Shown here in pieces: positions 1 through 64,000 of a DNA stretch of 64,000 bases (within the stretch, counting starts at the first letter, position 1; every line of letters begins with the position of its first letter). The position numbers were made by a program, and so were the translations under genes. The stretch comes from Acidobacteriota bacterium. GTDB lineage: Bacteria; Acidobacteriota; Terriglobia; Acidiferrales; UBA7541. The stretch covers positions 1-64,000 of the forward strand of contig PMES01000035.1 in NCBI GenBank assembly GCA_003154775.1, written 5' to 3'. A model generated the notes under the pieces. That model worked only from the letters and a program-made list of their open reading frames with translations. It was not told where the DNA came from and made no database searches.

Positions 1-1
1 G

Positions 2-442
2 AAACGGGTGGGGCTTTCTGCGAATGAGGGAGCGACGGGCGGCGGAGTCAGCGAAGTTTTTGCGCTGCCCAGCTACCAGCAAGGCGCGAATGTGCCGAAG
101 GCGCCGAATGGCTTCGTTGGCCGCGGCGTACCCGACGTGGCGGGTGATGCCGATCCGGAGACGGGTTACAACGTTTTCGTGGATGGTCAGCAGACGGTGA
201 TTGGCGGCACAAGCGCGGTTGCTCCCTTGTGGGCCGGGCTGTTGGCACTCATCAACGAGTCGCTGGGGACAAATGTGGGCTACGTCAATGCGCTGTTGTA
301 TTCCGCTAAAGTCGAACCCACCTTTCACGACATCACTTCGGGAAGCAATGGAGATTATTCCGCGGGTAAAGGCTGGGACGCGTGCACGGGCCTCGGCAGC
401 CCGAATGGAGCCGCCCTCATGGCTGCTTTGCGGGGCGAATAG
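2..442 (+). CDS. Peptidase S53 (sedolisin family), C-terminal part only
   Basis: Secreted serine-carboxyl endopeptidase of the sedolisin/pseudomonalisin family, acting outside the cell, normally at acidic pH. The frame is open from the left edge, so this is only the C-terminal end and the GTG at position 8 is not a real start. [12 protein letters not shown] contains the catalytic serine in the family GTSxxxP context. [10 protein letters not shown] upstream and the ending [10 protein letters not shown]...[13 protein letters not shown] match the family core and the C-terminal calcium site. The catalytic Glu and Asp of the triad lie outside the window. The short tail ends right after the calcium site, which is usual for the family. 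Confidence 0.9.
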
Positions 443-691
443 GCGAGTTGGAAGATGTTCTGCCGCTGCGCAACTTGGCGAACTTCAGAGTCTTTGGTGC
501 TGGTACCCAGGTTGCCATGCACGGCCTGCTGCGCAAAGGCACGTAGGCGAAACGCGCCGAGAAAAACTTCCCGGGGCATCACGCCACGAATTCCGGTTCA
601 AAGGCTGTTCCAGAACCTCGAAGGTTACCTTTAGGACTGTGGACCAGTTGTTCGATAGGTGTATTACACGTCCGGTAACATAAAACTCAGT

Positions 692-949
692 TCAGGCCTT
701 AGGGGCTCGATTGCATTCTCCACCTTTGCTTGTGGTTTTCGCGTCTATTGGCGTCACCGGCTGAGTCGGGCGTTTGATGTCGCTGTAGAGTAATCGTGAG
801 AAGAGCGCGATGAATGCTAGAAGGAATGCTCCAGCAGGGAGTGCCCGCTGCCACTCAGCGCTGCGGACATCAGGTGCCACCGCAGTCCTCGCCAAGATCT
901 CGCGATCATCCAAGCCTGAGACCGTGTAAGACGCAATCGCTTCTGGCAT
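692..949 (-). CDS. Possible small single-pass membrane protein, unrecognised
   Basis: This 85-aa reading frame starts at an internal ATG and contains one hydrophobic stretch (LPAGAFLLAFIALF) flanked by charged residues, then a polar tail. A GTG further upstream would extend it to 114 aa. I see no clear ribosome binding site and no known family. It lies alone between a protease end and a divergently oriented secreted protein, in a stretch of about 700 bp that otherwise looks empty. It may be a real small membrane protein or a chance frame. Confidence 0.25.
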   Translation of the reverse strand: MPEAIASYTVSGLDDREILARTAVAPDVRSAEWQRALPAGAFLLAFIALFSRLLYSDIKRPTQPVTPIDAKTTSKGGECNRAPKA

Positions 950-1153
950 TGCTGCGTTTTGCAAACCCTTGGTTCTGAAAGGGATAGCGGCCGGCGGCAG
1001 GAGCGGCGGGAAAGGAAAATCAAAAAAAGCTTGCACGTGAGTTAGTGTTGTGCTTCACTATAACACTACCTGTCGACCAAAGGTGACCGCTCCACCTGAG
1101 TATGCGAGGGAAAACGGTGACCCAAAAGCAAAAAATCTCAAGGAGAATGAAAT

Positions 1154-1717
1154 ATGAAATCCGTTCGTTTTATGTTGTCCGTTGTTGTTCTGATGTCGCT
1201 CTCCAGCGTGGCGTTCGCCCAGGCTGATGCGCAAAAGCCCCCGTCCGACGCGCAAAAGGCCTTCGACAAATTGAAAACTCTGGCCGGTTCGTGGGAAGGC
1301 CACGTGACAACCCTCCCGCCGCAACCCGAGATGGGGGACGGGACGCTCATGCAGGTCTCGCTGCGCGTGACCTCCCGGGGAAACGCGCTGGTGCATGAGA
1401 TGAAGCAAGTGGGAACGCCGGACGATCCGACTCGTTACGACCATCCGGTCACCATGTTCTACCTGGACAGCGATCGCCTGCTCCTGACGCATTATTGCGA
1501 TGCCGGCAATCGGCCTCGCATGGCGGGCAAGATGTCGCCGGACGGAAAGACGGTGGAATTCGATTTTCTCGATGTCGCCGGCGGTACGCAGTACGGACAC
1601 ATGCACCATGCAGTCTTTACCGTGATCGACGCGAACCATCACACCGAGGACTGGACTTACATGATGCCTGGGGACAAGCCAGTCCACGCACACTTCGACC
1701 TGACGCGCACAAAATGA
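1154..1717 (+). CDS. Secreted protein of unknown function
   Basis: A 187-aa protein with a clear Sec signal peptide (hydrophobic core MLSVVVLMSLSSVAFA, cleavage after AFA-Q). The mature part has the pattern FDKLKTLAGSWEG, which resembles lipocalin/FABP-like or DUF1579-type beta-barrel proteins that begin with a conserved LxGxW segment; that assignment is tentative. A His-rich stretch (YGHMHHAVFTVIDANHH) could bind a metal or heme. The start is supported by AGGAGA a few bases upstream. It is followed closely by a GntR-type regulator but has its own character, so co-transcription is uncertain. Confidence 0.75.
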   Translation: MKSVRFMLSVVVLMSLSSVAFAQADAQKPPSDAQKAFDKLKTLAGSWEGHVTTLPPQPEMGDGTLMQVSLRVTSRGNALVHEMKQVGTPDDPTRYDHPVTMFYLDSDRLLLTHYCDAGNRPRMAGKMSPDGKTVEFDFLDVAGGTQYGHMHHAVFTVIDANHHTEDWTYMMPGDKPVHAHFDLTRTK

Positions 1718-1752
1718 CGGGAAGATATCTCTCTTGAGGTTATCTGGAACAC

Positions 1753-2151
1753 ATGATGGATCGTGAGTGGAACGACAATCAGCCGATTTACCGCCAGATC
1801 CGCGACCGTGTCGTCGCGATGATCCTCGACGGCGTGCTGAAAGAAGGCGATCCGCTGCCGTCGGTGCGCAATGTCGCGGCCGACTATCGCGTCAATCCGC
1901 TCACGGTTCTGAAGGGCTATCAACAACTGGTCGACGAGCACCTTGTCGAGAGCAAGCGGGGTCGCGGCATGTTCATCAATACCGGCGCGCGCGATCTGCT
2001 GCTGCAGGGCGAACGCCACAAGTTCCTTGCCGAAGAATGGCCCAGGCTCTACGCAACCATTCAGCGGCTCGGCCTGACTCCGCAAGAGTTGCTGGATGCT
2101 GCCGCAACCCGCCCGTCGTCGAATCATGCAGAGAAGGAGCCGAAGCCATGA
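1753..2151 (+). CDS. GntR family transcriptional regulator, YtrA type
   Basis: A 132-aa DNA-binding regulator. Residues about 8-75 form a GntR winged helix: QPIYRQIRDRVVAMILDG, then EGDPLPSVRNVAADYRVNPLTVLKGYQQL. The protein lacks the large effector-binding domain of FadR or HutC relatives; the short helical tail (RLGLTPQELLDAAA) is typical of the YtrA subfamily, which represses its own ABC-transporter operon. Its stop overlaps the next start (ATGA), so the regulator, ATPase and permease are almost certainly one operon, and autoregulation is the expected mode (inferred from the subfamily). Confidence 0.92.
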   Translation: MMDREWNDNQPIYRQIRDRVVAMILDGVLKEGDPLPSVRNVAADYRVNPLTVLKGYQQLVDEHLVESKRGRGMFINTGARDLLLQGERHKFLAEEWPRLYATIQRLGLTPQELLDAAATRPSSNHAEKEPKP

Positions 2152-3023
2152 CAGTCATCGAAGCACGCGGCCTGCGCAAGGCCTACGGTACAACCATCGC
2201 CGTGGACGGCGTGGATTTGCGTGTCGCAGAGGGGCGCATCCTCGGGCTGATCGGTCCCAATGGCGCAGGCAAGACCACCGCGTTGAACGCGATTCTCGGC
2301 CTCACTCCGTATCAGGGAGAACTGAAGGTGCTCGGGCGCGACCCGTGGACCGAGCGCGATCAGCTCATGCGCGATGTGTGCTTCATTGCCGATGTCGCTG
2401 TGTTGCCGCGCTGGTTGCGGGTTTCGCAGGCGCTGGACTACCTCGCTGGCGTGCATCCGCGATTCGACCGCGCCAAGGCGGAAGGTTTTCTTGCGAAGAC
2501 GAACATCGTGCGCGCCAGCAAGGTCAGGGAATTGTCCAAAGGCATGGTGGCCCAACTGCACCTCGCTCTGGTCATGGCCATTGACGCGAAATTGCTGGTG
2601 CTGGACGAGCCAACGCTTGGCCTGGACATTCTGTATCGCAAGCAGTTCTACGATTCCCTGCTGAACGACTACTTCGATGGCAGCCGCACCATCCTCGTGA
2701 CGACACATCAAGTGGAAGAGGTCCAGAACGTCCTCACCGATCTCATGTTCATCAACCGCGGCCGCATCGTGCTCGATTGCAGCATGGAAGAATTCGAGCG
2801 GCGCTATCTGGAAGTGACGGTGCGTCCCGAGCAGGTGGCCGCGGCACGGGCGCTCAAGCCGCTTCACGAGCGCCAGGTGTTCGGCCGCAACATCCTGCTG
2901 TTCGATCATGTCGCTCGTGAGCAACTCGCCGGCCTTGGCGAAGTGCGCACGCCCAGCATCGCCGATGTGTTCGTTGCCGTGATGGTCAAACAGGCCGGCC
3001 AGGCACAAGGAGCAGCCAGATGA
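2148..3023 (+). CDS. ABC transporter ATP-binding protein
   Basis: Cytoplasmic ATPase subunit of an ABC-2 type exporter or envelope-stress transporter, 291 aa from the ATG that overlaps the regulator's stop. Walker A is GPNGAGKTT (residues 36-44), Walker B is LLVLDEPTLGLD and the switch histidine lies in VTTHQVEEV. The signature loop reads LSKGM rather than LSGGQ, as in several YtrB/BcrA-like ATPases. The C-terminal 80 residues are a weakly conserved accessory region. The track ORF beginning at 1767 is an artefactual extension through the regulator gene. Partner permease follows with a 4-base overlap. Confidence 0.93.
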   Translation: MTVIEARGLRKAYGTTIAVDGVDLRVAEGRILGLIGPNGAGKTTALNAILGLTPYQGELKVLGRDPWTERDQLMRDVCFIADVAVLPRWLRVSQALDYLAGVHPRFDRAKAEGFLAKTNIVRASKVRELSKGMVAQLHLALVMAIDAKLLVLDEPTLGLDILYRKQFYDSLLNDYFDGSRTILVTTHQVEEVQNVLTDLMFINRGRIVLDCSMEEFERRYLEVTVRPEQVAAARALKPLHERQVFGRNILLFDHVAREQLAGLGEVRTPSIADVFVAVMVKQAGQAQGAAR

Positions 3024-3952
3024 ATATGCCATCAAACGCCATGCCGGAGTCTCCCCGCGACACGCAGGACCGCGCGCCCGCCGTCATCTCGGCGGCTCGG
3101 CGCATGTACTGGTCGGTGCGGCGCGAATTGTGGGAGAGCCGTTCGATCTATATCGCGCCGCTGGCCGTCGCGGCGCTAATCCTGGCCGGATTCCTGATCA
3201 GTGCGATCCATCTGCCGGACAAGATGCGTGCCGCGTTGGCGCTCAACCCGATGCAGCGGCACGAGCTCATCGAGAAGCCGTACAACTTCGCCGCGCTTTT
3301 GATCATGGGGACCACTTTTATCGTCGCGGTGTTTTACTGTCTCGACGCGCTGCACGGCGAACGTCGCGATCGCAGCATCCTGTTCTGGAAGTCCCTGCCG
3401 GTTTCCGATCTCACCACGGTGCTCTCCAAGGCGAGCATTCCGCTGGTGGTTCTTCCGCTGCTTACTTTCGCGATCACCGTTGTCACGCACTGGATCATGC
3501 TGCTGCTGAGCACCGCGGTACTGCTGGGAAGCGGTCTGAGCGTCACGACGCTATGGACCCATTTGCCGTTGTGGCACATGTCGCTGATGTTGCTCTACCA
3601 CCTGCTGGCCATTCATGCGCTCTGGTACGCGCCAATCTTCGGCGGGCTCCTGCTGGTCTCAGGCTGGGCGCGGCGCGCGCCATTTCTATGGGCCGCGCTA
3701 CCCCTGCTCGCAATCGGCGTCGTCGAGAAGATTGCGTTCAACACTTCGCATTTCGCCGCCATGCTGGGGCACCGGATCAGTGGCGGGCCGGAAGGTGCCG
3801 CGTCCACGGTGGGTGGCATGTCAATGGATTCGCTGACGCAACTCACTCCCGGTCAATTCCTGATCAGTCCGGGTTTGTGGATCGGACTGGCAGTGACGGC
3901 GGTATTCCTCGCCGCAGCGGTGCGCCTGCGCCGCTATCGCGAGCCGATCTGA
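3020..3952 (+). CDS. ABC-2 type transporter permease
   Basis: A 310-aa membrane protein with about six hydrophobic segments (for example IYIAPLAVAALILAGFLISA and PLVVLPLLTFAITVVTHWI). The cytoplasmic loop HGERRDRSILFWKSLPVS is typical of ABC-2 permeases in YtrA-regulated operons. Its start overlaps the ATPase stop (ATGA), giving strict translational coupling. The substrate cannot be read from the sequence; known relatives act in antibiotic or cell-wall stress responses or in acetoin use, so export or stress sensing is only a family-level guess. Confidence 0.88.
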   Translation: MNMPSNAMPESPRDTQDRAPAVISAARRMYWSVRRELWESRSIYIAPLAVAALILAGFLISAIHLPDKMRAALALNPMQRHELIEKPYNFAALLIMGTTFIVAVFYCLDALHGERRDRSILFWKSLPVSDLTTVLSKASIPLVVLPLLTFAITVVTHWIMLLLSTAVLLGSGLSVTTLWTHLPLWHMSLMLLYHLLAIHALWYAPIFGGLLLVSGWARRAPFLWAALPLLAIGVVEKIAFNTSHFAAMLGHRISGGPEGAASTVGGMSMDSLTQLTPGQFLISPGLWIGLAVTAVFLAAAVRLRRYREPI

Positions 3953-3998
3953 TTCGCTTGCCGTCTTTATTCAATGCTTCGCATAAGGAGAAACGGAT

Positions 3999-4424
3999 AT
4001 GGGCACAGCGGTAATGATGGAACAGATTGCAGAGATATCGCCACGCCTGCGAATGAAGCGGATCATGATTGCTACGCTGTTCGGCTTGGTTGCGGGTGTG
4101 CTTTGCGCAAGCGCGGCATTCCATGGCGGCTTTCTGAAGTTTACGGCTGTCAATTTAGTGTGGGTCTTACTGAATAGGGCAGTGATGGGCTTCGCCATCG
4201 GCACGTCTGGGCTGAAACTGCGTTGGGCCTGGAACGGCATCGTCATGGGGCTGGTGGTCGGATCGATCTTCTCCTATTCCCTTTTCATGAACATGGGTCT
4301 GGGAACACTGCCGCTGGCCAACCTCCTCATCGGCAATCCAATATTCGGGTTGATGATCGAGTTCTTCACGACAGTGGTATTCAAGCAGCCGGCGCTCGCA
4401 GCATCTCGGGAAGGCCGCAAATGA
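3999..4424 (+). CDS. Small integral membrane protein, unrecognised
   Basis: A 141-aa protein with four predicted membrane segments: IMIATLFGLVAGVLCASAAF, LVWVLLNRAVMGFAIGTSG, GIVMGLVVGSIFSYSLF and NLLIGNPIFGLMIEFF. A strong AAGGAG ribosome binding site sits nine bases before the chosen ATG. It lies 46 bp after the ABC permease on the same strand and could be the last gene of that operon. I do not recognise the family; the glycine-rich helices suggest a compact channel-like or scaffold protein, which is inference. Confidence 0.7.
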   Translation: MGTAVMMEQIAEISPRLRMKRIMIATLFGLVAGVLCASAAFHGGFLKFTAVNLVWVLLNRAVMGFAIGTSGLKLRWAWNGIVMGLVVGSIFSYSLFMNMGLGTLPLANLLIGNPIFGLMIEFFTTVVFKQPALAASREGRK

Positions 4425-4589
4425 CCGAGTGCGCGAGACGGGGACATCCAATAAGGGAAGAATGAGCGGAAGACGCCCGCGGGTGGCACAAAGCGGGGCC
4501 AAATGGCGCTACGGGATGAAAAGCGACGGAAACGCTATTTGTAGATTGAGTACGGGGTAGCGGCGTAGCCCCCGCAGGTACAAAGCGCT

Positions 4590-5939
4590 GTGCTAAATTG
4601 CGAGGTTGGAGCAATCGCGGCACGGACTCCAGTGACAACGCAGACCCCTATCGAGCCACGGCGACCGACGTCGGCTCCCACGCCGCAGCAGGCGCCGAAA
4701 ATTCATCGCGTAGAGGTGTATTGGCACGCGGTGACGTACAAGACTGTCGCGGTCTACCTGCTGCTGTTGTTCGTGATCATCATCGCGGGGATGTACGTGG
4801 CCATCCCGGACTGGACCACCATCGCGACGACGAAAATCAACAAAGCGATAGGCAACGTTGACAACGACCCGCTGACGCTCACGCAGACGCAGGCGAAATT
4901 CGTGAACCTGGACGGCCGGGTGCAGGTAAAGAAAGTGAATTCGGTGACCTGGGTGGAGGCGGACTATCACACCGCGCTGGACAAAGGCGATTTGATTCAG
5001 ACGGGCTCGGACGGCGCGGCGCGCATCACGTTTGCGGACGGCACGGAATACACGGTGAAGGCGGAGACGCTGGTCACGGTGGAAGAGAACAACGTAACCA
5101 AGGACCGCGCGAACACCGCCGTGCGCATCAGCACGGGCGAAGTAAACCTGGCCACGCCGACTTGGTCTTCGCGCGACTCGCAGGCGGCCATCAGCGTGGA
5201 AGATGCCACGGCGTACGTGCAGCAGAACAGCCGGGCAACGGTAAAGAACGATCCCAACAAGAACGAGCACGAAATCGTGGTGGCCACGGGCGCGGCGGAA
5301 GTGAAGCGCGGAGATGAAAAGATCGAGCTGACGCAGTATGAGAAAGTGAGCTTCGCGAACGGCGGGCCGACGCAGAAATCGAACGTGCTGGCGCCGCCGG
5401 GACTGGTATCGCCGCTGAACCTGGCGCCGATTATTTCGGAGAATCCGAAGACAGCGCAAATCCGGTTTGAGTGGCAGCAGGTGGCGGACGCGGCAGGGTA
5501 CACGCTGCGCATCAGCCCGACGACGATGTTCACAAAGCTGGTGAAAGAAGTGAAAGTGAGCGGCACGAGCGCGGAAGTGAGCGGGCTGGAATCCGGCGAC
5601 TATTTCTGGAACGTGACCGCATCCGACGCCAAGAAGCAGACCAGCGAATTCAGCGAAACCTTCTCGTTCACACTGGTGGCCCAGGGCAAGACGCAGGAAA
5701 TGCTGCTGGACATCGAGAGCACGCAGATTCACGGGCGCGTCGCCGAACTGATTGGCAAGACGGAACCCGGCGCGGCGCTGATCATCAACGGGCAGGCGGT
5801 GGCAAATATTTCGCCCGATGGAACTTTCCGCCATTTCACGGAGCCGCTGGAACCGGGCCAGCACACCATCGTGGTGATCGGGTCCAACCGGCGCGGCGGA
5901 ACGGCGAAACAACAGGTTTCCATCGTAGTGCCGAAGTGA
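4590..5939 (+). CDS. Membrane-anchored FecR-domain protein with C-terminal beta-sandwich domains
   Basis: A protein of up to 449 aa. A cytoplasmic proline-rich N-terminus precedes one membrane helix (VYLLLLFVIIIAGMYVAI, about residues 53-70). A FecR domain follows (VNLDGRVQVKKVNSVTWVEAD ... LDKGDLIQTGSDGAARITFADG), then a fibronectin-III-like unit ending GDYFWNVTASDAKKQTSEFS, then a glucodextranase-like sandwich (GKTEPGAALIINGQAVAN). The periplasmic domains probably bind a ligand or the cell wall. No sigma factor or TonB receptor is adjacent, so this is not a classical FecR regulator. It lies just before mreB. Start is uncertain: GTG at 4590 or GTG at 4632. Confidence 0.8.
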   Translation: MLNCEVGAIAARTPVTTQTPIEPRRPTSAPTPQQAPKIHRVEVYWHAVTYKTVAVYLLLLFVIIIAGMYVAIPDWTTIATTKINKAIGNVDNDPLTLTQTQAKFVNLDGRVQVKKVNSVTWVEADYHTALDKGDLIQTGSDGAARITFADGTEYTVKAETLVTVEENNVTKDRANTAVRISTGEVNLATPTWSSRDSQAAISVEDATAYVQQNSRATVKNDPNKNEHEIVVATGAAEVKRGDEKIELTQYEKVSFANGGPTQKSNVLAPPGLVSPLNLAPIISENPKTAQIRFEWQQVADAAGYTLRISPTTMFTKLVKEVKVSGTSAEVSGLESGDYFWNVTASDAKKQTSEFSETFSFTLVAQGKTQEMLLDIESTQIHGRVAELIGKTEPGAALIINGQAVANISPDGTFRHFTEPLEPGQHTIVVIGSNRRGGTAKQQVSIVVPK

Positions 5940-6069
5940 ATTGGGGGAACGGCGGGTTGCGCTTTTGCGTGCGGCAGCGAATCCGGCGACAATGGAAGGT
6001 TGAGCGGATTAGGGGCGGGCACGCAGAGATCCTACCTGGCAGGATCCTCTTCGCAGGGGGAAAGCAGTA

Positions 6070-7110
<1,041 letters not shown>

Positions 7111-7314
7111 GGCAGATTTAGGTTTTCAGTTATAAGTTTTAAGTAATGCGCTTGAATCGATCCTTCCCAGCCTGAAGTCATGATTGGAATTCGGTTGAGA
7201 TTGGCCTTGGATTGAGGCGGTAAATCCCGGAGAACCGGATTTGACGATGACGTTTCGGGATGCGCTGGTGGTTATTTCTGAAAGCGGATAGTGGACTGCT
7301 GAAAAAGCCCTGAC

Positions 7315-8229
7315 ATGGTTGCGATTCCTTCAAGACATCGGTCGCTGGCGCTGCTGGCGGGGGTGCTGCTTGCGCAGATCCTGATGCTGGCGGTACAGAT
7401 CAAGCGCGATTCGCGCGGGCGGCTGATCCGCGTGTGGGCGGTATCCACGGTGACGCCGTTTGAACGCGCGGGGGCCTGGGGCGTCGTGAAGGTGCGTGGA
7501 GTGTGGCGCCACTATTTCGCGTTGCAAGGCACTTCGCGGGAGAACGAAGCGCTACGGACTGAGAACGACGCGCTGAAGCTGTCCATCTCGCAACTGCAAA
7601 GCAAAGCGGCGGAAGCGGACCGACTGGGCGCGCTGCTGAACTTCAAGACTTCCAATGAAAAAGTGGCGATGGTGGGCGCACGGGTGATTGGAGCAAGCGC
7701 GGGAACGGCAAGCCGCACGATTGAAATTGATCGCGGCGAGCGCGACGGCATTCACCGCAACCAGCCGGTGATCACGCCGGATGGCGCGGTGGGCAAGGTG
7801 ATCGAGGTGTACCGCGATTCGGCGCAGGTGCTGCTGTTGACCGACAAGGACAGCGGCGTCGGCGCGATGCTGGTGGAGTCCCGGATCCAGGGCCCGGTGG
7901 GCGGTACTGGCGAGCCGATGCTGACGATGAAGTATGTGGCCGCCGACGACACGGTGAGCGTGGGCGAGAAGATCGTGACCAGCGGCATGGACAAGATTTT
8001 TCCGCGCGATGTGCCGGTGGGAACGGTGCTGGAAGTGAAACCGGGTACTCCGTTCAAGCAGATTCGCGTGAGGCCCGCGGCGAACCTCGACCGGCTCGAA
8101 GAAGTGTTTGTGCTGCTGACGCAGGAGCCGGTGGAATTCCAGAAAGAAGCGGAAGCGCAGAGCACGCAGGCGCAAAGTGCGCCGGCGGAGACTCCCGCGA
8201 CGGCGCCGCCAGCAGCGGTGAAACCATGA
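7315..8229 (+). CDS. mreC: Rod shape-determining protein MreC
   Basis: Periplasmic scaffold of the elongasome, 304 aa. One N-terminal membrane helix (LALLAGVLLAQILMLAVQI) is followed by a coiled coil (residues about 65-105, REN EALRTENDALKLSISQLQSKAAE) and the MreC beta-barrel domains, including VITPDGAVGKVIEV and LLTDKDSGVGAMLV. An Ala/Pro/Thr-rich tail after residue 275 is probably disordered. The stop overlaps the mreD start (ATGA). It links MreB, MreD, PBP2 and RodA across the membrane. Confidence 0.96.
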   Translation: MVAIPSRHRSLALLAGVLLAQILMLAVQIKRDSRGRLIRVWAVSTVTPFERAGAWGVVKVRGVWRHYFALQGTSRENEALRTENDALKLSISQLQSKAAEADRLGALLNFKTSNEKVAMVGARVIGASAGTASRTIEIDRGERDGIHRNQPVITPDGAVGKVIEVYRDSAQVLLLTDKDSGVGAMLVESRIQGPVGGTGEPMLTMKYVAADDTVSVGEKIVTSGMDKIFPRDVPVGTVLEVKPGTPFKQIRVRPAANLDRLEEVFVLLTQEPVEFQKEAEAQSTQAQSAPAETPATAPPAAVKP

Positions 8230-8759
8230 ACGACACGTTTGAACTGCGCAGCGGCGACACGCACATTGAGGTGCACAAGTTCTTTCCAGGCTCGATCGCG
8301 GGAGTGACCATCCTGGCGCTGACGCTGCAAGCGACGTTTCCGGTGTATGTGCGCAGACTGGATTTTCTGGACCTGCCGCTGCTGATTACGATTTATTTCG
8401 GCTTGAGCCGCCGAAATCCTTCCACGGGTTTGCTGCTTGGCACGACGATTGGATTGCTGCAGGACAGCTTGAGCGGACCGACCGTACCGCTGGGACTCTA
8501 CGGGATTGCGAAAACGGTGGTGGGGTTTCTGGCATCGTCGATTGGCGCGCGGCTGGATACCGAGCATCCCGTGGCGCGCTTCGCGTTGACGGTGGGGTTT
8601 TTTGTGCTGCACCAGGCCGTGATGGTGCTGACGCGCCGGTTGCTGTTGGCGCAGCCGGAGCCGTGGTTCAACATGCACCTGGTGGTTGCCGCGGCGGCGA
8701 ATGCGGTGCTCGGCGTGCCGCTGTTCCTGCTGCTGGACCGGCTGCGGCGGTCTTCTTGA
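8226..8759 (+). CDS. mreD: Rod shape-determining protein MreD
   Basis: Integral membrane subunit of the elongasome, 177 aa, with five to six hydrophobic segments such as FPGSIAGVTILALTLQATF and LPLLITIYFGLSRR. The NPSTGLLLGTTIGLLQDSLSG segment is the typical MreD core. Translationally coupled to mreC by ATGA. No mrdA follows directly, unlike many genomes; two minus-strand genes (thrC and a kinase) intervene. Confidence 0.93.
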   Translation: MNDTFELRSGDTHIEVHKFFPGSIAGVTILALTLQATFPVYVRRLDFLDLPLLITIYFGLSRRNPSTGLLLGTTIGLLQDSLSGPTVPLGLYGIAKTVVGFLASSIGARLDTEHPVARFALTVGFFVLHQAVMVLTRRLLLAQPEPWFNMHLVVAAAANAVLGVPLFLLLDRLRRSS

Positions 8760-8926
8760 AGCCGTATCCTCAAACCTAAGCCAACCCGAATTCCCAACCA
8801 GCACTAAGCAAGAGAAGAGCGGCAGGGTTCCCACCAGAAAACAGCGGGCCCTGCGCTGCACAAGCAGGAAAGGCGCCCGCCTCAGAAGGCGGCCGCTACA
8901 ACGGCAAGGACAAACCCAAGAGGAAA

Positions 8927-8955
8927 GCAGATTCCTCGCTGCGCTCGGAATGACA
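8927..8955. repeat. Partial copy of a dispersed TGTCATTCCGAGCG-type palindromic repeat
   Basis: GATTCCTCGCTGCGCTCGGAATGACA is a half-unit of a repeat seen at least six times in the window (also near 30201, 30655, 31987, 35767 and 47257). It lies in the mreD-thrC convergent gap. Confidence 0.75.
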
Positions 8956-8969
8956 AATGTGTTTACGCC

Positions 8970-9011
8970 TTGCCGAGATGGGGTCGAGCGGTGCTCGACC
9001 CCTACAAAGAC
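8970..9011. repeat. Hairpin repeat, copy 1 of a covarying pair
   Basis: TTGCCGAGATGGGG leads into a perfect 10-bp stem (GGGGTCGAGC, 3-nt loop, GCTCGACCCC) followed by TACAAAGAC. The same flanks recur at 53341-53382 with a different but still perfectly paired stem. It lies downstream of mreD and of thrC, which converge here. There is no T-tract, so it is not a standard terminator. Confidence 0.75.
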
Positions 9012-9041
9012 AAACCTGAGAGAAGGGCCGCAGAGTTCGAC

Positions 9042-10343
9042 TCAGTGGGCGAGGAGGAACTGCTTGAAGTTGTCGTAGTTGGTGGACATGGGCAGGGAGA
9101 GTTTGGGGCGATTCAGGTATTCGGCTAGGCGCGAAGGGAGCGGCGGGGCAATGCCAATGCCCTTTTGGACGATTTCGGCGAATTTGGCGGGATGCGCTGT
9201 GGCCAACACCAGGCCTTGCGATGGTCCGGGATGCGCCTTGCGATAGGCTTCCCAGGCATGAATGCCCACCGCGGTGTGCGGGTCGCTGATATAGCGGAAA
9301 CGGTCCCACACGTTGTGCATCTGCTGCAGCGTCTCTTCGTCGGTGACGCTCTGTCCCCAAATTTCTTTGCGGACATTTTCGATGCGGTTGCGGCATAAAT
9401 CGAGCAGGCGCGGAAAATTGTTGGGATTGCCCACGTCCATCGCGTTCGAGTAGGTCGCAACAGCCTCATTTGGCCGGTATTCCCCGCTCAGGAGATAGCG
9501 CGGCACCGCGTCGTTGGCGTTCGTGGCGGCAATAAATCGCGACACCGGCAGCCCCAGGCGTTTCGCGAATAGCCCCGCCGTTAAGTTTCCGAAATTGCCG
9601 CTGGGCACCGAGACAATCAGGGGCACGCTCGCCACCGGCAACTGGCGATAAGCGGCGACGTGATAAAACATCTGCGGCAGCAGGCGCGCTACGTTGATGG
9701 AATTGGCGGAGGTGAGAAAAGCGCGGTGGTTCAGCGCTTCATCGGAGAAAGCCTGCTTCACCAGGCGCTGGCAATCGTCAAAGGTGCCGGAAACCTCGAG
9801 GGCGGTGATATTTTCGCCGAGCGTGGTGAACTGTTTTTCCTGGGCTTCGCTGATGCGCTTCGAGGGATACAGAATCACCACGCGGATGCCGGGCACGCGG
9901 AGAAAACCGTGGGCGACGGCGCTGCCGGTGTCACCCGAAGTGGCCACGAGCACGGTGAGCTGCCGCTCTTCGCCGCGCACGAAATAGCCCATGAGGCGGG
10001 CCATGAAGCGCGCGCCGAAGTCCTTGAAAGCCAGCGTGGGGCCGTGAAACAGCTCGAGGATATGCAGCGCCGGCGAAAGCGAAACGAGCTTCACGGGAAA
10101 ATTGATGGCTTCGGCGACAATCTGCCAGAGCACTTCTTCGGGCACATCCGGCGTGGCGAATGGCCGGACTACGCGAAAGCAAACTTCCGTGAAAGGCAGG
10201 CGGCGAAACTCCTCGAGTTCTTCGGGAGTGTGGCGCGCGATCTCCACGGGCAGGTAGAGGCCGCCATCGGGCGCGAGGCCGCGGAGGGTCGCGCCTCGCA
10301 AGGAGGTGAGCGGCGCTTTGCCAGAGGTGCTGCGGTATCTCAT
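9042..10343 (-). CDS. thrC: Threonine synthase
   Basis: PLP enzyme converting O-phosphohomoserine to threonine, cytoplasmic, 433 aa. The PLP lysine lies in GPTLAFKDFGARFMARL and the PLP phosphate-binding loop is the later glycine-rich VSVPSGNFGNLTAGL; VLVATSGDTGSAVAHG is another family signature. The N-terminus (MRYRSTSGKAPLTSLRGATLRGLAPDGGLY) is that of the longer, E. coli-type class. It follows a P-loop kinase gene after 21 bp on the same strand, so the two are probably co-transcribed. This pair sits antiparallel inside what is otherwise the cell-shape locus. Confidence 0.97.
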   Translation of the reverse strand: MRYRSTSGKAPLTSLRGATLRGLAPDGGLYLPVEIARHTPEELEEFRRLPFTEVCFRVVRPFATPDVPEEVLWQIVAEAINFPVKLVSLSPALHILELFHGPTLAFKDFGARFMARLMGYFVRGEERQLTVLVATSGDTGSAVAHGFLRVPGIRVVILYPSKRISEAQEKQFTTLGENITALEVSGTFDDCQRLVKQAFSDEALNHRAFLTSANSINVARLLPQMFYHVAAYRQLPVASVPLIVSVPSGNFGNLTAGLFAKRLGLPVSRFIAATNANDAVPRYLLSGEYRPNEAVATYSNAMDVGNPNNFPRLLDLCRNRIENVRKEIWGQSVTDEETLQQMHNVWDRFRYISDPHTAVGIHAWEAYRKAHPGPSQGLVLATAHPAKFAEIVQKGIGIAPPLPSRLAEYLNRPKLSLPMSTNYDNFKQFLLAH

Positions 10344-10364
10344 CGGCGTTTCGTCTGGACCTGG

Positions 10365-11051
10365 CTATTTCCGGGGCGAAAGTTGCTCCCTGATTCTTTC
10401 TAAAAATCGTTCACCGGCTGATGCAGTGGCGTTTTCGGATCCGAGCGACAATTCCCGCAAGCCGGCCACCGGCACGGTGCAGTGCGCCAGCGCTTCATAG
10501 CTTTGGCGGCGCGCAGCGATCAACGCCGGATAGCAACGCGCTACCGTATCGCGCGGTGATTCACCGGGTTTTGGCTGAAAGGCTCCGCGCCACAAAACGG
10601 GCTTGGGATCTTCCAGGTAGCGCCGAATCAAAAGCTGCTGCTCGTCCGCGGAAGCCGCGAGATACACAATGGCCACCAGCCGCCGCAGTCTATGCAACAA
10701 ATGGTTCCCGCAGTAAATCACGCTGCCGGTGGTATCCAAAATGAGTTCGTTGTGCGGATTTTTTTCCAGGCCGGTAAAGACTTCGTCGAGAATCGCGGTC
10801 TCCTCCGCCAGGTACTGCGCCTCGCGTTCGGGATACGTAGAGCGGTCTGGCCAGCCCATCCACGCGGCCACGCCGTTGATGCCGTTATAGCCGCCAGATT
10901 GCAGGACTGGAGCGAGGCGCGCTTCGATCTGATCGTCGCAAGAAATCGCGGGGAATCCGAGAGAAGCAAGACGTTTGGTCCAATAGGATTTGCCCGCGCC
11001 AGACATTCCAATGAGCGCGAGCCGCAACGGCTTATCTGAAAGAAAGGCCAT
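10365..11051 (-). CDS. P-loop small-molecule kinase, shikimate-kinase-like
   Basis: A 228-aa protein with Walker A GMSGAGKS near the N-terminus, preceded by LALI, and the sequence SYWTKRLASLGFPAISCDDQIE, where the DD after the first helix is placed as in shikimate kinase. ELILDTTGSVIYC resembles the second phosphate-binding or substrate segment. It is longer than AroK (about 170 aa). It is the promoter-proximal gene of a pair with thrC. Substrate unknown; a role in threonine or aromatic metabolism is suggested only by neighbourhood and fold. Confidence 0.75.
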   Translation of the reverse strand: MAFLSDKPLRLALIGMSGAGKSYWTKRLASLGFPAISCDDQIEARLAPVLQSGGYNGINGVAAWMGWPDRSTYPEREAQYLAEETAILDEVFTGLEKNPHNELILDTTGSVIYCGNHLLHRLRRLVAIVYLAASADEQQLLIRRYLEDPKPVLWRGAFQPKPGESPRDTVARCYPALIAARRQSYEALAHCTVPVAGLRELSLGSENATASAGERFLERIREQLSPRK

Positions 11052-11115
11052 GGAGAACTAAGAATTGTAGTTGATTCGGCGGGAAGCGCGAAACGCCAAA
11101 AGTCTCCAAGTGAAA

Positions 11116-11304
11116 CACTTCCTACCCGAAGCCTGCAGAGGAGGGATTGAGCAGGCGACACAGGGGGCATGGGTGCACGTCACACCAGTTGGGGTTAAAA
11201 GCCATGTTCTGACGAACAGCGCGGGTCACCCATCGAGACGCGCCTGCCGTTGTATGACGCGCTACCTGCCCTTTGGGACGGGTTGCGCCCCCCGTAGGCA
11301 AGTG
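11116..11304 (+). ncRNA. ssrS: Candidate 6S RNA (long rod-like structured RNA)
   Basis: No ORF explains the 445-bp gap between the kinase and mrdA. CACTTCCTAC at 11116-11125 pairs with GTAGG-C-AAGTG at 11294-11304, leaving one bulged C, which closes a 189-nt element. Inside, GCAGGCG pairs with CGCCTGC, ATGGGTG with CACCCAT, and TGTTC-TGAC-GAACA forms an apical hairpin. A small GC hairpin (GCCCTTTGGGACGGG region) lies in the 3' half, as in the central bubble of 6S RNA. The length and the rod with interruptions match 6S RNA, which traps sigma-70 holoenzyme. Strand is inferred from the 3'-side hairpin and is not certain. Confidence 0.55.
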
Positions 11305-11497
11305 CTACTTTTGGATAGACTTCCGAACGATGGCGGTTTTGGAAGCCGCGCGGCGATGGGAGAGCTTGGTCGAGTCATCGGAGGCCGTGGGGGCCTCGTT
11401 GAACGGACTATACCAGCTTCTTCGCTGCAAATAGAGAGATTGCGCGAGCGGGCACCGCTCAGCCCTGAAGAAAAGAGCGCTCGCGCGCAGGTTCTGC

Positions 11498-13438
11498 GTG
11501 TCGTACTGGTTTCGCAACGACAATCGACTGCCGCAGGAACGTCTGGCGGCTGCCTCCTACGTGATCGTGGGCATGATCGCGCTGCTGCTCCTCGGCTTCT
11601 GGAAGCTCCAGGTCATTGATTCCGATAAGTATGGCCAACTGGCGGAGCGCAACCGGGTGCGCTCGATTCCCATTATTGCCCCACGGGGACGCATGCTGGA
11701 CCGCGATGGGCGCGTGCTGGTGGACAACTATCCCTCGTTCAGCGTGCTGTTGCTGCGTGACGATAGCGCGGCCGTGGACAAGAATCTTCCCGCGATTGCC
11801 GACGGGCTGGGGTTGTCGCTGGATGATCTGAAGGAGCAGTTGAATAACACGATAAACCTGCCGAAATTCCAGCCTATTGTGATCAAGCCGGAAGCGACGC
11901 CGGCGGACGTGGCGTTCATTGAATCGCACCGCGCGGATATTCCGCTGCTGGAAATGTTGATGGTGCACCGGCGAAGGTACCTGCCGGGCGGGTTCATGTC
12001 GCATGCCAGCGGGTATGTGGGGGAAGTGAGCGAGCAACAGATAGAAGCGAGCAACGGCAGGCTGCGGCCGGGCGACTTCGCGGGCAAGTCGGGACTGGAG
12101 CGGCAATATAACGATGTGCTGATGGGCACGGATGGGATGCGGCGCGTGGTCGTCAACAGCGTGGGCAAGGAAATGAAGGAAATGCGCCTGTCGCAGCAGG
12201 AAGCCATTCCCGGCAAGCAGATTCAATTGACGATCGATTACGACCTGCAAGAAGTGGCGGAAAAGGCGCTGGCGGACAAGAAGGGCGCGATCGTGGCGCT
12301 GGATCCGCGTAGCGGGGAAATACTGGCATTTGTGAGCCGCCCAGCGCCCGATCCGAACGACTTTGCCGTGCGCGTCTCCAAGGAAGAGTGGCAGCGGCTG
12401 AATGAGGATGAGGATCATCCACTGATGAACCGTGTGACGCAGGCGCAATTGGCTCCGGGTTCCGTATTCAAGATCGTGATGGCCACGGCGATGTTGGAAT
12501 CGAAGGTACCGGCAGAAAACTTCACGGCGTTTTGCCCGGGGTCGGCGACATTTTATGGGCGGCAATTCAAATGTTGGGTGTACGGCAAAGGGGGCCATGG
12601 CGTTGTGAATCTCCACGCCGCCATTGTGCATTCCTGCGACGTGTTTTTTTACAACGTGGGCATGCGCATGGGGATCGATCGGATTTCGAAATACGCGAAG
12701 ATGCTGGGGCTGGGATCAAAAACGGGGATTGATTTGCCTTCCGAAGAGCCAGGGCTGGTGCCCTCGGAGGAGTGGGTGCAGCGGGTATTTCATCATAAGT
12801 GGTATCCCGGATCTACAATTTCGGTTGCTATCGGGCAGGGCGCTGTTACCGTGACTCCGCTACAAATCGCCTACGCGATCGGCGGCATCGCCTCGGGCGG
12901 AGTTTTCAAACAACCTCACTTGCTGAAGGATGCGGCGCGCGTGGGTGAAATGCATGTGGATTTGGCTGAGGACACCGTCGAGCAAGTCACACAGGGAATG
13001 TATGGGGTAATAAACGAAGGAGGCACGGGGGGCGCTATCAAATTGCAAGGCATTGAATTTTGCGGCAAATCCGGGAGCGCGCAAGTTATGAGTAACACGG
13101 AAAGAAACCGTCTTGGGAAAGGCTTGAGCCAGAATAAGGACAATGCCTGGTTCGTAGGCTACGCTCCGAGAAGGAATCCCGAGATTGTGGTGAGCGTGCT
13201 GGTGGAAGGGGGCGAGCATGGAGCCGGCACCTCCGGTCCGATCGTCCGCGATATCGTTAAGGCATACTACGACAAGAAGGAAAAGAAGAATCAAGGGCAG
13301 GTGACAACCGCATTACGGAAGGACGAATTGGGCAACAGTGAGAATAGAGGGACTCCGGAAAGCGGGAAAGCGGCTGTCAAGCCGGAAGAATCGGCAGCCG
13401 TGCTCTCGACCAGCGAGAAGAAGAAGGCGCGGCCGTAA
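11498..13438 (+). CDS. mrdA: Penicillin-binding protein 2 (elongasome transpeptidase)
   Basis: Class B PBP, 646 aa, that crosslinks peptidoglycan during elongation with RodA. One N-terminal membrane helix (ASYVIVGMIALLLLGFWKL) is followed by a dimerisation domain beginning RSIPIIAPRGRMLDRDGRVL. The transpeptidase active site shows SVFK (SxxK, in LAPGSVFKIVMA), SCD (second motif, in HSCDVFFYN) and KSGSA (third motif, KSG in place of KTG). The last 65 residues are a low-complexity Lys/Glu/Ser tail, probably disordered. Start is GTG with AGG upstream; a stop codon lies in frame before it, so no longer form exists. Confidence 0.97.
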   Translation: MSYWFRNDNRLPQERLAAASYVIVGMIALLLLGFWKLQVIDSDKYGQLAERNRVRSIPIIAPRGRMLDRDGRVLVDNYPSFSVLLLRDDSAAVDKNLPAIADGLGLSLDDLKEQLNNTINLPKFQPIVIKPEATPADVAFIESHRADIPLLEMLMVHRRRYLPGGFMSHASGYVGEVSEQQIEASNGRLRPGDFAGKSGLERQYNDVLMGTDGMRRVVVNSVGKEMKEMRLSQQEAIPGKQIQLTIDYDLQEVAEKALADKKGAIVALDPRSGEILAFVSRPAPDPNDFAVRVSKEEWQRLNEDEDHPLMNRVTQAQLAPGSVFKIVMATAMLESKVPAENFTAFCPGSATFYGRQFKCWVYGKGGHGVVNLHAAIVHSCDVFFYNVGMRMGIDRISKYAKMLGLGSKTGIDLPSEEPGLVPSEEWVQRVFHHKWYPGSTISVAIGQGAVTVTPLQIAYAIGGIASGGVFKQPHLLKDAARVGEMHVDLAEDTVEQVTQGMYGVINEGGTGGAIKLQGIEFCGKSGSAQVMSNTERNRLGKGLSQNKDNAWFVGYAPRRNPEIVVSVLVEGGEHGAGTSGPIVRDIVKAYYDKKEKKNQGQVTTALRKDELGNSENRGTPESGKAAVKPEESAAVLSTSEKKKARP

Positions 13439-13462
13439 GCGGAAAGTAGGAAAGCGGGCGGA

Positions 13463-14551
13463 ATGAAAGACGCACCGGGAACACGAGATTACGATTGGTG
13501 GCTGGTGGCCATCCTGGCGGTGATTTGCGCGCTGGGCGTGATCGAGATTTATTCGGCGACACACGGCAGCGCGCTGGCGGGGATGCATATGAAACAGATC
13601 CGCTGGCTGGTGGTGGGAGTGGTGCTGATGTTCGCGTTGTCCCGCGTGGACTATCACGTGATCATGGACCAGGCGCCCATTTTGTACATTATAGGAATTG
13701 CGGCGTTATTGGCGGTTTTATTGGTGGGTCACACGCGGTTTGGGGCCAAACGGTGGATTCCCGTGATGGGGGAATTTCTCCAGGTGTCAGAATTGGTCAA
13801 ATTGATTATAATCATAGTGTTGGCGCGCTTCTTCGCGGAGGTGCGCACGGATGAGCTCTCCCTGCAAGATTTGATCAAAGCAGGGTTAATGGTTGGTTTG
13901 CCGTTGGCGTTGATTTTGAAGCAGCCCGATTTGGGCACCGCTCTTGTACTGATGCCCATGTTGGTCGTCGGCGCATTTCTGGCGGGGCTGCAATGGAAAC
14001 ACGCCGCGGCTATCGTATTAATCGGCGTCTTGATGTTACCCGCCGGGTGGCATTTCTTGAAGCCGTACCAGAAGGAAAGGGTTACGTCGTTCTTGCATCC
14101 CGAGGAAGACGCGAGAGGCTCCGGCTACCAGGTTTTGCAGTCGAAGATAGCGGTGGGCTCGGGCGGTTTCTGGGGGAAAGGTTTCGGCAACGGCAGCCAG
14201 AATCAACTTGGGTACATTCCGGTCCGGTACTCCGACTTCATCATGTCGGCGTGGGCGGAAGAACAGGGATTCAAAGGCGTGCTGCTTGCTTTGGGGCTGT
14301 ACATGGCGTTGTTGTTGCGTTTAGTGCAGAATGCCCAGCGGGCGAAGGACCGCGCGGGAATGTTTCTGGTCATGGGCGTGGCAGCGGCGCTGGGGTTTCA
14401 CGTTTTGGTGAATGTGGCTATGGTCATCGGGGCAATGCCGGTAACGGGCATCCCTTTGCCGCTGATGTCCTACGGAGGTTCCGCCACGTTGTTTGTATTC
14501 CTGGCGATTGGCCTGGTAATGAATGTCCGGCTACGCCGATTCGTTAACTAA
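13463..14551 (+). CDS. rodA: Peptidoglycan glycosyltransferase RodA
   Basis: SEDS-family glycan polymerase of the elongasome, 362 aa, with about ten membrane segments. Family signatures include TRFGAKRWI, KQPDLGTALVLMPML, RVTSFLHPEEDARGSGYQ and the C-terminal PVTGIPLPLMSYGGSATLF. The catalytic Asp of the family lies in the loop near QPDLGTA. It follows mrdA by 24 bp on the same strand, so PBP2 and RodA are co-expressed, as expected for a working pair. Confidence 0.97.
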   Translation: MKDAPGTRDYDWWLVAILAVICALGVIEIYSATHGSALAGMHMKQIRWLVVGVVLMFALSRVDYHVIMDQAPILYIIGIAALLAVLLVGHTRFGAKRWIPVMGEFLQVSELVKLIIIIVLARFFAEVRTDELSLQDLIKAGLMVGLPLALILKQPDLGTALVLMPMLVVGAFLAGLQWKHAAAIVLIGVLMLPAGWHFLKPYQKERVTSFLHPEEDARGSGYQVLQSKIAVGSGGFWGKGFGNGSQNQLGYIPVRYSDFIMSAWAEEQGFKGVLLALGLYMALLLRLVQNAQRAKDRAGMFLVMGVAAALGFHVLVNVAMVIGAMPVTGIPLPLMSYGGSATLFVFLAIGLVMNVRLRRFVN

Positions 14552-14886
14552 GTCATAGCCAGTCCCGAGCGCATCATCTCAGTTCAGGGAGGCTGCGCCG
14601 GTTCGGCGGCCCCGATTGAAGCCGGGGTTGCTAATCAAGAAGGAATCTGAAGAGTGAGGATAGCATCGTCCGCCGTTACCCCGGGGAGATCCCGGCAACG
14701 GCCTAGCCTCGTTAGCAGAAGGATAAAGAAGTACGAGAGCCGCACTGCGGCCCTTCCCTCCGGCTACGAGCGCAATGCCGCAACAGCAAAGTTGTTGCCA
14801 GCGTGCCCCGACTTGCGTCTGGGCGGCGCCCTGCCTTGGACCCCCGAGCGAGAGGTTCCAGCGGCGATGCATCTTAAGGAGTTTTC
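14552..14886 (+). other. Intergenic leader before the RNase E/G gene
   Basis: No gene is seen in this 335-bp gap. It holds a GC hairpin (CCCCG at 14610-14614 with CGGGG at 14623-14627, loop ATTGAAGC), and it ends in TTAAGGAG ahead of the RNase start. A long structured 5' leader is where RNase E autoregulates its own mRNA in other bacteria; that role here is only a possibility. Confidence 0.4.
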
Positions 14887-17800
14887 ATGTCGAAAGAATT
14901 GGTTATATCGGCGGGCTCGCACGAGCGACGCGTCGCCATTTTGGAAGAAGGACAGCTAGTCGAGATCTACATTGAGCGCGAGAAGGAGTTCGCGCTTGTC
15001 GGCAGCATCTACAAGGGAAGAGTCACGCGCGTTCTGCCGGGCATGCAATCCGCATTCGTGGATATCGGCCTGGATGGCGACGCGTTTCTGTATGTCAGCG
15101 ACGTTTTCGAAAACCTCGAGGACTACGATCACGGTCAGCCTCAGGAAGATGCGCCCGCGCCCGCGCTGGCGGCTCAGGGAGGACCGGCCATCGAAGTCCT
15201 GCCGGGGGAAACGCTGGCGGCAGCAGGTGTGCACGAAGAGGTGCACCTGGACGAAGAGACGGAAGACCGCGGAGGCCCCGAGGAGCGGGAAGGCCGCGAA
15301 GAGTATCGCGCCCACGAGCGGGATCACTCCGTAGAACCGGGCAACGCGATCAATGCGCCGCGCGGCGAAGAACCCGGCGGGGACTCGGAAATTTCAGAGA
15401 CCGAGGAGCGCCAGCCGGATTCCAATGCTTCCGCTCCGCAGAATTTTGCTCCCTCTTACAATCCCACACGGAATTATCCGCCGCGCATCGGAAACGATCG
15501 CGGCCCGGGTCAGGACCGTGGCGGGGATCGCGGAGACCGTGGCGATCGCGGCGGCGATCGCGGACGCGGGCGGGGAGGTCGCTGGGGACGCCGGCGCGGC
15601 GGAAGCAGCGATCGCGGCGGACGTCACCCCGGTCAGGGCGGGCGCAATTTGCCTCCCTCGAAATACGCTTCGCCGCAGGGCGAACGCGATTCGCGTGGCT
15701 TTGACAATCGCCGCCCTTCTGGTGATCGCGGTCCAAGCGCGCCGGTCGAACGGAAAGAGGACGACATCGTCCTGCCGGGCGAATCGCTCGCCAAGTATCG
15801 CGGGCGTCCGGCGCCACCGCCGGTCGAGCCGCTGGCGGACCACGAGCCCGACGAGCGTCAACCTGATTTTGAAGAGAAGCCCGCGCGCCCAGCAGTCGGC
15901 ATGCAGCCGAACTCGGGCGTGCCACGGCGTTTCTCCGGAAGCTTGCCACATTGGGTTCTAGCGGACACCGAAACGGAAGGCGAAGCGGCCGCTGGCGGTG
16001 AAACACGGAGGGAAGAAACTCCCGCTGCCGCCGAATCCGTCGAGCAGGAGACTGCGCGCGCGGAAGAACACCACGAGGAAGCTCACACCGAGGCGCACCA
16101 CAACGGAACCTCCGGCCTCAGCGAGGAAGAACTCTCCGCGCTCTCTTCGCGGCTGGTGGAGGCCAAGCATGAAGAGACCCAGGCGCGGGCCGAAGCGGAT
16201 TCGCACGTAGGCGGCCCGGTCTTTGAAGAAGAAGGCGAAGGGTCCCACGAGGAACACCACGAGGATTTTCACGAGGAAGCTCACGAAGACGCGCGTGACG
16301 CCGAGGACCACGTTTCCGAGGAGGAGCTTGCCGAGGAATCCGAGCAGGAGGCGCGGGAGCGCGGCGAAGAAGAATCCGAGGAAGAACAGGACGAACGAGA
16401 AGAGCGCGAAGATCGTCAAGAGCAGGAAGAACATCAGGAAGTGATCGAAGCGGCTAAAGCAGCCTTCGATCGCGAGGAAGGTGGGGGGCGCACCGAGGGG
16501 GGACAGTACGAGTCCATTCCGGCACAGGGCGCCACCAGCGAAACGAGCATCGAGGAAGATGTCGTGCTCCTTCCCGGCGAAACGCGCAGCCCGCGCAGTG
16601 CGAGCGCACCGCGCGAGGAATTTGTGCGGCGTGATTCAGCGCGTATCGGCAGCAACCCGCGCTCCCGCTTCCAGCGGCCGCAGCGCGGCCGGGATGACCG
16701 GGGGCCGCGTGGACGCCAGGACGGACGCCGCGATCGAGGTGATCGGGGCGACCGAGGAGATCGGGGTGACCGGGGAGGTGACCGGGGAGGTGACCGGGGA
16801 GATCGGGGCGACCGAGGTGGCGACCGGGGCCGCGGGCGCTTTGAGCGCCACGGACATGGTCCTCACCGCGGGCATCATAGCGGGCATGCGCCGCAGCGCC
16901 GCCCGCAGCTCATTTCCGAAATGCTGAAGTCGGGTCAGGATGTCGTCGTACAGATTGCCAAGGAACCTCTGGGCAAGAAGGGCGCGCGCATCACCAGCCA
17001 CGTGGCCTTGCCGGGACGCTTCCTGGTGTACATGCCGACGATTGACCACATCGGGGTTTCCCGCAAGATTGCCAGCGCGGAAAACCGCTCGCGCCTTCGC
17101 CGTCTGGTTGGCGAAGCGCGTGGCAGCTATCCGGGCGGCTTCATCGTGCGCACCGCCGCAGGCGACGCGACGGACGATGAAATCCGCACGGACATCGAGT
17201 TCCTGGGCAAGACCTGGAATGAGATCAAGCACAAGAACGACGATCGCAAAGCGCCCTCGCTGCTGCACCGCGACCTGAACCTGGTCGAGCGTATCCTGCG
17301 CGACTACGTCAGCGACGATTTCACGGGCATTTGGATTGACAACGAAGAGGAATACAGCAAGGTGGTGGAATTCGTCAGCCGCTTCCAGCCAAAACTCGTC
17401 ACCAAGGTCAAGCTCTACACCAAGGAGCAGCCGATCTTCGAGGAGTTCGGCATCCAGCACGAACTGGACAAAGCGCTGCGCGCCAAGGTGTGGCTGAAGT
17501 CCGGCGGCTACATCGTCATCAACCACACGGAAGCGCTGGTGGCCATCGACGTCAACACCGGGAAATTCGTGGGCAAGGGCTCCACGCGGTTAGAGGACAC
17601 CATCGTCAAGACCAACCTGGAAGCCGTGAACGAGATCGTGCGGCAGATTCGCTTGCGCGACCTCGGCGGCATCATCGTGGTGGACTTCATTGATATGGAA
17701 GAGCGGCGGAACCGCGAAAAGGTGCTGATGGCGCTGCAGTCGGCGCTGGAGCAGGACAAGGCGCCGTCGAAGGCGCTTTCGTTCAACGAATTTGGCCTGG

Positions 17801-18111
17801 TCTGCATCACGCGCAAGCGCACCAAACAGGCGCTGGAGCGCGTGCTTTGCCAGCCCTGCCCGTATTGCACGGGCTCGGGCATGGTCAAATCCATCCCCAC
17901 GCTATGCTACGAGATTCAGTCGGAAGCGCGAAAGATGGCCGTGGCCGATCATGAAGGGCCGAACCTCACGCTGCGCGTGCATCCGGAAATAGCCAAGGCG
18001 CTGAAGACGCGCGAGTCCATCCTGATCGATGAACTCGAGCAGAACGCGCACAAGCACATCATCATCCAGTCGGACGCGACGCTGCATTGGGAGCAGTACG
18101 ACATTTACTAG
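14887..18111 (+). CDS. rng: Ribonuclease E/G family protein with a giant insertion in the S1 domain
   Basis: Endoribonuclease for mRNA decay and rRNA processing, 1074 aa against about 490 for RNase G. Residues 1-85 are the family start and first half of the S1 domain (GSIYKGRVTRVLPGMQSAFVDIG). Residues about 86-674 are low complexity: Glu/His-rich stretches and RGD/RGG-like repeats. The S1 domain resumes at about 675 (GQDVVVQIAKEPLGKKGARI). Catalytic aspartates lie in AIDVNTGK (about 888) and VVDFIDM (about 933); the zinc-link is CPYC (991-994). The enzyme core ends as in RNase G, without a long C-terminal scaffold. It follows rodA; mre-rng neighbourhood is known from proteobacteria. Confidence 0.93.
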   Translation: MSKELVISAGSHERRVAILEEGQLVEIYIEREKEFALVGSIYKGRVTRVLPGMQSAFVDIGLDGDAFLYVSDVFENLEDYDHGQPQEDAPAPALAAQGGPAIEVLPGETLAAAGVHEEVHLDEETEDRGGPEEREGREEYRAHERDHSVEPGNAINAPRGEEPGGDSEISETEERQPDSNASAPQNFAPSYNPTRNYPPRIGNDRGPGQDRGGDRGDRGDRGGDRGRGRGGRWGRRRGGSSDRGGRHPGQGGRNLPPSKYASPQGERDSRGFDNRRPSGDRGPSAPVERKEDDIVLPGESLAKYRGRPAPPPVEPLADHEPDERQPDFEEKPARPAVGMQPNSGVPRRFSGSLPHWVLADTETEGEAAAGGETRREETPAAAESVEQETARAEEHHEEAHTEAHHNGTSGLSEEELSALSSRLVEAKHEETQARAEADSHVGGPVFEEEGEGSHEEHHEDFHEEAHEDARDAEDHVSEEELAEESEQEARERGEEESEEEQDEREEREDRQEQEEHQEVIEAAKAAFDREEGGGRTEGGQYESIPAQGATSETSIEEDVVLLPGETRSPRSASAPREEFVRRDSARIGSNPRSRFQRPQRGRDDRGPRGRQDGRRDRGDRGDRGDRGDRGGDRGGDRGDRGDRGGDRGRGRFERHGHGPHRGHHSGHAPQRRPQLISEMLKSGQDVVVQIAKEPLGKKGARITSHVALPGRFLVYMPTIDHIGVSRKIASAENRSRLRRLVGEARGSYPGGFIVRTAAGDATDDEIRTDIEFLGKTWNEIKHKNDDRKAPSLLHRDLNLVERILRDYVSDDFTGIWIDNEEEYSKVVEFVSRFQPKLVTKVKLYTKEQPIFEEFGIQHELDKALRAKVWLKSGGYIVINHTEALVAIDVNTGKFVGKGSTRLEDTIVKTNLEAVNEIVRQIRLRDLGGIIVVDFIDMEERRNREKVLMALQSALEQDKAPSKALSFNEFGLVCITRKRTKQALERVLCQPCPYCTGSGMVKSIPTLCYEIQSEARKMAVADHEGPNLTLRVHPEIAKALKTRESILIDELEQNAHKHIIIQSDATLHWEQYDIY
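16735..16830 (+). repeat. Tandem GATCGGGGCGACCGAG-type coding repeat
   Basis: Imperfect 9- and 12-bp units (GGTGACCGGGGA, GATCGGGGCGACCGA) repeat in tandem inside the RNase gene and encode Gly-Asp-Arg triplets. A related stretch occurs near 15520-15580. Such arrays change length by slippage in multiples of three. Confidence 0.85.
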
Positions 18112-18149
18112 TTTTCAGTTTTCAGCCATCAGTTTTCAGTAGGGCAAAG

Positions 18150-18179
18150 CGCCCGGGTCCATCGCCCGGGCGTTTTTTT
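18150..18179 (+). terminator. Rho-independent terminator of the RNase gene
   Basis: CGCCCGGG (18150-18157), a 7-nt loop and CCCGGGCG (18165-18172) form a perfect 8-bp stem followed by seven T. It ends the mrdA-rodA-RNase transcription unit. Confidence 0.92.
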
Positions 18180-18215
18180 GTGTGCGGCATGCGCGGGAGA
18201 ACCTCACCCCTGAAC

Positions 18216-18273
18216 AGGTGAGCTACAGTTTGCAAAAAGGCCTGTAGCTCAGGTCTTCGAGGCCTGAGGGTTT
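18216..18273. repeat. CTGTAGCTC palindromic repeat, copy 1
   Basis: GAGCTACAG and CTGTAGCTC are inverted around a 13-nt spacer, followed by AGGTCTTCGAGGCCTGAGGGTTT. The second half recurs in inverted orientation at 35840-35869. It lies in the gap before the aldo/keto reductase. Confidence 0.6.
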
Positions 18274-18362
18274 TCGTTGGCGCTGGGAGGCGGGCGCGCC
18301 ATTTGCACTGCGATCCTTTGGTACCATACGGCTGAGATGATTCGGGCGAAAAGGAGGCAACG

Positions 18363-19346
18363 ATGCGCTGCCGTTTGTTGGGAAGAACCCCCTACAAAGT
18401 TTCGGAGGTGAGTTTTGGTGCATGGGCCATCGGGGGCTCGTGGGGCGCGGTATCGGATGAAGAGTCCTTGGCCGCGCTGCACAAGGCGATAGACTGCGGC
18501 GTCAACTTTATCGACACCGCCGACGTCTATGGAGATGGGCGAAGCGAGCGCCTGATCGCAAAACTCAAAAAGAGCAGGAAGGACGAAATCGTCGTTGCGA
18601 CAAAGGCTGGGCGGCGGCTGCCCCAGCAGACGGTCGAAGGATATAACCGGGAGAATTTGACGGCGTGGGTCGAGGAGAGTCTGCGGAATCTTTCGACTGA
18701 CGCATTGGACCTGTTGCAACTGCACTGCCCCCCTGGCGGGGTCTACGACAGGCCCGACATATTCGGCATCCTCGACGACATGGTGCGAGCGGGGAAAATT
18801 CGGTACTACGGTGTCAGCGTTGAAAAGGTAGAAGAGGCTCTGAAGGCCATTCAATATCCCAACGTGCAGACGGTGCAGATTATCTTTAATTGTTTTCGCC
18901 AGCGTCCGGCGGAAGTTTTCTTTGCCCAAGCGAAACAGAGGCAGGTGGGCATTCTTGCCCGCGTGCCGCTCGCCAGCGGCCTGCTGACGGGCAAGCTCGG
19001 TCGGGATTCCAGTTTCCCGAAGGACGACCACAGAAATTTCAACCGGCGCGGCGAAGCTTTCGATATCGGCGAAACCTTTTCCGGCGTGGATTACGATCTT
19101 GGCCTCGAGGCGGTGGAAGAAATTCGTAAACTTCTGCCTGCCGGCGTTTCGATGAGTCAGTTTGCACTGCGCTGGATCCTGATGTTCGATGCGGTGAGCT
19201 GCGCGATACCCGGAGGAAAACGGCCCGAGCAGGTTGCCGAAAACTGCCAGTCTTCGGAGCTGCCGCCGCTAACGGAAGAAGCGATGGCCGGCGTGCGCCG
19301 CATCTATGAAAGCAAGATTCGCCCGTTGGTGGGAGCGCGCTGGTGA
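18363..19346 (+). CDS. Aldo/keto reductase
   Basis: NADPH-dependent oxidoreductase, 327 aa, (beta/alpha)8 barrel. The catalytic Asp and Tyr are in NFIDTADVYGDGRSE, the Lys in VVATKAGRR and the His in DLLQLHCPP. The coenzyme 2'-phosphate loop region is CAIPGGKRPEQVAEN, characteristic of the AKR family. AAGGAGG lies six bases before the ATG. Short segments such as KIRYYGVSVEKVEEALKA match the YhdN/Tas-like group acting on varied carbonyl substrates. Monocistronic, after a strong terminator. Confidence 0.93.
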   Translation: MRCRLLGRTPYKVSEVSFGAWAIGGSWGAVSDEESLAALHKAIDCGVNFIDTADVYGDGRSERLIAKLKKSRKDEIVVATKAGRRLPQQTVEGYNRENLTAWVEESLRNLSTDALDLLQLHCPPGGVYDRPDIFGILDDMVRAGKIRYYGVSVEKVEEALKAIQYPNVQTVQIIFNCFRQRPAEVFFAQAKQRQVGILARVPLASGLLTGKLGRDSSFPKDDHRNFNRRGEAFDIGETFSGVDYDLGLEAVEEIRKLLPAGVSMSQFALRWILMFDAVSCAIPGGKRPEQVAENCQSSELPPLTEEAMAGVRRIYESKIRPLVGARW

Positions 19347-19499
19347 AGTAGTGTCTGGTGGGATAAGTTCGACGGGCGCACTTTTAACGCGTTGAAACAA
19401 CTTCGGGTAGCCATCCATTGGCATCCTTTAGCAGGCGCGACCCCAAAAATGATGTAACCTCGGAGCTTCCCGGACAGTAAGCGTAGATAGAGGCGGTGC

Positions 19500-20021
19500 A
19501 TGGAACTGCTGGAGCGATTCGCGGCGGGCGATGTGGATGCCTTCGAAGCGCTTTTCCGGCAGCACCAGGGCGAAATCTTTCGCTGGCTCATGCGCATCGT
19601 CCGCAACACCGCCGTTGCCGAGGATTTGACCGTGGAAACTTTCTGGCGCATGCACCGGGCCCACGTCCGCTTCGACCCGGCCATGGGAAATTGCGGGGCA
19701 TGGCTGCGGCGCATCGCCACGAACGCGGCCATCGATCACCTTCGTCATGCGGGCCGCGAAGTTCCCTTGCCAGACGAGCTGCCCGCCACGGCGCAGCAGC
19801 CGCCCGGAGAGCAACTCGAGCTTCGCCGCGAAATCCTTCGCGCGATGAACAAGCTTTCGCCGCGCCTGCGCGCCGTTGTGTTGCTGGCGCTGGTGGAAGA
19901 GGAACCCTACCAGAGCATCGCCGAGGCCCTGGGGATTTCGGAAAGCGCCGTGAAGTTACGCGTCTTTCGCGGCGTGCGCATTTTGAGAAAAACGCTATCG
20001 GAGGCAGGAGTCCACCCATGA
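19500..20021 (+). CDS. ECF-type RNA polymerase sigma factor
   Basis: A 173-aa sigma-70 family protein containing only regions 2 and 4. Region 2 is FEALFRQHQGEIFRWLMRIV...AEDLTVETFWRMHRA, then AWLRRIATNAAIDHLR. Region 4 is LSPRLRAVVLLALVEEEPYQSIAEALGISESAVKLRVFRG. Its stop overlaps the next ORF (ATGA), which encodes a small membrane protein with a DLWP motif, the arrangement of a sigma/anti-sigma pair. The target regulon cannot be read from the window. Confidence 0.94.
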   Translation: MELLERFAAGDVDAFEALFRQHQGEIFRWLMRIVRNTAVAEDLTVETFWRMHRAHVRFDPAMGNCGAWLRRIATNAAIDHLRHAGREVPLPDELPATAQQPPGEQLELRREILRAMNKLSPRLRAVVLLALVEEEPYQSIAEALGISESAVKLRVFRGVRILRKTLSEAGVHP

Positions 20022-20239
20022 AGGAACCGGAAATTGACGATCTGAAGAAGCTGTTGAAGGATTCCCTGCCCCCCGCTCACGGCGTCGAACTCGGGCGCGA
20101 CCTGTGGCCGGCGATGCTTCAGCGGCTCGACCAGCGCACGTTACGCGTGCCCTGGTGGGATTGGGCCTTGCTCGCGACCCTTGCTGCCGTGCTTTGCTTT
20201 TTCCCGGGAATCATTCCCGCGTTGTTGTACCACCTGTAA
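20018..20239 (+). CDS. Small membrane protein, probable anti-sigma factor
   Basis: A 73-aa protein: a cytoplasmic N-terminal half (EIDDLKKLLKDSLPP...LGRDLWPAMLQRLD) and one C-terminal membrane helix (WALLATLAAVLCFFPGIIPALLY). GRDLWPxxxxRL is a short motif common in membrane anti-sigma factors coupled to ECF sigma genes. It has no zinc-binding HxxxCxxC motif. Coupled by a 4-base overlap to the sigma gene. The role as its inhibitor is inferred from position, topology and motif. Confidence 0.75.
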   Translation: MKEPEIDDLKKLLKDSLPPAHGVELGRDLWPAMLQRLDQRTLRVPWWDWALLATLAAVLCFFPGIIPALLYHL

Positions 20240-20252
20240 GAAAGGAGTAGTC

Positions 20253-20666
20253 ATGAACAAGCATCCCTATTTGCGCGCTTATCTCGCTGGAATTGCGGTA
20301 CCGACTGTTTTTCTCCTCGTGATTATGACCAGCTACACGGTCATTCGTTATGTCTGGGATGTCCCCATCGCCATCGAACGCGTGATCGTGTTCCCGATGG
20401 CCGCGGTGCCCAATGCCTGGGGGTTGTGGAACGTGCTGTACCGTGCGTTCTTTGCAGGCCGGCGCGTTTCTCTGGGTGTGTTCGGCGGGGCGCTCCCGCT
20501 GCTGCTGGCCCCGGGCGGCTACGTCGTCGCGCGGCTGCTCGATTTCACGATACCTCACGAAGTGTTCGTTCTGGCTCCCTTTGGGTTGCCCGTGGCCCTG
20601 ATTATTTACTATCTCGCGTGGAAGTATTTCGTCGGCTTTCTCAATGCGGAGCTGGGTATCGCTTGA
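20253..20666 (+). CDS. Small membrane protein, third gene of the sigma cassette
   Basis: A 137-aa protein with four hydrophobic segments (AYLAGIAVPTVFLLVIMTSY, VIVFPMAAVPNAWGLWNVLY, GGALPLLLAPGGYVVARLL, FVLAPFGLPVALIIYYLAW). AAAGGAG lies seven bases before the ATG. It starts 13 bp after the probable anti-sigma gene and is likely co-transcribed. Family not recognised; it may be a signal-sensing or target component of the sigma system. Confidence 0.7.
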   Translation: MNKHPYLRAYLAGIAVPTVFLLVIMTSYTVIRYVWDVPIAIERVIVFPMAAVPNAWGLWNVLYRAFFAGRRVSLGVFGGALPLLLAPGGYVVARLLDFTIPHEVFVLAPFGLPVALIIYYLAWKYFVGFLNAELGIA

Positions 20667-20723
20667 TCACGCCCAAGTAACAAAGAGAGCGTCGAAACAC
20701 GGCAGGCGGCTGGACGATAGACA

Positions 20724-20761
20724 CAAAAACGGGTGCCTCTCGACAAAAGCGAGGGGCACCC
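20724..20761 (-). terminator. Rho-independent terminator of the Spy-like gene (minus strand)
   Basis: Read on the minus strand, GGGTGCCCCTCG, a short loop and CGAGAGGCACCC form a stem followed by GTTTTTG. It lies 50 bp past the stop of the Spy-like gene and also faces the end of the sigma cassette. Confidence 0.8.
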
Positions 20762-20811
20762 GAAACATCCTATTGCGCGGTGAATTGTGCTGGGCCGCCG
20801 ATTGGGTTTGC

Positions 20812-21510
20812 TTAGTTCTTCGGCTGCGGCTGCGGCTGCCCCTGCGCATTAGGCGCCGGAGCCGGACCGTGCTGTCCCTTGTGTCCTTCCCCGCGCGGGC
20901 CGCCGGGGCGTGCCGGGCCACCCTCGTGCCGCCGGCGCTCACTCATCAATTGGTGAAGCTTCTCGCGTTGCTCGGGGGTAATCGCCTCGCGCATGGCCAA
21001 CCGATAGTGGACCGCGGATTTTTCCAGAGCCAGTCGAGCGGTGCTGATTTCCTGCAGCTTGCTGTCGATCGCGGCGCGATCCGGCTTGTCGGCTTCGAGC
21101 AGGTCCTTCAAGTCAACCCGCTTCACCTCAAGATCGGCACGCTCGCGAATTTCCGACTTGCGGAAGTCCGACTCCTGCTTGCGGATCGCGCCTACTTGTT
21201 CGGCGGTGATACCGAGTTTCTGCCGAATGGCCGGGTCTTTCAAAAGGCGTGCGAGTCCGAATTCCCCTTGCCCCCTGCCGAAACCGCGCTCGCCCATGCG
21301 TTCGCCTCCGCCGAAGCCATCTTGCCTATGGCCCCATTGGCCTCGCTCCTCACCGGGGCCCCCGGCTCGCATTTGATCGTGTCCCCCGAACCCACCCCGA
21401 GGTCCTTGCTGCTCGGGTGGTGGATCCTGCGGGTCGCCCTGCGCCAGGACCGGGGCGGAGCTAAGCGCCACAGCCAGAACAGCCAGAGCCGCTTTCGAGT
21501 AAATTTCCAT
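20812..21510 (-). CDS. Periplasmic Spy/CpxP-like protein (LTxxQ repeat)
   Basis: A 232-aa secreted protein starting at the ATG that opens a signal peptide (KAALAVLAVALSSAPVLA, cleavage before QGDP). A Gly/Arg-rich segment follows. The helical Spy-like core contains two LTxxQ-type motifs: LGITAEQVGAIRKQ and AITPEQREKLHQLM. The C-terminus is rich in Pro, Gly, His and Gln and could bind metals. Known relatives act as ATP-independent chaperones or heavy-metal sensors of the periplasm. GGGAGA precedes the chosen start; the track ORF extends about 100 residues upstream without support. Confidence 0.82.
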   Translation of the reverse strand: MEIYSKAALAVLAVALSSAPVLAQGDPQDPPPEQQGPRGGFGGHDQMRAGGPGEERGQWGHRQDGFGGGERMGERGFGRGQGEFGLARLLKDPAIRQKLGITAEQVGAIRKQESDFRKSEIRERADLEVKRVDLKDLLEADKPDRAAIDSKLQEISTARLALEKSAVHYRLAMREAITPEQREKLHQLMSERRRHEGGPARPGGPRGEGHKGQHGPAPAPNAQGQPQPQPKN

Positions 21511-21928
21511 GATGTATTCTCCCGTATCGTGCTTTCCGTTGCCACTGTGTACAATTCCCTTCTGCCGACAAAAAGGTTCCCGAAGCACGCGGCCGGGTGC
21601 CCCCATGCCCGGCAGCATCATTTGGGCATTTGGTTCTTGCGCCGCGAAGACGCATCCGTAAAATACATTAAGTAGCCTATTTTCAAGCACTTGGGGAATG
21701 GAAATCTGGAGACCCTTGGAGCAGGTCCCGGCCAGCCATGTTCGGCGTGCGACCGCGGCGCAGGCTTCGCGTGCTGGGACGACTTTGCGTGTTCCTCGAT
21801 CCAAGCGAAGCCCACGCCAGCGCTGCCTTTATCGCTCCCGGTGAATTGCTGGAGTGGTATGCTGCCCTCGTGAATCCTGAATTTATCCGAAAGGCTGCGC
21901 CACGCGGCGATCAGAGAGGGAAAAAATA
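21511..21928. other. Intergenic region between divergent genes, about 420 bp
   Basis: It separates the minus-strand Spy-like gene from the plus-strand DUF336-like gene and should hold both promoters. AT-rich stretches such as AAAATACATTAAG around 21660 are the best promoter candidates. ORFs of about 60 codons here lack ribosome binding sites and family features. No repeat was recognised. Confidence 0.4.
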
Positions 21929-22468
21929 ATGAAGATACACCTGTTTACGATAAGCATTTTGCTGGTAGCGGTAATTGGCGCCGGCGAGGAACGCTTCGGG
22001 AAAGCTGCTTTCAACACTGAGGAGATCCGCGCGGTCAACGCCCCCGAGCAGGGCAGCGCGAAGAACTTCGATGCGTCGGCGGACGCGGCGCTGCTGGCGA
22101 TGAAGAAGCACGCCACGGAGCTCAAGATCGGGGGAGTTGCCGTGGTGGCCTATTTTGAAGGCGACACCCTTCAGTCCTGGAGTTCGAAGATGGTGGTGGT
22201 GGGCCGGATGAAAGATGCTCCCTCGACGGGCAACAACGGCTCCAATCTGCTGGGGATCGCTTACGCGAAGGCGGCGGAGATGGCAGACACGCTGCAGAAC
22301 AGCGGCAGCGGCACGCGCCCGCCGATGATTGGAGAATTCGGCTGGCAAGGTGGCGTGATTGCCCGCGCGAAGACCGGCTATGTGATCGCGGCATTCAGCG
22401 GAGGCAAGTCCGAGGACGATGTGGAGGTTTCCCGGGCCGGGCTTGAGGTGCTGAAGAGCGCTCTGTAG
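21929..22468 (+). CDS. Secreted GlcG/HbpS-like (DUF336) protein
   Basis: A 179-aa protein with a short N-terminal hydrophobic segment (LFTISILLVAVIGAG) as a signal peptide or anchor. The body follows the HbpS/GlcG pattern: ADAALLAMKKHATELKIGGVAVVAYFEGD, then NLLGIAYAKAAEMADTLQNSG, and GVIARAKTGYVIAAFSGGKSEDDVEVSRAGLEVLK. Relatives bind heme or cobalamin, or have no known function. GAGGG lies a few bases before the ATG. It stands alone. Confidence 0.7.
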   Translation: MKIHLFTISILLVAVIGAGEERFGKAAFNTEEIRAVNAPEQGSAKNFDASADAALLAMKKHATELKIGGVAVVAYFEGDTLQSWSSKMVVVGRMKDAPSTGNNGSNLLGIAYAKAAEMADTLQNSGSGTRPPMIGEFGWQGGVIARAKTGYVIAAFSGGKSEDDVEVSRAGLEVLKSAL

Positions 22469-22590
22469 GCGGCTGGCCAGCGCGATAGATGCGCAGGCGA
22501 CTCAGAACACCCGCTGCACTTTGAGAGCAGATCTGGGGGAAGGGGCATCAGGTGCCGGAGTAGCGCTGCTCTTTCCACCTGAGGCGATCC

Positions 22591-22686
22591 GATGAGGATC
22601 GCCGAAGGACCCCAACATCAAGATTGTGCAAGGTGTATTAATTGAGATCTTTCGGGGCGCAAACGGCGCGCCCCTCAAGATGACAG
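22591..22686. repeat. TGTCATCTTGAGGGG-type dispersed repeat, copy 1 (inverted)
   Basis: On the minus strand this reads TGTCATCTTGAGGGGCGCGC...CCCCGAAAGATCTCAA...CTTGCACAATCTTG...CTTCGGCGATCCTCATC. The same order of blocks recurs at 57459-57571, so it is one element present twice in opposite orientations. Confidence 0.85.
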
Positions 22687-22790
22687 CGTGCTGCGTAGTT
22701 TGAATAACATCAGAATTGTAGCTCGTGAAAAAGTCCGACTAGCCGGCGGCTGGCCGCTGCCCGCAACTTTCCCTGTGCTATTCTCTGTGC

Positions 22791-23729
22791 ATGAGCGCAC
22801 GCCTCCTGGACGGCCTGAAAATCCGCGACCAGATCTTTGAGGAATTAAAGGAAGAGACCCGCAAACTCGCCGCGCAGGGTGTGCGCCCGGGACTGGCCGC
22901 GGTGCTGGTCGGCGAAAATCCCGCCTCGCAACTTTACGTCAAAAGCAAAATCGCGGCCTGCGAGCAACTGGCCCTGGCGAGCTGGCTGCACACGCCGCCC
23001 GCTTCCATTTCCACGGAGCAATTGTTGCAGTTGGTGCGCGACCTCAACGCCGACAACAACGTGGATGGCATTCTGGTGCAACTGCCTTTGCCCGCCCAGG
23101 TTGACGCGAAGCGCATCCTGGAAGCCGTCGATCCCGCGAAGGACGTGGACGGTTTCCATCCCGTGAACCTAGGCAAGCTGGTCAGCAATCGTCCGGGACT
23201 CGTGGCATGCACGCCGGCCGGCTGCATGGAAATTCTGCGCCGCTACCAGATTCCCGTGGAAGGCGCGAACGCCGTGGTGCTGGGCCGCAGCGACATTGTT
23301 GGCAAGCCCATGGCGCTTCTGCTGATGCACGCGAATGCCACGGTGACAATCTGCCATTCCAAAACGCGCGATTTGCCGGAGGTAGTTCGCCGCGCGGACA
23401 TCGTCGTCGCGGCGATGGGCAAAGCGGGTTACGTGCAGCCGGATTGGATTCGCCCGGGCGCCGCGGTGATTGACGTCGGCACCAACAAGGTCACCGATCC
23501 GGGGGAGGCTGTGCGGCTGCTGCGCAACTTTCCAGAGCGCCTGGAAAAATTCCGCGCGAAGGGGAATGTGCTGCTCGGCGACGTGCATCCCGACGCGCTG
23601 CAAATTGCGGGGGCGCTCACGCCGGTGCCGGGAGGCGTGGGACCGATGACCATCACAATGCTGATGAGCAACACGGTGAAAGCCGCGCGGCTACGGCGTC
23701 TTCCCAACGCCGCGGTTGCCGGGCATTAA
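22791..23729 (+). CDS. folD: Bifunctional methylenetetrahydrofolate dehydrogenase/cyclohydrolase
   Basis: Interconverts 5,10-methylene-, 5,10-methenyl- and 10-formyl-tetrahydrofolate in one-carbon metabolism; 312 aa, cytoplasmic. The catalytic lysine is in SQLYVKSKIAACEQL, followed by LPLPAQVD, KDVDGFHPVNLG, the dinucleotide loop VVLGRSDIVGKPMALLL and the C-terminal TPVPGGVGPMTITMLM. No ribosome binding site precedes the ATG, and a TATTCT box ends only six bases upstream, so the message may be leaderless. coaE follows after 86 bp. Confidence 0.98.
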   Translation: MSARLLDGLKIRDQIFEELKEETRKLAAQGVRPGLAAVLVGENPASQLYVKSKIAACEQLALASWLHTPPASISTEQLLQLVRDLNADNNVDGILVQLPLPAQVDAKRILEAVDPAKDVDGFHPVNLGKLVSNRPGLVACTPAGCMEILRRYQIPVEGANAVVLGRSDIVGKPMALLLMHANATVTICHSKTRDLPEVVRRADIVVAAMGKAGYVQPDWIRPGAAVIDVGTNKVTDPGEAVRLLRNFPERLEKFRAKGNVLLGDVHPDALQIAGALTPVPGGVGPMTITMLMSNTVKAARLRRLPNAAVAGH

Positions 23730-23815
23730 AAGATTCTGCTGCGCCGTACTCGCGATTTTGTGGCCACACTTTCCGAGGCGGGCTTTCTGATCTTCAGGGG
23801 AGAGTTCCGGAGTTT

Positions 23816-24421
23816 ATGCTGAAATTCGGCTTAACCGGCAGCATTGCCAGCGGAAAGAGCGCGGTGGCGGCGCTGCTGCACGAAATGGGTTTTCCGGTGC
23901 TCGACGCGGATTCCGTGGCCCACAAACTGATGGAGCCGGGGCAACCGGCGCGCGAGGAGATTCTGCGGGAGTTTGGCGCGGAGCTCGCCGGGGCCGACGG
24001 GCGAATTGACCGCGCAAAGTTGGCAGCGATCGTCTTCGCCGATCCCGCCAGGCTGGCGAAACTCAACGCGATCCTGCATCCGCGCGTCGAACAGATCATG
24101 CTCAACCAGTATGAGGAGTGGAAACGGAGCGGCGTGCGCGATGCCGCGTTTGTGGAGGCGGCGCTGCTGGTCGAAGCAGGCTTCGTGAGCAAACTCGACG
24201 GGCTGGTGGTGGCCTGGTGCGAGCCGGAGCAGCAACTCGAGCGGTTGAAAGCGCGCGGCATGAGCGAGTTGGATGCCAAGCGCCGCATCGCCGCGCAACT
24301 CCCGCTGGAGGAAAAGCTTCGCCTGGCCACATTTACCATCGATTGCTCGGGAACGATGGAATCCACGCGCGCGCAGGTACGGGCCCTCGCCGCGAAGCTC
24401 CGCAAATCCTCCGCTCTGTGA
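23816..24421 (+). CDS. coaE: Dephospho-CoA kinase
   Basis: Last enzyme of coenzyme A synthesis; phosphorylates the 3'-hydroxyl of dephospho-CoA. 201 aa, the usual length. Walker A is GSIASGKSAVAALL; FPVLDADSVAHKLMEPG carries the conserved DAD acid residues; HPRVEQIMLNQ and VEAALLVEAGF match the family. The lid region has LKARGMSELDAKRRIAAQLPLEEK. Probably co-transcribed with folD. Confidence 0.96.
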   Translation: MLKFGLTGSIASGKSAVAALLHEMGFPVLDADSVAHKLMEPGQPAREEILREFGAELAGADGRIDRAKLAAIVFADPARLAKLNAILHPRVEQIMLNQYEEWKRSGVRDAAFVEAALLVEAGFVSKLDGLVVAWCEPEQQLERLKARGMSELDAKRRIAAQLPLEEKLRLATFTIDCSGTMESTRAQVRALAAKLRKSSAL

Positions 24422-24450
24422 GGCCCGGGAGGAATTCGCCGGACGCCGCG

Positions 24451-24470
24451 TATTTTCCTATACTAGAGGG
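24451..24470 (+). promoter_or_regulatory. Candidate promoter -10 region for the HtrA gene
   Basis: TTTTCCTATACTAGAGGG contains TATACT about 48 bp before the HtrA start. A very similar string, TTCCTATAGTATAAGAGGG, lies between the DUF374 and FecR genes at 26530-26549. No convincing -35 box is visible in either place. Confidence 0.35.
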
Positions 24471-24512
24471 CTGAAACTCTGGAATTGCCGGGAAGGCGGA
24501 GGCATTACGCAA

Positions 24513-25691
24513 ATGACGCAAGGAACGAAGAACAACCGAGGACGCCTGATTCTGGTGGCCCTGATCCTGGTGCTGGGAGCCTTTTGGGTAGGGGCGCGCT
24601 ACGGCCCGAAGCAGGCGGAAAAGGTGGAAGCGCGACGCATCGCCGCCGTGCAACCGGGCCTGAGCGAGAAGCCTGTGGCCGGCAAGAATGAAGCGCTGAC
24701 CGAGGAAGAATCCATCAACGTGCGCATCTACCGCCAGGCATCGCCGGCTGTGGCCAATATTTTGACGAAGGCCACGGAGTACGATTTCTTCATGGATCCC
24801 GTGCCGGTGGAAGGCGCAGGCTCGGGATTTGTTATTGATCCGCGCGGCTATATCCTGACGAACTATCACGTGGTTGCGGGGGCGCAGACGATTGAAGTGA
24901 TCCTGGGCGATCAGAGCCATTATCCGGCGAAGTTCATCGGCGCGGACCAGCGCAATGACGTTGCGCTGGTGAAGATCGAGCCCAAAGGCAAGCAGCTTAG
25001 CGCGCTGCCGCTGGGCGATTCTTCGACGCTGCAGGTGGGGCAGAAGGTTCTGGCCATCGGCGATCCGTTCGGCTTCCAATCGACGCTCACTACGGGTGTG
25101 GTGAGCGCGCTGGGCCGCACAGTGCAGACCAGCCAAACCACGTTTATTGATGAAGCGATTCAGACCGACGCCTCCATCAACCGCGGCAACTCCGGAGGGC
25201 CGTTGATTAACACGCATGGCGAGGTGATCGGCATCAACTCCGCGATCTACACGCCCTCTGGAACGACGGCGGGCATCGGCTTCGCCATCCCGATTAACAC
25301 GGCAAAGCTCATCGCCAACGATTTGATGTCGGAAGGGCGCGTGCGGCGCGCGTATCTCGGCGTGCAGACGGTGCCGGTCGGCGGATGGCTCGCGGAGGCG
25401 CTCGATCTGCCGGTGCAGGATGGCTTGCTGGTGGAGCAGACCACCAAGGGCAGCCCGGCGGCGGCCGCGGGAATCCGCGGTGGCGATCGCGTGGCCGAAG
25501 CGGGCATGCGGCGCATCGTGATCGGCGGCGACGTGATCGTGGCGCTGGATGGGCAGAAGGTGGCGAATCAGTTTGACATGAATGTGCTGCTGAACCGCAA
25601 GCGCCCGGGCGACACCGTGACAATCACGGTGTATCGCGGGGCCAAGAAAGTGGATGTTCCCGTAAAACTCGGCGAACACGATGGCAACTGA
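24513..25691 (+). CDS. HtrA/Deg family trypsin-like serine protease with PDZ domain
   Basis: Envelope protein-quality protease, 392 aa from the ATG at 24513; the longer track ORF runs back through coaE. One N-terminal membrane anchor (LILVALILVLGAFWVGARY). The catalytic triad is His in TNYHVVAG, Asp in QRNDVALVKI and Ser in NRGNSGGPLI. A single PDZ domain follows (about residues 280-390: YLGVQTVPVGGWLAEAL...GLLVEQTTKGSPAAAAGIRGGD...RKRPGDTVTITVYRG). Extra residues within the PDZ (VAEAGMRRIVIGG) are slightly unusual. Sits in the membrane facing the periplasm. Confidence 0.95.
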   Translation: MTQGTKNNRGRLILVALILVLGAFWVGARYGPKQAEKVEARRIAAVQPGLSEKPVAGKNEALTEEESINVRIYRQASPAVANILTKATEYDFFMDPVPVEGAGSGFVIDPRGYILTNYHVVAGAQTIEVILGDQSHYPAKFIGADQRNDVALVKIEPKGKQLSALPLGDSSTLQVGQKVLAIGDPFGFQSTLTTGVVSALGRTVQTSQTTFIDEAIQTDASINRGNSGGPLINTHGEVIGINSAIYTPSGTTAGIGFAIPINTAKLIANDLMSEGRVRRAYLGVQTVPVGGWLAEALDLPVQDGLLVEQTTKGSPAAAAGIRGGDRVAEAGMRRIVIGGDVIVALDGQKVANQFDMNVLLNRKRPGDTVTITVYRGAKKVDVPVKLGEHDGN

Positions 25692-25752
25692 GCCGGACTC
25701 TGAATAACCGCGGCCACGAAAACGGGCACGTGCAGGTGACGGAAGTCTTTGC

Positions 25753-26529
25753 TTACGGGCCAAACTCGGCGCGGTAGCGGTTGCGTTCGTCTTCGCTCAT
25801 CGCATACCAGCCTTCCGCGATGTCGCGCACGCGTTCCAGGGCCTTCTGCATCTCTTCGTGCTTCGCTTTGATCATCTCCGAATCGGCATCTTGGGGCACG
25901 TAGATCGGTTTGTGGGCGATAATCACCGCGCGCGTGAACAATCCCGGCAACAGAAATTGATCCCAGGTCTTCAGAATGGTTTTGCCGCGTTCAGCGCCCA
26001 CGTGAAACACTTGAATGGGCACGCCGGTCATGCGCGCGAGCAGCACCGGCCCCACCTTGGCCACATAGCGGGGACCGCGCGGCCCGTCAATGGTGAAGGC
26101 GCAGTCGAGACCTTCTTCAATGCGCTTGGCCATGACTTGCAAGCCGCGTAAGCCGCCGCGCGAGGAGCTGCCCTGGGCGGTGCCGAAGCCCAGCCACTCG
26201 ATCACCTTGCGGGTCCACTGGCCGTCGAACGCGGTCGTGTTCATCACCACAATGCCGCGGTTCCGGGCGTACCAGGTTATCGGCAGAATCACGCGATGCC
26301 AGAAAGCCCAGATGCTCGGCTTCTTCGCTGCCCAGAAGGCCTCGTGCTGAGCGCCGCCCACCACTTCAAAGCGCAGAGTCGGCCCCACGGTTCGGATCAC
26401 GCTAAAGACCGCCGCGGCGATAATTGGAATTTGCACGCGCCGGTGCCAGGGCAGTTTGGGCAGGCGGATGTCGTAGTGCGGGCTGATCGCCTCGGGCGCC
26501 TCTTCCCTGCCGTTTTCCGGGTTTGCCAT
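25753..26529 (-). CDS. DUF374 lysophospholipid acyltransferase-like protein
   Basis: A 258-aa protein of the LPLAT superfamily related to lipid A acyltransferases. Family features: one N-terminal hydrophobic segment (IPIIAAAVFSVIRTVGPTL), PSIWAFWHRVILPITWYAR (the HxxxxD-equivalent block), FGTAQGSSSRGGLRGLQVM and AFTIDGPRGPRYVAKVGPVLLAR. The start is the ATG at 26529; the track ORF continues into the divergent gene without support. Likely an inner-membrane enzyme of outer-membrane lipid assembly; exact acceptor unknown. Confidence 0.88.
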   Translation of the reverse strand: MANPENGREEAPEAISPHYDIRLPKLPWHRRVQIPIIAAAVFSVIRTVGPTLRFEVVGGAQHEAFWAAKKPSIWAFWHRVILPITWYARNRGIVVMNTTAFDGQWTRKVIEWLGFGTAQGSSSRGGLRGLQVMAKRIEEGLDCAFTIDGPRGPRYVAKVGPVLLARMTGVPIQVFHVGAERGKTILKTWDQFLLPGLFTRAVIIAHKPIYVPQDADSEMIKAKHEEMQKALERVRDIAEGWYAMSEDERNRYRAEFGP

Positions 26530-26587
26530 ATTCCTATAGTATAAGAGGGTTGCCGTGATGTTGCGTGCTTTGGAGTGAATTGAATTG
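26530..26587. promoter_or_regulatory. Divergent promoter region, DUF374 and FecR genes
   Basis: The 58-bp gap contains TTCCTATAGTATAAGAGG, offering -10-like hexamers on both strands (TATAGT and, inverted, TATACT). Very short 5' leaders are implied for both genes. Confidence 0.4.
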
Positions 26588-27637
26588 ATGAACGGTCCCA
26601 ACCGGAGAGAGATGATGCGGAGAATCGGCCAGACTCTCTGCGCCGGCGTTTTAGTGTGGGGCGGTCTGGCGGTGCCGCTGCTGGTGCAAGGGGACAATCC
26701 GCCGCTCGGCGATTCCGTCGGAGCCATTGAGGGCGACTCCATCTCCATCGAAGGACCGATGAGCGTGGATGTGGTGCACGGGCAGGTGCGCACCGTTTTG
26801 CGCAGCGGCAGCGATGTGCGCGTGAAAGCCGGGCAGGCGCGCATCAAGCTGGTGGAAGGGGGAGAGATCCTCATCTGCGGCCCGGCACACTTTTCCGTGC
26901 TGAAATCGGGCGGCGCGCTTACGCTGGCGCTGGAGGGCGGCGTAATTCACGCGCACCTGGAGAATGATCTGGCGCTGACGGTCTATACCCCACAGATTCA
27001 GGCGCGGCCCATCTCGATCGGGAACGGTCCGGAGGATGTGCTGGTGGGCCTGGATTCCTCGGGTGCCATGTGCATTCGCGCGAACAAAGGGGCGGTGCGC
27101 ATCGAGCAGCAGTTGACCGGGCAGAGCGTGCTGGTGCCGCAAAACGGCGATGTTTCGTTGAGCAACGGACAGCTTGAAAGCTTGCGAACAGCGGCGGGAA
27201 GTTGCACCTGCGAAGAACAGGCAGCGGCAATTCCGGCGCAAACTGCCAGCGAAGTCAGCGTGCTGGCCTCACCGGAGGAGATCAAGAAAGCGGCTGAGGA
27301 GCGGAAAGTCGATCAGCCGCCGGCGACTGTGCCGCCCCCCGCGGAGAAGCAAGAACCTGTCTACCAGGTGTTTATGCCACCGCTGCGCTACGACGCGAAT
27401 GCCAAGGCGCAGCCCGACTATGACCCCAGCTTGATTGTGCTGGTGCGTCGGGTGCGCGTGAGGCCCACGCTGATTTTCCAGGGCAAAGTGGAGGGCGATC
27501 CGGTGGTCGCGCAAGCCACGCCACCTCCCGCGCCACCCGCGCGCCAGAAACCTGCCGCCGCGCAGAAGCCTGTCGATGATGGGACATGGAACCGCGTGAA
27601 GACCTACTGGCGCAAGCTTTGGTCGCCCAGCTCGTAA
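26588..27637 (+). CDS. Secreted FecR-like domain protein
   Basis: 349 aa from ATG 26588. Two arginines precede a signal sequence (RRIGQTLCAGVLVWGGLAVPLLVQG). The FecR-like beta domain runs from about 45 to 200: DSISIEGPMSVDVVHGQVRTVLRSGSDVRVKAGQAR, then HAHLENDLALTVYTPQIQARP. A CTC pair sits at about residue 209. The remainder is a Pro/Ala/Lys-rich linker with a conserved-looking block (VYQVFMPPLRYDANAK ... LIVLVRRVRVRPTLIFQGKV). No sigma factor or receptor is adjacent. Function unknown; it probably lies in the periplasm. Confidence 0.72.
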   Translation: MNGPNRREMMRRIGQTLCAGVLVWGGLAVPLLVQGDNPPLGDSVGAIEGDSISIEGPMSVDVVHGQVRTVLRSGSDVRVKAGQARIKLVEGGEILICGPAHFSVLKSGGALTLALEGGVIHAHLENDLALTVYTPQIQARPISIGNGPEDVLVGLDSSGAMCIRANKGAVRIEQQLTGQSVLVPQNGDVSLSNGQLESLRTAAGSCTCEEQAAAIPAQTASEVSVLASPEEIKKAAEERKVDQPPATVPPPAEKQEPVYQVFMPPLRYDANAKAQPDYDPSLIVLVRRVRVRPTLIFQGKVEGDPVVAQATPPPAPPARQKPAAAQKPVDDGTWNRVKTYWRKLWSPSS

Positions 27638-27706
27638 GCCCGTCGGCCGGGTTGACAGCCATGACGATAGCAGGAAGCAATCAATGGACCACGGGAGCCA
27701 AATAAA

Positions 27707-28369
27707 ATGTGGCGCGGACTGATGATTTTGGGTGGCGTGATCGCCCTGTGGTTTCTTGTGTATCCGCAAAGCTTTGTGGCTCTGTGGACGGGGCGCCGGA
27801 TGCCGGCCTCCAAATGGGATGTTTTCTTTGCAAGGCTTGGCGGCGGAGTTTTCATTTGGATTGAGGTTTCGGCATTTATCAATCGGGTGAGCAGTAGGGC
27901 GACCCATGCCACTCTGGCCCCGGTCTGGGGCGTCATCGGGATCTGCGGAGTTGCCTTTCTTGGATACCAACTTGCCAGTCAGATAATGTCCAAGCGTGAT
28001 CAAGAAGTATTATCCGAGGAGCCAGCCCGAAGCATTTCCGAAACGGAAACGGCGGAAGAAGCAACAGCTCGCTACAGGGCCGCGTGGCGGAAATACCGAA
28101 GACTGCGTCTTGAGTTCCCCCTCAGCATTCCTGGCTGGTTTGTTTTTAGCGAGTTGCTCGGCGGCATATTCTGGTTTTTCGGGTGGAATCAGAAGGTCGC
28201 GATGGTTTTCATTCTCGCTTACATACCGTACATGTCGGTTGTGGGCTGGCAATGGGCCTATTGGCAATGCCCGCGCTGCAACAAAGCGTTCAGGGGGAGA
28301 TACCCCTTCTATCCGAAGCGCTGTTATTACTGCGGGCTGCCGAAGTGGGCGGAGTCGCCGGATGAATAG
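27707..28369 (+). CDS. Membrane protein with C-terminal zinc ribbon, family member 1
   Basis: A 220-aa protein with membrane segments at the N-terminus (MILGGVIALWFLVYPQSF), in the middle (VWGVIGICGVAFLGYQLA), and after residue 150 (IPGWFVFSELLGGIFWFFGW; MVFILAYIPYMSVVGWQW). The C-terminus is a short zinc ribbon: WQCPRCNKAF...KRCYYCGLPKWA. The same ending, WQCPRC...RRCVHCGLAKFA, closes the small protein at 34675-34995. The gene's base composition looks lower in GC than its neighbours. Function unknown. Confidence 0.75.
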   Translation: MWRGLMILGGVIALWFLVYPQSFVALWTGRRMPASKWDVFFARLGGGVFIWIEVSAFINRVSSRATHATLAPVWGVIGICGVAFLGYQLASQIMSKRDQEVLSEEPARSISETETAEEATARYRAAWRKYRRLRLEFPLSIPGWFVFSELLGGIFWFFGWNQKVAMVFILAYIPYMSVVGWQWAYWQCPRCNKAFRGRYPFYPKRCYYCGLPKWAESPDE

Positions 28370-28496
28370 GTTTCGCAGTCAAAGTGTGAACACCTACGGC
28401 GCGTGAACCAGCCTTTTACAAACGATAGAATGACGGGCATAGCGCCTGACTTCTGATGAGCGCTGGTCGACTGGAAACCACCCGGCCTCTTGGCGT

Positions 28497-30176
28497 CTAC
28501 ATCCCTTCGTAGTTGGGCCCGCCGCCACCTTCGGGGACGACCCAATCGATGATCTGGTAGGGATCGGCGATGTCGCACGTTTTGCAATGGACGCAATTGG
28601 CGGCGTTGATCTTCAGCTTCAGCGCGCCGCCATCATTGGCCATTTCGTAAACCGCCGCGGGACAAAAATATTGGCAGGGATTGCCGTACTCTTCCACGCA
28701 GCGGGTGGCGCAGATATTCAGGTCGCGCACCTTCAGATGGCAGGGCTGGTCCTCGTCGTGGCGCGTTCCGGAATGATAAACGTCGGTCAGGCGGTCGAAG
28801 GTGAGCTTGCCATCGCCCTTGAAGCGCTCCGGCGCGGGCCGCCCGTGAATTTTGCCGTAGGCTTCGTGGCCGGCGTGCGCGCGCATCGGGTCAATCAGGC
28901 CGCGTCCACCGGTGATTTGTTGCAAACCGCTATGGAAGAAGCCGTCCAGCAAGCCGTTGCGGAAAGACTGGTGAAAATTCCGCACCTTCCACAGCTCCGT
29001 CTTGATGTAGCTGTGATCGATTTTCTCTTTGTAGGCTTGCAGCGTTTTGGCGGAGTAGTCTTCTTTCTTGAGCGCTTCAAAAATCGTTTCGGCGGCCAGC
29101 ATGCCGCTCTTCATGGCCAGGTGCACGCCCTTCAGGCGCTGCGAATCGAGGAAGCTGCCGGAATCGCCGACGATGAGGCCGCCGTCAACATAGTTGCGCG
29201 GCATGGCGTACCAGCCGCCGTAGGGCAGCGATTTTGCTCCGTAGCGCATCAACTGGCCGCCGTCCAGCAGATTGCGCACAAAAGGATGCGTCTTCCAGGT
29301 CTGAAACGCCGCGTGGGGATCGAATCGCGGGTCTTCGTACTCCAGCGCGATCACCAGACCAATGGAGACGCGATTGTTCTGCAAGCCGTAAATCCAGCCG
29401 CCGCCGTACATCTTTGAAGAAACGGGCCAGCCAAGCGTGTGGGCCACGAAACCCGGCTGGATTTTACCCGGCGGCACTTCCCACAATTCCTTGATGCCGA
29501 TGCCGTAGCTTTGCGGATTGATATTGTCGAGCTTCTTCTTCGTCACGAGTTGCTTCGTGAGCGAGCCGCGCGTGCCTTCCGCCAGCACGGTGACCTTGGC
29601 GCGCAATTCGTAGCCGGGCGTGTAGTTGTCCTTGGGTTTGCCGTTTTTGTCGAGGCCCTTGTCTTCCGTGATGACGCCCGCGATGCCATTGCCAGAGTAA
29701 ATCAACTCCGCGCCGCCAAATTCCTTGAACAGGTTTACGCCCGCGGATTCCACCAGCCCGCCCATCCACTTCACCAGCTTGCTGAGCGAGATGACGTAAT
29801 TCCCCGCGTTGTTGAAGGGCGGCGGTGTGATCGGGATGCGATAGGACGACTTTTGCGTGAAGATGAGCGCGGCGGAATCGGTCACCGGCGTGTCCAGCGG
29901 CGCGGTCTTCGCGAAGTCCGGCACGAGCTCCGCCAGCGCCGAGGGGTTCATGATCGCGCCGGAAAGCTGGTGCGCGCCGATCTCGCGGCCCTTTTCCAGC
30001 ACGTAAATATTTTCCGCGGAAAGTTCCGGCTTGCTTGCCCCGAGCGAAGCCGAGGGGGCGCCGCTGGCATTGTGCCGCTTGATGAGATTTGCCAGGTGCA
30101 GCGCGCAGGAGAGGCCGGCCGGCCCGGCGCCCACGATCAGTACGTCGGCTTCCAATTGTTCGCGTTGCATGGGCAT
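28497..30176 (-). CDS. Electron transfer flavoprotein-ubiquinone oxidoreductase
   Basis: Membrane-associated flavoprotein passing electrons from reduced ETF to the quinone pool; 559 aa. The FAD Rossmann motif is VLIVGAGPAGLSCALHLA. VLEKGREIGAHQLSGAIM is the family block after it. The quinone/membrane-binding middle contains IGIKELWEVPPGKIQPG and KMYGGGWIYGLQNN. The C-terminal 4Fe-4S cluster uses CATRCVEEYGNPCQYFCP and CVHCKTCDIADP, the ferredoxin-type end of ETF-QO. Located near etfA and etfB on the same strand, fitting beta-oxidation electron flow. Confidence 0.97.
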   Translation of the reverse strand: MPMQREQLEADVLIVGAGPAGLSCALHLANLIKRHNASGAPSASLGASKPELSAENIYVLEKGREIGAHQLSGAIMNPSALAELVPDFAKTAPLDTPVTDSAALIFTQKSSYRIPITPPPFNNAGNYVISLSKLVKWMGGLVESAGVNLFKEFGGAELIYSGNGIAGVITEDKGLDKNGKPKDNYTPGYELRAKVTVLAEGTRGSLTKQLVTKKKLDNINPQSYGIGIKELWEVPPGKIQPGFVAHTLGWPVSSKMYGGGWIYGLQNNRVSIGLVIALEYEDPRFDPHAAFQTWKTHPFVRNLLDGGQLMRYGAKSLPYGGWYAMPRNYVDGGLIVGDSGSFLDSQRLKGVHLAMKSGMLAAETIFEALKKEDYSAKTLQAYKEKIDHSYIKTELWKVRNFHQSFRNGLLDGFFHSGLQQITGGRGLIDPMRAHAGHEAYGKIHGRPAPERFKGDGKLTFDRLTDVYHSGTRHDEDQPCHLKVRDLNICATRCVEEYGNPCQYFCPAAVYEMANDGGALKLKINAANCVHCKTCDIADPYQIIDWVVPEGGGGPNYEGM

Positions 30177-30200
30177 GCCGCGATTCTAGCAAACTAGGAG

Positions 30201-30254
30201 AGATCCCTCGACTCCGGGCCGACAAACCCCGCCGGCCCTTCGCTCGGGATGACA
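30201..30254. repeat. TGTCATTCCGAGCG-family repeat with internal expansion
   Basis: GATCCCTCG and CTTCGCTCGGGATGACA are the two arms of the family separated by a GC-rich insert (ACTCCGGGCCGACAAACCCCGCCGG). It lies between ETF-QO and the GIY-YIG gene. Confidence 0.65.
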
Positions 30255-30323
30255 TCGTGGGTCATTTGTGTTTCGGCAAAAGAAGTGCCAGATTGTCAGC
30301 GCCGGAATATTTGTCAGGTCTAG

Positions 30324-30608
30324 ATGGTCTATCACGTTTACATTATGACGAGCGAGTCCGCCGCCCTTTACATCGGTGTCACGAATCTCCTTGAAAGGCG
30401 CGTCGCCGAACACAAAGCCGGGGTAATTTCGGGCTTCTCTGAAAAATATAAAACAAAGAAACTCGTGTATTTCGAACCATTCGGAGATAGCCGCAACGCC
30501 ATCGCGCGAGAGAAACAACTGAAGCGCTGGCGCAGGGAGAAAAAGGTTGTTCTCATCGAAAAGGTGAATCCCACCTGGCGAGATCTAAGCGAAGATTTCA
30601 ACCACTGA
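30324..30608 (+). CDS. GIY-YIG nuclease superfamily protein, UPF0213-like
   Basis: A 94-aa single-domain protein. VYHVYIMTSESAALYIGVTNLLERRVAEHK holds the GIY-YIG core with the conserved Arg. FEPFGDSRNAIAREKQLKRWRREKKVVLIE contains the catalytic Glu context of YhbQ-like proteins. Stand-alone members of this group are common in repeat-rich genomes; their role, perhaps in DNA repair or repeat dynamics, is unsettled. Here it is flanked on both sides by dispersed repeats (30201 and 30655). Confidence 0.9.
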   Translation: MVYHVYIMTSESAALYIGVTNLLERRVAEHKAGVISGFSEKYKTKKLVYFEPFGDSRNAIAREKQLKRWRREKKVVLIEKVNPTWRDLSEDFNH

Positions 30609-30654
30609 AAGAGGCAATCACATCGTCAGGGCTTGTTCCCAAATGGTCCCAACT

Positions 30655-30717
30655 CACTGTCATTCCGACCGGAGTCCCGGCGGTCTTTGCCGGGACGGAG
30701 TGGAGGAATCTCTCATT
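30655..30717. repeat. TGTCATTCCGACCGGAG variant of the dispersed repeat
   Basis: TGTCATTCCGACC...GAGTGGAGGAATCTCTC has the family ends with a different interior (CCCGGCGGTCTTTGCCGGG, itself a hairpin). It follows the GIY-YIG gene directly. Confidence 0.65.
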
Positions 30718-30743
30718 CTCTTCTGCGCAAGCCGGATTGCGTG

Positions 30744-30932
30744 TCAGGAAGAAGGGGCTTGGCCCTCTGTGTGACCCTCGTTCGCGATCATGATGAACAC
30801 CTGCGTCAATTCCGCAAGCGCGGAATCACGAGACTCCATCAAGGCGTAGCATCCAGGAATCGCGGGAATCTCCGCAACCCAGGAGCCATCTTCCTGGCGA
30901 TAGAGGACCGTCTTGTAGTCTTGGCTGGTCAT
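30744..30932 (-). CDS. HicB-like single-domain protein, orphan
   Basis: A 62-aa protein starting at MTSQDYK. YKTVLYRQEDGSWVAEIPAIPGCYALMESRDSALAELTQVFIMI matches the HicB N-terminal fold (VxxxEDGxWxAxxPxxPGCxxxGxT). There is no C-terminal DNA-binding domain and no HicA toxin on either side, so a working toxin-antitoxin pair is unlikely here. Such solo HicB folds are widespread and of unknown role. It sits 44 bp downstream of etfA on the same strand. Confidence 0.75.
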   Translation of the reverse strand: MTSQDYKTVLYRQEDGSWVAEIPAIPGCYALMESRDSALAELTQVFIMIANEGHTEGQAPSS

Positions 30933-30976
30933 GCCACTCGTCGAATTATACGACACTCCGGCGCGGCGGTCTCGCC

Positions 30977-31963
30977 TTACGCCTTCGTTTTGTGCAGTTC
31001 CTCGGTGAGGGCGGGCATGACTTCAAAGATATCTCCGACGATGCCATAGTCGGCGATTTCAAAGATGGGGGCGTTCTGGTCCTTGTTTACGGCGACGATG
31101 GTGCGCGAGCCCTTCATACCCACGACATGCTGGATGGCGCCGCTGATGCCCAGCGCCAGATACAATTTCGGCGCCACGGTTTGCCCGGAGCTGCCAATCT
31201 GCCGCTCCATCGGGAGCCAGCCTTCATCGCAGATCGGGCGAGAAGCGGCGATTTCCGCGCCTAGCGCCTTGGCTAGCGCTTCCGCTTGCGCGATATTCTC
31301 CGGCGCTTTGATGCCGCGGCCGATCGCGACGATCAGCGGGGCTTGCGTGAGGTCCACGGCCGACTTTGCTTCCTTGAACAGCTCCAGTGGCTTGGTGCGA
31401 ATGTCGCCGGCGTTCAATGCCACCTTCGCGGCGTTGACGGACGCTTTTCCGCCGGGATGAGCGGCGAGCAAATCGGCGCGAAACGCTCCCGACTGGAACG
31501 ATACAAACCAGGGCGCCGCTCCCGTGAAAGTAACGTCCGCCGCCGTTTTGCCCTGGAACATCTGGCGCACAAAGACCAGCTTGCCTCCTTCGCTGCGGAA
31601 GCCGACGCAATCGCCGATCATGCCCTTGCCGAGCGAGGCCGCCAGCTTCGGCGCAAAATCGCGCACTTGGTAGGTGTGCGGGAAGAGCACCAGGTCCGGC
31701 TTGGCTGCTTCGATCACCTGCTTCAGCGCCACGCAATAGCCGTCGGGCGTGTAGCTCTCCAGCAGATCGTGCTCAACGAGCATAACTTCCGCGACGTTCT
31801 TCAACGCCAATTCCTCCGCGAACGGCGCCACGCCTTTGCCAATCACGGCCGCGCTAACGGCCCCCGACGTCGCTGCGGCGATCTGCTGCGCCGCCACCAG
31901 CGTCTCGAAACTGGTGTTGTTCCACTTGCCTTGCCGCTGTTCGGTAATAACGAGGATCTTCAT
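30977..31963 (-). CDS. etfA: Electron transfer flavoprotein subunit alpha
   Basis: FAD-binding subunit of ETF, 328 aa, accepting electrons from acyl-CoA dehydrogenases. MKILVITEQRQGKWNNTSFETLVAAQQIA begins the alpha-subunit nucleotide-fold domain. The C-terminal FAD domain carries VAIGRGIKAPENIAQAEALAKALGAEIAASRPICDEGWLP, IGSSGQTVAPKLYLALGISGAIQH and VAVNKDQNAPIFEIADYGIVGD. GGGAGA lies eight bases before the start. Follows etfB after a repeat-containing gap of 152 bp. Confidence 0.97.
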   Translation of the reverse strand: MKILVITEQRQGKWNNTSFETLVAAQQIAAATSGAVSAAVIGKGVAPFAEELALKNVAEVMLVEHDLLESYTPDGYCVALKQVIEAAKPDLVLFPHTYQVRDFAPKLAASLGKGMIGDCVGFRSEGGKLVFVRQMFQGKTAADVTFTGAAPWFVSFQSGAFRADLLAAHPGGKASVNAAKVALNAGDIRTKPLELFKEAKSAVDLTQAPLIVAIGRGIKAPENIAQAEALAKALGAEIAASRPICDEGWLPMERQIGSSGQTVAPKLYLALGISGAIQHVVGMKGSRTIVAVNKDQNAPIFEIADYGIVGDIFEVMPALTEELHKTKA

Positions 31964-31986
31964 GGTTAACGTCTCCCGAACCTGCC

Positions 31987-32093
31987 ACTAGCTGTCATCC
32001 TGAGCGAAGCGAAGGATCTCAACTGATCAATCACCTCGATTTCCCATTCGGCTGAGATTCTTCGGCGAACCTCACCGGTTTGCCTCAGAATGA
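31987..32093. repeat. Full-length TGTCAT...ATGACA palindromic repeat between etfB and etfA
   Basis: TGTCATCCTGAGCGAAGCGAAGGATCTCA at one end and TGAGATTCTTCGGCGAACCTCACCGG...CTCAGAATGACA at the other form imperfect terminal inverted repeats around a short AT-rich centre. It is located inside an operon-like gene pair. Confidence 0.8.
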
Positions 32094-32115
32094 CACCCGT
32101 CAAACTGACCAGCCT

Positions 32116-32880
32116 TTAGATCACCCGCGCTTCGAACTTCAGCTTCTCAACCAATTTGGCGGCCATTTCCTTGGGCGTGCCGGTCAGGAATTCCGTCTTC
32201 TTGGTTTTCGTGGGCACATAAATTCTCTCGATCTTTTGCGTCGGCTCGATGACCACGCCGAGCGACTCTCGCGTCACGACTGCAATCTCCTTCTTCTTCG
32301 CGGCCATGATGCCCTTCAGCGTGGCGTAGCGCACCTTGTTGATGCCAGACTGAATGGAAAGCACGGCCGGCAGCGGGCACTCGATCCACTGGAACCAGCC
32401 AGCCTCCAATTCGCGTTTTAGCTTCAACCTGCCGTCCAGCACTTCAATCTGCATGATGAGCGTGGCGTGCGGAAGATTCAGGAGGCCCGCAAGCAGAACG
32501 CCAGTCTGGCCGAAGCCGTGGTCATCGCTCTGCAATCCGGTCAGCACCAGGTCGCATTTTTGACTGGCAATCGCCGCGGCTAGAACCTTTGCCGCGCCCA
32601 GCGGATCGAGCTGCGCGAAATTGTCGTCGGCGATGTGAATGCCGCGATCCGCGCCCTTCGCCAACGCTTCCTTGATAGTCTGCTTCACACGCTCCGGCCC
32701 CAGCGAAAGCGCGATCACTTCCCCGCCGTGCTTTTCTTTCAGCCGCAGCGCTTCTTCCAAAGCGTAGGTGTCCGGCTCATTCATCTCGAAGCCGATGTCC
32801 GACTCCTTGATCCAGTTCCCGGCAACGGCCAGCGGCGCATCCTTCGCTGGGACCTGCTTGATACAGACAATGATGTTCAT
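32116..32880 (-). CDS. etfB: Electron transfer flavoprotein subunit beta
   Basis: AMP-binding partner of EtfA, 254 aa. MNIIVCIKQVPAKDAPL is the standard start, followed by MNEPDTYALEEALRLKEKHGGEVIALSLGPE and KCDLVLTGLQSDDHGFGQTGVLLAGLL. The C-terminal recognition-loop region is shorter than in mitochondrial ETF but usual for bacteria. AAGGA lies eight bases before the ATG. Upstream gene of the etfB-etfA pair. Confidence 0.97.
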   Translation of the reverse strand: MNIIVCIKQVPAKDAPLAVAGNWIKESDIGFEMNEPDTYALEEALRLKEKHGGEVIALSLGPERVKQTIKEALAKGADRGIHIADDNFAQLDPLGAAKVLAAAIASQKCDLVLTGLQSDDHGFGQTGVLLAGLLNLPHATLIMQIEVLDGRLKLKRELEAGWFQWIECPLPAVLSIQSGINKVRYATLKGIMAAKKKEIAVVTRESLGVVIEPTQKIERIYVPTKTKKTEFLTGTPKEMAAKLVEKLKFEARVI

Positions 32881-32994
32881 GGGATTTTCCTTCCACCCGT
32901 GCTTCCAGGGAGGGATAAGAATTATCCAGAGCGGAGCGAAGAACCTGCCCCGTTCAGTCCAGACTGAAAACCCGCATCTGGAGCGAACGAGAGA

Positions 32995-34245
32995 CTATTT
33001 TCCGGTCCAGCGCTTGAAAATCAGAGCGGCGTTTGTTCCGCCAAAGCCAAACGAATTGGAGAGCGCGTAATCCACGGTGGCTTTGCGCGCCACGTTGGGC
33101 ACATAGTCCAGATCGCAGGCGGGATCGGGCTTTTCCTGGTTGATCGTGGGAGGCAGTATCTGATCGCGCAGGGCCAGAACGCTGATGCCCGCTTCCAGGC
33201 CTCCGGCGCCGCCAAGGAGGTGACCGGTCATGGATTTTGTGGAGCTCACGGGCAGCTTCTTGCTTATGGCGCGTTCGCCAAAGAGCCGCTTCATCGCCGT
33301 CGTTTCGATGGCGTCGCCCAGCGGCGTGGAAGTGCCGTGGGCATTCACGTAACCGATATCGTCAGGCGAAAGCTTGGCGTCCTTCAGCGCCGCCCTCATC
33401 ACGCGATATGCGCCATCGCCATTTTCGGCGGGCTGCGTGATGTGATAGGCGTCGCCGCTCATGCCGTAACCTACAATTTCGGCAAAGATCGGGGCATTGC
33501 GCTTCTGCGCGTGCTCCAGCGATTCCAGAATCAGGATGCCCGCGCCTTCGCCAACGACGAAGCCGTCACGGTCCGCGTCAAACGGTCGGCTGGCCCTTTG
33601 GGGCTCGTCATTGCGCGTGGAAAGCGCGCGCATGGAAGCAAATCCGCCAACGCCCATCGGGGTGATGGTCGCTTCGGTGCCGCCGCAGATCATCATTTCC
33701 GCGGCGCCGCGTTCGATGATCTTGAAGGAATCGCCAATCGAGTGCGCCGAGGCCGAGCAGGCCGTCGCGGTCGCCGAATTCGGCCCGCGCGCGCCATAAC
33801 GAATGGAAATGTGGCCGGAGGCCAGGTTGATGATTGCCGAGGGAATGAAGAACGGCGAAATCTTGCCCGGGCCGCCTTGCATCAGCTTGATGTGTTCGCG
33901 CTCGATGATATCGAACCCGCCGATGCCAGAGGCGATGTACACGCCCACTTCATCCAGGTCCGATTGTTCCGGCTTCCACTCGGCCATGCGGACGGCAAAA
34001 TCCGCGCTGGCCAGGGCCAACTGGATGAAGCGTCCCATCTTTTTCAGCTCTTTTTTCTCAATCCAGATGAATGGGTCGAAGTTCTTTACTTCGCCCGCGA
34101 TCTTGCAGTCAAATTCCGTGGCATCAAAATGCGTGATGTAGTCAATGCCGCTTTGCCCCGCGACCAGGTTTTTCCAGCTTTCCTCGGTCCCGATGCCCAG
34201 TGCACAGACCAAACCAACGCCCGTAACAACAACCCGGCGAGTCAA
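32995..34245 (-). CDS. fabF: 3-oxoacyl-ACP synthase II
   Basis: Condensing enzyme of fatty-acid elongation, 416 aa. The catalytic triad is Cys in TACSASAHSIGDSF, His in NAHGTSTPLGD and His in SMTGHLLGGAGG. The start is a TTG (MTRRVVVTGVGLV) with GAAGGAG upstream; no ATG or GTG is in frame nearby. It follows acpP by 36 bp, the classical acpP-fabF order. Confidence 0.97.
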   Translation of the reverse strand: MTRRVVVTGVGLVCALGIGTEESWKNLVAGQSGIDYITHFDATEFDCKIAGEVKNFDPFIWIEKKELKKMGRFIQLALASADFAVRMAEWKPEQSDLDEVGVYIASGIGGFDIIEREHIKLMQGGPGKISPFFIPSAIINLASGHISIRYGARGPNSATATACSASAHSIGDSFKIIERGAAEMMICGGTEATITPMGVGGFASMRALSTRNDEPQRASRPFDADRDGFVVGEGAGILILESLEHAQKRNAPIFAEIVGYGMSGDAYHITQPAENGDGAYRVMRAALKDAKLSPDDIGYVNAHGTSTPLGDAIETTAMKRLFGERAISKKLPVSSTKSMTGHLLGGAGGLEAGISVLALRDQILPPTINQEKPDPACDLDYVPNVARKATVDYALSNSFGFGGTNAALIFKRWTGK

Positions 34246-34281
34246 CTCGATGGCTCCTTCAAGCGGGGATTTGCGTGCGGC

Positions 34282-34524
34282 TTACTTGCCCTTGCTGTGC
34301 TTCTCAATGTACTCGACGGCGTCCTTCACGGTGGTCATCTTCTCGGCGTCCTCGTCTGGCACTTCGATGCCGAAGGCCTCTTCAAACGCCATGACCAATT
34401 CCACCTGGTCGAGCGAATCCGCGCCCAGGTCGTCCACGAACGACGCGGTCGGCGTGACCTCCGCTTCATCCACACCAAGCTGCTCGACGATGATCTGCTT
34501 TACGCGTTCTTCCACGCTGGCCAT
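34282..34524 (-). CDS. acpP: Acyl carrier protein
   Basis: An 80-aa acidic carrier of growing acyl chains. The phosphopantetheine serine lies in [19 protein letters not shown] chose the second ATG ([10 protein letters not shown]), because GGAGGA stops one base before the first ATG but seven before the second. The C-terminal Lys/Gly tail is normal. Flanked by fabF and by a zinc-ribbon membrane protein gene that separates it from fabG. Confidence 0.96.
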
Positions 34525-34674
34525 GCCCATTCCTCCGCGACCCGATGTCGCATGTTCGTATTATTACTGCTTTGCACCGCATTCCGGCCCAGAGGCCGTC
34601 CTACAATCTCTTCTCGACTTGCCCAGGTAACCTGCCCATTCTAGTTACCCTATCGCGCAAGGTCAACTTGGGTT

Positions 34675-34995
34675 TCAGCTGTTGGCGAATTTCGCCAAGC
34701 CGCAGTGCACACATCGACGGGCAATGAGCGCTGTCTTTCTGTACCACCATTTGTTGCCGAAGTTCTCCCCACATCGGGGGCACTGCCACAAATTCAGTCG
34801 TGCCGAGGTAAACACGGCTGTGAAAAACCAAGCCAGCATAATCACCGCCATAACAAAACCCGTCACCCTCGATCTGCCAAAAAGGCTCTGGAGTAGCAGA
34901 CCGAGAAGTCCGAGCGGGATGATCCCAAAGACGGCAAGCAACGCCTCGTTTCTCACCCTGCGATAGTCCCGCCACTGTTCGCTGTAGTCCGCCAT
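34675..34995 (-). CDS. Small membrane protein with C-terminal zinc ribbon, family member 2
   Basis: A 106-aa protein with two membrane helices (ALLAVFGIIPLGLLGLLLQSLF and GFVMAVIMLAWFFTAVFTSA) and a C-terminal LWQCPRCGENF...ARRCVHCGLAKFA zinc ribbon. The A of its start codon is the last base of the fabG stop (TAATG), so it is translationally coupled to fabG and lies between fabG and acpP. The ribbon is nearly superposable on that of the 220-aa protein at 27707. Codon use looks less GC-biased than fabG. Function unknown. Confidence 0.8.
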   Translation of the reverse strand: MADYSEQWRDYRRVRNEALLAVFGIIPLGLLGLLLQSLFGRSRVTGFVMAVIMLAWFFTAVFTSARLNLWQCPRCGENFGNKWWYRKTALIARRCVHCGLAKFANS

Positions 34996-35741
34996 TACGC
35001 TAAATACATCCCCCCGTTGACGTCGAGGACGTGGCCGGTGATGTAGCAGGCTTCGTCGCTTGCGAGAAATACGATGGCGGCGGCAACATCGCGGCCGCTG
35101 CCCATGCGCCCCAAGGGAATGCGCACTTTCAGCTCTTCCTTTACCTTGTCGGACAAAACGTCCGTCATCGGCGTTTCAATGAAACCCGGAGCCACTGCAT
35201 TTACCGTGATATTGCGTGAAGCAATTTCGATGGCCATGGCTTTCGTCAAGCCAATCAGGCCCGCCTTCGCGGCCACATAATTGGCTTGCCCGGCGTTTCC
35301 CATCCGCGCCACCACCGAAGCGATATTAATGATGCGCCCCGCGCGCGCCTTCATCATTCCCGAGAGGACTTGCTGGATGCAGAGATGCGCGCCGGTCAGA
35401 TTCGTACGCAGAACAGCGTCCCAGTCGTCGGCCTTCATGCGCATGGCCAAACCGTCGCGCGTGATGGCGGCGTTGTTGACCAGGATGTCCACTTTGCCAA
35501 ACTTTTCCAGGATGGTCCTGAAGGCGGCCTTGGTCTGTTCCGCGTCCGCCACATCGAGCTTCACGGCATACGCTTCGCCGCCCTTGCCGGCGATTTCCTG
35601 CACCAACGCCGCCAGCTTCTCTTCGTTGCGCGCGGCCACGACGACTTTGGCGCCGGCTTCGGCCAAGGTCAGCGCCGTCTCGCGGCCAATGCCCTGCGAG
35701 GCGCCGGTTACGACCGCGACTTTGTCTTTCAGACTGAACAT
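34995..35741 (-). CDS. fabG: 3-oxoacyl-ACP reductase
   Basis: NADPH-dependent short-chain dehydrogenase of fatty-acid synthesis, 248 aa from MFSLKDK. The cofactor loop is TGASQGIGRETAL; NNAAITRDGLAMRM is the NNAG region; the catalytic Ser is in INIASVVARMGNAGQANY and Tyr/Lys are in YVAAKAG. It ends GHVLDVNGGMYLA as FabG does. A GTG eight codons upstream would give 256 aa; the shorter form fits the usual length. Confidence 0.96.
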   Translation of the reverse strand: MFSLKDKVAVVTGASQGIGRETALTLAEAGAKVVVAARNEEKLAALVQEIAGKGGEAYAVKLDVADAEQTKAAFRTILEKFGKVDILVNNAAITRDGLAMRMKADDWDAVLRTNLTGAHLCIQQVLSGMMKARAGRIINIASVVARMGNAGQANYVAAKAGLIGLTKAMAIEIASRNITVNAVAPGFIETPMTDVLSDKVKEELKVRIPLGRMGSGRDVAAAIVFLASDEACYITGHVLDVNGGMYLA

Positions 35742-35766
35742 TCTTCGCACCTGGTAAAACACCAAG

Positions 35767-35794
35767 AGGGATTCCTCGCTTCGCTCGGAATGAC
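35767..35794. repeat. Half-unit of the TGTCATTCCGAGCG-family repeat
   Basis: GGGATTCCTCGCTTCGCTCGGAATGACG lies just upstream of fabG within the fabD-fabG gap. Confidence 0.75.
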
Positions 35795-35839
35795 GGTGGC
35801 AGCGGTTTGCGCTCCGATACTCCGCACCTCCGCTGCGGA

Positions 35840-35869
35840 AACCCTCAGGCCTTAAGGCCAGAGCTACAG
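35840..35869. repeat. CTGTAGCTC palindromic repeat, copy 2 (inverted)
   Basis: On the minus strand this reads CTGTAGCTCTGGCCTTAAGGCCTGAGGGTTT, matching 18242-18273 with changes concentrated in the hairpin centre, where the palindrome GGCCTTAAGGCC is kept. It ends seven bases before the fabD stop. Confidence 0.6.
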
Positions 35870-35876
35870 ATTCGCT

Positions 35877-36830
35877 TTACGCTGAATCGGTTTTTGCTCC
35901 GGCGATTTTTTCTACCGTGCTCTGCAAGCTTTTTTCGTCTTCCACGTTCAGCGAGGCCACGGAACGCTCGATCTGGCGCATCAAGCCGGTCAGCACGCGG
36001 CCCGGCCCCACTTCGACAAAGGTATTCACGCCTTCATCGAGAAGCAGGCGCATGGACTCTTGCCAGCGTACCGTCATGGATACCTGGCGAATCAAGGCTT
36101 CGCGGGCTTCATCGCCCTTGCGAATGGTGTCGGCGTCCACATTGGTGACCAGGGGCACTTGCAAATCGGCGAACTTCGTTGCGCGCAGATCCTTTGCCAG
36201 CTTTTCCTGCGCCGGCATCATCAAAGCCGAATGGAACGGCGCGGATACCGCCAGCATCATGGAGCGCTTCGCACCCAACTGCGAAGCAATCTCCACCGCG
36301 CGTTTCACCGCGCTGGCGTGTCCGGAAATGACCGTCTGCTCCGGCGAATTGAGGTTCGCAGGGGTGCAGATTTCGCCTGCCGCCGCACGCTTGCAGGCAT
36401 CCTGCACCACCGCCGGTGAAATACCCATGATCGCGGCCATGCCGCCCTGCCCCGCGGGCACGGCATCCTGCATATATTGACCGCGTTTGCGCACCAGGCG
36501 CACCGCATCCGCAAAGTTCAGCGCGCCAACCGCCACGAGCGCCGAATACTCACCCAGGCTGTGTCCGGCGACATAATCCGGCGCCAGCCCCTTCTCCGCC
36601 ACCACGCGATAGGCCGCCACCGATACGGTCAGGATGGCCGGTTGCGTGTTCGCCGTGAGTTTCAATTCCTCTTCGCTGCCCTCAAAGCACATTTTGGAGA
36701 TGGAGAAGCCCAGCGCTTTGTCCGCTTCCTCAAACACCGCGCGGGCCGCGGGATAATTTTCCGCCAGCTCTTTGCCCATGCCCGGGTATTGCGACGCTTG
36801 CCCGGGAAACACAAACGCTACTTTTCCCAT
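35877..36830 (-). CDS. fabD: Malonyl-CoA:ACP transacylase
   Basis: Loads malonyl units onto ACP; 317 aa from ATG 36830, which has GGGAG six bases ahead (the TTG two codons earlier is less likely). N-terminal FVFPGQASQYPGMGKEL; active-site serine in VAGHSLGEYSALVAVG; catalytic His in LAVSAPFHSALM; the Gln of the oxyanion hole is in PGQASQ. Follows plsX by 21 bp with no fabH between. Confidence 0.96.
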   Translation of the reverse strand: MGKVAFVFPGQASQYPGMGKELAENYPAARAVFEEADKALGFSISKMCFEGSEEELKLTANTQPAILTVSVAAYRVVAEKGLAPDYVAGHSLGEYSALVAVGALNFADAVRLVRKRGQYMQDAVPAGQGGMAAIMGISPAVVQDACKRAAAGEICTPANLNSPEQTVISGHASAVKRAVEIASQLGAKRSMMLAVSAPFHSALMMPAQEKLAKDLRATKFADLQVPLVTNVDADTIRKGDEAREALIRQVSMTVRWQESMRLLLDEGVNTFVEVGPGRVLTGLMRQIERSVASLNVEDEKSLQSTVEKIAGAKTDSA

Positions 36831-36851
36831 ACTCAACTCCCTCTCCAGACG

Positions 36852-37859
36852 TTACGCCTTCACCTGCGTCAGGGATAGTTCCTGTTCGATTCGTTCATTG
36901 ATGCGCGCGCGCGCCAAGCCAGCGGCCACGCGGATGGCATTCTTCATTGCATTCGCGTTCGACCTTCCGTGACCAATCACGCACACGCCCCGGACGCCCA
37001 ATAGCGGCGCTCCGCCGTACTCCGAATAATCCATTTTCTGCTTGATGCCCTTCATCGCGCCTTTCGACAAAAGATAACCGACCTGCGAAGCAATCGAGCT
37101 CTTGTAGGTCTTCCGGAGAAATTTCACGATCTCCATGGCCAAACCTTCGCAGATCTTCAAGGCAATATTGCCCACGAACCCGTCACAAACAATCACGTCT
37201 ACCTTGCCGGAGAACAGGTCCCCGCCTTCCACGTTGCCGACAAAATGCACCGGCAAGGCTTTCAAGCGATCGTAGACGGCGCGGGTCAACTCATTCCCCT
37301 TGATCTCTTCCTCGCCGACAGAAAGCAAGCCCACGCGCGGCTTGCGGCTCCCGAAGGTCACCCGGTAATAGATCTCGCCCATCACCCCGAACTGCAGCAG
37401 GTGCTCGGGTTTCGAGTCCACGTTCGCGCCCACGTCCAGCAGCACCGAAACGCCGCCGCGCGCATTCGGAAAGGGCGCCGCGAGCGCCACACGATCCACC
37501 GAAGCGAGCGTTCCCATGATGAACTTGGCCGTGGTCATCACCGCGCCGGTATTCCCGGCGCTCACAAACCCATCGGCCACTCGATCCTTCACCAGCCGCG
37601 CAGCCACGTGAACCGAGCTGTCTTTCTTCCGGCGAAAGGCCTGCGCCGGGTGATCTTCCATGGTGATCACTTCGCTGGCCGGAACAATCTCAATGGGCAC
37701 TGTCACCCGCGAGTGCCTGGCCAATTCCGCGCGAATCACGTTCGGCTGGCCCACCAGGAGCACGCGAACGCCGTACTCCTGCGCCGCCAACACACTCCCC
37801 TCCACCTCCGGACGGGGTGCGTGGTCTCCCCCCATGGCATCCACGGCGATTGTGATCAT
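36852..37859 (-). CDS. plsX: Phosphate acyltransferase PlsX
   Basis: Makes acyl-phosphate from acyl-ACP for phospholipid synthesis; peripheral membrane enzyme of 335 aa. ITIAVDAMGGDHAP is the diagnostic start, followed by SAGNTGAVMTTAKFIMG, GANVDSKPEHLLQFGVMG, NVEGGDLFSGKVDVIVCDGFVGN and YGGAPLLGVRGVCVIGHGRSN. The track ORF adds 41 residues from a TTG without support. Follows rpmF as in most bacteria. Confidence 0.96.
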   Translation of the reverse strand: MITIAVDAMGGDHAPRPEVEGSVLAAQEYGVRVLLVGQPNVIRAELARHSRVTVPIEIVPASEVITMEDHPAQAFRRKKDSSVHVAARLVKDRVADGFVSAGNTGAVMTTAKFIMGTLASVDRVALAAPFPNARGGVSVLLDVGANVDSKPEHLLQFGVMGEIYYRVTFGSRKPRVGLLSVGEEEIKGNELTRAVYDRLKALPVHFVGNVEGGDLFSGKVDVIVCDGFVGNIALKICEGLAMEIVKFLRKTYKSSIASQVGYLLSKGAMKGIKQKMDYSEYGGAPLLGVRGVCVIGHGRSNANAMKNAIRVAAGLARARINERIEQELSLTQVKA

Positions 37860-37985
37860 GGGATTCTTCTTCCGCAGACTCCGGGATCGCAAGGGAGGCA
37901 CGATGTTGGCCGTACCGGTCAGTTCCTGCTGGGTCCGAGCGATCGCCCCTGGGCTCAGCACCCCAATAGCGGCTGACGCCAATCC

Positions 37986-38162
37986 TCACTTCACGTCGTG
38001 AACCGGCCGCCCCCGGTAGTAGCCGCAATGGGAACACGCATGGTGCGGCTGTTTCATTTCGTGGCAGTTCGGGCATTTGGCCAGCGCGGGTGCGAACAGG
38101 TGATCGTGCGCCCTCCGCTTGTTCTTGCGCATCTTGGAATGTCGACGCTTTGGATTAGGCAT
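37986..38162 (-). CDS. rpmF: 50S ribosomal protein L32
   Basis: A 58-aa basic ribosomal protein, MPNPKRRHSKMRKNKRRAHD, with a zinc ribbon CPNC...CSHCGYYRGR (the C+ form). The start is the MPNPKRR methionine rather than the longer frame. The DUF177-rpmF-plsX order is a conserved bacterial neighbourhood. Confidence 0.97.
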   Translation of the reverse strand: MPNPKRRHSKMRKNKRRAHDHLFAPALAKCPNCHEMKQPHHACSHCGYYRGRPVHDVK

Positions 38163-38255
38163 TACACTACTCCTCGTTCTCGCCTCGCTCGCAGTGGCAC
38201 ACAACGCCTCACCGAACAAGGTCGGATTCTATGGGCATTCCGCCCGGAAATCTAT

Positions 38256-38819
38256 CTATTGTTTCTTGAGCCAGTCCTGTTTCAGCCGCGCGAGGGGAGC
38301 GAGCCGCGGGTCGCTGGTGTGCCGCTCACACCGGCACTGCTCCTGATTGAGGTTCGCCCCGCAGTGCGGGCACAACCCCCGGCAATCGCTCTGGCAGATC
38401 ACTTTCATCGGCAAAGACAGTAACACCTGCTCCTTCAGCACGTCGGCCAGGAACAGGCCTTCTCCTTCGAAAAACCCGATCTCCGTGTCGTCATCTTTCA
38501 GCCGCTCCACATCGTTCGGCGTCCCCTTGAGGAGCGGTTGATAGAAGAGGTCAAAATCCCGGTGCACTTCCTCGATCACGGGTTCCAGGCAGCGCGCGCA
38601 GACCATCTCAATCCTGGTTTGCAGCTCGCCGGTGACCCGGATCTGGCCTTCCAGCAGTTCCGCCGTGGCATTTACTTCCAGCGGTTCCGACTGTTTCACT
38701 TCGCTCAGGCCGTAATCAATGCTTCCCGGAGCGTAACTCTTCCGGATGTGCACTTTGCGGACGGCAAGATCCTTGACGTCAAGGAACATTTCTTCTGCGC
38801 CTCCGGCGCGTACGCTCAT
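38256..38819 (-). CDS. DUF177 (YceD) family protein
   Basis: A 187-aa protein with the family core CARCLEPVIEEVHRDFDLFYQP and C-terminal zinc-like CQSDCRGLCPHCGANLNQEQCRCE. YceD/DUF177 proteins are tied to 23S rRNA metabolism and always precede rpmF. Start could be M1 (GGAAAGG upstream) or M11 (GGAGG upstream). First gene of the fab-type cluster in this window. Confidence 0.93.
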   Translation of the reverse strand: MSVRAGGAEEMFLDVKDLAVRKVHIRKSYAPGSIDYGLSEVKQSEPLEVNATAELLEGQIRVTGELQTRIEMVCARCLEPVIEEVHRDFDLFYQPLLKGTPNDVERLKDDDTEIGFFEGEGLFLADVLKEQVLLSLPMKVICQSDCRGLCPHCGANLNQEQCRCERHTSDPRLAPLARLKQDWLKKQ

Positions 38820-38933
38820 GCCTTTCCATTATTTCGGCACTTCTTGTCTAAGTCAAGAAAGCGTCCCCCCGCCGAGGTCGCGTTGCGTCCTCCCGGTCAC
38901 TGGCTCCTCCTAGTACTGGTCCCTTCCGCGCAT

Positions 38934-39842
38934 CTACTGAAAGTAGCCCCCGACGACCTTGGCATAGTCCGCGATGGCGATTTCCGGGTCCTCCAGGTCA
39001 GGATGCCAGGCCTTCTCCCACTCGAAGCAGAAGTAGCCCTTGTAGCCGGTTTTCTGGAGCGCCTGGACTTGCCGCTGGATGGGCACGTCGCCCCGGCCCG
39101 TGAGCACATATTTGCGCTCCTTGCCGGCCAGCACGGAGTCCTTCAAGTGCGTGTGGCGAATCGAGGAGCCCAGTTCGTGAACCGTGTACTCCGGCTGCTC
39201 GTGCCCATCGGCGTAGGTGTGGTGCGCATCCCAGAGCAGCGCGGCGTGCGGTGAATCGGCGCGCGTCAGGACCTCCTTGAGCGTGGGCGAATCGACGAAA
39301 TCGCCGTGCGATTCGATGATTACCGTTACACCGCGCGGCCCGGCGTATTCGCCCAGTTCATGCAAGCCCGCCGCCACGCGCGCCACCACTTCCTCCTTCG
39401 GTCCCTTGATCTCGTTGCCGAACACGCGCACATACGGCGAACCCAGCGCGGACGCCAGGTCGATAAAGCGCTTCGCATCCGCCAACTGTTGCGCATGCTT
39501 TGCGGGGTCGGCGTCATGCAGCGCGGAGGAGCTGCCGATGTTGGCGATCTTCAGGCCATGCGCGGCGACCTCTTTCTTGCTCTGCGCGATGCGCTCTGGC
39601 GCAAATTCCGGCCGCGAGGGCAAATCCATGCTGCCCATCAGGCCGCGGAGTTCGATGGCCGCGAACCCGTGCGATTCCGCGAACTCCAGAATCTTCGGCC
39701 ATTCCCAAGCCGGACATCCCAGAGTGGAAAAGGCCAGCGGCAATCGCTCTTTCGTGTCCGCAGCCCACGCAAGACGGAGCAGCGCCAGGCTGGCCGCGCC
39801 GCAGGCACTCGCGGCGACAAATTGCCTTCGCGTACTTCTCAT
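38934..39842 (-). CDS. Tat-exported sugar phosphate isomerase/epimerase-like TIM barrel
   Basis: A 302-aa protein with a Tat signal (STRRQFVAASACGAASLALLRLAWA). The mature part is a xylose isomerase-like (AP endonuclease 2) barrel: LGCPAWEWPKILEFAESHGFAAIELRG, VIIESHGDFVDS, ALLWDAHHTYADG, IRHTHLKDSV and YFCFEWEKAWHPDLED, with His, Glu and Asp in metal-ligand positions. Probably periplasmic; the substrate may be a sugar derivative. Divergent from the Gfo/Idh/MocA gene at 40019 and similar in type to the gene at 41384. Confidence 0.88.
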   Translation of the reverse strand: MRSTRRQFVAASACGAASLALLRLAWAADTKERLPLAFSTLGCPAWEWPKILEFAESHGFAAIELRGLMGSMDLPSRPEFAPERIAQSKKEVAAHGLKIANIGSSSALHDADPAKHAQQLADAKRFIDLASALGSPYVRVFGNEIKGPKEEVVARVAAGLHELGEYAGPRGVTVIIESHGDFVDSPTLKEVLTRADSPHAALLWDAHHTYADGHEQPEYTVHELGSSIRHTHLKDSVLAGKERKYVLTGRGDVPIQRQVQALQKTGYKGYFCFEWEKAWHPDLEDPEIAIADYAKVVGGYFQ

Positions 39843-40018
39843 CGTATGCCCCCTGTTCCCTTCACGGGATTTCTCACAACGGCGGTCCCTGAATCAAGTA
39901 TGATTTAGCCGCAGCGGGTTTCGGCGTCGCGAGGCACTTCTCCGCAGCGGGATTCTCCGCGCACAAAACGTATCATCATCATCCGCGAAAGAACACCGAT
40001 CCTTGCCGGAGGTGCTTC

Positions 40019-41359
40019 GTGACCATGCAAAACTCATCCCGCCGCAATTTCCTGAAGACCGGCGCCGCCGCGCTCGCCGCTGTGCCGCTGGCGCGCGCTT
40101 CCAGCTATGCGCGCATCTTTGGCGCAAATGACCGCGTGCGCGTGGGCGTGGTCGGCTTCTCCGATCGCTTCCGCTCCGCCTTGCTGCCCTCATTTCTGCA
40201 GCACGCGAAAGATCTCAACTTCGAGTTCGTGGCTGTCTCCGACATCTGGAACCAGCGCCGCGAAGAAGGCCGGGCGCACATCGAAAAACGCACCGGCGCA
40301 CACATTGATGCCGTGCGCAACAACGACGAGCTGTACGCGCGCAAAGACGTTGACGCCGTTATCATCGCCACTGCTGATTTCCAACACGCTCAGCATGGTG
40401 TGGAAGCGGTGCGCGCCGGCCGCGACGCTTACGTCGAAAAGCCGCTGGCGCACACGATGGAAGATGCGCGCGCGATTCGCGACGCCGTCCGCGAAACCGG
40501 CCGCATCGTGCAGGTCGGCACACAGCGCCGCAGCTCTCCGGTTTACCAGCAGGCCTACGATTTCGTCCGCAGCGGCAAATTCGGCGAAATCGTGTCCGTG
40601 CTGATGACCTGGAACGTCAACCAGCCCGGCCGCTGGCGCCGCCCGAAACTCGTCGCGGGCCTGCGCGAGGATCAAGTGGATTGGAAGCGTTACCTGATGA
40701 AGCTGCCCTACGAGCCGTTCGACCCGCGCAAATACGTCGAGTTCCGCCTCTTCTGGCCGTATTCATCGGGGATTCCGGATCAGTGGATGGTCCACCAGAT
40801 TGACACGGTCCATTGGTTCACTGGGTTGCCGCGGCCGCGCAGCGTGGTGGCAAATGGCGGCATCTATTTTTGGAAAGATGGACGCAAGAATTGGGACACC
40901 ATGACCGCGGTCTTCGATTACGGCCCGCTGAATGATCCCACCAAGGGATTTCAGGTGGTGTACAGCTCGCGCATGACGAATGAAGCCGGTGAAGTGAAGG
41001 AACTTTACTACTCGAATGGCGGCACGCTGGATCTCGACAAGAGAACTGTGTCGCCCGAAGGTGGGCTGACAAAACGCTTCGCGGACGAAATGAATATGCC
41101 GCCGAATCTGCTGCCCAAGATTTCGCTGCTGGATTCCGGCGGGCGCATCGTTACTTCCGCTGACACCGGCGGCGACGCGGACACTTCCGCCAACGTTCGC
41201 AACTGGATGGAATGCGTGCGCAGCCGCAAAACTCCCAACGCACATATTGAAGCGGGCTATTCGCACTCCGTGGCGCTGTGCATGACGATTGCGGCGATTC
41301 AGACCGGCCGCCGCATCACCTTCGACGATGCCAAGCAGGAAGTGGTCACGGGCGCGTAG
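40019..41359 (+). CDS. Tat-exported Gfo/Idh/MocA family oxidoreductase
   Basis: A 446-aa protein with a Tat signal (SSRRNFLKTGAAALAAVPLARA). The Rossmann motif is VRVGVVGFSDRFRSALL, the catalytic lysine is in YVEKPLAHTMEDARAI and VIIATADFQHAQHGVEAVRAGRD is family-typical. The C-terminal domain contains GIPDQWMVHQIDTVHWFTGLPRPRSV, the dihydrodipicolinate reductase-like sheet. GGAGGT stands five bases before the GTG start. Exported members with a bound NAD(P) are frequent in Acidobacteria and Planctomycetes and act on sugars. Confidence 0.92.
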   Translation: MTMQNSSRRNFLKTGAAALAAVPLARASSYARIFGANDRVRVGVVGFSDRFRSALLPSFLQHAKDLNFEFVAVSDIWNQRREEGRAHIEKRTGAHIDAVRNNDELYARKDVDAVIIATADFQHAQHGVEAVRAGRDAYVEKPLAHTMEDARAIRDAVRETGRIVQVGTQRRSSPVYQQAYDFVRSGKFGEIVSVLMTWNVNQPGRWRRPKLVAGLREDQVDWKRYLMKLPYEPFDPRKYVEFRLFWPYSSGIPDQWMVHQIDTVHWFTGLPRPRSVVANGGIYFWKDGRKNWDTMTAVFDYGPLNDPTKGFQVVYSSRMTNEAGEVKELYYSNGGTLDLDKRTVSPEGGLTKRFADEMNMPPNLLPKISLLDSGGRIVTSADTGGDADTSANVRNWMECVRSRKTPNAHIEAGYSHSVALCMTIAAIQTGRRITFDDAKQEVVTGA

Positions 41360-41383
41360 CTCGTGCGAGCAAGCCGGGAGCCG

Positions 41384-42316
41384 TCAAACCTCGCGAATTA
41401 CTTTCAACAATCCGTCCATGGATTCGCGGCTCGACGCTTCTTTGTCCTTCGCCGCATTCAGGTAATGCGTTTCCAGCGACATCGTGCCTGTGAATCCATC
41501 TTTCAGGATGGCGCGGAATTGCCCGACGTAGTCAATCTTTCCGCCGCCAATGGGACGCCAGTTGGTTCCCGTGCCTTCCGCATCCTTCAAGTGCATGTGC
41601 CACAAGCGCTTTTTGTCCAGCGGAGCGTAGCCGTCGGGAAAGGGTCTCAGTTCGCCGGCGGCGTACGCGTTGCCCGGATCCCAGTTCAGGCCCAGAGCCG
41701 GCGCCTTCACCGCGTTCAGCATGGCCGCGCTCTCCGCGCCCGTGGCCACATTGCAGGCGAACTCATTCTCCAGCACCAGGCGGATGCCTTCGCGCTTGGC
41801 GATCTCCGCCGTCCTGTCCAGTTCCTTGGCAACGCGCTCGAAGACCGTCTTGGGATCCTCCACGCGCCAGAAGGAAAAGATGCGCACCTTGTCAGTTCCG
41901 AAATCCTTGGCGCGCGCGAAGGCCCGTTCGAGCAGCGCATCCTGCTTTTCGTGTTCATTGGCGGCGAAATCGCCTTTGCCTTCGTCGAATTTTGAAGTGG
42001 TGCCGGGGAGAGTGGTCTTGAAGTAGGCCGAATCCAGCACGGACACGCGAAGGCCGTATTTCGCGAGCAGGTCCTTGGCGCGCTTCACTTCGTCGGGTGT
42101 GAATTCGGTGATGTACTTTCCCCAGACGTTGCGAAACTCCACCCACTCCAGCCCGTAGCCCTTCGCCCACGCCAGCGCCTTCTCCAAATCCTGGGTCACT
42201 TCATCCGTGATCACGCCGAGCTTGAATTGCTTCACGTCCGCCGCCAGCGCGCGCATGGTGCTCATCATTACGAATGCTGTTGCTCCACCGGCCAGAAATT
42301 CGCGTCGTTTCATCAT
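41384..42316 (-). CDS. Second Tat-exported sugar isomerase/epimerase-like TIM barrel
   Basis: A 310-aa protein with KRREFLAGGATAFVMMSTMRALA as Tat signal. The barrel shows KLGVITDEVTQDLEKALAWAKGYGLEWVEFRNVWGK, IRLVLENEFACNVATG, ALGLNWDPGNAYAAGE, LWHMHLKDAEGTGTNW and GTMSLETHYLN; Glu, Asp, His and Glu are placed as in metal-dependent isomerases. Convergent with the Gfo/Idh/MocA gene 25 bp away. With the gene at 38934, it brackets the oxidoreductase. Confidence 0.88.
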   Translation of the reverse strand: MMKRREFLAGGATAFVMMSTMRALAADVKQFKLGVITDEVTQDLEKALAWAKGYGLEWVEFRNVWGKYITEFTPDEVKRAKDLLAKYGLRVSVLDSAYFKTTLPGTTSKFDEGKGDFAANEHEKQDALLERAFARAKDFGTDKVRIFSFWRVEDPKTVFERVAKELDRTAEIAKREGIRLVLENEFACNVATGAESAAMLNAVKAPALGLNWDPGNAYAAGELRPFPDGYAPLDKKRLWHMHLKDAEGTGTNWRPIGGGKIDYVGQFRAILKDGFTGTMSLETHYLNAAKDKEASSRESMDGLLKVIREV

Positions 42317-42487
42317 CGTGAGGGCATCCTATTCTCCGGGCGCCACCGCGTCAATGTGCTACTGCTGATTCTAATTGTTCGCGCCGTTTTTCCTAACAAA
42401 TTCCTGACGAACACCTCCGGACTTTCTATACCCGGCCAACGTACTCTGCGATTGTCAACGGAACGCTTGTAAGAACGAGGATTCGCC

Positions 42488-42631
42488 GTGTCGCCCTTTG
42501 CCATTCTCGCTTTTTGCATGCTCAGCATCGATCTCACGCTGGTTTTGTTGTTCCACCTGGTCTATGGCGAAAAGCGTCACAAGTTTTCCCGCGAGAAACT
42601 GCTCCAAGGGAATCGGCGGACGGCGCGCTAA
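42488..42631 (+). CDS. 47-residue membrane peptide
   Basis: Too short for the ORF track. A GTG start with CGAGGA six bases upstream opens SPFAILAFCMLSIDLTLVLLF, a single membrane helix, and a basic tail (YGEKRHKFSREKLLQGNRR). The stop is TAA. The composition (hydrophobic helix then Lys/Arg) and the good ribosome binding site argue for a real small protein. It precedes fumC by 108 bp on the same strand. Function unknown. Confidence 0.5.
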   Translation: MSPFAILAFCMLSIDLTLVLLFHLVYGEKRHKFSREKLLQGNRRTAR

Positions 42632-42739
42632 AAATCTCTGCATGCGTCCTGCAGTCCCGCCGGGCTCCTCCACTTTCCTGGGACCGCCAATCCGCGGCCA
42701 GCCTGCTACACTAGGTTGCATCGCTCCCAGGAGTTGCGC

Positions 42740-44155
42740 ATGTCTGAACCTACCTCGTTCGCCAAATCCGCTCCCACCCGCACCGAATCCGACAGCATGG
42801 GCAAGATTGAAGTTCCGGTAGACCGCTACTACGGCGCGCAAACAGCCCGTTCCCTGATTCACTTCGCTATCGGCAAGGACACCATGCCGCCGGAATTGAT
42901 CCGCGCGTTCGGGATACTCAAAAAGGCCGCAGCCCTCGTCAATCGCGATCTCGGCAAACTTCCCGAAGAGAAGGCCAACCTGATCGTGCAGGCCGCGGAT
43001 GAAGTCATCGCCGGAAAGCTGCAGGAACATTTTCCGTTGCGCATTTGGCAGACCGGCAGCGGCACGCAGACGAACATGAACGTCAACGAAGTGATCTCCA
43101 ACCGCGCCATCTCCATTGCCGGCGGCGTGATGGGCAGCAAGAAGCCGATTCATCCGAACGACGATGTGAATATGTCGCAGTCCTCGAACGACACGTTTCC
43201 CACGGCCATGCACATTGCCGCTGCCGCTGAGACTTCACGCCATTTGCTGCCCGCGGTGAAAAAGCTGCGCGATGCGCTCGATGCCAAAGCAAGGGCGTTT
43301 ATGGGCGTCGTCAAAATCGGCCGCACGCACTTGCAAGACGCTACGCCACTGACCGTGGGCCAGGAATTTTCCGGCTGGGTTAGCCTGCTCGATCGCGATG
43401 GCGCGCGCATCGCCATGGCGCTGGATGGCTTGCTGGATCTCGCCATCGGCGGCACGGCGGTGGGCACGGGCCTGAATGCGCATCCGGAATTCGCGGAGCG
43501 CGCCGCACGGAAAATCGCCGAACTCACCGGCCTGCCCTTCCGCTCGCACCCCAACAAATTCGCCAGCCTTTCCGCGCATGATGAAGTGGTCTTCGCCAGC
43601 GGCGCGTTGAAGACCCTGGCCGCTTCGCTGATGAAAATCGCGAATGATGTTCGCTGGCTGGCTTCCGGCCCGCGCTGCGGCCTGGGCGAGCTGACGCTGC
43701 CGGAAAACGAGCCCGGCTCCTCGATCATGCCGGGAAAAGTGAATCCCACGCAGTGCGAGGCGCTGACCATGGTGGCGGTGCAGGTGATGGGCAATGACAC
43801 GGCGATTGGCTTCGCCGGCTCGCAAGGCAATTTTGAATTGAATGTGTACAAGCCGGTGATGATCTTCAACTACCTGCACTCGGTGGAACTCCTCGCGGAT
43901 GCGTGCAACAGTTTCGTGGAGCACTGCGTGGTGGGCATTGAAATCAACCGCGACACAATTGATCGTTATGTGCGCAACTCCCTGATGCTAGTTACCGCGC
44001 TGGCCCCCAAAATCGGCTACGACAACGCCGCCAAGGTCGCCAAAACCGCCCACCACGAAAACACCAGCCTCCGCGAAGCCGCCACCAAACTTGGCTTCCT
44101 CTCCGCCGAAGAATTCGACCAACTCGTCAAACCTGAAGACATGACCCATCCATGA
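42740..44155 (+). CDS. fumC: Class II fumarate hydratase
   Basis: Interconverts fumarate and malate in the TCA cycle; oxygen-stable, iron-free, 471 aa. Start ATG 42740 has CAGGAG six bases before it; the track ORF begins 24 bases earlier. The superfamily signature is [13 protein letters not shown]; other matches are [36 protein letters not shown] and [20 protein letters not shown]. Its stop overlaps the next gene (ATGA). Confidence 0.96.
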
Positions 44156-46338
44156 GCTACGATCTCGAAGTTTGGTCAGTTTACCCATTTGATCCATCTG
44201 CCCTCCGGGATCCGGAACAATGGGAACATCTTGCTGAGACTCAATGGGTTCGCTCCGCCGCTACTTGGCAAGTATCGATTTTCGGCTCAAGCAGACTTCT
44301 TCCGGAGGACGTGCCTGAAGAAATCGCCCAGCTCCTTCCCGGGATCACCTATTTGACTGAAATTGTCCTAGAAGGCCAGCGAACCAAAGTAGCAACACAA
44401 CTTCTTCAGTCAACTTCAAATCAAATCGGTAAGGTTCTTCACGGGGTCGTTTTCGACAAACAGGAAGACACGTTGCGGACACCTACAGGCGTGAAGCGAT
44501 TTGTGCCTCCATCGAAGCAGGAAACTTTTTCGGTCTTGCGCTTCTCTTGGTGGTTTCTGGAAAGTCCTTTACTCACTAGTGAGGGATGCCAGCGCTTTCT
44601 CGCGCTTCTCGAACGCTTCATCCCCGAAGCATTGCCCAAACGTTACGGCCTGTACGAGCCTCCACAACACATCTACGCGGAAACGGGAAAAGCACACCTG
44701 CTCCGATTCATGGAAGAGAACGTGCACGACTTCGTAGTCTGGTACCCCCACAGGCCGGTCACCTCTCTCTATCTGGGCCATCCCGAGCCGGTTGGTGCCA
44801 GCAAGTTGGGTTTTCGAACGAATCAACTGTCGATCGAAGTCGAGTCCGCAGTGCTAACGCAGCCTGGATGGGCTAACAGCTTACGGCAGTTCTGGAGAGA
44901 GGTTTCGCGGTTCATAAAGCCCGTCTATGGCGAAGTACGGACCCTTGGTGGCAGGCAACGCAGGGGAGCAACAGTGTTCGCCTCGTTTAAGGATGAAGCT
45001 GGCCTCGAGTTGACTAAGGGATGGTGGTGGAGGGGCATCCCGAAACAACTTGGCTGCGCCGTAGTGCTTGGCGAGACGTATCAGAAATTGTGGCCCGCGT
45101 TTATGTCGAAGGCACTGCTGGAAGAGCAACTAGCTTTTGCTTCCACTTCCGATTGGGCGGCCGCTAGGGATTTGTCAGAGAATGTGGGCACTCCCCCTGG
45201 CCCTGTCTCTATGCGACGTGAAGCCCAACGGCCGGGTGACCAGGAATATCCGGAAGCCTGGCCCTTCGGGGAACCCTTTGACCCGCCGAAGCCTTCTCCC
45301 CGGCCATCACTCTTGCGCAAGTTCCGTGGTCTATTCAACTCTCTTATTTTTGCCGTGGCGTTCTTGTTCGCGAATGATGCTTACCCTCAGGAAGCAAAAT
45401 CTCAGGCAATGCTTCTCTGCGCCCTTTGCGTGGTTCCCTCCGCGTCAAGTTTTTCTCTTCCTGCCTCCCAGCAAACTGAGACTCCCGACTGGTGCAAGCC
45501 ACTTCCTCGCCCGGAATACAAATCGCTCGAACGCGTGGCGATCAGCGATCCGTGGTTCGAGGTTTACAAAGTTGCGCCCGACACCTTCGCCATTTACGAA
45601 CCGCACCAAGCCGAGGAAGTCATCTCCTACCTCATCCTCGGCAAGGAGAAGGCTTTGCTCTTCGACACCGGCATGGGCATCAGCGACATCCGCAAGTTGG
45701 TCTCGGGACTCACGGCTCTCCCTGTCATCGTCCTGAATTCTCACACCCACAACGACCATGTGGGCGGTAACTGGCAGTTCGACACCATCTATTCCATGGA
45801 CACGGACTTCAGCCGCCAGAATGCTAAGGGTTCCACCGCCGACGCTCAGGATGAACTCGCGCCGGGTCAGATTTGCGGTGAATTGCCCAAGGGCTTTGAC
45901 GCGAAAGCGTATCGCACCAAAACCTGGGACATCACCAAGTATGTCCATGACGGCGACAAGCTCGACCTCGGCAGTCGAACGCTCGAAATCATCTCCACTC
46001 CCGGCCACACGCCCGACGCCATTTGCCTCTTCGACCTCGCGGGCGGCCTCCTCTTCACCGGCGATACCTACTATCCCGCCGCCATCTGGCTCTATCGCCC
46101 CGAAACCGACTTCGATGCCTACGCAAAATCCGTCGCCCGTTTGGCGGCCCTTGCGCCGCAAGTAAAAACGGTCCTGGGGGCGCACAATATTCCCGTCGCT
46201 CCCCCATCGGTCTTGACCAAACTACCCGTCGCCTTCGCCGACCTCCGCGCGGGCAAGGCCAACTGCAAGCCCGACAGCCCGGACAAAAAGCGCTGCACGA
46301 TTCGCGAATACACATTTCTTCTTGCTGCAGCCCCCTAA
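44152..46338 (+). CDS. Composite protein: unknown N-terminal domain, hydrophobic linker, metallo-beta-lactamase fold
   Basis: 728 aa in one frame. Residues 1-385 ([18 protein letters not shown]...) are an unrecognised, Trp-rich, soluble-looking domain with lower-GC codons. Then come two hydrophobic stretches: [17 protein letters not shown] (about 397) and [18 protein letters not shown] (about 421), the second looking like a Sec signal peptide opened by ATG 45409. Residues about 450-728 are an MBL-fold hydrolase: [12 protein letters not shown] is the HxHxDH site, STPGHTPD the third histidine and FTGDTYY the bridging Asp. Either a real fusion with a periplasmic MBL domain, or an MBL gene with its own start that became joined to an acquired gene. 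The 5' end overlaps fumC. Confidence 0.7.
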
Positions 46339-46383
46339 CAAGCTGCTAGTGTGATGTTCCGAGAACAAGTTGTCGATGTTCGG

Positions 46384-46449
46384 AGCCTTCAGGGGCTAAA
46401 GCCCAAATCATTGCACAGAATTTACGCCGGGGCTGAAGCCCCGGCCTCC
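46384..46449. repeat. GGGGCTGAAGCCCC-type repeat
   Basis: CAGGGGCTAAAGCCC and GGGGCTGAAGCCCC are two small palindromes 24 bp apart in the gap before a secreted-protein gene. Confidence 0.55.
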
Positions 46450-46518
46450 TAAAGAAAACTACAAGCAACTTCCGGGACGGTCCCCCAGGGGTTACACTCT
46501 TTTGTGTTGGAAACCCTT

Positions 46519-47160
46519 ATGTTTCGCCGCCCTCCAGCATTCTTCTCCCTCGCAGCTCTTTTACTGCTCGCGGCCGCCGCGCCTGCCGCCTTCGCGCAGC
46601 CCAAGCAGGCGCAAGCCAAGCACGAAAAAACGGTCTGGAATTTCGACGGGGGCATCTCGCTCATCACCGACGGCTCGATCCCCGATGGACCGTGTTTCCG
46701 GCTGACCGGCAGGGTGTTCGCGCCAGAGTTCTTCGAGAATCTGAAGCGCGTGGACAGCGAACTCGGCACGATCTATCGCCGCGGCAACGACGTGGTTTCC
46801 GTATTCCCGGAAAAAATGCAGCTTCACTTCATGATGTACGACATGCCCTGCAGCGATCAGATCCAGGCGGCGGGCACGCGGGTTTACCTGACGCGCTCGC
46901 TGATGGAAACGCTGCGGCTGAGCTTTTTCTGGAAGCACGGCATGTATTTGCGTCCCGCAAAGGGCGTGACGCCCAAGCATCTGGAGGCGCGCCCGGTGCC
47001 GGCTTATGGCGCCGAGCACGCGACGGATCTGCCCGAAAAATACGAGTGGTGGTTTGAGTTCGAGGTTCCGAGCGAAAATGTGCCGGTGACGGACAGCCTG
47101 GTCATCCTCGTGCGCACGGCCGATGGCTATGTTGCCGCGCGTGTCGCCGCGCGCATGTAG
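46519..47160 (+). CDS. Secreted protein of unknown function
   Basis: 213 aa from ATG 46519; a GTG five codons earlier is possible. The signal peptide is FFSLAALLLLAAAAPAAFA with cleavage before QPKQ. The mature domain (TVWNFDGGISLITDGSIPDGPCFRLTGRVFAPEFFENLKRV) looks all-beta and ends in a pattern of VPSENVPVTDSLVILVRTADGYVAARVAARM. Two cysteines (GPCF and MPCS) could form a disulfide. TTACACT at about 46492 may be a -10 box. No family recognised. Confidence 0.65.
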   Translation: MFRRPPAFFSLAALLLLAAAAPAAFAQPKQAQAKHEKTVWNFDGGISLITDGSIPDGPCFRLTGRVFAPEFFENLKRVDSELGTIYRRGNDVVSVFPEKMQLHFMMYDMPCSDQIQAAGTRVYLTRSLMETLRLSFFWKHGMYLRPAKGVTPKHLEARPVPAYGAEHATDLPEKYEWWFEFEVPSENVPVTDSLVILVRTADGYVAARVAARM

Positions 47161-47256
47161 ACACTCTACTGGGAGTTAGCTCCCAATATCTTCGGTGAAG
47201 GCGCGGCTTCTTGCCCCGAGGGGAAACAAATAGCTGGGCTTGCGAATGAAGACAGA

Positions 47257-47358
47257 AATGTCATTCCGAACCCCGTTGCTTTTTGAACGGGGTGAGGAAT
47301 CTGCTTTGTCCTTACTCCCCCGGAAGAAAGCAGATCCCTCGCTTCGCTCGGGATGACA
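47257..47358. repeat. Two head-to-head TGTCATTCCGA-family units
   Basis: TGTCATTCCGAACCCCGTTGC...GAACGGGGTGAGGAATCTGC and GCAGATCCCTCGCTTCGCTCGGGATGACA are two inverted units 20 bp apart, the fullest arrangement of this family in the window. Confidence 0.85.
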
Positions 47359-47423
47359 ATGTACTGCAAGTTTGCCCAGACCCTTTATCAGATTGGCTCT
47401 GACCTCCCGCGCCCGCCGTCTTT

Positions 47424-48497
47424 CTATTCTTCACAGCCGGGTTGCGGCTCGGGACGCAGGTTGTAGAGAAATGTAAATCCGAAGTCGACCTGCGGCTTCC
47501 CCCAATCCGGCGGGATCGCGGGGAACGGAGCGGCTTCCCGCACGGCGCGCAACGCGGTTTCCGTCAGCTTGTTTCCGGCAAACACCTGCGTCAGAAATGT
47601 GTCGTCTTCCTCGGTCTTGCCATCGGCTTGAATCTTGATGCGCACGGTGACTACCGCTTTTTCCTCTTCGCCGAGCGATAAAGGCAGGCGCTTGTACCAC
47701 TGCTTGCGGACCTTGCTATAAACCCGCTGCGCGTAGTCCACGATCACGGGCGTGCTGCCCGAAGGCATATCCGGATTGGTCTTGTAGCAGAAGGGATGGC
47801 GCAACTCCACCACCAATTCCTCAAAGGGTTGCTTTTCCTGATTGGAGAGCGAGACGAGGCGATTCCTGTGCCACGCGATCGCGCCGGCCTCTTTGTGTTC
47901 GATCTCGAATTTCCCATCAGGCTCAAAAACGCTGACCTGCGCCGATGCAAACGGGATTTCCAGATACAGCGGGAATTGCACCTCTTCCGTCGTTTCCCTG
48001 GGCTCGAGGCGCATCCAGAAAATACGCGCGTGCTGGTTTTCGAGGACCAGGCGGAAATGCCGGGTGTCAAAATTGACCGGATCGCGCAAGGAACCCGGCA
48101 CTTGAATCTCGTCCACGGCGTAAGAGTCCTTGAACTCAATCACCAGGATGCGGGAAGGCTGGGGGCCGGTGTTACGTATGAAGTTTTCATCGTCCCTGCG
48201 GAGCCACGACACTTCGCCAAACCCCAGGCGAGACGTTTGCGCGCGATTGGCGGAGGACCAAACGTCCTGAGCGTCGCCATCCAGAATCACCAGCAGGCTG
48301 TCGTTTTTCAAGACGGGGAGCGAGACGATGCTCGATGGGAGAATGGCGTAGCGGACGGCCCGCACATTCTTGTTTTCCAGGAGCACTTCCCCGCCGGTTG
48401 CTTCCGGCGCGCGGATTCCTTGGGAAAAAACGGGAAGCGAAAGAAAGACGGAGAGAACGACTACGGCGCAAAGGGAGAGCGTCGAAAACGAGCACAT
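47424..48497 (-). CDS. Secreted cupin-like protein with TonB-like C-terminal domain
   Basis: 357 aa with a signal peptide (LSLCAVVVLSVFLSLPVFSQ). Residues about 35-120 and 145-230 look like two cupin-type beta barrels (VRAVRYAILPSSIVSLPVLKND; ENQHARIFWMRLEPRETTEEVQFP). The C-terminal 90 residues read VVTVRIKIQADGKTEEDDTFLTQVFAGNKLTETALRAVREAAPFPAIPPDWGKPQVDFGFTFLYN, the pattern of the TonB C-terminal or TonB-box-partner fold. No membrane anchor or ExbBD is adjacent, so energy transduction is unlikely; a periplasmic structural role is more plausible. Confidence 0.65.
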   Translation of the reverse strand: MCSFSTLSLCAVVVLSVFLSLPVFSQGIRAPEATGGEVLLENKNVRAVRYAILPSSIVSLPVLKNDSLLVILDGDAQDVWSSANRAQTSRLGFGEVSWLRRDDENFIRNTGPQPSRILVIEFKDSYAVDEIQVPGSLRDPVNFDTRHFRLVLENQHARIFWMRLEPRETTEEVQFPLYLEIPFASAQVSVFEPDGKFEIEHKEAGAIAWHRNRLVSLSNQEKQPFEELVVELRHPFCYKTNPDMPSGSTPVIVDYAQRVYSKVRKQWYKRLPLSLGEEEKAVVTVRIKIQADGKTEEDDTFLTQVFAGNKLTETALRAVREAAPFPAIPPDWGKPQVDFGFTFLYNLRPEPQPGCEE

Positions 48498-48559
48498 CGG
48501 AAAGAATCCACCCCTGATGAGGGCAGTTTAGCACGAATGAAACCTGCGTTCCTGCCCGC

Positions 48560-49234
48560 TCAGCCCAGATTGATTTCCGGCACGCGGCCGCGCACTTGCA
48601 ACTTCGCTTCGGTTTTCGCCTGAACTTCCTCGGGAGACCAGCCGGGCGCGGCTTCGCGCAGGACCAGGCCGTTTTTCGTGACGTCAATGACGGCGAGGTC
48701 CGTGATGATGGTGTTGACGCACTCGATGCCGGTCAAGGGATAGCTGCACTGCTTCACGATCTTCGGCGCGCCGTCTTTGGTGTTGTGCTCCATGCACACA
48801 ATCAGGTTTTTCGCGCCCGCGGAAATGTCCATCGCGCCGCCGATGTTGCCGATGCCTTTCGATCCGGGAATTTTCCAGTTGGCGAGATCCCCTTTTTCGG
48901 AAACCTGGAAGCCGCCGAGGACCGCAACGTCCAGATGCCCGCCGCGCGTCATCAGGTGCGCGTCGGCCTGATTGAAAAACGAAGCGCCCGGAATGAGCGT
49001 TACCGGAACTTTCATCGCGTCCACCAGGTCGTAATCCTCTTCACCAGGCTTGGCGCGCCGGCCCATCCCCAGGATTCCATTTTCGCTGTGGAAATAGACA
49101 GTGATACCCTTCGGCAAATAATCGGCGATGAGATTCGGAATCCCCCAGCCAAGATTCACGTAAGCGCCGTCACTCAATTCCCGGGCGGCGCGCTGGGCGA
49201 TCTGTTCACGGCTGAGACGCGGCTTATCCGGCAT
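48560..49234 (-). CDS. scoB: 3-oxoacid CoA-transferase subunit B
   Basis: 224 aa. Moves CoA between succinyl-CoA (or acetyl-CoA) and acetoacetate. The catalytic glutamate is in YFHSENGILGMG; YVNLGWGIPNLIADYLP begins the fold, and GAMDISAGAKNLIVCMEHNTKDGAPKIV is typical. The start is ATG 49234, which overlaps the subunit A stop by 11 bases. Degrades ketone bodies or activates 3-oxoacids. Confidence 0.95.
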   Translation of the reverse strand: MPDKPRLSREQIAQRAARELSDGAYVNLGWGIPNLIADYLPKGITVYFHSENGILGMGRRAKPGEEDYDLVDAMKVPVTLIPGASFFNQADAHLMTRGGHLDVAVLGGFQVSEKGDLANWKIPGSKGIGNIGGAMDISAGAKNLIVCMEHNTKDGAPKIVKQCSYPLTGIECVNTIITDLAVIDVTKNGLVLREAAPGWSPEEVQAKTEAKLQVRGRVPEINLG

Positions 49235-49901
49235 AACGCAATCCTTTCGCCTGCACGATGCGATGCACGAAGATGGCGGGTGTGATGACATTTTCGGGCT
49301 CGATGGAACCCACGGGAACGATTTCGTCCACTTCCACGATGGTGGTGCTTGCCGCCATGGCCATGATGGGATTGAAATTGCGCGCGGCCAGCCGATAGGT
49401 GAGGTTGCCAAGCTCATCGGCCTTCTCCGCCTTGATCAGAGCGAAATCCGCGTGCATGGGCTTTTCGAGGATGCAACGCTTGCCGTCGATCACGCGCTCT
49501 TCCTTGCCGTTGGCTACTTCCGTGCCCACGCCGACGGTTGTGTAGAAGCCGAGCAGGCCCGCCGCCGCCGCGCGCATCCGTTCGCAGAGAATCCCCTGCG
49601 GCACAAGTTCGCAGGTGACTTCCCCCTTCGCGTAGCGTTCCTGGAAGTAGTTGGAGTGCGGGCCGGGGAAAGCGGCGACGACGTGGCGCACCTGGCCATT
49701 CTTGAACATGATGCCGAGTTCGCCTTCGCGCGTGCCGCAATTATTGCTGATCGCCGTGATCTCTTTGATGCCCTTGCGGGACAACGCTTGAATCAGATTG
49801 TTGGGGAAACCGGCGCCGCCGAATCCGCCAAACATAATGCGCGCGCCATCGGGAATATCCGCAACTGCGGCGTCCAGGGAAGAGAAAATTTTCTGCTTCA
49901 T
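49224..49901 (-). CDS. scoA: 3-oxoacid CoA-transferase subunit A
   Basis: 225 aa, with the CoA-binding loop IMFGGFGGAGFPNNLIQAL and GVGTEVANGKEERVIDGKRCILEKPMHADFALIKAEKADELGNLTYR. First gene of the scoA-scoB pair. A TetR regulator lies 90 bp upstream on the same strand and may control the pair. Confidence 0.95.
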   Translation of the reverse strand: MKQKIFSSLDAAVADIPDGARIMFGGFGGAGFPNNLIQALSRKGIKEITAISNNCGTREGELGIMFKNGQVRHVVAAFPGPHSNYFQERYAKGEVTCELVPQGILCERMRAAAAGLLGFYTTVGVGTEVANGKEERVIDGKRCILEKPMHADFALIKAEKADELGNLTYRLAARNFNPIMAMAASTTIVEVDEIVPVGSIEPENVITPAIFVHRIVQAKGLRYAG

Positions 49902-49991
49902 GATTCGCTCGGTGAAAAGAAGAGTGCGTTGCTTTTGCCTATAGATTGTTCACGACCAGCGGCCAATGTGCAACCCCGCGAAGAAGAACAG

Positions 49992-50693
49992 TCAGGAATT
50001 GCGCAGGCCGTGCAGGATGAGGCGGAGAAAGATTTGTTTGACGTGCTCGGGGTCCGAGCCGGCCTGGCTGGAAGAGACCGGATCGTTGTCATACCACCGG
50101 TAAAGCCAATTGCACATCCCCAGGATCGCGTTGACGATGAGCCAGGGCTCGCCCTCCATTAGCTTTCCCTGTTCCTGGCCCTTGCGAACCAGTTCGACAA
50201 ATCGCTTGTTGTAGCGGGACATCACGGAGATGAGCTTGTGCTGCCGTTTGCCCGACAGCGAATCGAATTCGTGCAGGAATAATCCGAACGGCACGCGATT
50301 CTGGATGATGTAGTCAATCTGCGCGCGGATGGCCCGCTCGAGCTGCTCGACGGGATCGCCTTCGGGATCGATGTGGCGGGCGATGTACGCGTCGCCATCC
50401 TCGACGCCGGCGAGAAGCAGCCGGAACAGCAAGTCGTCCTTGGATTTGATGTAGTAGTAGAGCGAGCCCTTGAGGATGCCGACGTCCCTGGCTACATCTT
50501 CGATGGTCGTGGCATGAAATCCCTTGGCGAAAAAAATGTTCGCGGCGCTTTGCAGGACTTCCTCGAGGCGCGTGCCAGGTTTGGATTTGGCCGGAAGCTG
50601 CGGGGCATTGCGCGGGCGCAGCGGCTGGGGAACGGAATTACTCTTGGAGATTTTGCCGGGCACGGGCGTCCTCGCGGGAATCCTAGAAAGCAT
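49992..50693 (-). CDS. TetR family transcriptional regulator
   Basis: 233 aa. A basic, Pro/Lys-rich 40-residue N-terminal extension precedes the TetR helix-turn-helix: LEEVLQSAANIFFAKGFHATTIEDVARDVGILKGSLYYYIKSKDDLL. The C-terminal helices (FGLFLHEFDSLSGKRQHKLISVMSRYNKRFVELV) resemble the fatty-acid or acyl-CoA responsive KstR2/FadR-like group. Position before scoAB suggests control of 3-oxoacid use by an acyl-CoA ligand; the ligand is inferred. Confidence 0.9.
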   Translation of the reverse strand: MLSRIPARTPVPGKISKSNSVPQPLRPRNAPQLPAKSKPGTRLEEVLQSAANIFFAKGFHATTIEDVARDVGILKGSLYYYIKSKDDLLFRLLLAGVEDGDAYIARHIDPEGDPVEQLERAIRAQIDYIIQNRVPFGLFLHEFDSLSGKRQHKLISVMSRYNKRFVELVRKGQEQGKLMEGEPWLIVNAILGMCNWLYRWYDNDPVSSSQAGSDPEHVKQIFLRLILHGLRNS

Positions 50694-50702
50694 AGTAACA
50701 GA

Positions 50703-50735
50703 GGGGCGCGGAGGGCAACGGAGAACACAGAGAAG
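50703..50735. repeat. GCGCGGAGGG...ACACAGAGAAG dispersed repeat
   Basis: GCGCGGAGGGCAACGGAGAACACAGAGAAG upstream of the TetR gene corresponds, inverted, to CTTCTCTGCGCCCTTTGCGTGGTTCCCTCCGCG at 45412-45444 inside the composite MBL gene. Confidence 0.6.
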
Positions 50736-50790
50736 CGGCGGAGAACTGGCGAGGGACGATGCGCCTTATGGTTTGGGCGCCATTTTATTT

Positions 50791-51885
50791 TTACGGTAGG
50801 ACGACGTGGCAGGAATGCGTCTTCAGCACGAGCCACACGCGCAGACCGGGGACGAGTTGCAGCGAACGAACCGCGCCGGGCGTGAGATGCACGATGAAGC
50901 GGGCCCCGGCGGTCACCTGCGCGACGACGAGTGACCCGCGCGGCTCCAGCGCATCGAGCGTGCCCGGCAAGACGTTGCGGGCGCTGAGGGCACGGGGCGC
51001 TTCGGTGGCAAGGAGAATGTCGCCGGCGCGGATGGCCACCTGAACCGCTGCGCCCGGCGGCACCGTACCGAGCGGAATTTCCAGTTCGCAGTTCGCGGAA
51101 GCGAGCACGACGCGCATGACGCCGTCCGCGGGACGCTGCTCGACGACATGCCCATCCAAGAAATTCTCGAAACCGGCGGCCTGGGCCAGGGCAACACTCC
51201 GCGGCGCATCGAGGACGGCGCGGGGAGCACCACTTTCCTGAACCCGGCCATTGACGAGCGCAACGACACGTTCGCCGATGGCGTCCACTTCTTCGCGATT
51301 GTGCGTCACATAAAGAATCGGGATGCGCTCGGCGGCGTTCCACGCGCGAAGATCCTGCAGAATCGCCTGCCGCAGCGCGGCGTCCAGCCCGGTCAGCGGC
51401 TCATCGAGCAGCAGCAATTGCGGCTGCGTCACCAGCGAGCGCGCCAGGGCCACCCGCTGCTTTTCTCCCCCGGAAAGTTCGCCGGGCTTGCGCCGGCGCA
51501 GCGCTTCAATGTGAAACGCCGGCAGAATGCGCTCGACGCGCTCTTGTCGCTCAGGCGAAGGGAAAGCGGAAAGACCATAGGCGACATTCTCTTCCACGGA
51601 CAGATGAGGGAAGAGCGCGAGCGACTGAAAAACGTAGGCAATGCGGCGCATTTGCGCAGGCAGCGAAAAACGGCGCGCGGCGTTGAAGAAATATTCGTCG
51701 TTGAATTTGATCACACCCGCATCCGGGCGGAGCAAGCCGGAGATGCAGTCGAGCAACGTGGACTTCCCCGCCCCGGAGGGGCCGAAGAGCACCGTGAAGC
51801 CCGGAGCGAACGTTTCGCGGACGTCCAGATGAAAAGGCGGCGAGCCCGCCGTGCGGAATTGTTTGCGAATGTCAACGAAGAGCAT
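50791..51885 (-). CDS. modC: Molybdate ABC transporter ATP-binding protein
   Basis: Cytoplasmic ATPase of the molybdate importer, 364 aa from ATG 51885. Walker A GPSGAGKST, Q-loop VFQSLALFPHLSVEEN, signature LSGGEKQRVALARSL, Walker B LLLLDEPLTGLD, switch His VTHNREEV. The C-terminal region from about residue 280 is a TOBE (Mop-like) molybdate-binding fold (SARNVLPGTLDALEPRGSLVVAQVTAGARFIVHLTPGA). Starts 8 bp after the modB stop. Confidence 0.95.
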   Translation of the reverse strand: MLFVDIRKQFRTAGSPPFHLDVRETFAPGFTVLFGPSGAGKSTLLDCISGLLRPDAGVIKFNDEYFFNAARRFSLPAQMRRIAYVFQSLALFPHLSVEENVAYGLSAFPSPERQERVERILPAFHIEALRRRKPGELSGGEKQRVALARSLVTQPQLLLLDEPLTGLDAALRQAILQDLRAWNAAERIPILYVTHNREEVDAIGERVVALVNGRVQESGAPRAVLDAPRSVALAQAAGFENFLDGHVVEQRPADGVMRVVLASANCELEIPLGTVPPGAAVQVAIRAGDILLATEAPRALSARNVLPGTLDALEPRGSLVVAQVTAGARFIVHLTPGAVRSLQLVPGLRVWLVLKTHSCHVVLP

Positions 51886-51893
51886 TGGAAGAG

Positions 51894-52568
51894 TCACTTC
51901 GCGAGCCAAGGCGACCACACGCGGCGATTCATGCCGTAAACGACGGCCAGCACGATAAACGAGATGCCCAGTAGCAGTAGCGCCGTGTGGTTGGCGGCAG
52001 CGAAGTCCAGCGCCTGGACGCGATCGTAAATGTCAATGGAAACGGTGCGCGTGATGCCCGGAAGATTGCCGCCGACCATCAGCACAACGCCGAATTCGCC
52101 GAGCGTGTGCGCAAAGCTGAGGACCACGGCGGTGATGAGTCCGGGCCAGGAGAGCGGAACAATGATGCGGAAAAATGTGCGCAGGCGGCTGGCGCCGAGA
52201 ATAGAAGAAGCATCGAGGAGACGCCGGTCGAGCGATTCGAAGGAAGCGATCAGGGGCTGCACGGCAAAGGGCAGGCTGTAGACAAGTGAGGCGATGACGA
52301 GGCCGGCGAAGGTGAAGGCCAGCGTGTGGCCGAACAGGAATTGCCACAGGCGCCCAAGCGGGCCGCGCGGACCCAGTGCGATCAGGGCGTAGAACCCGAG
52401 AACCGTGGGAGGAAGAACCAGAGGGAGAGCGACAACGGACTCCAGCAGGAATTTCCCCCGCCAGTGCGTGAAAGCGAGCCAGTAGGCCAGCGGTAGCGCC
52501 AGCATGAGGAGGATGGCGGAGACCACGGCGGCCAACCGGAAGGATAGCAGGAGCGCATCGAGGTTCAT
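51894..52568 (-). CDS. modB: Molybdate ABC transporter permease
   Basis: 224-aa inner-membrane channel with five to six helices. The EAA coupling loop is LLDASSILGASRLRTFFRIIVPLSWPGLI. ALPLVLPPTVLGFYALI and LGEFGVVLMVGGNLPGITRTVSIDIYD are ModB signatures. Its start overlaps the modA stop by 4 bases (ATGA). Confidence 0.96.
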   Translation of the reverse strand: MNLDALLLSFRLAAVVSAILLMLALPLAYWLAFTHWRGKFLLESVVALPLVLPPTVLGFYALIALGPRGPLGRLWQFLFGHTLAFTFAGLVIASLVYSLPFAVQPLIASFESLDRRLLDASSILGASRLRTFFRIIVPLSWPGLITAVVLSFAHTLGEFGVVLMVGGNLPGITRTVSIDIYDRVQALDFAAANHTALLLLGISFIVLAVVYGMNRRVWSPWLAK

Positions 52569-53404
52569 GGCTTGGTGGTCTCGCGGGATTCGGAAGCAGC
52601 GGGCAGAGTGAAGCCATAGCGGGCCAGCGTGGCGCGCGCGGATTCAGTTTGCAGAAAGGCGAGGAAAGCGCGGGCGGCCGGCTTGTTGGGCGAGGATTTC
52701 AGGAGGACGACGGCTTGTTCGAGAGGCGGATAAAGATCACGCGGAATTTCCCAGTACTTGCCGGATTTCATGGCGGGAGCGGCTGCGAGCGAGAAAGCCA
52801 GGATGCCGGCTTGGGCGCTGCCGGAGAGCACGAATTGCGCGGCCTGCGAAATATTTTCGCCGTAAACCAGTTTGGATTTGAGTCGCTCGTAGAGGCCGGC
52901 CTTTTGCAAGGCGGCGACGGCGGCGCGGCCGTAGGGCGCGTGATCGGGATTGGCGATGGCAATTTTCTGAATGCGCGCATCCAGCAGCGTGTTCCATTGG
53001 AGATTTGCGGGAATCAATGGCGACTCGGGCGGCAGCCACAAAACGATGCGTCCGAACGCATAGGTGTAGCGCGAATCGGATTCGGCGAAGCCCGCATCGA
53101 TTAGCTTCTGCGGATAAGCGATATCGGCGGAAAAGAAAAGATCGAAGGGAGCGCCATTCTGGATTTGCGCGAAGAAGTTGCCGCTGGAGCCATAGCTGAT
53201 GGCGAGTTTCGCGGCAGATTGCTTTTCGTACTGCGCGGCAAGATCGCCGAGGGCGAATTGCAGGTCGGAGGCGGCGGCGATGCGAAGGGATTGGGCGTGA
53301 ACGCTCCGCGCGGCAGGAAAGAACAGCAAGGCGAGCAATATTGCCGAGATGGGGCGCAGCAATGCTGCGCCCCTACACTGACGGATTGTTGGGAGAATGT
53401 TCAT
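52565..53404 (-). CDS. modA: Molybdate ABC transporter substrate-binding protein
   Basis: Periplasmic binding protein, 279 aa from ATG 53404. Signal core ISAILLALLFFPAARSVHA with cleavage before QSL. Mature: RIAAASDLQFALGDLAAQYEKQ and ISYGSSGNFFAQIQNGAPFDLFFSADIAYPQKLID, the ModA oxyanion site. The first 15 codons lie within a dispersed hairpin repeat (53341-53382), and a TTG at MLRPISA could be the true start. Forms the operon regulator-modA-modB-modC. Confidence 0.92.
   Translation of the reverse strand: MNILPTIRQCRGAALLRPISAILLALLFFPAARSVHAQSLRIAAASDLQFALGDLAAQYEKQSAAKLAISYGSSGNFFAQIQNGAPFDLFFSADIAYPQKLIDAGFAESDSRYTYAFGRIVLWLPPESPLIPANLQWNTLLDARIQKIAIANPDHAPYGRAAVAALQKAGLYERLKSKLVYGENISQAAQFVLSGSAQAGILAFSLAAAPAMKSGKYWEIPRDLYPPLEQAVVLLKSSPNKPAARAFLAFLQTESARATLARYGFTLPAASESRETTKP
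53341..53382. repeat. Hairpin repeat, copy 2 of a covarying pair, inside modA
   Basis: TTGCCGAGATGGGG, stem GGGGCGCAGC/GCTGCGCCCC with loop AAT, then TACACTGAC. Compared with 8970-9011, six stem bases differ yet pairing is kept. It encodes the start of the ModA signal peptide. Confidence 0.75.
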
Positions 53405-53427
53405 GGGCACGCGCGCACGCAAGGGGA

Positions 53428-53835
53428 TCAGACGCGGAGAATCATCACTTCGGTGGATTTGATGAGGGCGGCGGCGCGCTCGCCGGCCTTAAGGCGCATC
53501 TCTTTGGCGGCATCGGCGGTGATGATCGAGGTGATGTGCTGCTCGCCGATCGCGAGCGTAATTTGCGCCAGAAGTCCGCTGAATTTGATGGCGACGACGC
53601 GCCCGATGAGCTGGTTGCGCCCGCTGATTTTGCGGAAATTGCCGCGCCTCGTGGCGATATCCCCGCGCTCCAGCTTTTTTGGGATTAGGCGGTCGATTTC
53701 CGATTCAGGCACGCGATGGTGGCCTCCGGGCGTTTTGGCAGTCTTGATTTTGTCGTGGTAGATCCACTGCTTCAGCGTGGGATAGCTGATGCCAAGGATA
53801 TTGGCGGCTTCGCGCGGCGCTAAGAGTCTTTGCAT
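53428..53835 (-). CDS. MerR/excisionase-type HTH protein with TOBE (Mop) domain, ModE-like regulator
   Basis: 135 aa. Residues 1-50 are a compact excisionase/BldC-type winged helix (LLAPREAANILGISYPTLKQWIYHDKIKTAKTPGGHHRVPESEIDRLI). Residues about 70-135 are one Mop/TOBE domain (GRNQLIGRVVAIKFSGLLAQITLAIGEQHITSIITADAAKEMRLKAGERAAALIKSTEVMI), which binds molybdate in ModE and Mop. Unlike E. coli ModE, there is one Mop unit and a different HTH. It is the first gene of the mod operon, so molybdate-responsive control of the importer is the natural reading. Confidence 0.9.
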   Translation of the reverse strand: MQRLLAPREAANILGISYPTLKQWIYHDKIKTAKTPGGHHRVPESEIDRLIPKKLERGDIATRRGNFRKISGRNQLIGRVVAIKFSGLLAQITLAIGEQHITSIITADAAKEMRLKAGERAAALIKSTEVMILRV

Positions 53836-53860
53836 GGGTGCCTCAGGCCCGTGATGATAG

Positions 53861-53901
53861 ACGGTTTTATTTGCCAGAGCAATACGTTTTTATACGGTTT
53901 T
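53861..53901 (-). promoter_or_regulatory. Candidate operator/promoter of the mod operon
   Basis: Two ACGGTTTT copies (53861 and 53894) and ATACGTTTTTATACGG lie just upstream of the HTH-TOBE gene in an AT-rich patch. Repeated boxes next to a regulator's own start suggest autoregulation. Confidence 0.4.
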
Positions 53902-53961
53902 GAGGGAAGAAAGTCACACGGTGGAAGCGAAAATGGCTCGGAATAACCCGCACTCGAAAAC

Positions 53962-56373
53962 CTAATTGCGGAGTGGCTTGCCGGTTTTCAGCGTGTGGGC
54001 AATGCGCGCCTGGGTTTTCTTCTCGCCGCAAAGAGAAACGAAGGCTTCGCGCTCCAGATCCAGAACATACTGTTCGCTGACCAACTGCGGCGCGGATAGC
54101 GCGCCCCCCGCAAGAATGTTGGCGAGCTGCCGCGCCACATGCGCATCGTAATCGGATGCGTAGCCGCCTCGCACCATCAGGTGGATGGCCATCTTTGCGG
54201 CAGCAAGGAACGATTCCCCCAGCACCTTGATCTGCGTCGTCTGCGCGCCTTCCTGCCAGGAGGAAGCCGCCGGCTTCCATCCGCCGCGGGCAAGAGCGAG
54301 CGCGGTCTGCTTGGCGTCGGCAACCAGTCGCTCGCGATTCATCGAGTACGAATCGTTGCGGCGCAGGTAGCCGAGCTCGCGGCATTCTTCCGCGCTGGTG
54401 CCCACTTTGGCGGTGGCGATATTCTCAAACACGGGCCTCAGCGTGTGGAATAAATCCAGGTCATCCCCTGACGCCGCATTCTCATTGGCGCGGATGAGCA
54501 TCTCCTTCGTGCCGCCACCGCCAGGAATCAGGCCGACGCCGGCTTCCACGAGGCCGATGTAAGCCTCAGCAGCCGCATGAATCTTCGCGGCGTGCAGCCC
54601 GATTTCGCAGCCGCCGCCGAGCGCCATACCCTGCGGCGCGGCGACGACCGGCTTCGGCGCGTATTTGATGGCCAGATTCACGTTCTGGAACTGCTTCACC
54701 GCCATGTGCAATTCATCCCACTCCTGCTCCTGTGCGCCGACAAGCACCAGCATCAAATTCGCGCCAACCGAAAAGTTGCTGGCCTGGTTGGCAATGACCA
54801 TGGCGTCGAAATCTCTCTCCAGGCGCTTCAGACCTTTGTGCATCATGGCGATCAGGTCCGCGCCAATGGCGTTCATCTTGGCATGAAATTCGCAGCAGAC
54901 CACGCCGTCGCCAAGATCGATCAGGCTGGCGCCAGAGTTGCGCTCAACTTCGCGGCCCGCCTCCTTGAGATTTTTCAAAATAAGGATGCCGGCGGGCTCC
55001 TCCACTTTTTTCACGGAAGCCGTGGCGAGATCGAAGACGGAGCTGACGCCCTTCTCCGATTCGTAAAAGCTTTTGCGCCCGCTGGCCAGCGCTTTTTCAA
55101 AAACAGGAGGGAGCGCACGGCCTTCTTTCCTGATCTGCTCCGCGAATGCCGGGAGCCCCAGAGCGTCAACAATCTCGAACGGGCCAAGTTCCCAGGCGAA
55201 GCCCCAGCGCATGGCGCGGTCCAAGTCCACGATGTGATCGGTGATTTCCGGCATGCGGCGTCCGGCGTAGAGGCACATCTCCGAAAGGCCGCCCCAGATG
55301 AATTGCTGGGCTTTGTCCGTCTTTTGTCCTTCAAAGAGCGGCGTCACGAGCGCGCGCAGACGCTCGCGCGTATCCTCGATGGTCTTGCCGGCTTCGATGG
55401 AAGCGAACCGCGCTTTTTGCCGCGCGCGATACTCCATCGTGTTGAGGTCGAGCGTCAGAATCTCCTTTTCGCCCTCGCGCTTCACGCGCTTGTAAAATCC
55501 CTGGCCAGTCTTGTCGCCGATCCAGCCGCGCCGCGCCATCTCTTCGACGAAGGGTGGCACTTTGTAGGCTTCGCGCGACTCGTCATTTGGCGCGGTCTCA
55601 TAAATGTTCTTCACCACGTGCATCAGAATATCGAGGCCGACGATATCCGCGGTACGAAACGTCGCGGACTTCGGCCAGCCCACGGCCGGGCCGGTGCACG
55701 CGTCCACCTCCTCCACCGTCAATCCGAGAGTGCTCATCAGCCGCAGCGCATTCAACATCGAATAGGTGCCGATGCGGTTGGCGATGAAGTTGGGCGTGTC
55801 CTTGGCAACAACCACGCCTTTGCCGAGGCGCCGGTCGCAAAAATCGCAAAGCGCCGCCACCACGTCGGGAGAAGTCTTCGGGCCGGGAATGAACTCCACG
55901 AGTTTCATGTAACGCGGCGGGTTGAAGAAGTGCGTGCCGGCCCAGTGCTGCTGAAATTCTTCGGGCAGTCCTTCCGCGATGAGGTGAACGGGAAGCCCGG
56001 AGGTATTGGTGGTCACGATCGCGCCGGGCTTGCGATATTGCGCAACCTTGGCCAGCAGGCCGCGCTTGATCTCCAGATTCTCCGCCACCACTTCGATGAT
56101 CCAGTCCGCTTCGGCGATGCGCGGCAGATCGTCCTCAAAATTGCCGATAGCGATTTTGGAGGCCAGCGCCGGCGTGAAAAAAGCGGCCGGGCGTGATTTT
56201 CTCGCAGCCTCCAGGCCGGCAAGCACAATTTTGTTGCGATCGGCGGGAGCGGCATCCTTCGGAACGATGTCCATGAGAAGGCAGGGGAGGCCGGCGTTGG
56301 CAAAATGCGCGGCGATGCGCGCGCCCATGGTGCCGGCGCCGAGAACAGCGGCTTTCTGAATTCGGTGAGTCAT
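53962..56373 (-). CDS. 3-hydroxyacyl-CoA dehydrogenase/enoyl-CoA hydratase, FadN type
   Basis: 803 aa from ATG 56373. The N-terminal NAD domain has AAVLGAGTMGARIAAHFANAG, with TNTSGLPVHLIAEGLPEEF and GTHFFNPPRYMKLVEF; RTADIVGLDILMHVVKNIYE starts the C-terminal HCDH part. A crotonase domain follows (about 490-700): CEFHAKMNAIGADLI, APQGMALGGGCEIGLHA and EAGVGLIPGGGGTKEML. The dehydrogenase-first order is the FadN/Bacillus arrangement, opposite to FadB. No thiolase or acyl-CoA dehydrogenase is adjacent. Confidence 0.93.
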   Translation of the reverse strand: MTHRIQKAAVLGAGTMGARIAAHFANAGLPCLLMDIVPKDAAPADRNKIVLAGLEAARKSRPAAFFTPALASKIAIGNFEDDLPRIAEADWIIEVVAENLEIKRGLLAKVAQYRKPGAIVTTNTSGLPVHLIAEGLPEEFQQHWAGTHFFNPPRYMKLVEFIPGPKTSPDVVAALCDFCDRRLGKGVVVAKDTPNFIANRIGTYSMLNALRLMSTLGLTVEEVDACTGPAVGWPKSATFRTADIVGLDILMHVVKNIYETAPNDESREAYKVPPFVEEMARRGWIGDKTGQGFYKRVKREGEKEILTLDLNTMEYRARQKARFASIEAGKTIEDTRERLRALVTPLFEGQKTDKAQQFIWGGLSEMCLYAGRRMPEITDHIVDLDRAMRWGFAWELGPFEIVDALGLPAFAEQIRKEGRALPPVFEKALASGRKSFYESEKGVSSVFDLATASVKKVEEPAGILILKNLKEAGREVERNSGASLIDLGDGVVCCEFHAKMNAIGADLIAMMHKGLKRLERDFDAMVIANQASNFSVGANLMLVLVGAQEQEWDELHMAVKQFQNVNLAIKYAPKPVVAAPQGMALGGGCEIGLHAAKIHAAAEAYIGLVEAGVGLIPGGGGTKEMLIRANENAASGDDLDLFHTLRPVFENIATAKVGTSAEECRELGYLRRNDSYSMNRERLVADAKQTALALARGGWKPAASSWQEGAQTTQIKVLGESFLAAAKMAIHLMVRGGYASDYDAHVARQLANILAGGALSAPQLVSEQYVLDLEREAFVSLCGEKKTQARIAHTLKTGKPLRN

Positions 56374-56482
56374 ACGCAAGCCTTGTGGAACGTGATTGGT
56401 ACGGCTAGACAGGTTACAAAACCGGCATGCGCTGGTCAAACACCTGTTTGGTAAGGCCCGAACGATTTAAAATGGCAGGCAT

Positions 56483-57354
56483 ATGCGTAAAGTAAAGACC
56501 GGGGAATCCGCGAGCTTGCGAAAGAGGTTTTCCGCGCGTTTGCCTACGGTGGCACCCCGCCGGGGACGCGCCGTCCGCGCGTAGGCCTGGCGCTGGCGGG
56601 CGGATTTGCGCGCGGCATCGCGCACATCGGCGTGCTGCGCGTTTTTCGCGAAGCGGCCATCCCGATCGACGTCGTATCCGGCACAAGCGTGGGCGCGCTG
56701 ATCGCCACGGGGTATTGCGCCGGCACGCCTCTCGAAGCCATGCAAGATCTGGCGCTGCAAACAAAATTCAGCGATTTCGGCAGGTGGGCGCCTTCCTGGC
56801 TGGGCCTGGCAACGAACTACCGCTTGGAACAATATCTTTCGCGGTTGACGCCGCTGAAAACATTTGAAGACCTGCAGAAGCCCCTGGCCATCGCCGCAAC
56901 CGACATCAACGAGGGCTTGGCGGTCTATTACCACAGCGGGCCAATCGCCCCGGCCTTGCGTGCTTCCTGCGCCTACCCCGGTTTGTTTGTGCCGATCCAA
57001 CACGAGGGCCGCACGCTGGTGGACGGCTTCCTGACCGCCTTGGTTCCCATCGAGGGGGTGCTGCTTCTGGGCGCGGAACTCGTCATCGCCGTTTACCTGG
57101 AATCCAAAACGATCGAAAGCCCTCGCACATTCACGGACGTGCTCAGCCGGTCGTTCACCATCATTCAGAAACATGCGGACCTGGAGTGGCGGCAGCACGC
57201 CGACGTGATCATCGAACCGGACGTCTCGCCCTATGCCTGGGATGACTTCACCAAAACAATGGAATTGGTGCGTGCGGGGGAAGAAGCGGCGCTGCGAGCC
57301 CTGCCCGCCATACGCGCGGCGATTGAGGGCAAGCGCATCGTGACCGGGAAGTAG
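56483..57354 (+). CDS. Patatin-like phospholipase, start separated by a one-base frame break
   Basis: A patatin-family lipase of about 290 aa. Frame +1 encodes RELAKEVFRAFAYGG and RPRVGLALAGGFARGIAHIG (oxyanion loop), then GTSVGALIATGY (GxSxG serine) and LVDGFLTALVP (catalytic Asp, DG). That frame is open from 56491 but has no ATG, GTG or TTG before the essential glycine loop. A start with AGG nearby, ATG 56483 (MRKVKT), is in another frame. Restoring one C in GACCGGGG would give MRKVKTRGIRELAKEV in one frame. Either a recent mutation or an assembly error. The track ORF (56632) lacks the oxyanion loop. Confidence 0.8.
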
Positions 57355-57458
57355 CCAGCGAAAAAAACTGCCCCGACAATTTCCTTCCTGGCGAAATTCG
57401 CTCAGCTGGCCTTTCTCGCGAGATGCTGTTTTGATCCTATTCAGACCGCGAAGCACCC

Positions 57459-57571
57459 TGTCATCTTGAGGGGCGCGCCGAGCGTTTACCCCGGCCTGGT
57501 CGGGGCGCCCCGAAAGATCTCAACTAACACATCTTGCACAATTTTGTTGAGTTTCTTCGGCGCTCCTCATC
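57459..57571. repeat. TGTCATCTTGAGGGG-type dispersed repeat, copy 2
   Basis: TGTCATCTTGAGGGGCGCGCCGAG...CCCCGAAAGATCTCAACTAACACATCTTGCACAATTTTG...TTCTTCGGCGCTCCTCATC. Same blocks as 22591-22686, with an extra 20-odd bases between the two GC arms. It fills much of the patatin-57596 gap. Confidence 0.85.
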
Positions 57572-57595
57572 AGAAGGTGGCGGCCAAGTTTGCGC

Positions 57596-57856
57596 TCAGG
57601 CGCGAGTCACTTCCACCACCACCGGCTGGCCTTCGCCTTTGCCGCGCTGGTTGAGCCAGGCGCCGAGACCCTCGGCAAAGCGCTCCGGCGTAAGGCGAAG
57701 ACTCGCTTCCAGCCAGCCGTCGGCAACCGGCAGGGTGTCGTCGAAATCGGGCGAATTGGTGAAATTGCGCATGCAGAATTGATCCAGCCACTCGAGCGGG
57801 CAGGGCTTGCGTTCCCCGCGAATCAGAACATCCACCTGAAATTTCTGAGCGTACAT
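57596..57856 (-). CDS. Small conserved-looking protein, unrecognised
   Basis: 86 aa, soluble and acidic in the middle (FTNSPDFDDTLPVADGWLEASLRLTPERFAEGLGAWLNQRG), with ordered hydrophobic spacing that suggests an alpha/beta fold. KFQVDVLIRGERKPCPLEWLDQF begins with a beta strand. No known motif. It stands alone, converging on the patatin gene. ATG start, weak ribosome binding site. Confidence 0.5.
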   Translation of the reverse strand: MYAQKFQVDVLIRGERKPCPLEWLDQFCMRNFTNSPDFDDTLPVADGWLEASLRLTPERFAEGLGAWLNQRGKGEGQPVVVEVTRA

Positions 57857-58142
57857 GGCGAAATCATATCATCGCGCGCGCGGGGTCCCGCGCCGCCGGC
57901 AATCCCCGTTGCACCAGCAACCTCAGCCGTGCGTGAAATGGCCGCATAAGTAAAGGCGTAGATGGTCATAAGCATAGCCTGAACTTGCGCAGGGCTCAGG
58001 GCTAACATACACTGTGCGGACACGAGACGGACTTGCACCATCCTGCCTCTCTGGGATGCTCCTCCTGGTATCGGAGACCGGCTGGTTTCGGCGCATCGCA
58101 TTGCTCTCGGATGCAGCGCACTTTAAATTCCGGGGGTAGAAC

Positions 58143-59897
58143 GTGGGAACGCCAATGGAAACCTGGGTTGACCAAGCCGCCCGGTTGACCAAGCCGGATA
58201 AAGTTGTTTTTTGCGACGGCTCCGAAGCGGAAAACAACGTCATCCTGCACGAAATGTTGAAGCATGCGGATTCCTTCCGGCTTAACGAAAAAACCTATCC
58301 CAATTGCTACCTGCACCGCAGCAGCCCCAGCGACGTGGCCCGCACGGAGCACCTCACGTTCATCTGCACTCCCGACAAGGACGATGTGGGCCCGACGAAT
58401 AACTGGATGGATCCCGGCGCGGCCAAAATCAAGGTAGGAGCGCTGCTGGACGGGGCCATGCGCGGGCGCACCATGTATGTCGTGCCCTACATCATGGGTC
58501 CCGCGAATTCGCCGATCAGCAAGGTGGGCTTGGAAGTGACGGACAGCCCCTACGTTGTGGCCAACATGCGCATCATGGCGCGCATCGGAAAAGTGGCCAC
58601 CGACCGCTTGGGAAATTCGGCGGATTTTGTGCCTGGCCTGCACTCGCTGGGCGATCTGGACCCGCTGCGCCGCTACATCGTGCATTTTCCCGAAGAGCGG
58701 CTCATCTGGAGCGTCGGTTCGGGCTATGGCGGAAACGCGCTGCTGGGCAAAAAGTGTTTTGCGCTGCGCATCGCCAGCTACATGGCGCGGCAACAGGGCT
58801 GGATGGCCGAGCACATGCTCATCCTCGGACTCGAATCGCCCGGCGGAAAAGTCACCTACATGGCCGCGGCGTTTCCCAGCGCTTGCGGAAAGACGAACCT
58901 GGCGATGATGGTCTCCGCGCTGGAGAGCCAGGGCTACAAGGTATGGACAGTCGGCGACGACATCGCGTGGATGCGGATTGCGTCGGACGGCTATCTGCAC
59001 GCCATCAATCCGGAAGCGGGATTCTTCGGCGTGGCCCCGGGCACGGGGATGAATACGAATCCCAACGTGATGCGGGCGCTGAACCGCAACACCATATTCA
59101 CCAATGTAGGCGTGACATCGGAAGACGAGCCGTGGTGGGAAGGCATCGGCGGCGGTCCGCCGGAAGGGCTGGTGACGTGGCGCGGCGAGAAGTGGGACCT
59201 CTCGAAGGGACCCGCGGCCCATCCCAACGCGCGCTATACCGTGCCCGCGCAGCAATCTCCCTGCATTTCGCCCAACTGGGAGGCGCCGGAGGGCGTGCCT
59301 ATCTCGGCGATTATTTTTGGCGGGCGGCGGGGTCGCCTGGCTCCGCTGGTATATGAATCTTTCGACTGGCAGCATGGCGTCTTCGTTGGCGCCACGATGG
59401 CCTCGGAAACAACCGCGGCCACCACGGGCGATGTGGGCATCATGCGGCGCGATCCCATGGCGATGCTGCCTTTCTGCGGCTACGACATGGCCGATTATTT
59501 CCGCCACTGGCTGGAAATGGGGAAACGCATCCCCAAGCCGCCCAAGATTTTCCACGTGAACTGGTTCCGCAGGGGCGCCAACGGCAAATTCCTCTGGCCC
59601 GGGTATGGGGAAAATGTGCGCGTGCTGAAGTGGATTCTGGAGCGCGTCGAGGGACGCGGAGAGGCGCGCGAAACAGAGATTGGCTATGTCCCGAAAAAAT
59701 CCGCTCTGACGCTGGACGGATTGCACATCGCGCGGGAAGCATTGAATGAACTCTTCCGCGTCGATGCCGATGATTGGGAGATCGACCTGGCCGACAGCCG
59801 CGAATTCTTCGCCAAATTCGGCCCCCGCCTGCCCGCGGAACTCCGCGAAGAACACCAGAAGCTTGCCCGCCGCCTCGAAAGATCCATCCCCGCCTGA
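58143..59897 (+). CDS. pckG: Phosphoenolpyruvate carboxykinase (GTP)
   Basis: Converts oxaloacetate to PEP in gluconeogenesis; GTP-dependent class, 584 aa. The kinase-1 P-loop is AAFPSACGKTNLAMM with the reactive Cys; kinase-2 is WTVGDDIAWMR; substrate loops include SPISKVGLEVTDSPYVVANMRIM and NPEAGFFGVAPGTGMNTNPN. FWPGYGENVRVLKWI-type ending (LWPGYGENVRVLKWILER) closes the nucleotide site. GTG start with GGGGG upstream; ATG four codons later is an alternative. Confidence 0.97.
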   Translation: MGTPMETWVDQAARLTKPDKVVFCDGSEAENNVILHEMLKHADSFRLNEKTYPNCYLHRSSPSDVARTEHLTFICTPDKDDVGPTNNWMDPGAAKIKVGALLDGAMRGRTMYVVPYIMGPANSPISKVGLEVTDSPYVVANMRIMARIGKVATDRLGNSADFVPGLHSLGDLDPLRRYIVHFPEERLIWSVGSGYGGNALLGKKCFALRIASYMARQQGWMAEHMLILGLESPGGKVTYMAAAFPSACGKTNLAMMVSALESQGYKVWTVGDDIAWMRIASDGYLHAINPEAGFFGVAPGTGMNTNPNVMRALNRNTIFTNVGVTSEDEPWWEGIGGGPPEGLVTWRGEKWDLSKGPAAHPNARYTVPAQQSPCISPNWEAPEGVPISAIIFGGRRGRLAPLVYESFDWQHGVFVGATMASETTAATTGDVGIMRRDPMAMLPFCGYDMADYFRHWLEMGKRIPKPPKIFHVNWFRRGANGKFLWPGYGENVRVLKWILERVEGRGEARETEIGYVPKKSALTLDGLHIAREALNELFRVDADDWEIDLADSREFFAKFGPRLPAELREEHQKLARRLERSIPA

Positions 59898-59914
59898 GCG
59901 CCGGCCCCAATCCC

Positions 59915-60080
59915 GGGAACGCCATTCTCCTGAATGGCGCTTTTAAACACAGTGTCTCAACTGGATGCGCATCGATTCGAAAATGGACCTTCCTGGCGAG
60001 TATTGTGTTTCGAATCATGCGCAATTACTTATGGCGCTTTTAGTGATCTTTGAACCGCCAATCGGGAGATTGGCGTTCCC
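59915..60080. repeat. Bipartite nested palindromic element, long copy
   Basis: Left arm GGGAACGCCATTCTCCTGAATGGCG and right arm CGCCAATCGGGAGATTGGCGTTCCC are each a hairpin, and GGGAACGCCA/TGGCGTTCCC pair with each other. Inside, GCGCATCGATTCGAAA and TTTCGAATCATGCGC form a second inverted repeat. The short copy is at 62156-62224. Confidence 0.85.
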
Positions 60081-60091
60081 GGCGGAAAACC

Positions 60092-60142
60092 ATGAACGAA
60101 GCGGAAACCAGAGCCGAACTCATTGCCGCCGCGCTGGCAGCG
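60092..60142 (+). pseudogene. Possible remnant of a type I restriction R subunit N-terminus
   Basis: MNEAETRAELIAAALAAA matches from memory the usual HsdR start (MNEAETRAE-I-P-L-AAGW), then the frame carries no HsdR-like sequence. It begins 12 bp after the palindromic element. Confidence 0.35.
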
Positions 60143-60862
60143 GCGCCTCCCTGCTCGTTCTGTAGTGGCCGGTCTTCCGCGGTGTGTGCGTCCCGGTTCC
60201 TCACCGGGAAGACCGGTTCTTGGGGTTTTCTTGCCTTTCCCCGCCGTCATTCCGCCTGCCCGCCGCAGGAGGGAGCAACGCGAGGGATCTCTCTTCCCTC
60301 TTGGGGACCGGCGCGCTCCCTGTCTCGATTCGGGAAGGAACTGTTGGCGGCGGAGTAACCCCCCTCCCCCCGCCAGTTTTCGTGAACAATAACAAAACAA
60401 AGGGTTTGCAGGCGCCACAGTGCGCAACAATGTGAAAACAGGGGACTTAAAAACTCACTGTTTTGATTTAGAAAGCCTTTGTTTTGATATGGATGCGCAC
60501 TGTTGGTGCAGAGAGTGAGTGTGCTTGGAATCTGCGGAGCGCGGGCGGGCTTGTGCCGAGTATTCACGATGCATCCTACCACACTATTTACCAATTGTCA
60601 ATAGACATTTTGAGGTACTAGCGTCGAATCTGGTACGAGGATCCGTGGAAGGAAGAGAGCAGAGCGAAGAGCGGACCTACCCTTTGCCAACCCTGCAAAG
60701 GGTAGGCCACCCGAGATTGCCTCTGCGGCTTAAGGCTGTGCCACCCTTCGCTCTTATTGCGCGGCGCCGAAATTCCGGAGACCAACCCGCGTCTTTGTCA
60801 CTCGCCAGGCTCCTGTCCTTGCCCGTTTTGCCTTTGCTGGGGAATGGCGTTAGTATCGGGGC
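60143..60862. other. Non-coding, partly AT-rich stretch
   Basis: About 720 bp with no convincing gene. 60370-60500 is unusually AT-rich for this genome, with repeated TTTTGAT and GTTTTGAT words and AAAACA runs. The rest shows only short low-quality frames. It looks like decayed accessory DNA between pckG and the DUF433 gene. Confidence 0.45.
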
Positions 60863-61087
60863 ATGCCGGTGGATTGGAAACAATTTGTTGTGAGCGACCC
60901 GGAAATTCTTCGGGGCAAGCCGCGCCTGAAGGGAACCCGGATTCCCGTCAGCGTGGTGCTGGGTTATCTGGCCGCTGGCAGGACCTTTGAAGAAATTACG
61001 GCTGAGTTTCCCGATCTGACACGCGAGCAAATCGCCGCTTCCCTGGACTATGCCCGCGAACTGGCCGAATTCGAGGCCGTCGTCTGA
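60863..61087 (+). CDS. DUF433 domain protein (possible orphan antitoxin)
   Basis: 74 aa: DPEILRGKPRLKGTRIPVSVVLGYLAAGRTFEEITAEFPDLTREQIAASLDYA is the DUF433 winged-helix core. DUF433 genes often precede a PIN-like DUF5615 toxin; none follows here. CGGGG immediately precedes the ATG. Likely a remnant or a stand-alone regulator in a repeat-rich patch. Confidence 0.88.
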   Translation: MPVDWKQFVVSDPEILRGKPRLKGTRIPVSVVLGYLAAGRTFEEITAEFPDLTREQIAASLDYARELAEFEAVV

Positions 61088-61267
61088 TGGCCGGTGGCCG
61101 ACAGATTAACGATTGAGCGATTTTGGGTGGCGCACCTCCGGCGCTGGAGGTTCTTTTCTTGCGGGGTCCCCGCGCTTACGCACGGGGCTAACTTGTGGCG
61201 CTCCTCCGGTGCTGGAAAGATGCCCTCTACAGACAGCGGAAGCGTTGTTCTTCCTTCTGCAAACCAA

Positions 61268-61513
61268 CTACAGCATGGACTGGATGCCGGAATCGAGGGA
61301 GAGGTGGGTGACGCTGGCGCCGCTGATGACGTAGGCCTTGCCCTCGATGTTGGAGAAATGCAGGAAGCGGCTGAGGTGGTAATCCTCGTCGAGGACGTTG
61401 AAGAGCGCCTGGATTTCCGTGGGGCTGAGCTGAAAGGCGGAGAGAGCAACGGGCTGGCCGAACTTACCCGCGACGGCGAGGTAGCGATCCACAACTTCGC
61501 GAAGGCTCAGCAT
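61268..61513 (-). CDS. Small protein of unknown function divergent from peroxiredoxin
   Basis: 81 aa starting MLSLREVVDRYLAVAGKFGQPVALSAFQLSPTEIQALFNVLDEDYHLSRFLHF. Balanced composition and amphipathic helices with a beta-rich end (AYVISGASVTHLSLDSGI) make it look like a real folded domain. The track shows it only as the end of a long antisense frame. It is divergent from the peroxiredoxin gene with 45 bp between starts, implying shared control. Family not recognised. Confidence 0.55.
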   Translation of the reverse strand: MLSLREVVDRYLAVAGKFGQPVALSAFQLSPTEIQALFNVLDEDYHLSRFLHFSNIEGKAYVISGASVTHLSLDSGIQSML

Positions 61514-61558
61514 GGGCGCACGGCGAGCGGCAATTCCAACGACGGAAAGGAACACACT

Positions 61559-62020
61559 ATGAGCTTGGCGGTCGGACACACTGCGCCGGATTTTACCCTG
61601 AAGGATCAGAACCAGAAGGAAGTGAAGCTTTCGGACTTTGCCGGAAAGAAAAAAGTCGTGCTGGTGTTTTATCCGCTCGACTGGAGCCCGGTCTGCACCA
61701 ACGAGCACGCCTGCTTCGTGAACGAGATGAAGCAGTTTGAAACGCTGGATGCCGAAGTGCTCGGCGTGAGCGTGGACAGCGTGTGGTCGCACAAGGCCTA
61801 CGCGGAAAAAATGGGCATCAAGTATTCGCTGCTGGCGGATTTTCATCCCAAGGGCGCGACGGGCGAAAAGTACGGCGTGTACCTGGGCGAAAAAGGCATC
61901 ACCGGCCGCGCCATTTTCATCGTGGACAAGCAGGGCAAAGTGGCCTGGGCAAAGAATTACGACATTCCGGTGGTGCCGGACGTGAAGGAAGTGGCAACGG
62001 CCTTGGGCGGAATAAAGTAG
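61559..62020 (+). CDS. Peroxiredoxin (AhpC/TSA family)
   Basis: 153-aa thiol peroxidase reducing peroxides. VLVFYPLDWSPVCTNEHACF holds the peroxidatic Cys and a second Cys five residues later, an AhpE/Bcp-like spacing; the catalytic Thr of the usual TxxC motif is replaced by Ser (SPVC). GRAIFIVDKQGKVAW is the C-terminal signature. AAAGGA is nine bases before the ATG. The long track ORF adds an unsupported N-terminal part. Confidence 0.94.
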   Translation: MSLAVGHTAPDFTLKDQNQKEVKLSDFAGKKKVVLVFYPLDWSPVCTNEHACFVNEMKQFETLDAEVLGVSVDSVWSHKAYAEKMGIKYSLLADFHPKGATGEKYGVYLGEKGITGRAIFIVDKQGKVAWAKNYDIPVVPDVKEVATALGGIK

Positions 62021-62155
62021 AAAGGACGCGGAAGAGGAGCGAACAGCAGCTCCCTGTCCCGCTTTGCGGGATCGGGATGACGGCAAGGACAAGGGCGGAC
62101 CGCCGCACGGAGCGGTCGGGGCGAACGGTGGGGGGCAATTCCCACGAACTGACCT

Positions 62156-62224
62156 GGGAACGCCATTCTCCTGAATGGCGGTTTGAAGGACGGCAAGGAC
62201 GCCAATCGGGAGATTGGCGTTCCC
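62156..62224. repeat. Bipartite palindromic element, short copy
   Basis: GGGAACGCCATTCTCCTGAATGGCG and CGCCAATCGGGAGATTGGCGTTCCC, identical arms to 59915-60080 but only 19 bp apart. It lies after the peroxiredoxin gene. Confidence 0.88.
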
Positions 62225-62252
62225 GGGATTGGCGGGGGGCGCAGCGCGTGGT

Positions 62253-62666
62253 TCAATGTTTGGCCGGAGCGCTGGCGAACGAGCGCACCAGCAGGACGAG
62301 CTGCCAGCGCTGTTCCTCCGTCAGGCGCTTTTTGAACGAAGGCATGGGCTTGCGGCCCTGAGTGATCTGGTAGTAGATCTCCCCGTCGGTCAATTTGTTC
62401 ATGCGGGAGGCATCGGTCAGATCGGCGGGGCCGGGGTCGTACATCATGGCGTCGGAGCCGTCGCCCTTCCCGGTGTCACCGTGGCAATTAGCGCACTGGT
62501 CGGCATAGACCTGCTTCGCGGCGTTCAACGCGGCTGGCGACGGCGCGATGGGATTTTTGCGCTGCTTCTCTTCCTCGGGAATCGCCCAATTCGGTTTCTG
62601 GAACGCGGCGAACCCAATTGAGAGGCAAATCAAACCAAGCGTGCAGGCAAGAAGAAACTTGCGCAT
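62253..62666 (-). CDS. Monoheme c-type cytochrome
   Basis: 137 aa from MRKFLLACTLG, a signal peptide (LLACTLGLICLSIGFAA). One CANCH heme site (YADQCANCHGDTGKGDG) with axial Met in KPMPSFKKRLTEEQRWQLVLLVRSF. Cytochrome cbb3-subunit-like or photosystem-cytochrome class I fold. Periplasmic electron carrier. The track extension of 70 residues has no support. Confidence 0.93.
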   Translation of the reverse strand: MRKFLLACTLGLICLSIGFAAFQKPNWAIPEEEKQRKNPIAPSPAALNAAKQVYADQCANCHGDTGKGDGSDAMMYDPGPADLTDASRMNKLTDGEIYYQITQGRKPMPSFKKRLTEEQRWQLVLLVRSFASAPAKH

Positions 62667-62874
62667 AGTGTGGCTCCGTGGCGAGGTGCTAGTCATGGGT
62701 ACGCAAAAAGTTTCGCACAACCGAGCCGTGGCGGGAAGCGCGCCATTTTTGGCGGGCGATTTCAGGAAAAGGCAACGTGAGGCCACGGCGCCAGGCCGGT
62801 CCCAAGCCGCGCGGCAAACCCATGAAGTGTTGGGGGCTGTGATACCTTGGAGAGGAACTTCCGGGAGAAACGCC

Positions 62875-63186
62875 ATGGACGAACAACAGGCACCGCCGCA
62901 GGGACAGGTTCAAATCAAGGCCGACGAGAAGGAACTCCAGGGCCAATACAGCAACCTGGTGATGATTCACCACCACGCCGAAGAGTTCACGCTGAATTTT
63001 GTGTACGTCTTCCCCAATGCGCTGCAGGGCAAGCTGCTGGCCAGCATGATCGTCAGCCCGGGCCACGCGAAACGCATCTGGCGGGCGCTGGGCGAAAACA
63101 TCTCGCGCTTTGAAGCGCAGTATGGACCGATCAAGGAAGGCCCGGAAGGCAACGTGCCCGCCGCGAACATCGGATTTGTGCAGTAA
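62875..63186 (+). CDS. DUF3467 family protein
   Basis: 103 aa: ELQGQYSNLVMIHHHAEEFTLNFVYVFPNALQGKLLASMIVSPGHAKRIWRALGENISRFE matches DUF3467 (SNxxxIxHxxxEFxLDF). Function unknown, all alpha/beta, cytoplasmic. GGGAGA six bases before the ATG. It precedes pxpB by 13 bp, so may be co-transcribed. Confidence 0.9.
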   Translation: MDEQQAPPQGQVQIKADEKELQGQYSNLVMIHHHAEEFTLNFVYVFPNALQGKLLASMIVSPGHAKRIWRALGENISRFEAQYGPIKEGPEGNVPAANIGFVQ

Positions 63187-63199
63187 GACGGAGAGGCAC

Positions 63200-63874
63200 G
63201 TGCGCTTTCGTGCGGCGAGCGACCAGGCGGTGCTCGTCTACCTCGGCGAGGAGATCGGGCTGGCGAGCCACGAGCGCGCCTGCAAGCTGCTGCGGCTGCT
63301 GCAGGAAGAACCGCTCGCCTGGGTGCGCAATCTCCAGCCGGCTTATTGTTCCCTGCTTGTGAGTTTCGATCCTTTTCAAGTTGAGCACCGCGAAGTTGAG
63401 GCTACGCTGCGTCACTACGAACAGCGCGCGGGGAAAATGGCGTTGCCGGAGCCGCGCACCGTGGAGATACCCGTTTGTTACGGCGGTGAGTTTGGCCCTG
63501 ATCTCGATGAATTGGCCGCGGCGCACAAGCTCTCGGCCTCGCGCGTGATTGAATTACATACATCGCGGCTCTACCGCGCCTATTTTCTTGGGTTCGCACC
63601 GGGCTTTGCTTATCTGGGCGATTTGGCGCCGGAGATCGCCACGCCGCGCCTGGCGACGCCGAGAAAGAAGGTTGCGGCCGGGAGTGTCGGAATCGCCGGA
63701 GCGCAGACCGCGGTGTATCCCTTCGCGACGCCCGGCGGGTGGCGGCTGATCGGGCGAACGCCGCTGGAAATGTTTCGCAAAGACCGCGAACCGCTGGGAA
63801 TGATCGCGGTGGGGGACGAAGTGCGTTTCCGCGCGATCACGCGCGAAGAGTTTTCCGCGTGGCCGTCGCGATGA
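63200..63874 (+). CDS. pxpB: 5-oxoprolinase subunit B (KipI-like)
   Basis: 224 aa. Part of the PxpABC enzyme that hydrolyses 5-oxoproline to glutamate with ATP; formerly KipI. FRAASDQAVLVYLGEEIGLASHERACKLLRLL is the N-terminal fold and IPVCYGGEFGPDLDELAAAHKLSASRVIELHTSRLYRAYFLGFAPGFAYLG the diagnostic core, with LPRKKVAAGSVGIAG-like ending. GTG start with GGAGAGG upstream. Overlaps the next gene (ATGA). Confidence 0.94.
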   Translation: MRFRAASDQAVLVYLGEEIGLASHERACKLLRLLQEEPLAWVRNLQPAYCSLLVSFDPFQVEHREVEATLRHYEQRAGKMALPEPRTVEIPVCYGGEFGPDLDELAAAHKLSASRVIELHTSRLYRAYFLGFAPGFAYLGDLAPEIATPRLATPRKKVAAGSVGIAGAQTAVYPFATPGGWRLIGRTPLEMFRKDREPLGMIAVGDEVRFRAITREEFSAWPSR

Positions 63875-64000
63875 GTTCCCTGCTGGTTGAAAATCCGGGG
63901 CTGCTGACGACGGTGCAGGATTTGGGCCGGCCCGGCTATGGTGCACTCGGCGTTTCGCCTTCGGGCGCGGCGGATGCGGTGGCGCTGCGGCTTGGAAATT
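63871..64000 (+). CDS. pxpC: 5-oxoprolinase subunit C (KipA-like), N-terminal fragment
   Basis: Begins at ATG 63871, overlapping the pxpB stop. SLLVENPGLLTTVQDLGRPG and GVSPSGAADAVALRLGN are the start of the KipA/biotin-dependent carboxylase-like family. The gene continues past the right edge. pxpA is expected downstream. Confidence 0.92.
   Translation, partial: MSSLLVENPGLLTTVQDLGRPGYGALGVSPSGAADAVALRLGN

Follow-up and report, generated by a model that had tools for sequence, protein, structure and literature searches.

Probable REPINs with their own RAYT in an Acidobacteriota genome, one of them split by an IS630-type MITE

Two palindromic elements in the genome of a soil bacterium of the Acidobacteriota (assembly GCA_003154775.1) are, with high confidence, REPINs of a family of about 18 pairs which has its own RAYT, the longer one being split by an IS630-type MITE. 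They are found in the first 64,000 nt of contig PMES01000035.1, the stretch analyzed here and termed the window. A REPIN consists of two inverted REP palindromes around a short spacer and would be spread in trans by a RAYT, the REP-associated tyrosine transposase of Y1/HUH type. By analogy with other RAYTs, on which this view of cutting and copying is modeled, the enzyme would cut single-stranded DNA at the hairpin feet. The long REPIN is a very clear but ordinary case of nested mobile DNA, of a known kind.

Structure of the two elements

The arms and the neighboring gene are located as follows.

58143–59897, plus strand: GTP-type PEP carboxykinase (PEPCK) gene; the long REPIN begins 18 bp past its stop codon
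59915–59939, plus strand: arm A of the long REPIN, foot GGGAA and 8-bp stem, loop TCCT, with a conserved CCC immediately 5′
60056–60080, minus strand: arm B of the long REPIN, loop TCCC, inverted relative to arm A
62156–62180, plus strand: arm A of the short REPIN
62181–62199, plus strand: spacer of the short REPIN, 19 bp, the commonest length in the family
62200–62224, minus strand: arm B of the short REPIN

In both copies one hairpin, GGGAA-CGCCATTC/GAATGGCG, faces its near mirror image in inverted orientation. Each single arm has an 8-bp stem and a 4-nt loop, with predicted folding energies of −9.3 and −9.0 kcal/mol. The hairpin arms and the pairing outer ends at 59915–60080 are present exactly as the first-pass annotation of this DNA had described them, and sequence and coordinates also agree with its short copy at 62156–62224, which has the same arms 19 bp apart. 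The whole short element folds into one long hairpin (z = −6.75). Fold predictions show that the REPIN doublet forms a hairpin and that the individual REPs also fold singly; two such folding states, the long paired hairpin and the singly folded arms, have been proposed for REPINs (PMC3116915). A degenerate arm pattern matches the window at four places, and 100 dinucleotide shuffles give no match. The short REPIN is situated where a redoxin gene and a cytochrome c gene converge. Rfam showed no known RNA family over either REPIN.

The MITE inside the long REPIN

59940–59945, plus strand: left piece of the interrupted 19-bp spacer, ending in the TA target
59944–59945, unstranded: TA target-site duplication, left
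59946–60040, unstranded: IS630-type MITE, 95 bp, its right terminal repeat lacking GTG; the undamaged C67 and C34 copies are 98 bp
59966–59982, plus strand: internal hairpin of the MITE, left arm
60008–60023, plus strand: internal hairpin of the MITE, right arm
60041–60042, unstranded: TA target-site duplication, right
60043–60055, plus strand: right piece of the interrupted 19-bp spacer

The inserted sequence is non-coding and is present in several near-identical copies of 95–98 bp. Four TA-flanked copies are found elsewhere in the genome, on contigs C67 and C34 (98% identity), C76 (99%) and C21, the last including a run of Ns. The 27-bp terminal sequence of the MITE, AACACAGCGTCATAAGTAATTGCGCAT, recurs with two to five mismatches at both ends of full-length IS630 elements on C127 and C59. 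The transposase of these elements has a DDE_3 domain, and the DDE protein of C127 exceeds the NCBIfam IS630 cut-off. The 95-bp MITE presumably entered the spacer of the long REPIN through the action of an IS630 transposase (DDE, TA target) whose gene is at another place in the genome.

A third inverted repeat had been noted in the long copy. The pairing is real: TGCGCAT-C-GATTCGAAA (59966–59982) pairs with TTTCGAATC-ATGCGCA (60008–60023). This repeat is the internal stem of the inserted MITE and not a part of the REPIN. A search for target duplications shows a TA duplication, which flanks the inner MITE only. A 12-bp direct repeat, ATGGCGCTTTTA, at 59934 and 60031 was considered as the target duplication and rejected, since alignment with undamaged copies of the MITE and with the empty site gives TA. 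The likeness beyond TA is a chance similarity between the end of the REP stem and the damaged end of the MITE.

Removal of the MITE and one TA from the long-copy spacer leaves CTTTTAGTGATCTTTGAAC, which is 19 bp. The empty site is found in the sister genome, that of Candidatus Acidiferrum typicum UBA7541 (G035; contig C185, DLMH01000174.1), where a REPIN follows the same PEPCK gene with a 19-bp spacer, CCTTTAGTGATCTTTGAAC, and has no MITE. The genome to which the window belongs holds a paralogue at C51:94665, which is likewise without the MITE and has a 19-bp spacer, CTCTTAGTAATCTTTGAAC. These empty sites together with the TA-flanked MITE show that an insertion produced the long form and that the short form does not descend from it. 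We infer that the 19-bp spacer was the original form of the REPIN. The insertion most likely postdates the split from the sister UBA7541, which retains the empty REPIN at this position. The long REPIN is a clean example of nested insertion for which an empty site occurs naturally.

The short copy had been read as an internal deletion of the long one. The arms of the two copies are exactly the same, which agrees with a deletion, however the sequences between the arms are unrelated and 19 bp is the commonest spacer length. In addition, the extra 97 bp form an element that is flanked by TA and has further copies in other places, and both the G035 orthologue and the C51 paralogue are without this segment. 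Origin of the short copy by deletion is therefore extremely improbable. There is an equally slight chance that 59915–60080 is a single composite MITE, moved whole by IS630 or another DDE transposase. Its outer ends are inverted repeats and IS630-type ends lie inside, but no second composite copy was found, the copies of REPIN and MITE are distributed independently of each other and it is the inner part that the TA duplication encloses.

The REPIN family and its RAYT

The genome searched comprises 4.63 Mb in 150 contigs. Arms with at most one mismatch number 39 genome-wide, and a reversed-pattern control gives none. Gathering arms with up to five mismatches around these matches gives 49, of which 36 form 18 inverted pairs and 13 are single. 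The spacer is near-constant in length: it is exactly 19 bp in nine of the 18 pairs, 10–11 bp in four, and 18, 20, 28, 37 and 116 bp in one each, the 116 bp spacer being that of the long window copy. The dispersal of the family over the genome excludes a local duplication that produced two copies only, the outcome which the first-pass annotation had set as fatal to its proposal. A copy number in the tens is low for families of this type and counts against the REPIN/RAYT reading.

The orthologous regions of the short REPIN in 11 relatives have no REP arm and are too diverged to show an exact empty site. The same divergence is seen in REPIN-free orthologous intergenic regions of other relatives, where a precise empty REPIN site could not be defined.

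There are ten Y1_Tnp matches in the genome. One of these, on contig C20, is a 281 aa open reading frame with REPIN pairs on both sides, which overlap both ends of the reading frame. The sequence scores 93.7 bits against NCBIfam REP_Tyr_transpos (NF047646; cut-off 80). A profile built from its relatives matches a single PDB entry, the E. coli TnpA-REP 4ER8. At the other nine loci no REP arm was found within the 1.9–3.3 kb examined around each, the best match having seven mismatches. C20 is the only one of the ten Y1_Tnp loci linked to the REPINs. The search for an IS200-like transposase with matching ends has thus yielded a Y1/HUH RAYT bracketed by the same arms, and this, with about 18 dispersed pairs, bears out the proposal of a REP-type unit.

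In the window genome the RAYT (L260, C20:23639–24208) has the motif MPN-R-VH, i.e. RVH in place of HVH, with a CGC codon; the catalytic tyrosine is retained. Homologues that cover the motif display H-u-H, together with YIHxNP or YIRxNP. The RVH change is a single base in a draft assembly and is possibly an assembly error. If real, the arginine would remove a metal ligand and leave the REPINs without a working transposase. The RAYT of this genome may then be dead (HUH to RUH) and its REPINs a stranded population. This would be a transposase active site lost, possibly recently, in one genome and intact in the sister genome.

hsdR fragments next to REPINs

60081–60145, plus strand: fragment of the 5′ end of hsdR after the long REPIN, with leader, ATG at 60092 and about 17 codons

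About eight REPINs, including the long window copy, are followed by approximately 45–130 bp that resemble the start of hsdR. Fragments of varied length are present at 60081–60145 of the window and on C51, C69, C104, C120, C145 and C150. An intact hsdR (777 aa; ResIII and EcoEI_R_C domains) is directly downstream of the RAYT on C20. This arrangement agrees with copying of the RAYT locus that continued beyond the end of the element. Alternatively, the fragments may be decayed hsdR paralogues.

These fragments also bear on the possibility that the pairs are merely transcription terminators or mRNA-stabilizing hairpins, immobile and repeated as useful structures at gene ends. Both window copies are just past gene ends, and hairpins of this type can act in RNA. 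However, the sequence is near-identical, beyond what structure alone asks for, at about 18 loci and in other phyla, some copies have hsdR fragments attached and the link to one RAYT clade is exclusive. That the pairs have such a role alone is very unlikely, if somewhat less so than the two readings rejected above. A role in RNA and mobility as REPINs are compatible and can coexist.

Other repeats and an RNA are found in the same region of the window. Positions 60161–60253 are a short repeat, 92% identical to C129:22688–22783, which adjoins another REPIN. Positions 60302–60746 are a dispersed repeat that does not code for protein and reaches about 445 bp. The genome has some twelve long copies of it (74%–88% identity), and an imperfect inverted repeat lies within it at 60417–60503. 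An Acido-Lenti-1 RNA (RF01687) is found at 61168–61213, above the gathering score.

Related genomes and other phyla

Close relatives of the RAYT are present in G035 (88% identity), G036 (85%) and G034 (74%), and all are bracketed by the same REPs. Genomes of the genus with a close RAYT have 39, 24 and 7 REP matches, compared with 0–5 in nearly all others. Ten RAYT loci of the genus that are more distantly related (31%–38% identity) do not have this REP. One genus member, G003, has 13 REP matches with no close RAYT found, which counts against the REPIN/RAYT reading; these are either orphan REPs or the result of an assembly gap. The REPs are arranged in inverted pairs, are dispersed and are linked exclusively to one RAYT gene clade.

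A scan of genome contigs with the REP pattern gives at least 112 stretches, mostly from Acidobacteria. The non-acidobacterial matches among those listed are from Planctomycetota, Lentisphaerae, BRC1/Sumerlaeota, Verrucomicrobia and isolated other groups. At least nine stretches hold a RAYT of this clade (51%–81% identity) that adjoins REPs, and REP and RAYT occur together in MAGs of Planctomycetota, Lentisphaerae, BRC1 and Smithellaceae. The cross-phylum loci were picked by REP sequence, so that they demonstrate the linkage and overstate the conservation of the REP; some of them may represent MAG contamination, yet the full-length non-acidobacterial RAYTs are more diverged (51%–64% identical) than the acidobacterial ones (69%–88%). 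At three loci (L189:436, L149:1516 and L169:7558) the RAYT gene itself contains an in-frame REP, placed between the HUH motif and the catalytic tyrosine. An internal in-frame REP is absent from the acidobacterial members.

The REP foot and the guide-reading residue

The foot of the REP is YGGGAA, or CYGGGAA with the preceding base, in nearly all of 36 copies from the genome itself and 155 others, the latter having been picked by a pattern that includes GGGAA. In the own-genome set the GGG is 97%–100% conserved, and positions −8 to −3 were not used in selecting that set. The canonical GT[AG]G tetranucleotide is not the foot of this REP, a departure that counts against the REPIN/RAYT reading.

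In systems with a GT[AG]G foot, residues W94, Q95 and R104 are reported to show good conservation (PMC6006769). Alignment of the RAYT clade shows that W and R are kept; the position of Gln95 is His in nearly all members and Tyr in one. The replacement of Gln95 by His may be tied to the changed foot. A more tentative proposal, somewhat short of an even chance in our estimate, is that one line of RAYTs, its guide code altered so that YGGGAA is read with His for Gln95, has taken an almost identical REP through several phyla. REP and transposase would then have traveled together over long distances, the palindrome nearly unchanged while the protein diverged to about 51% identity.

The interest of these elements lies chiefly in the altered foot and the cross-phylum distribution. 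An acidobacterial system without GT[AG]G makes the rule of RAYT foot recognition testable, as a natural change in DNA can be set against a natural change in protein.

Comparison with known systems

MITEs derived from IS630, such as RUP and the Correia elements, are about 100 bp in length, duplicate TA and have ends in common with an IS630 of the same genome. The window MITE differs from RUP and Correia in sequence and in having only about five copies. The other MITE copies in the genome are not inside REPs and thus give no sign that the MITE targets them. The nested arrangement resembles that of ISPpu9 and IS1397, IS elements which insert into REPs, in that a mobile element is found within a REP unit; here it is a MITE, in the spacer and in a single case (PMC8450116, PMC1525189).

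The TIRtrons/TIRYTs of acidobacteria (Di Nocera 2013, PMC3733652) also have a Y1 transposase flanked by inverted repeats that form a small repeat family. Unlike these, the repeats described here are self-complementary REPs and do not have the GGGGWSAS motif common to many TIRs.

The RAYT clade has NHVH and YIHxNP motifs near those given for TnpA-REP subclass 2.4, i.e. RAYT group 4 (Quentin 2018, PMC6006769), and a similarly patchy spread across phyla. An in-frame REP between HUH and Y, which is reported for subclass 2.4, occurs in the relatives from Lentisphaerae, Planctomycetota and a LacPavin MAG. The differences are W-H for W-Q at the guide-reading position and the absence of a GT[AG]G foot, the comparison being one of motifs.

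Finally, the system can be compared with the REPINs/RAYTs of Pseudomonas fluorescens SBW25 (Bertels and Rainey 2011, PMC3116915) and the gammaproteobacterial REP/BIME with RAYTs (Nunvar 2010, PMC2817692). It is unlike these in its YGGGAA foot in place of GT[AG]G, in its spacing, in its fewer copies and in its acidobacterial host. It has in common with them the inverted REP doublet with a short, near-fixed spacer, the hairpin or clover fold, the dispersal over the genome, a RAYT gene bracketed by the same REPs and single REPs as remnants.
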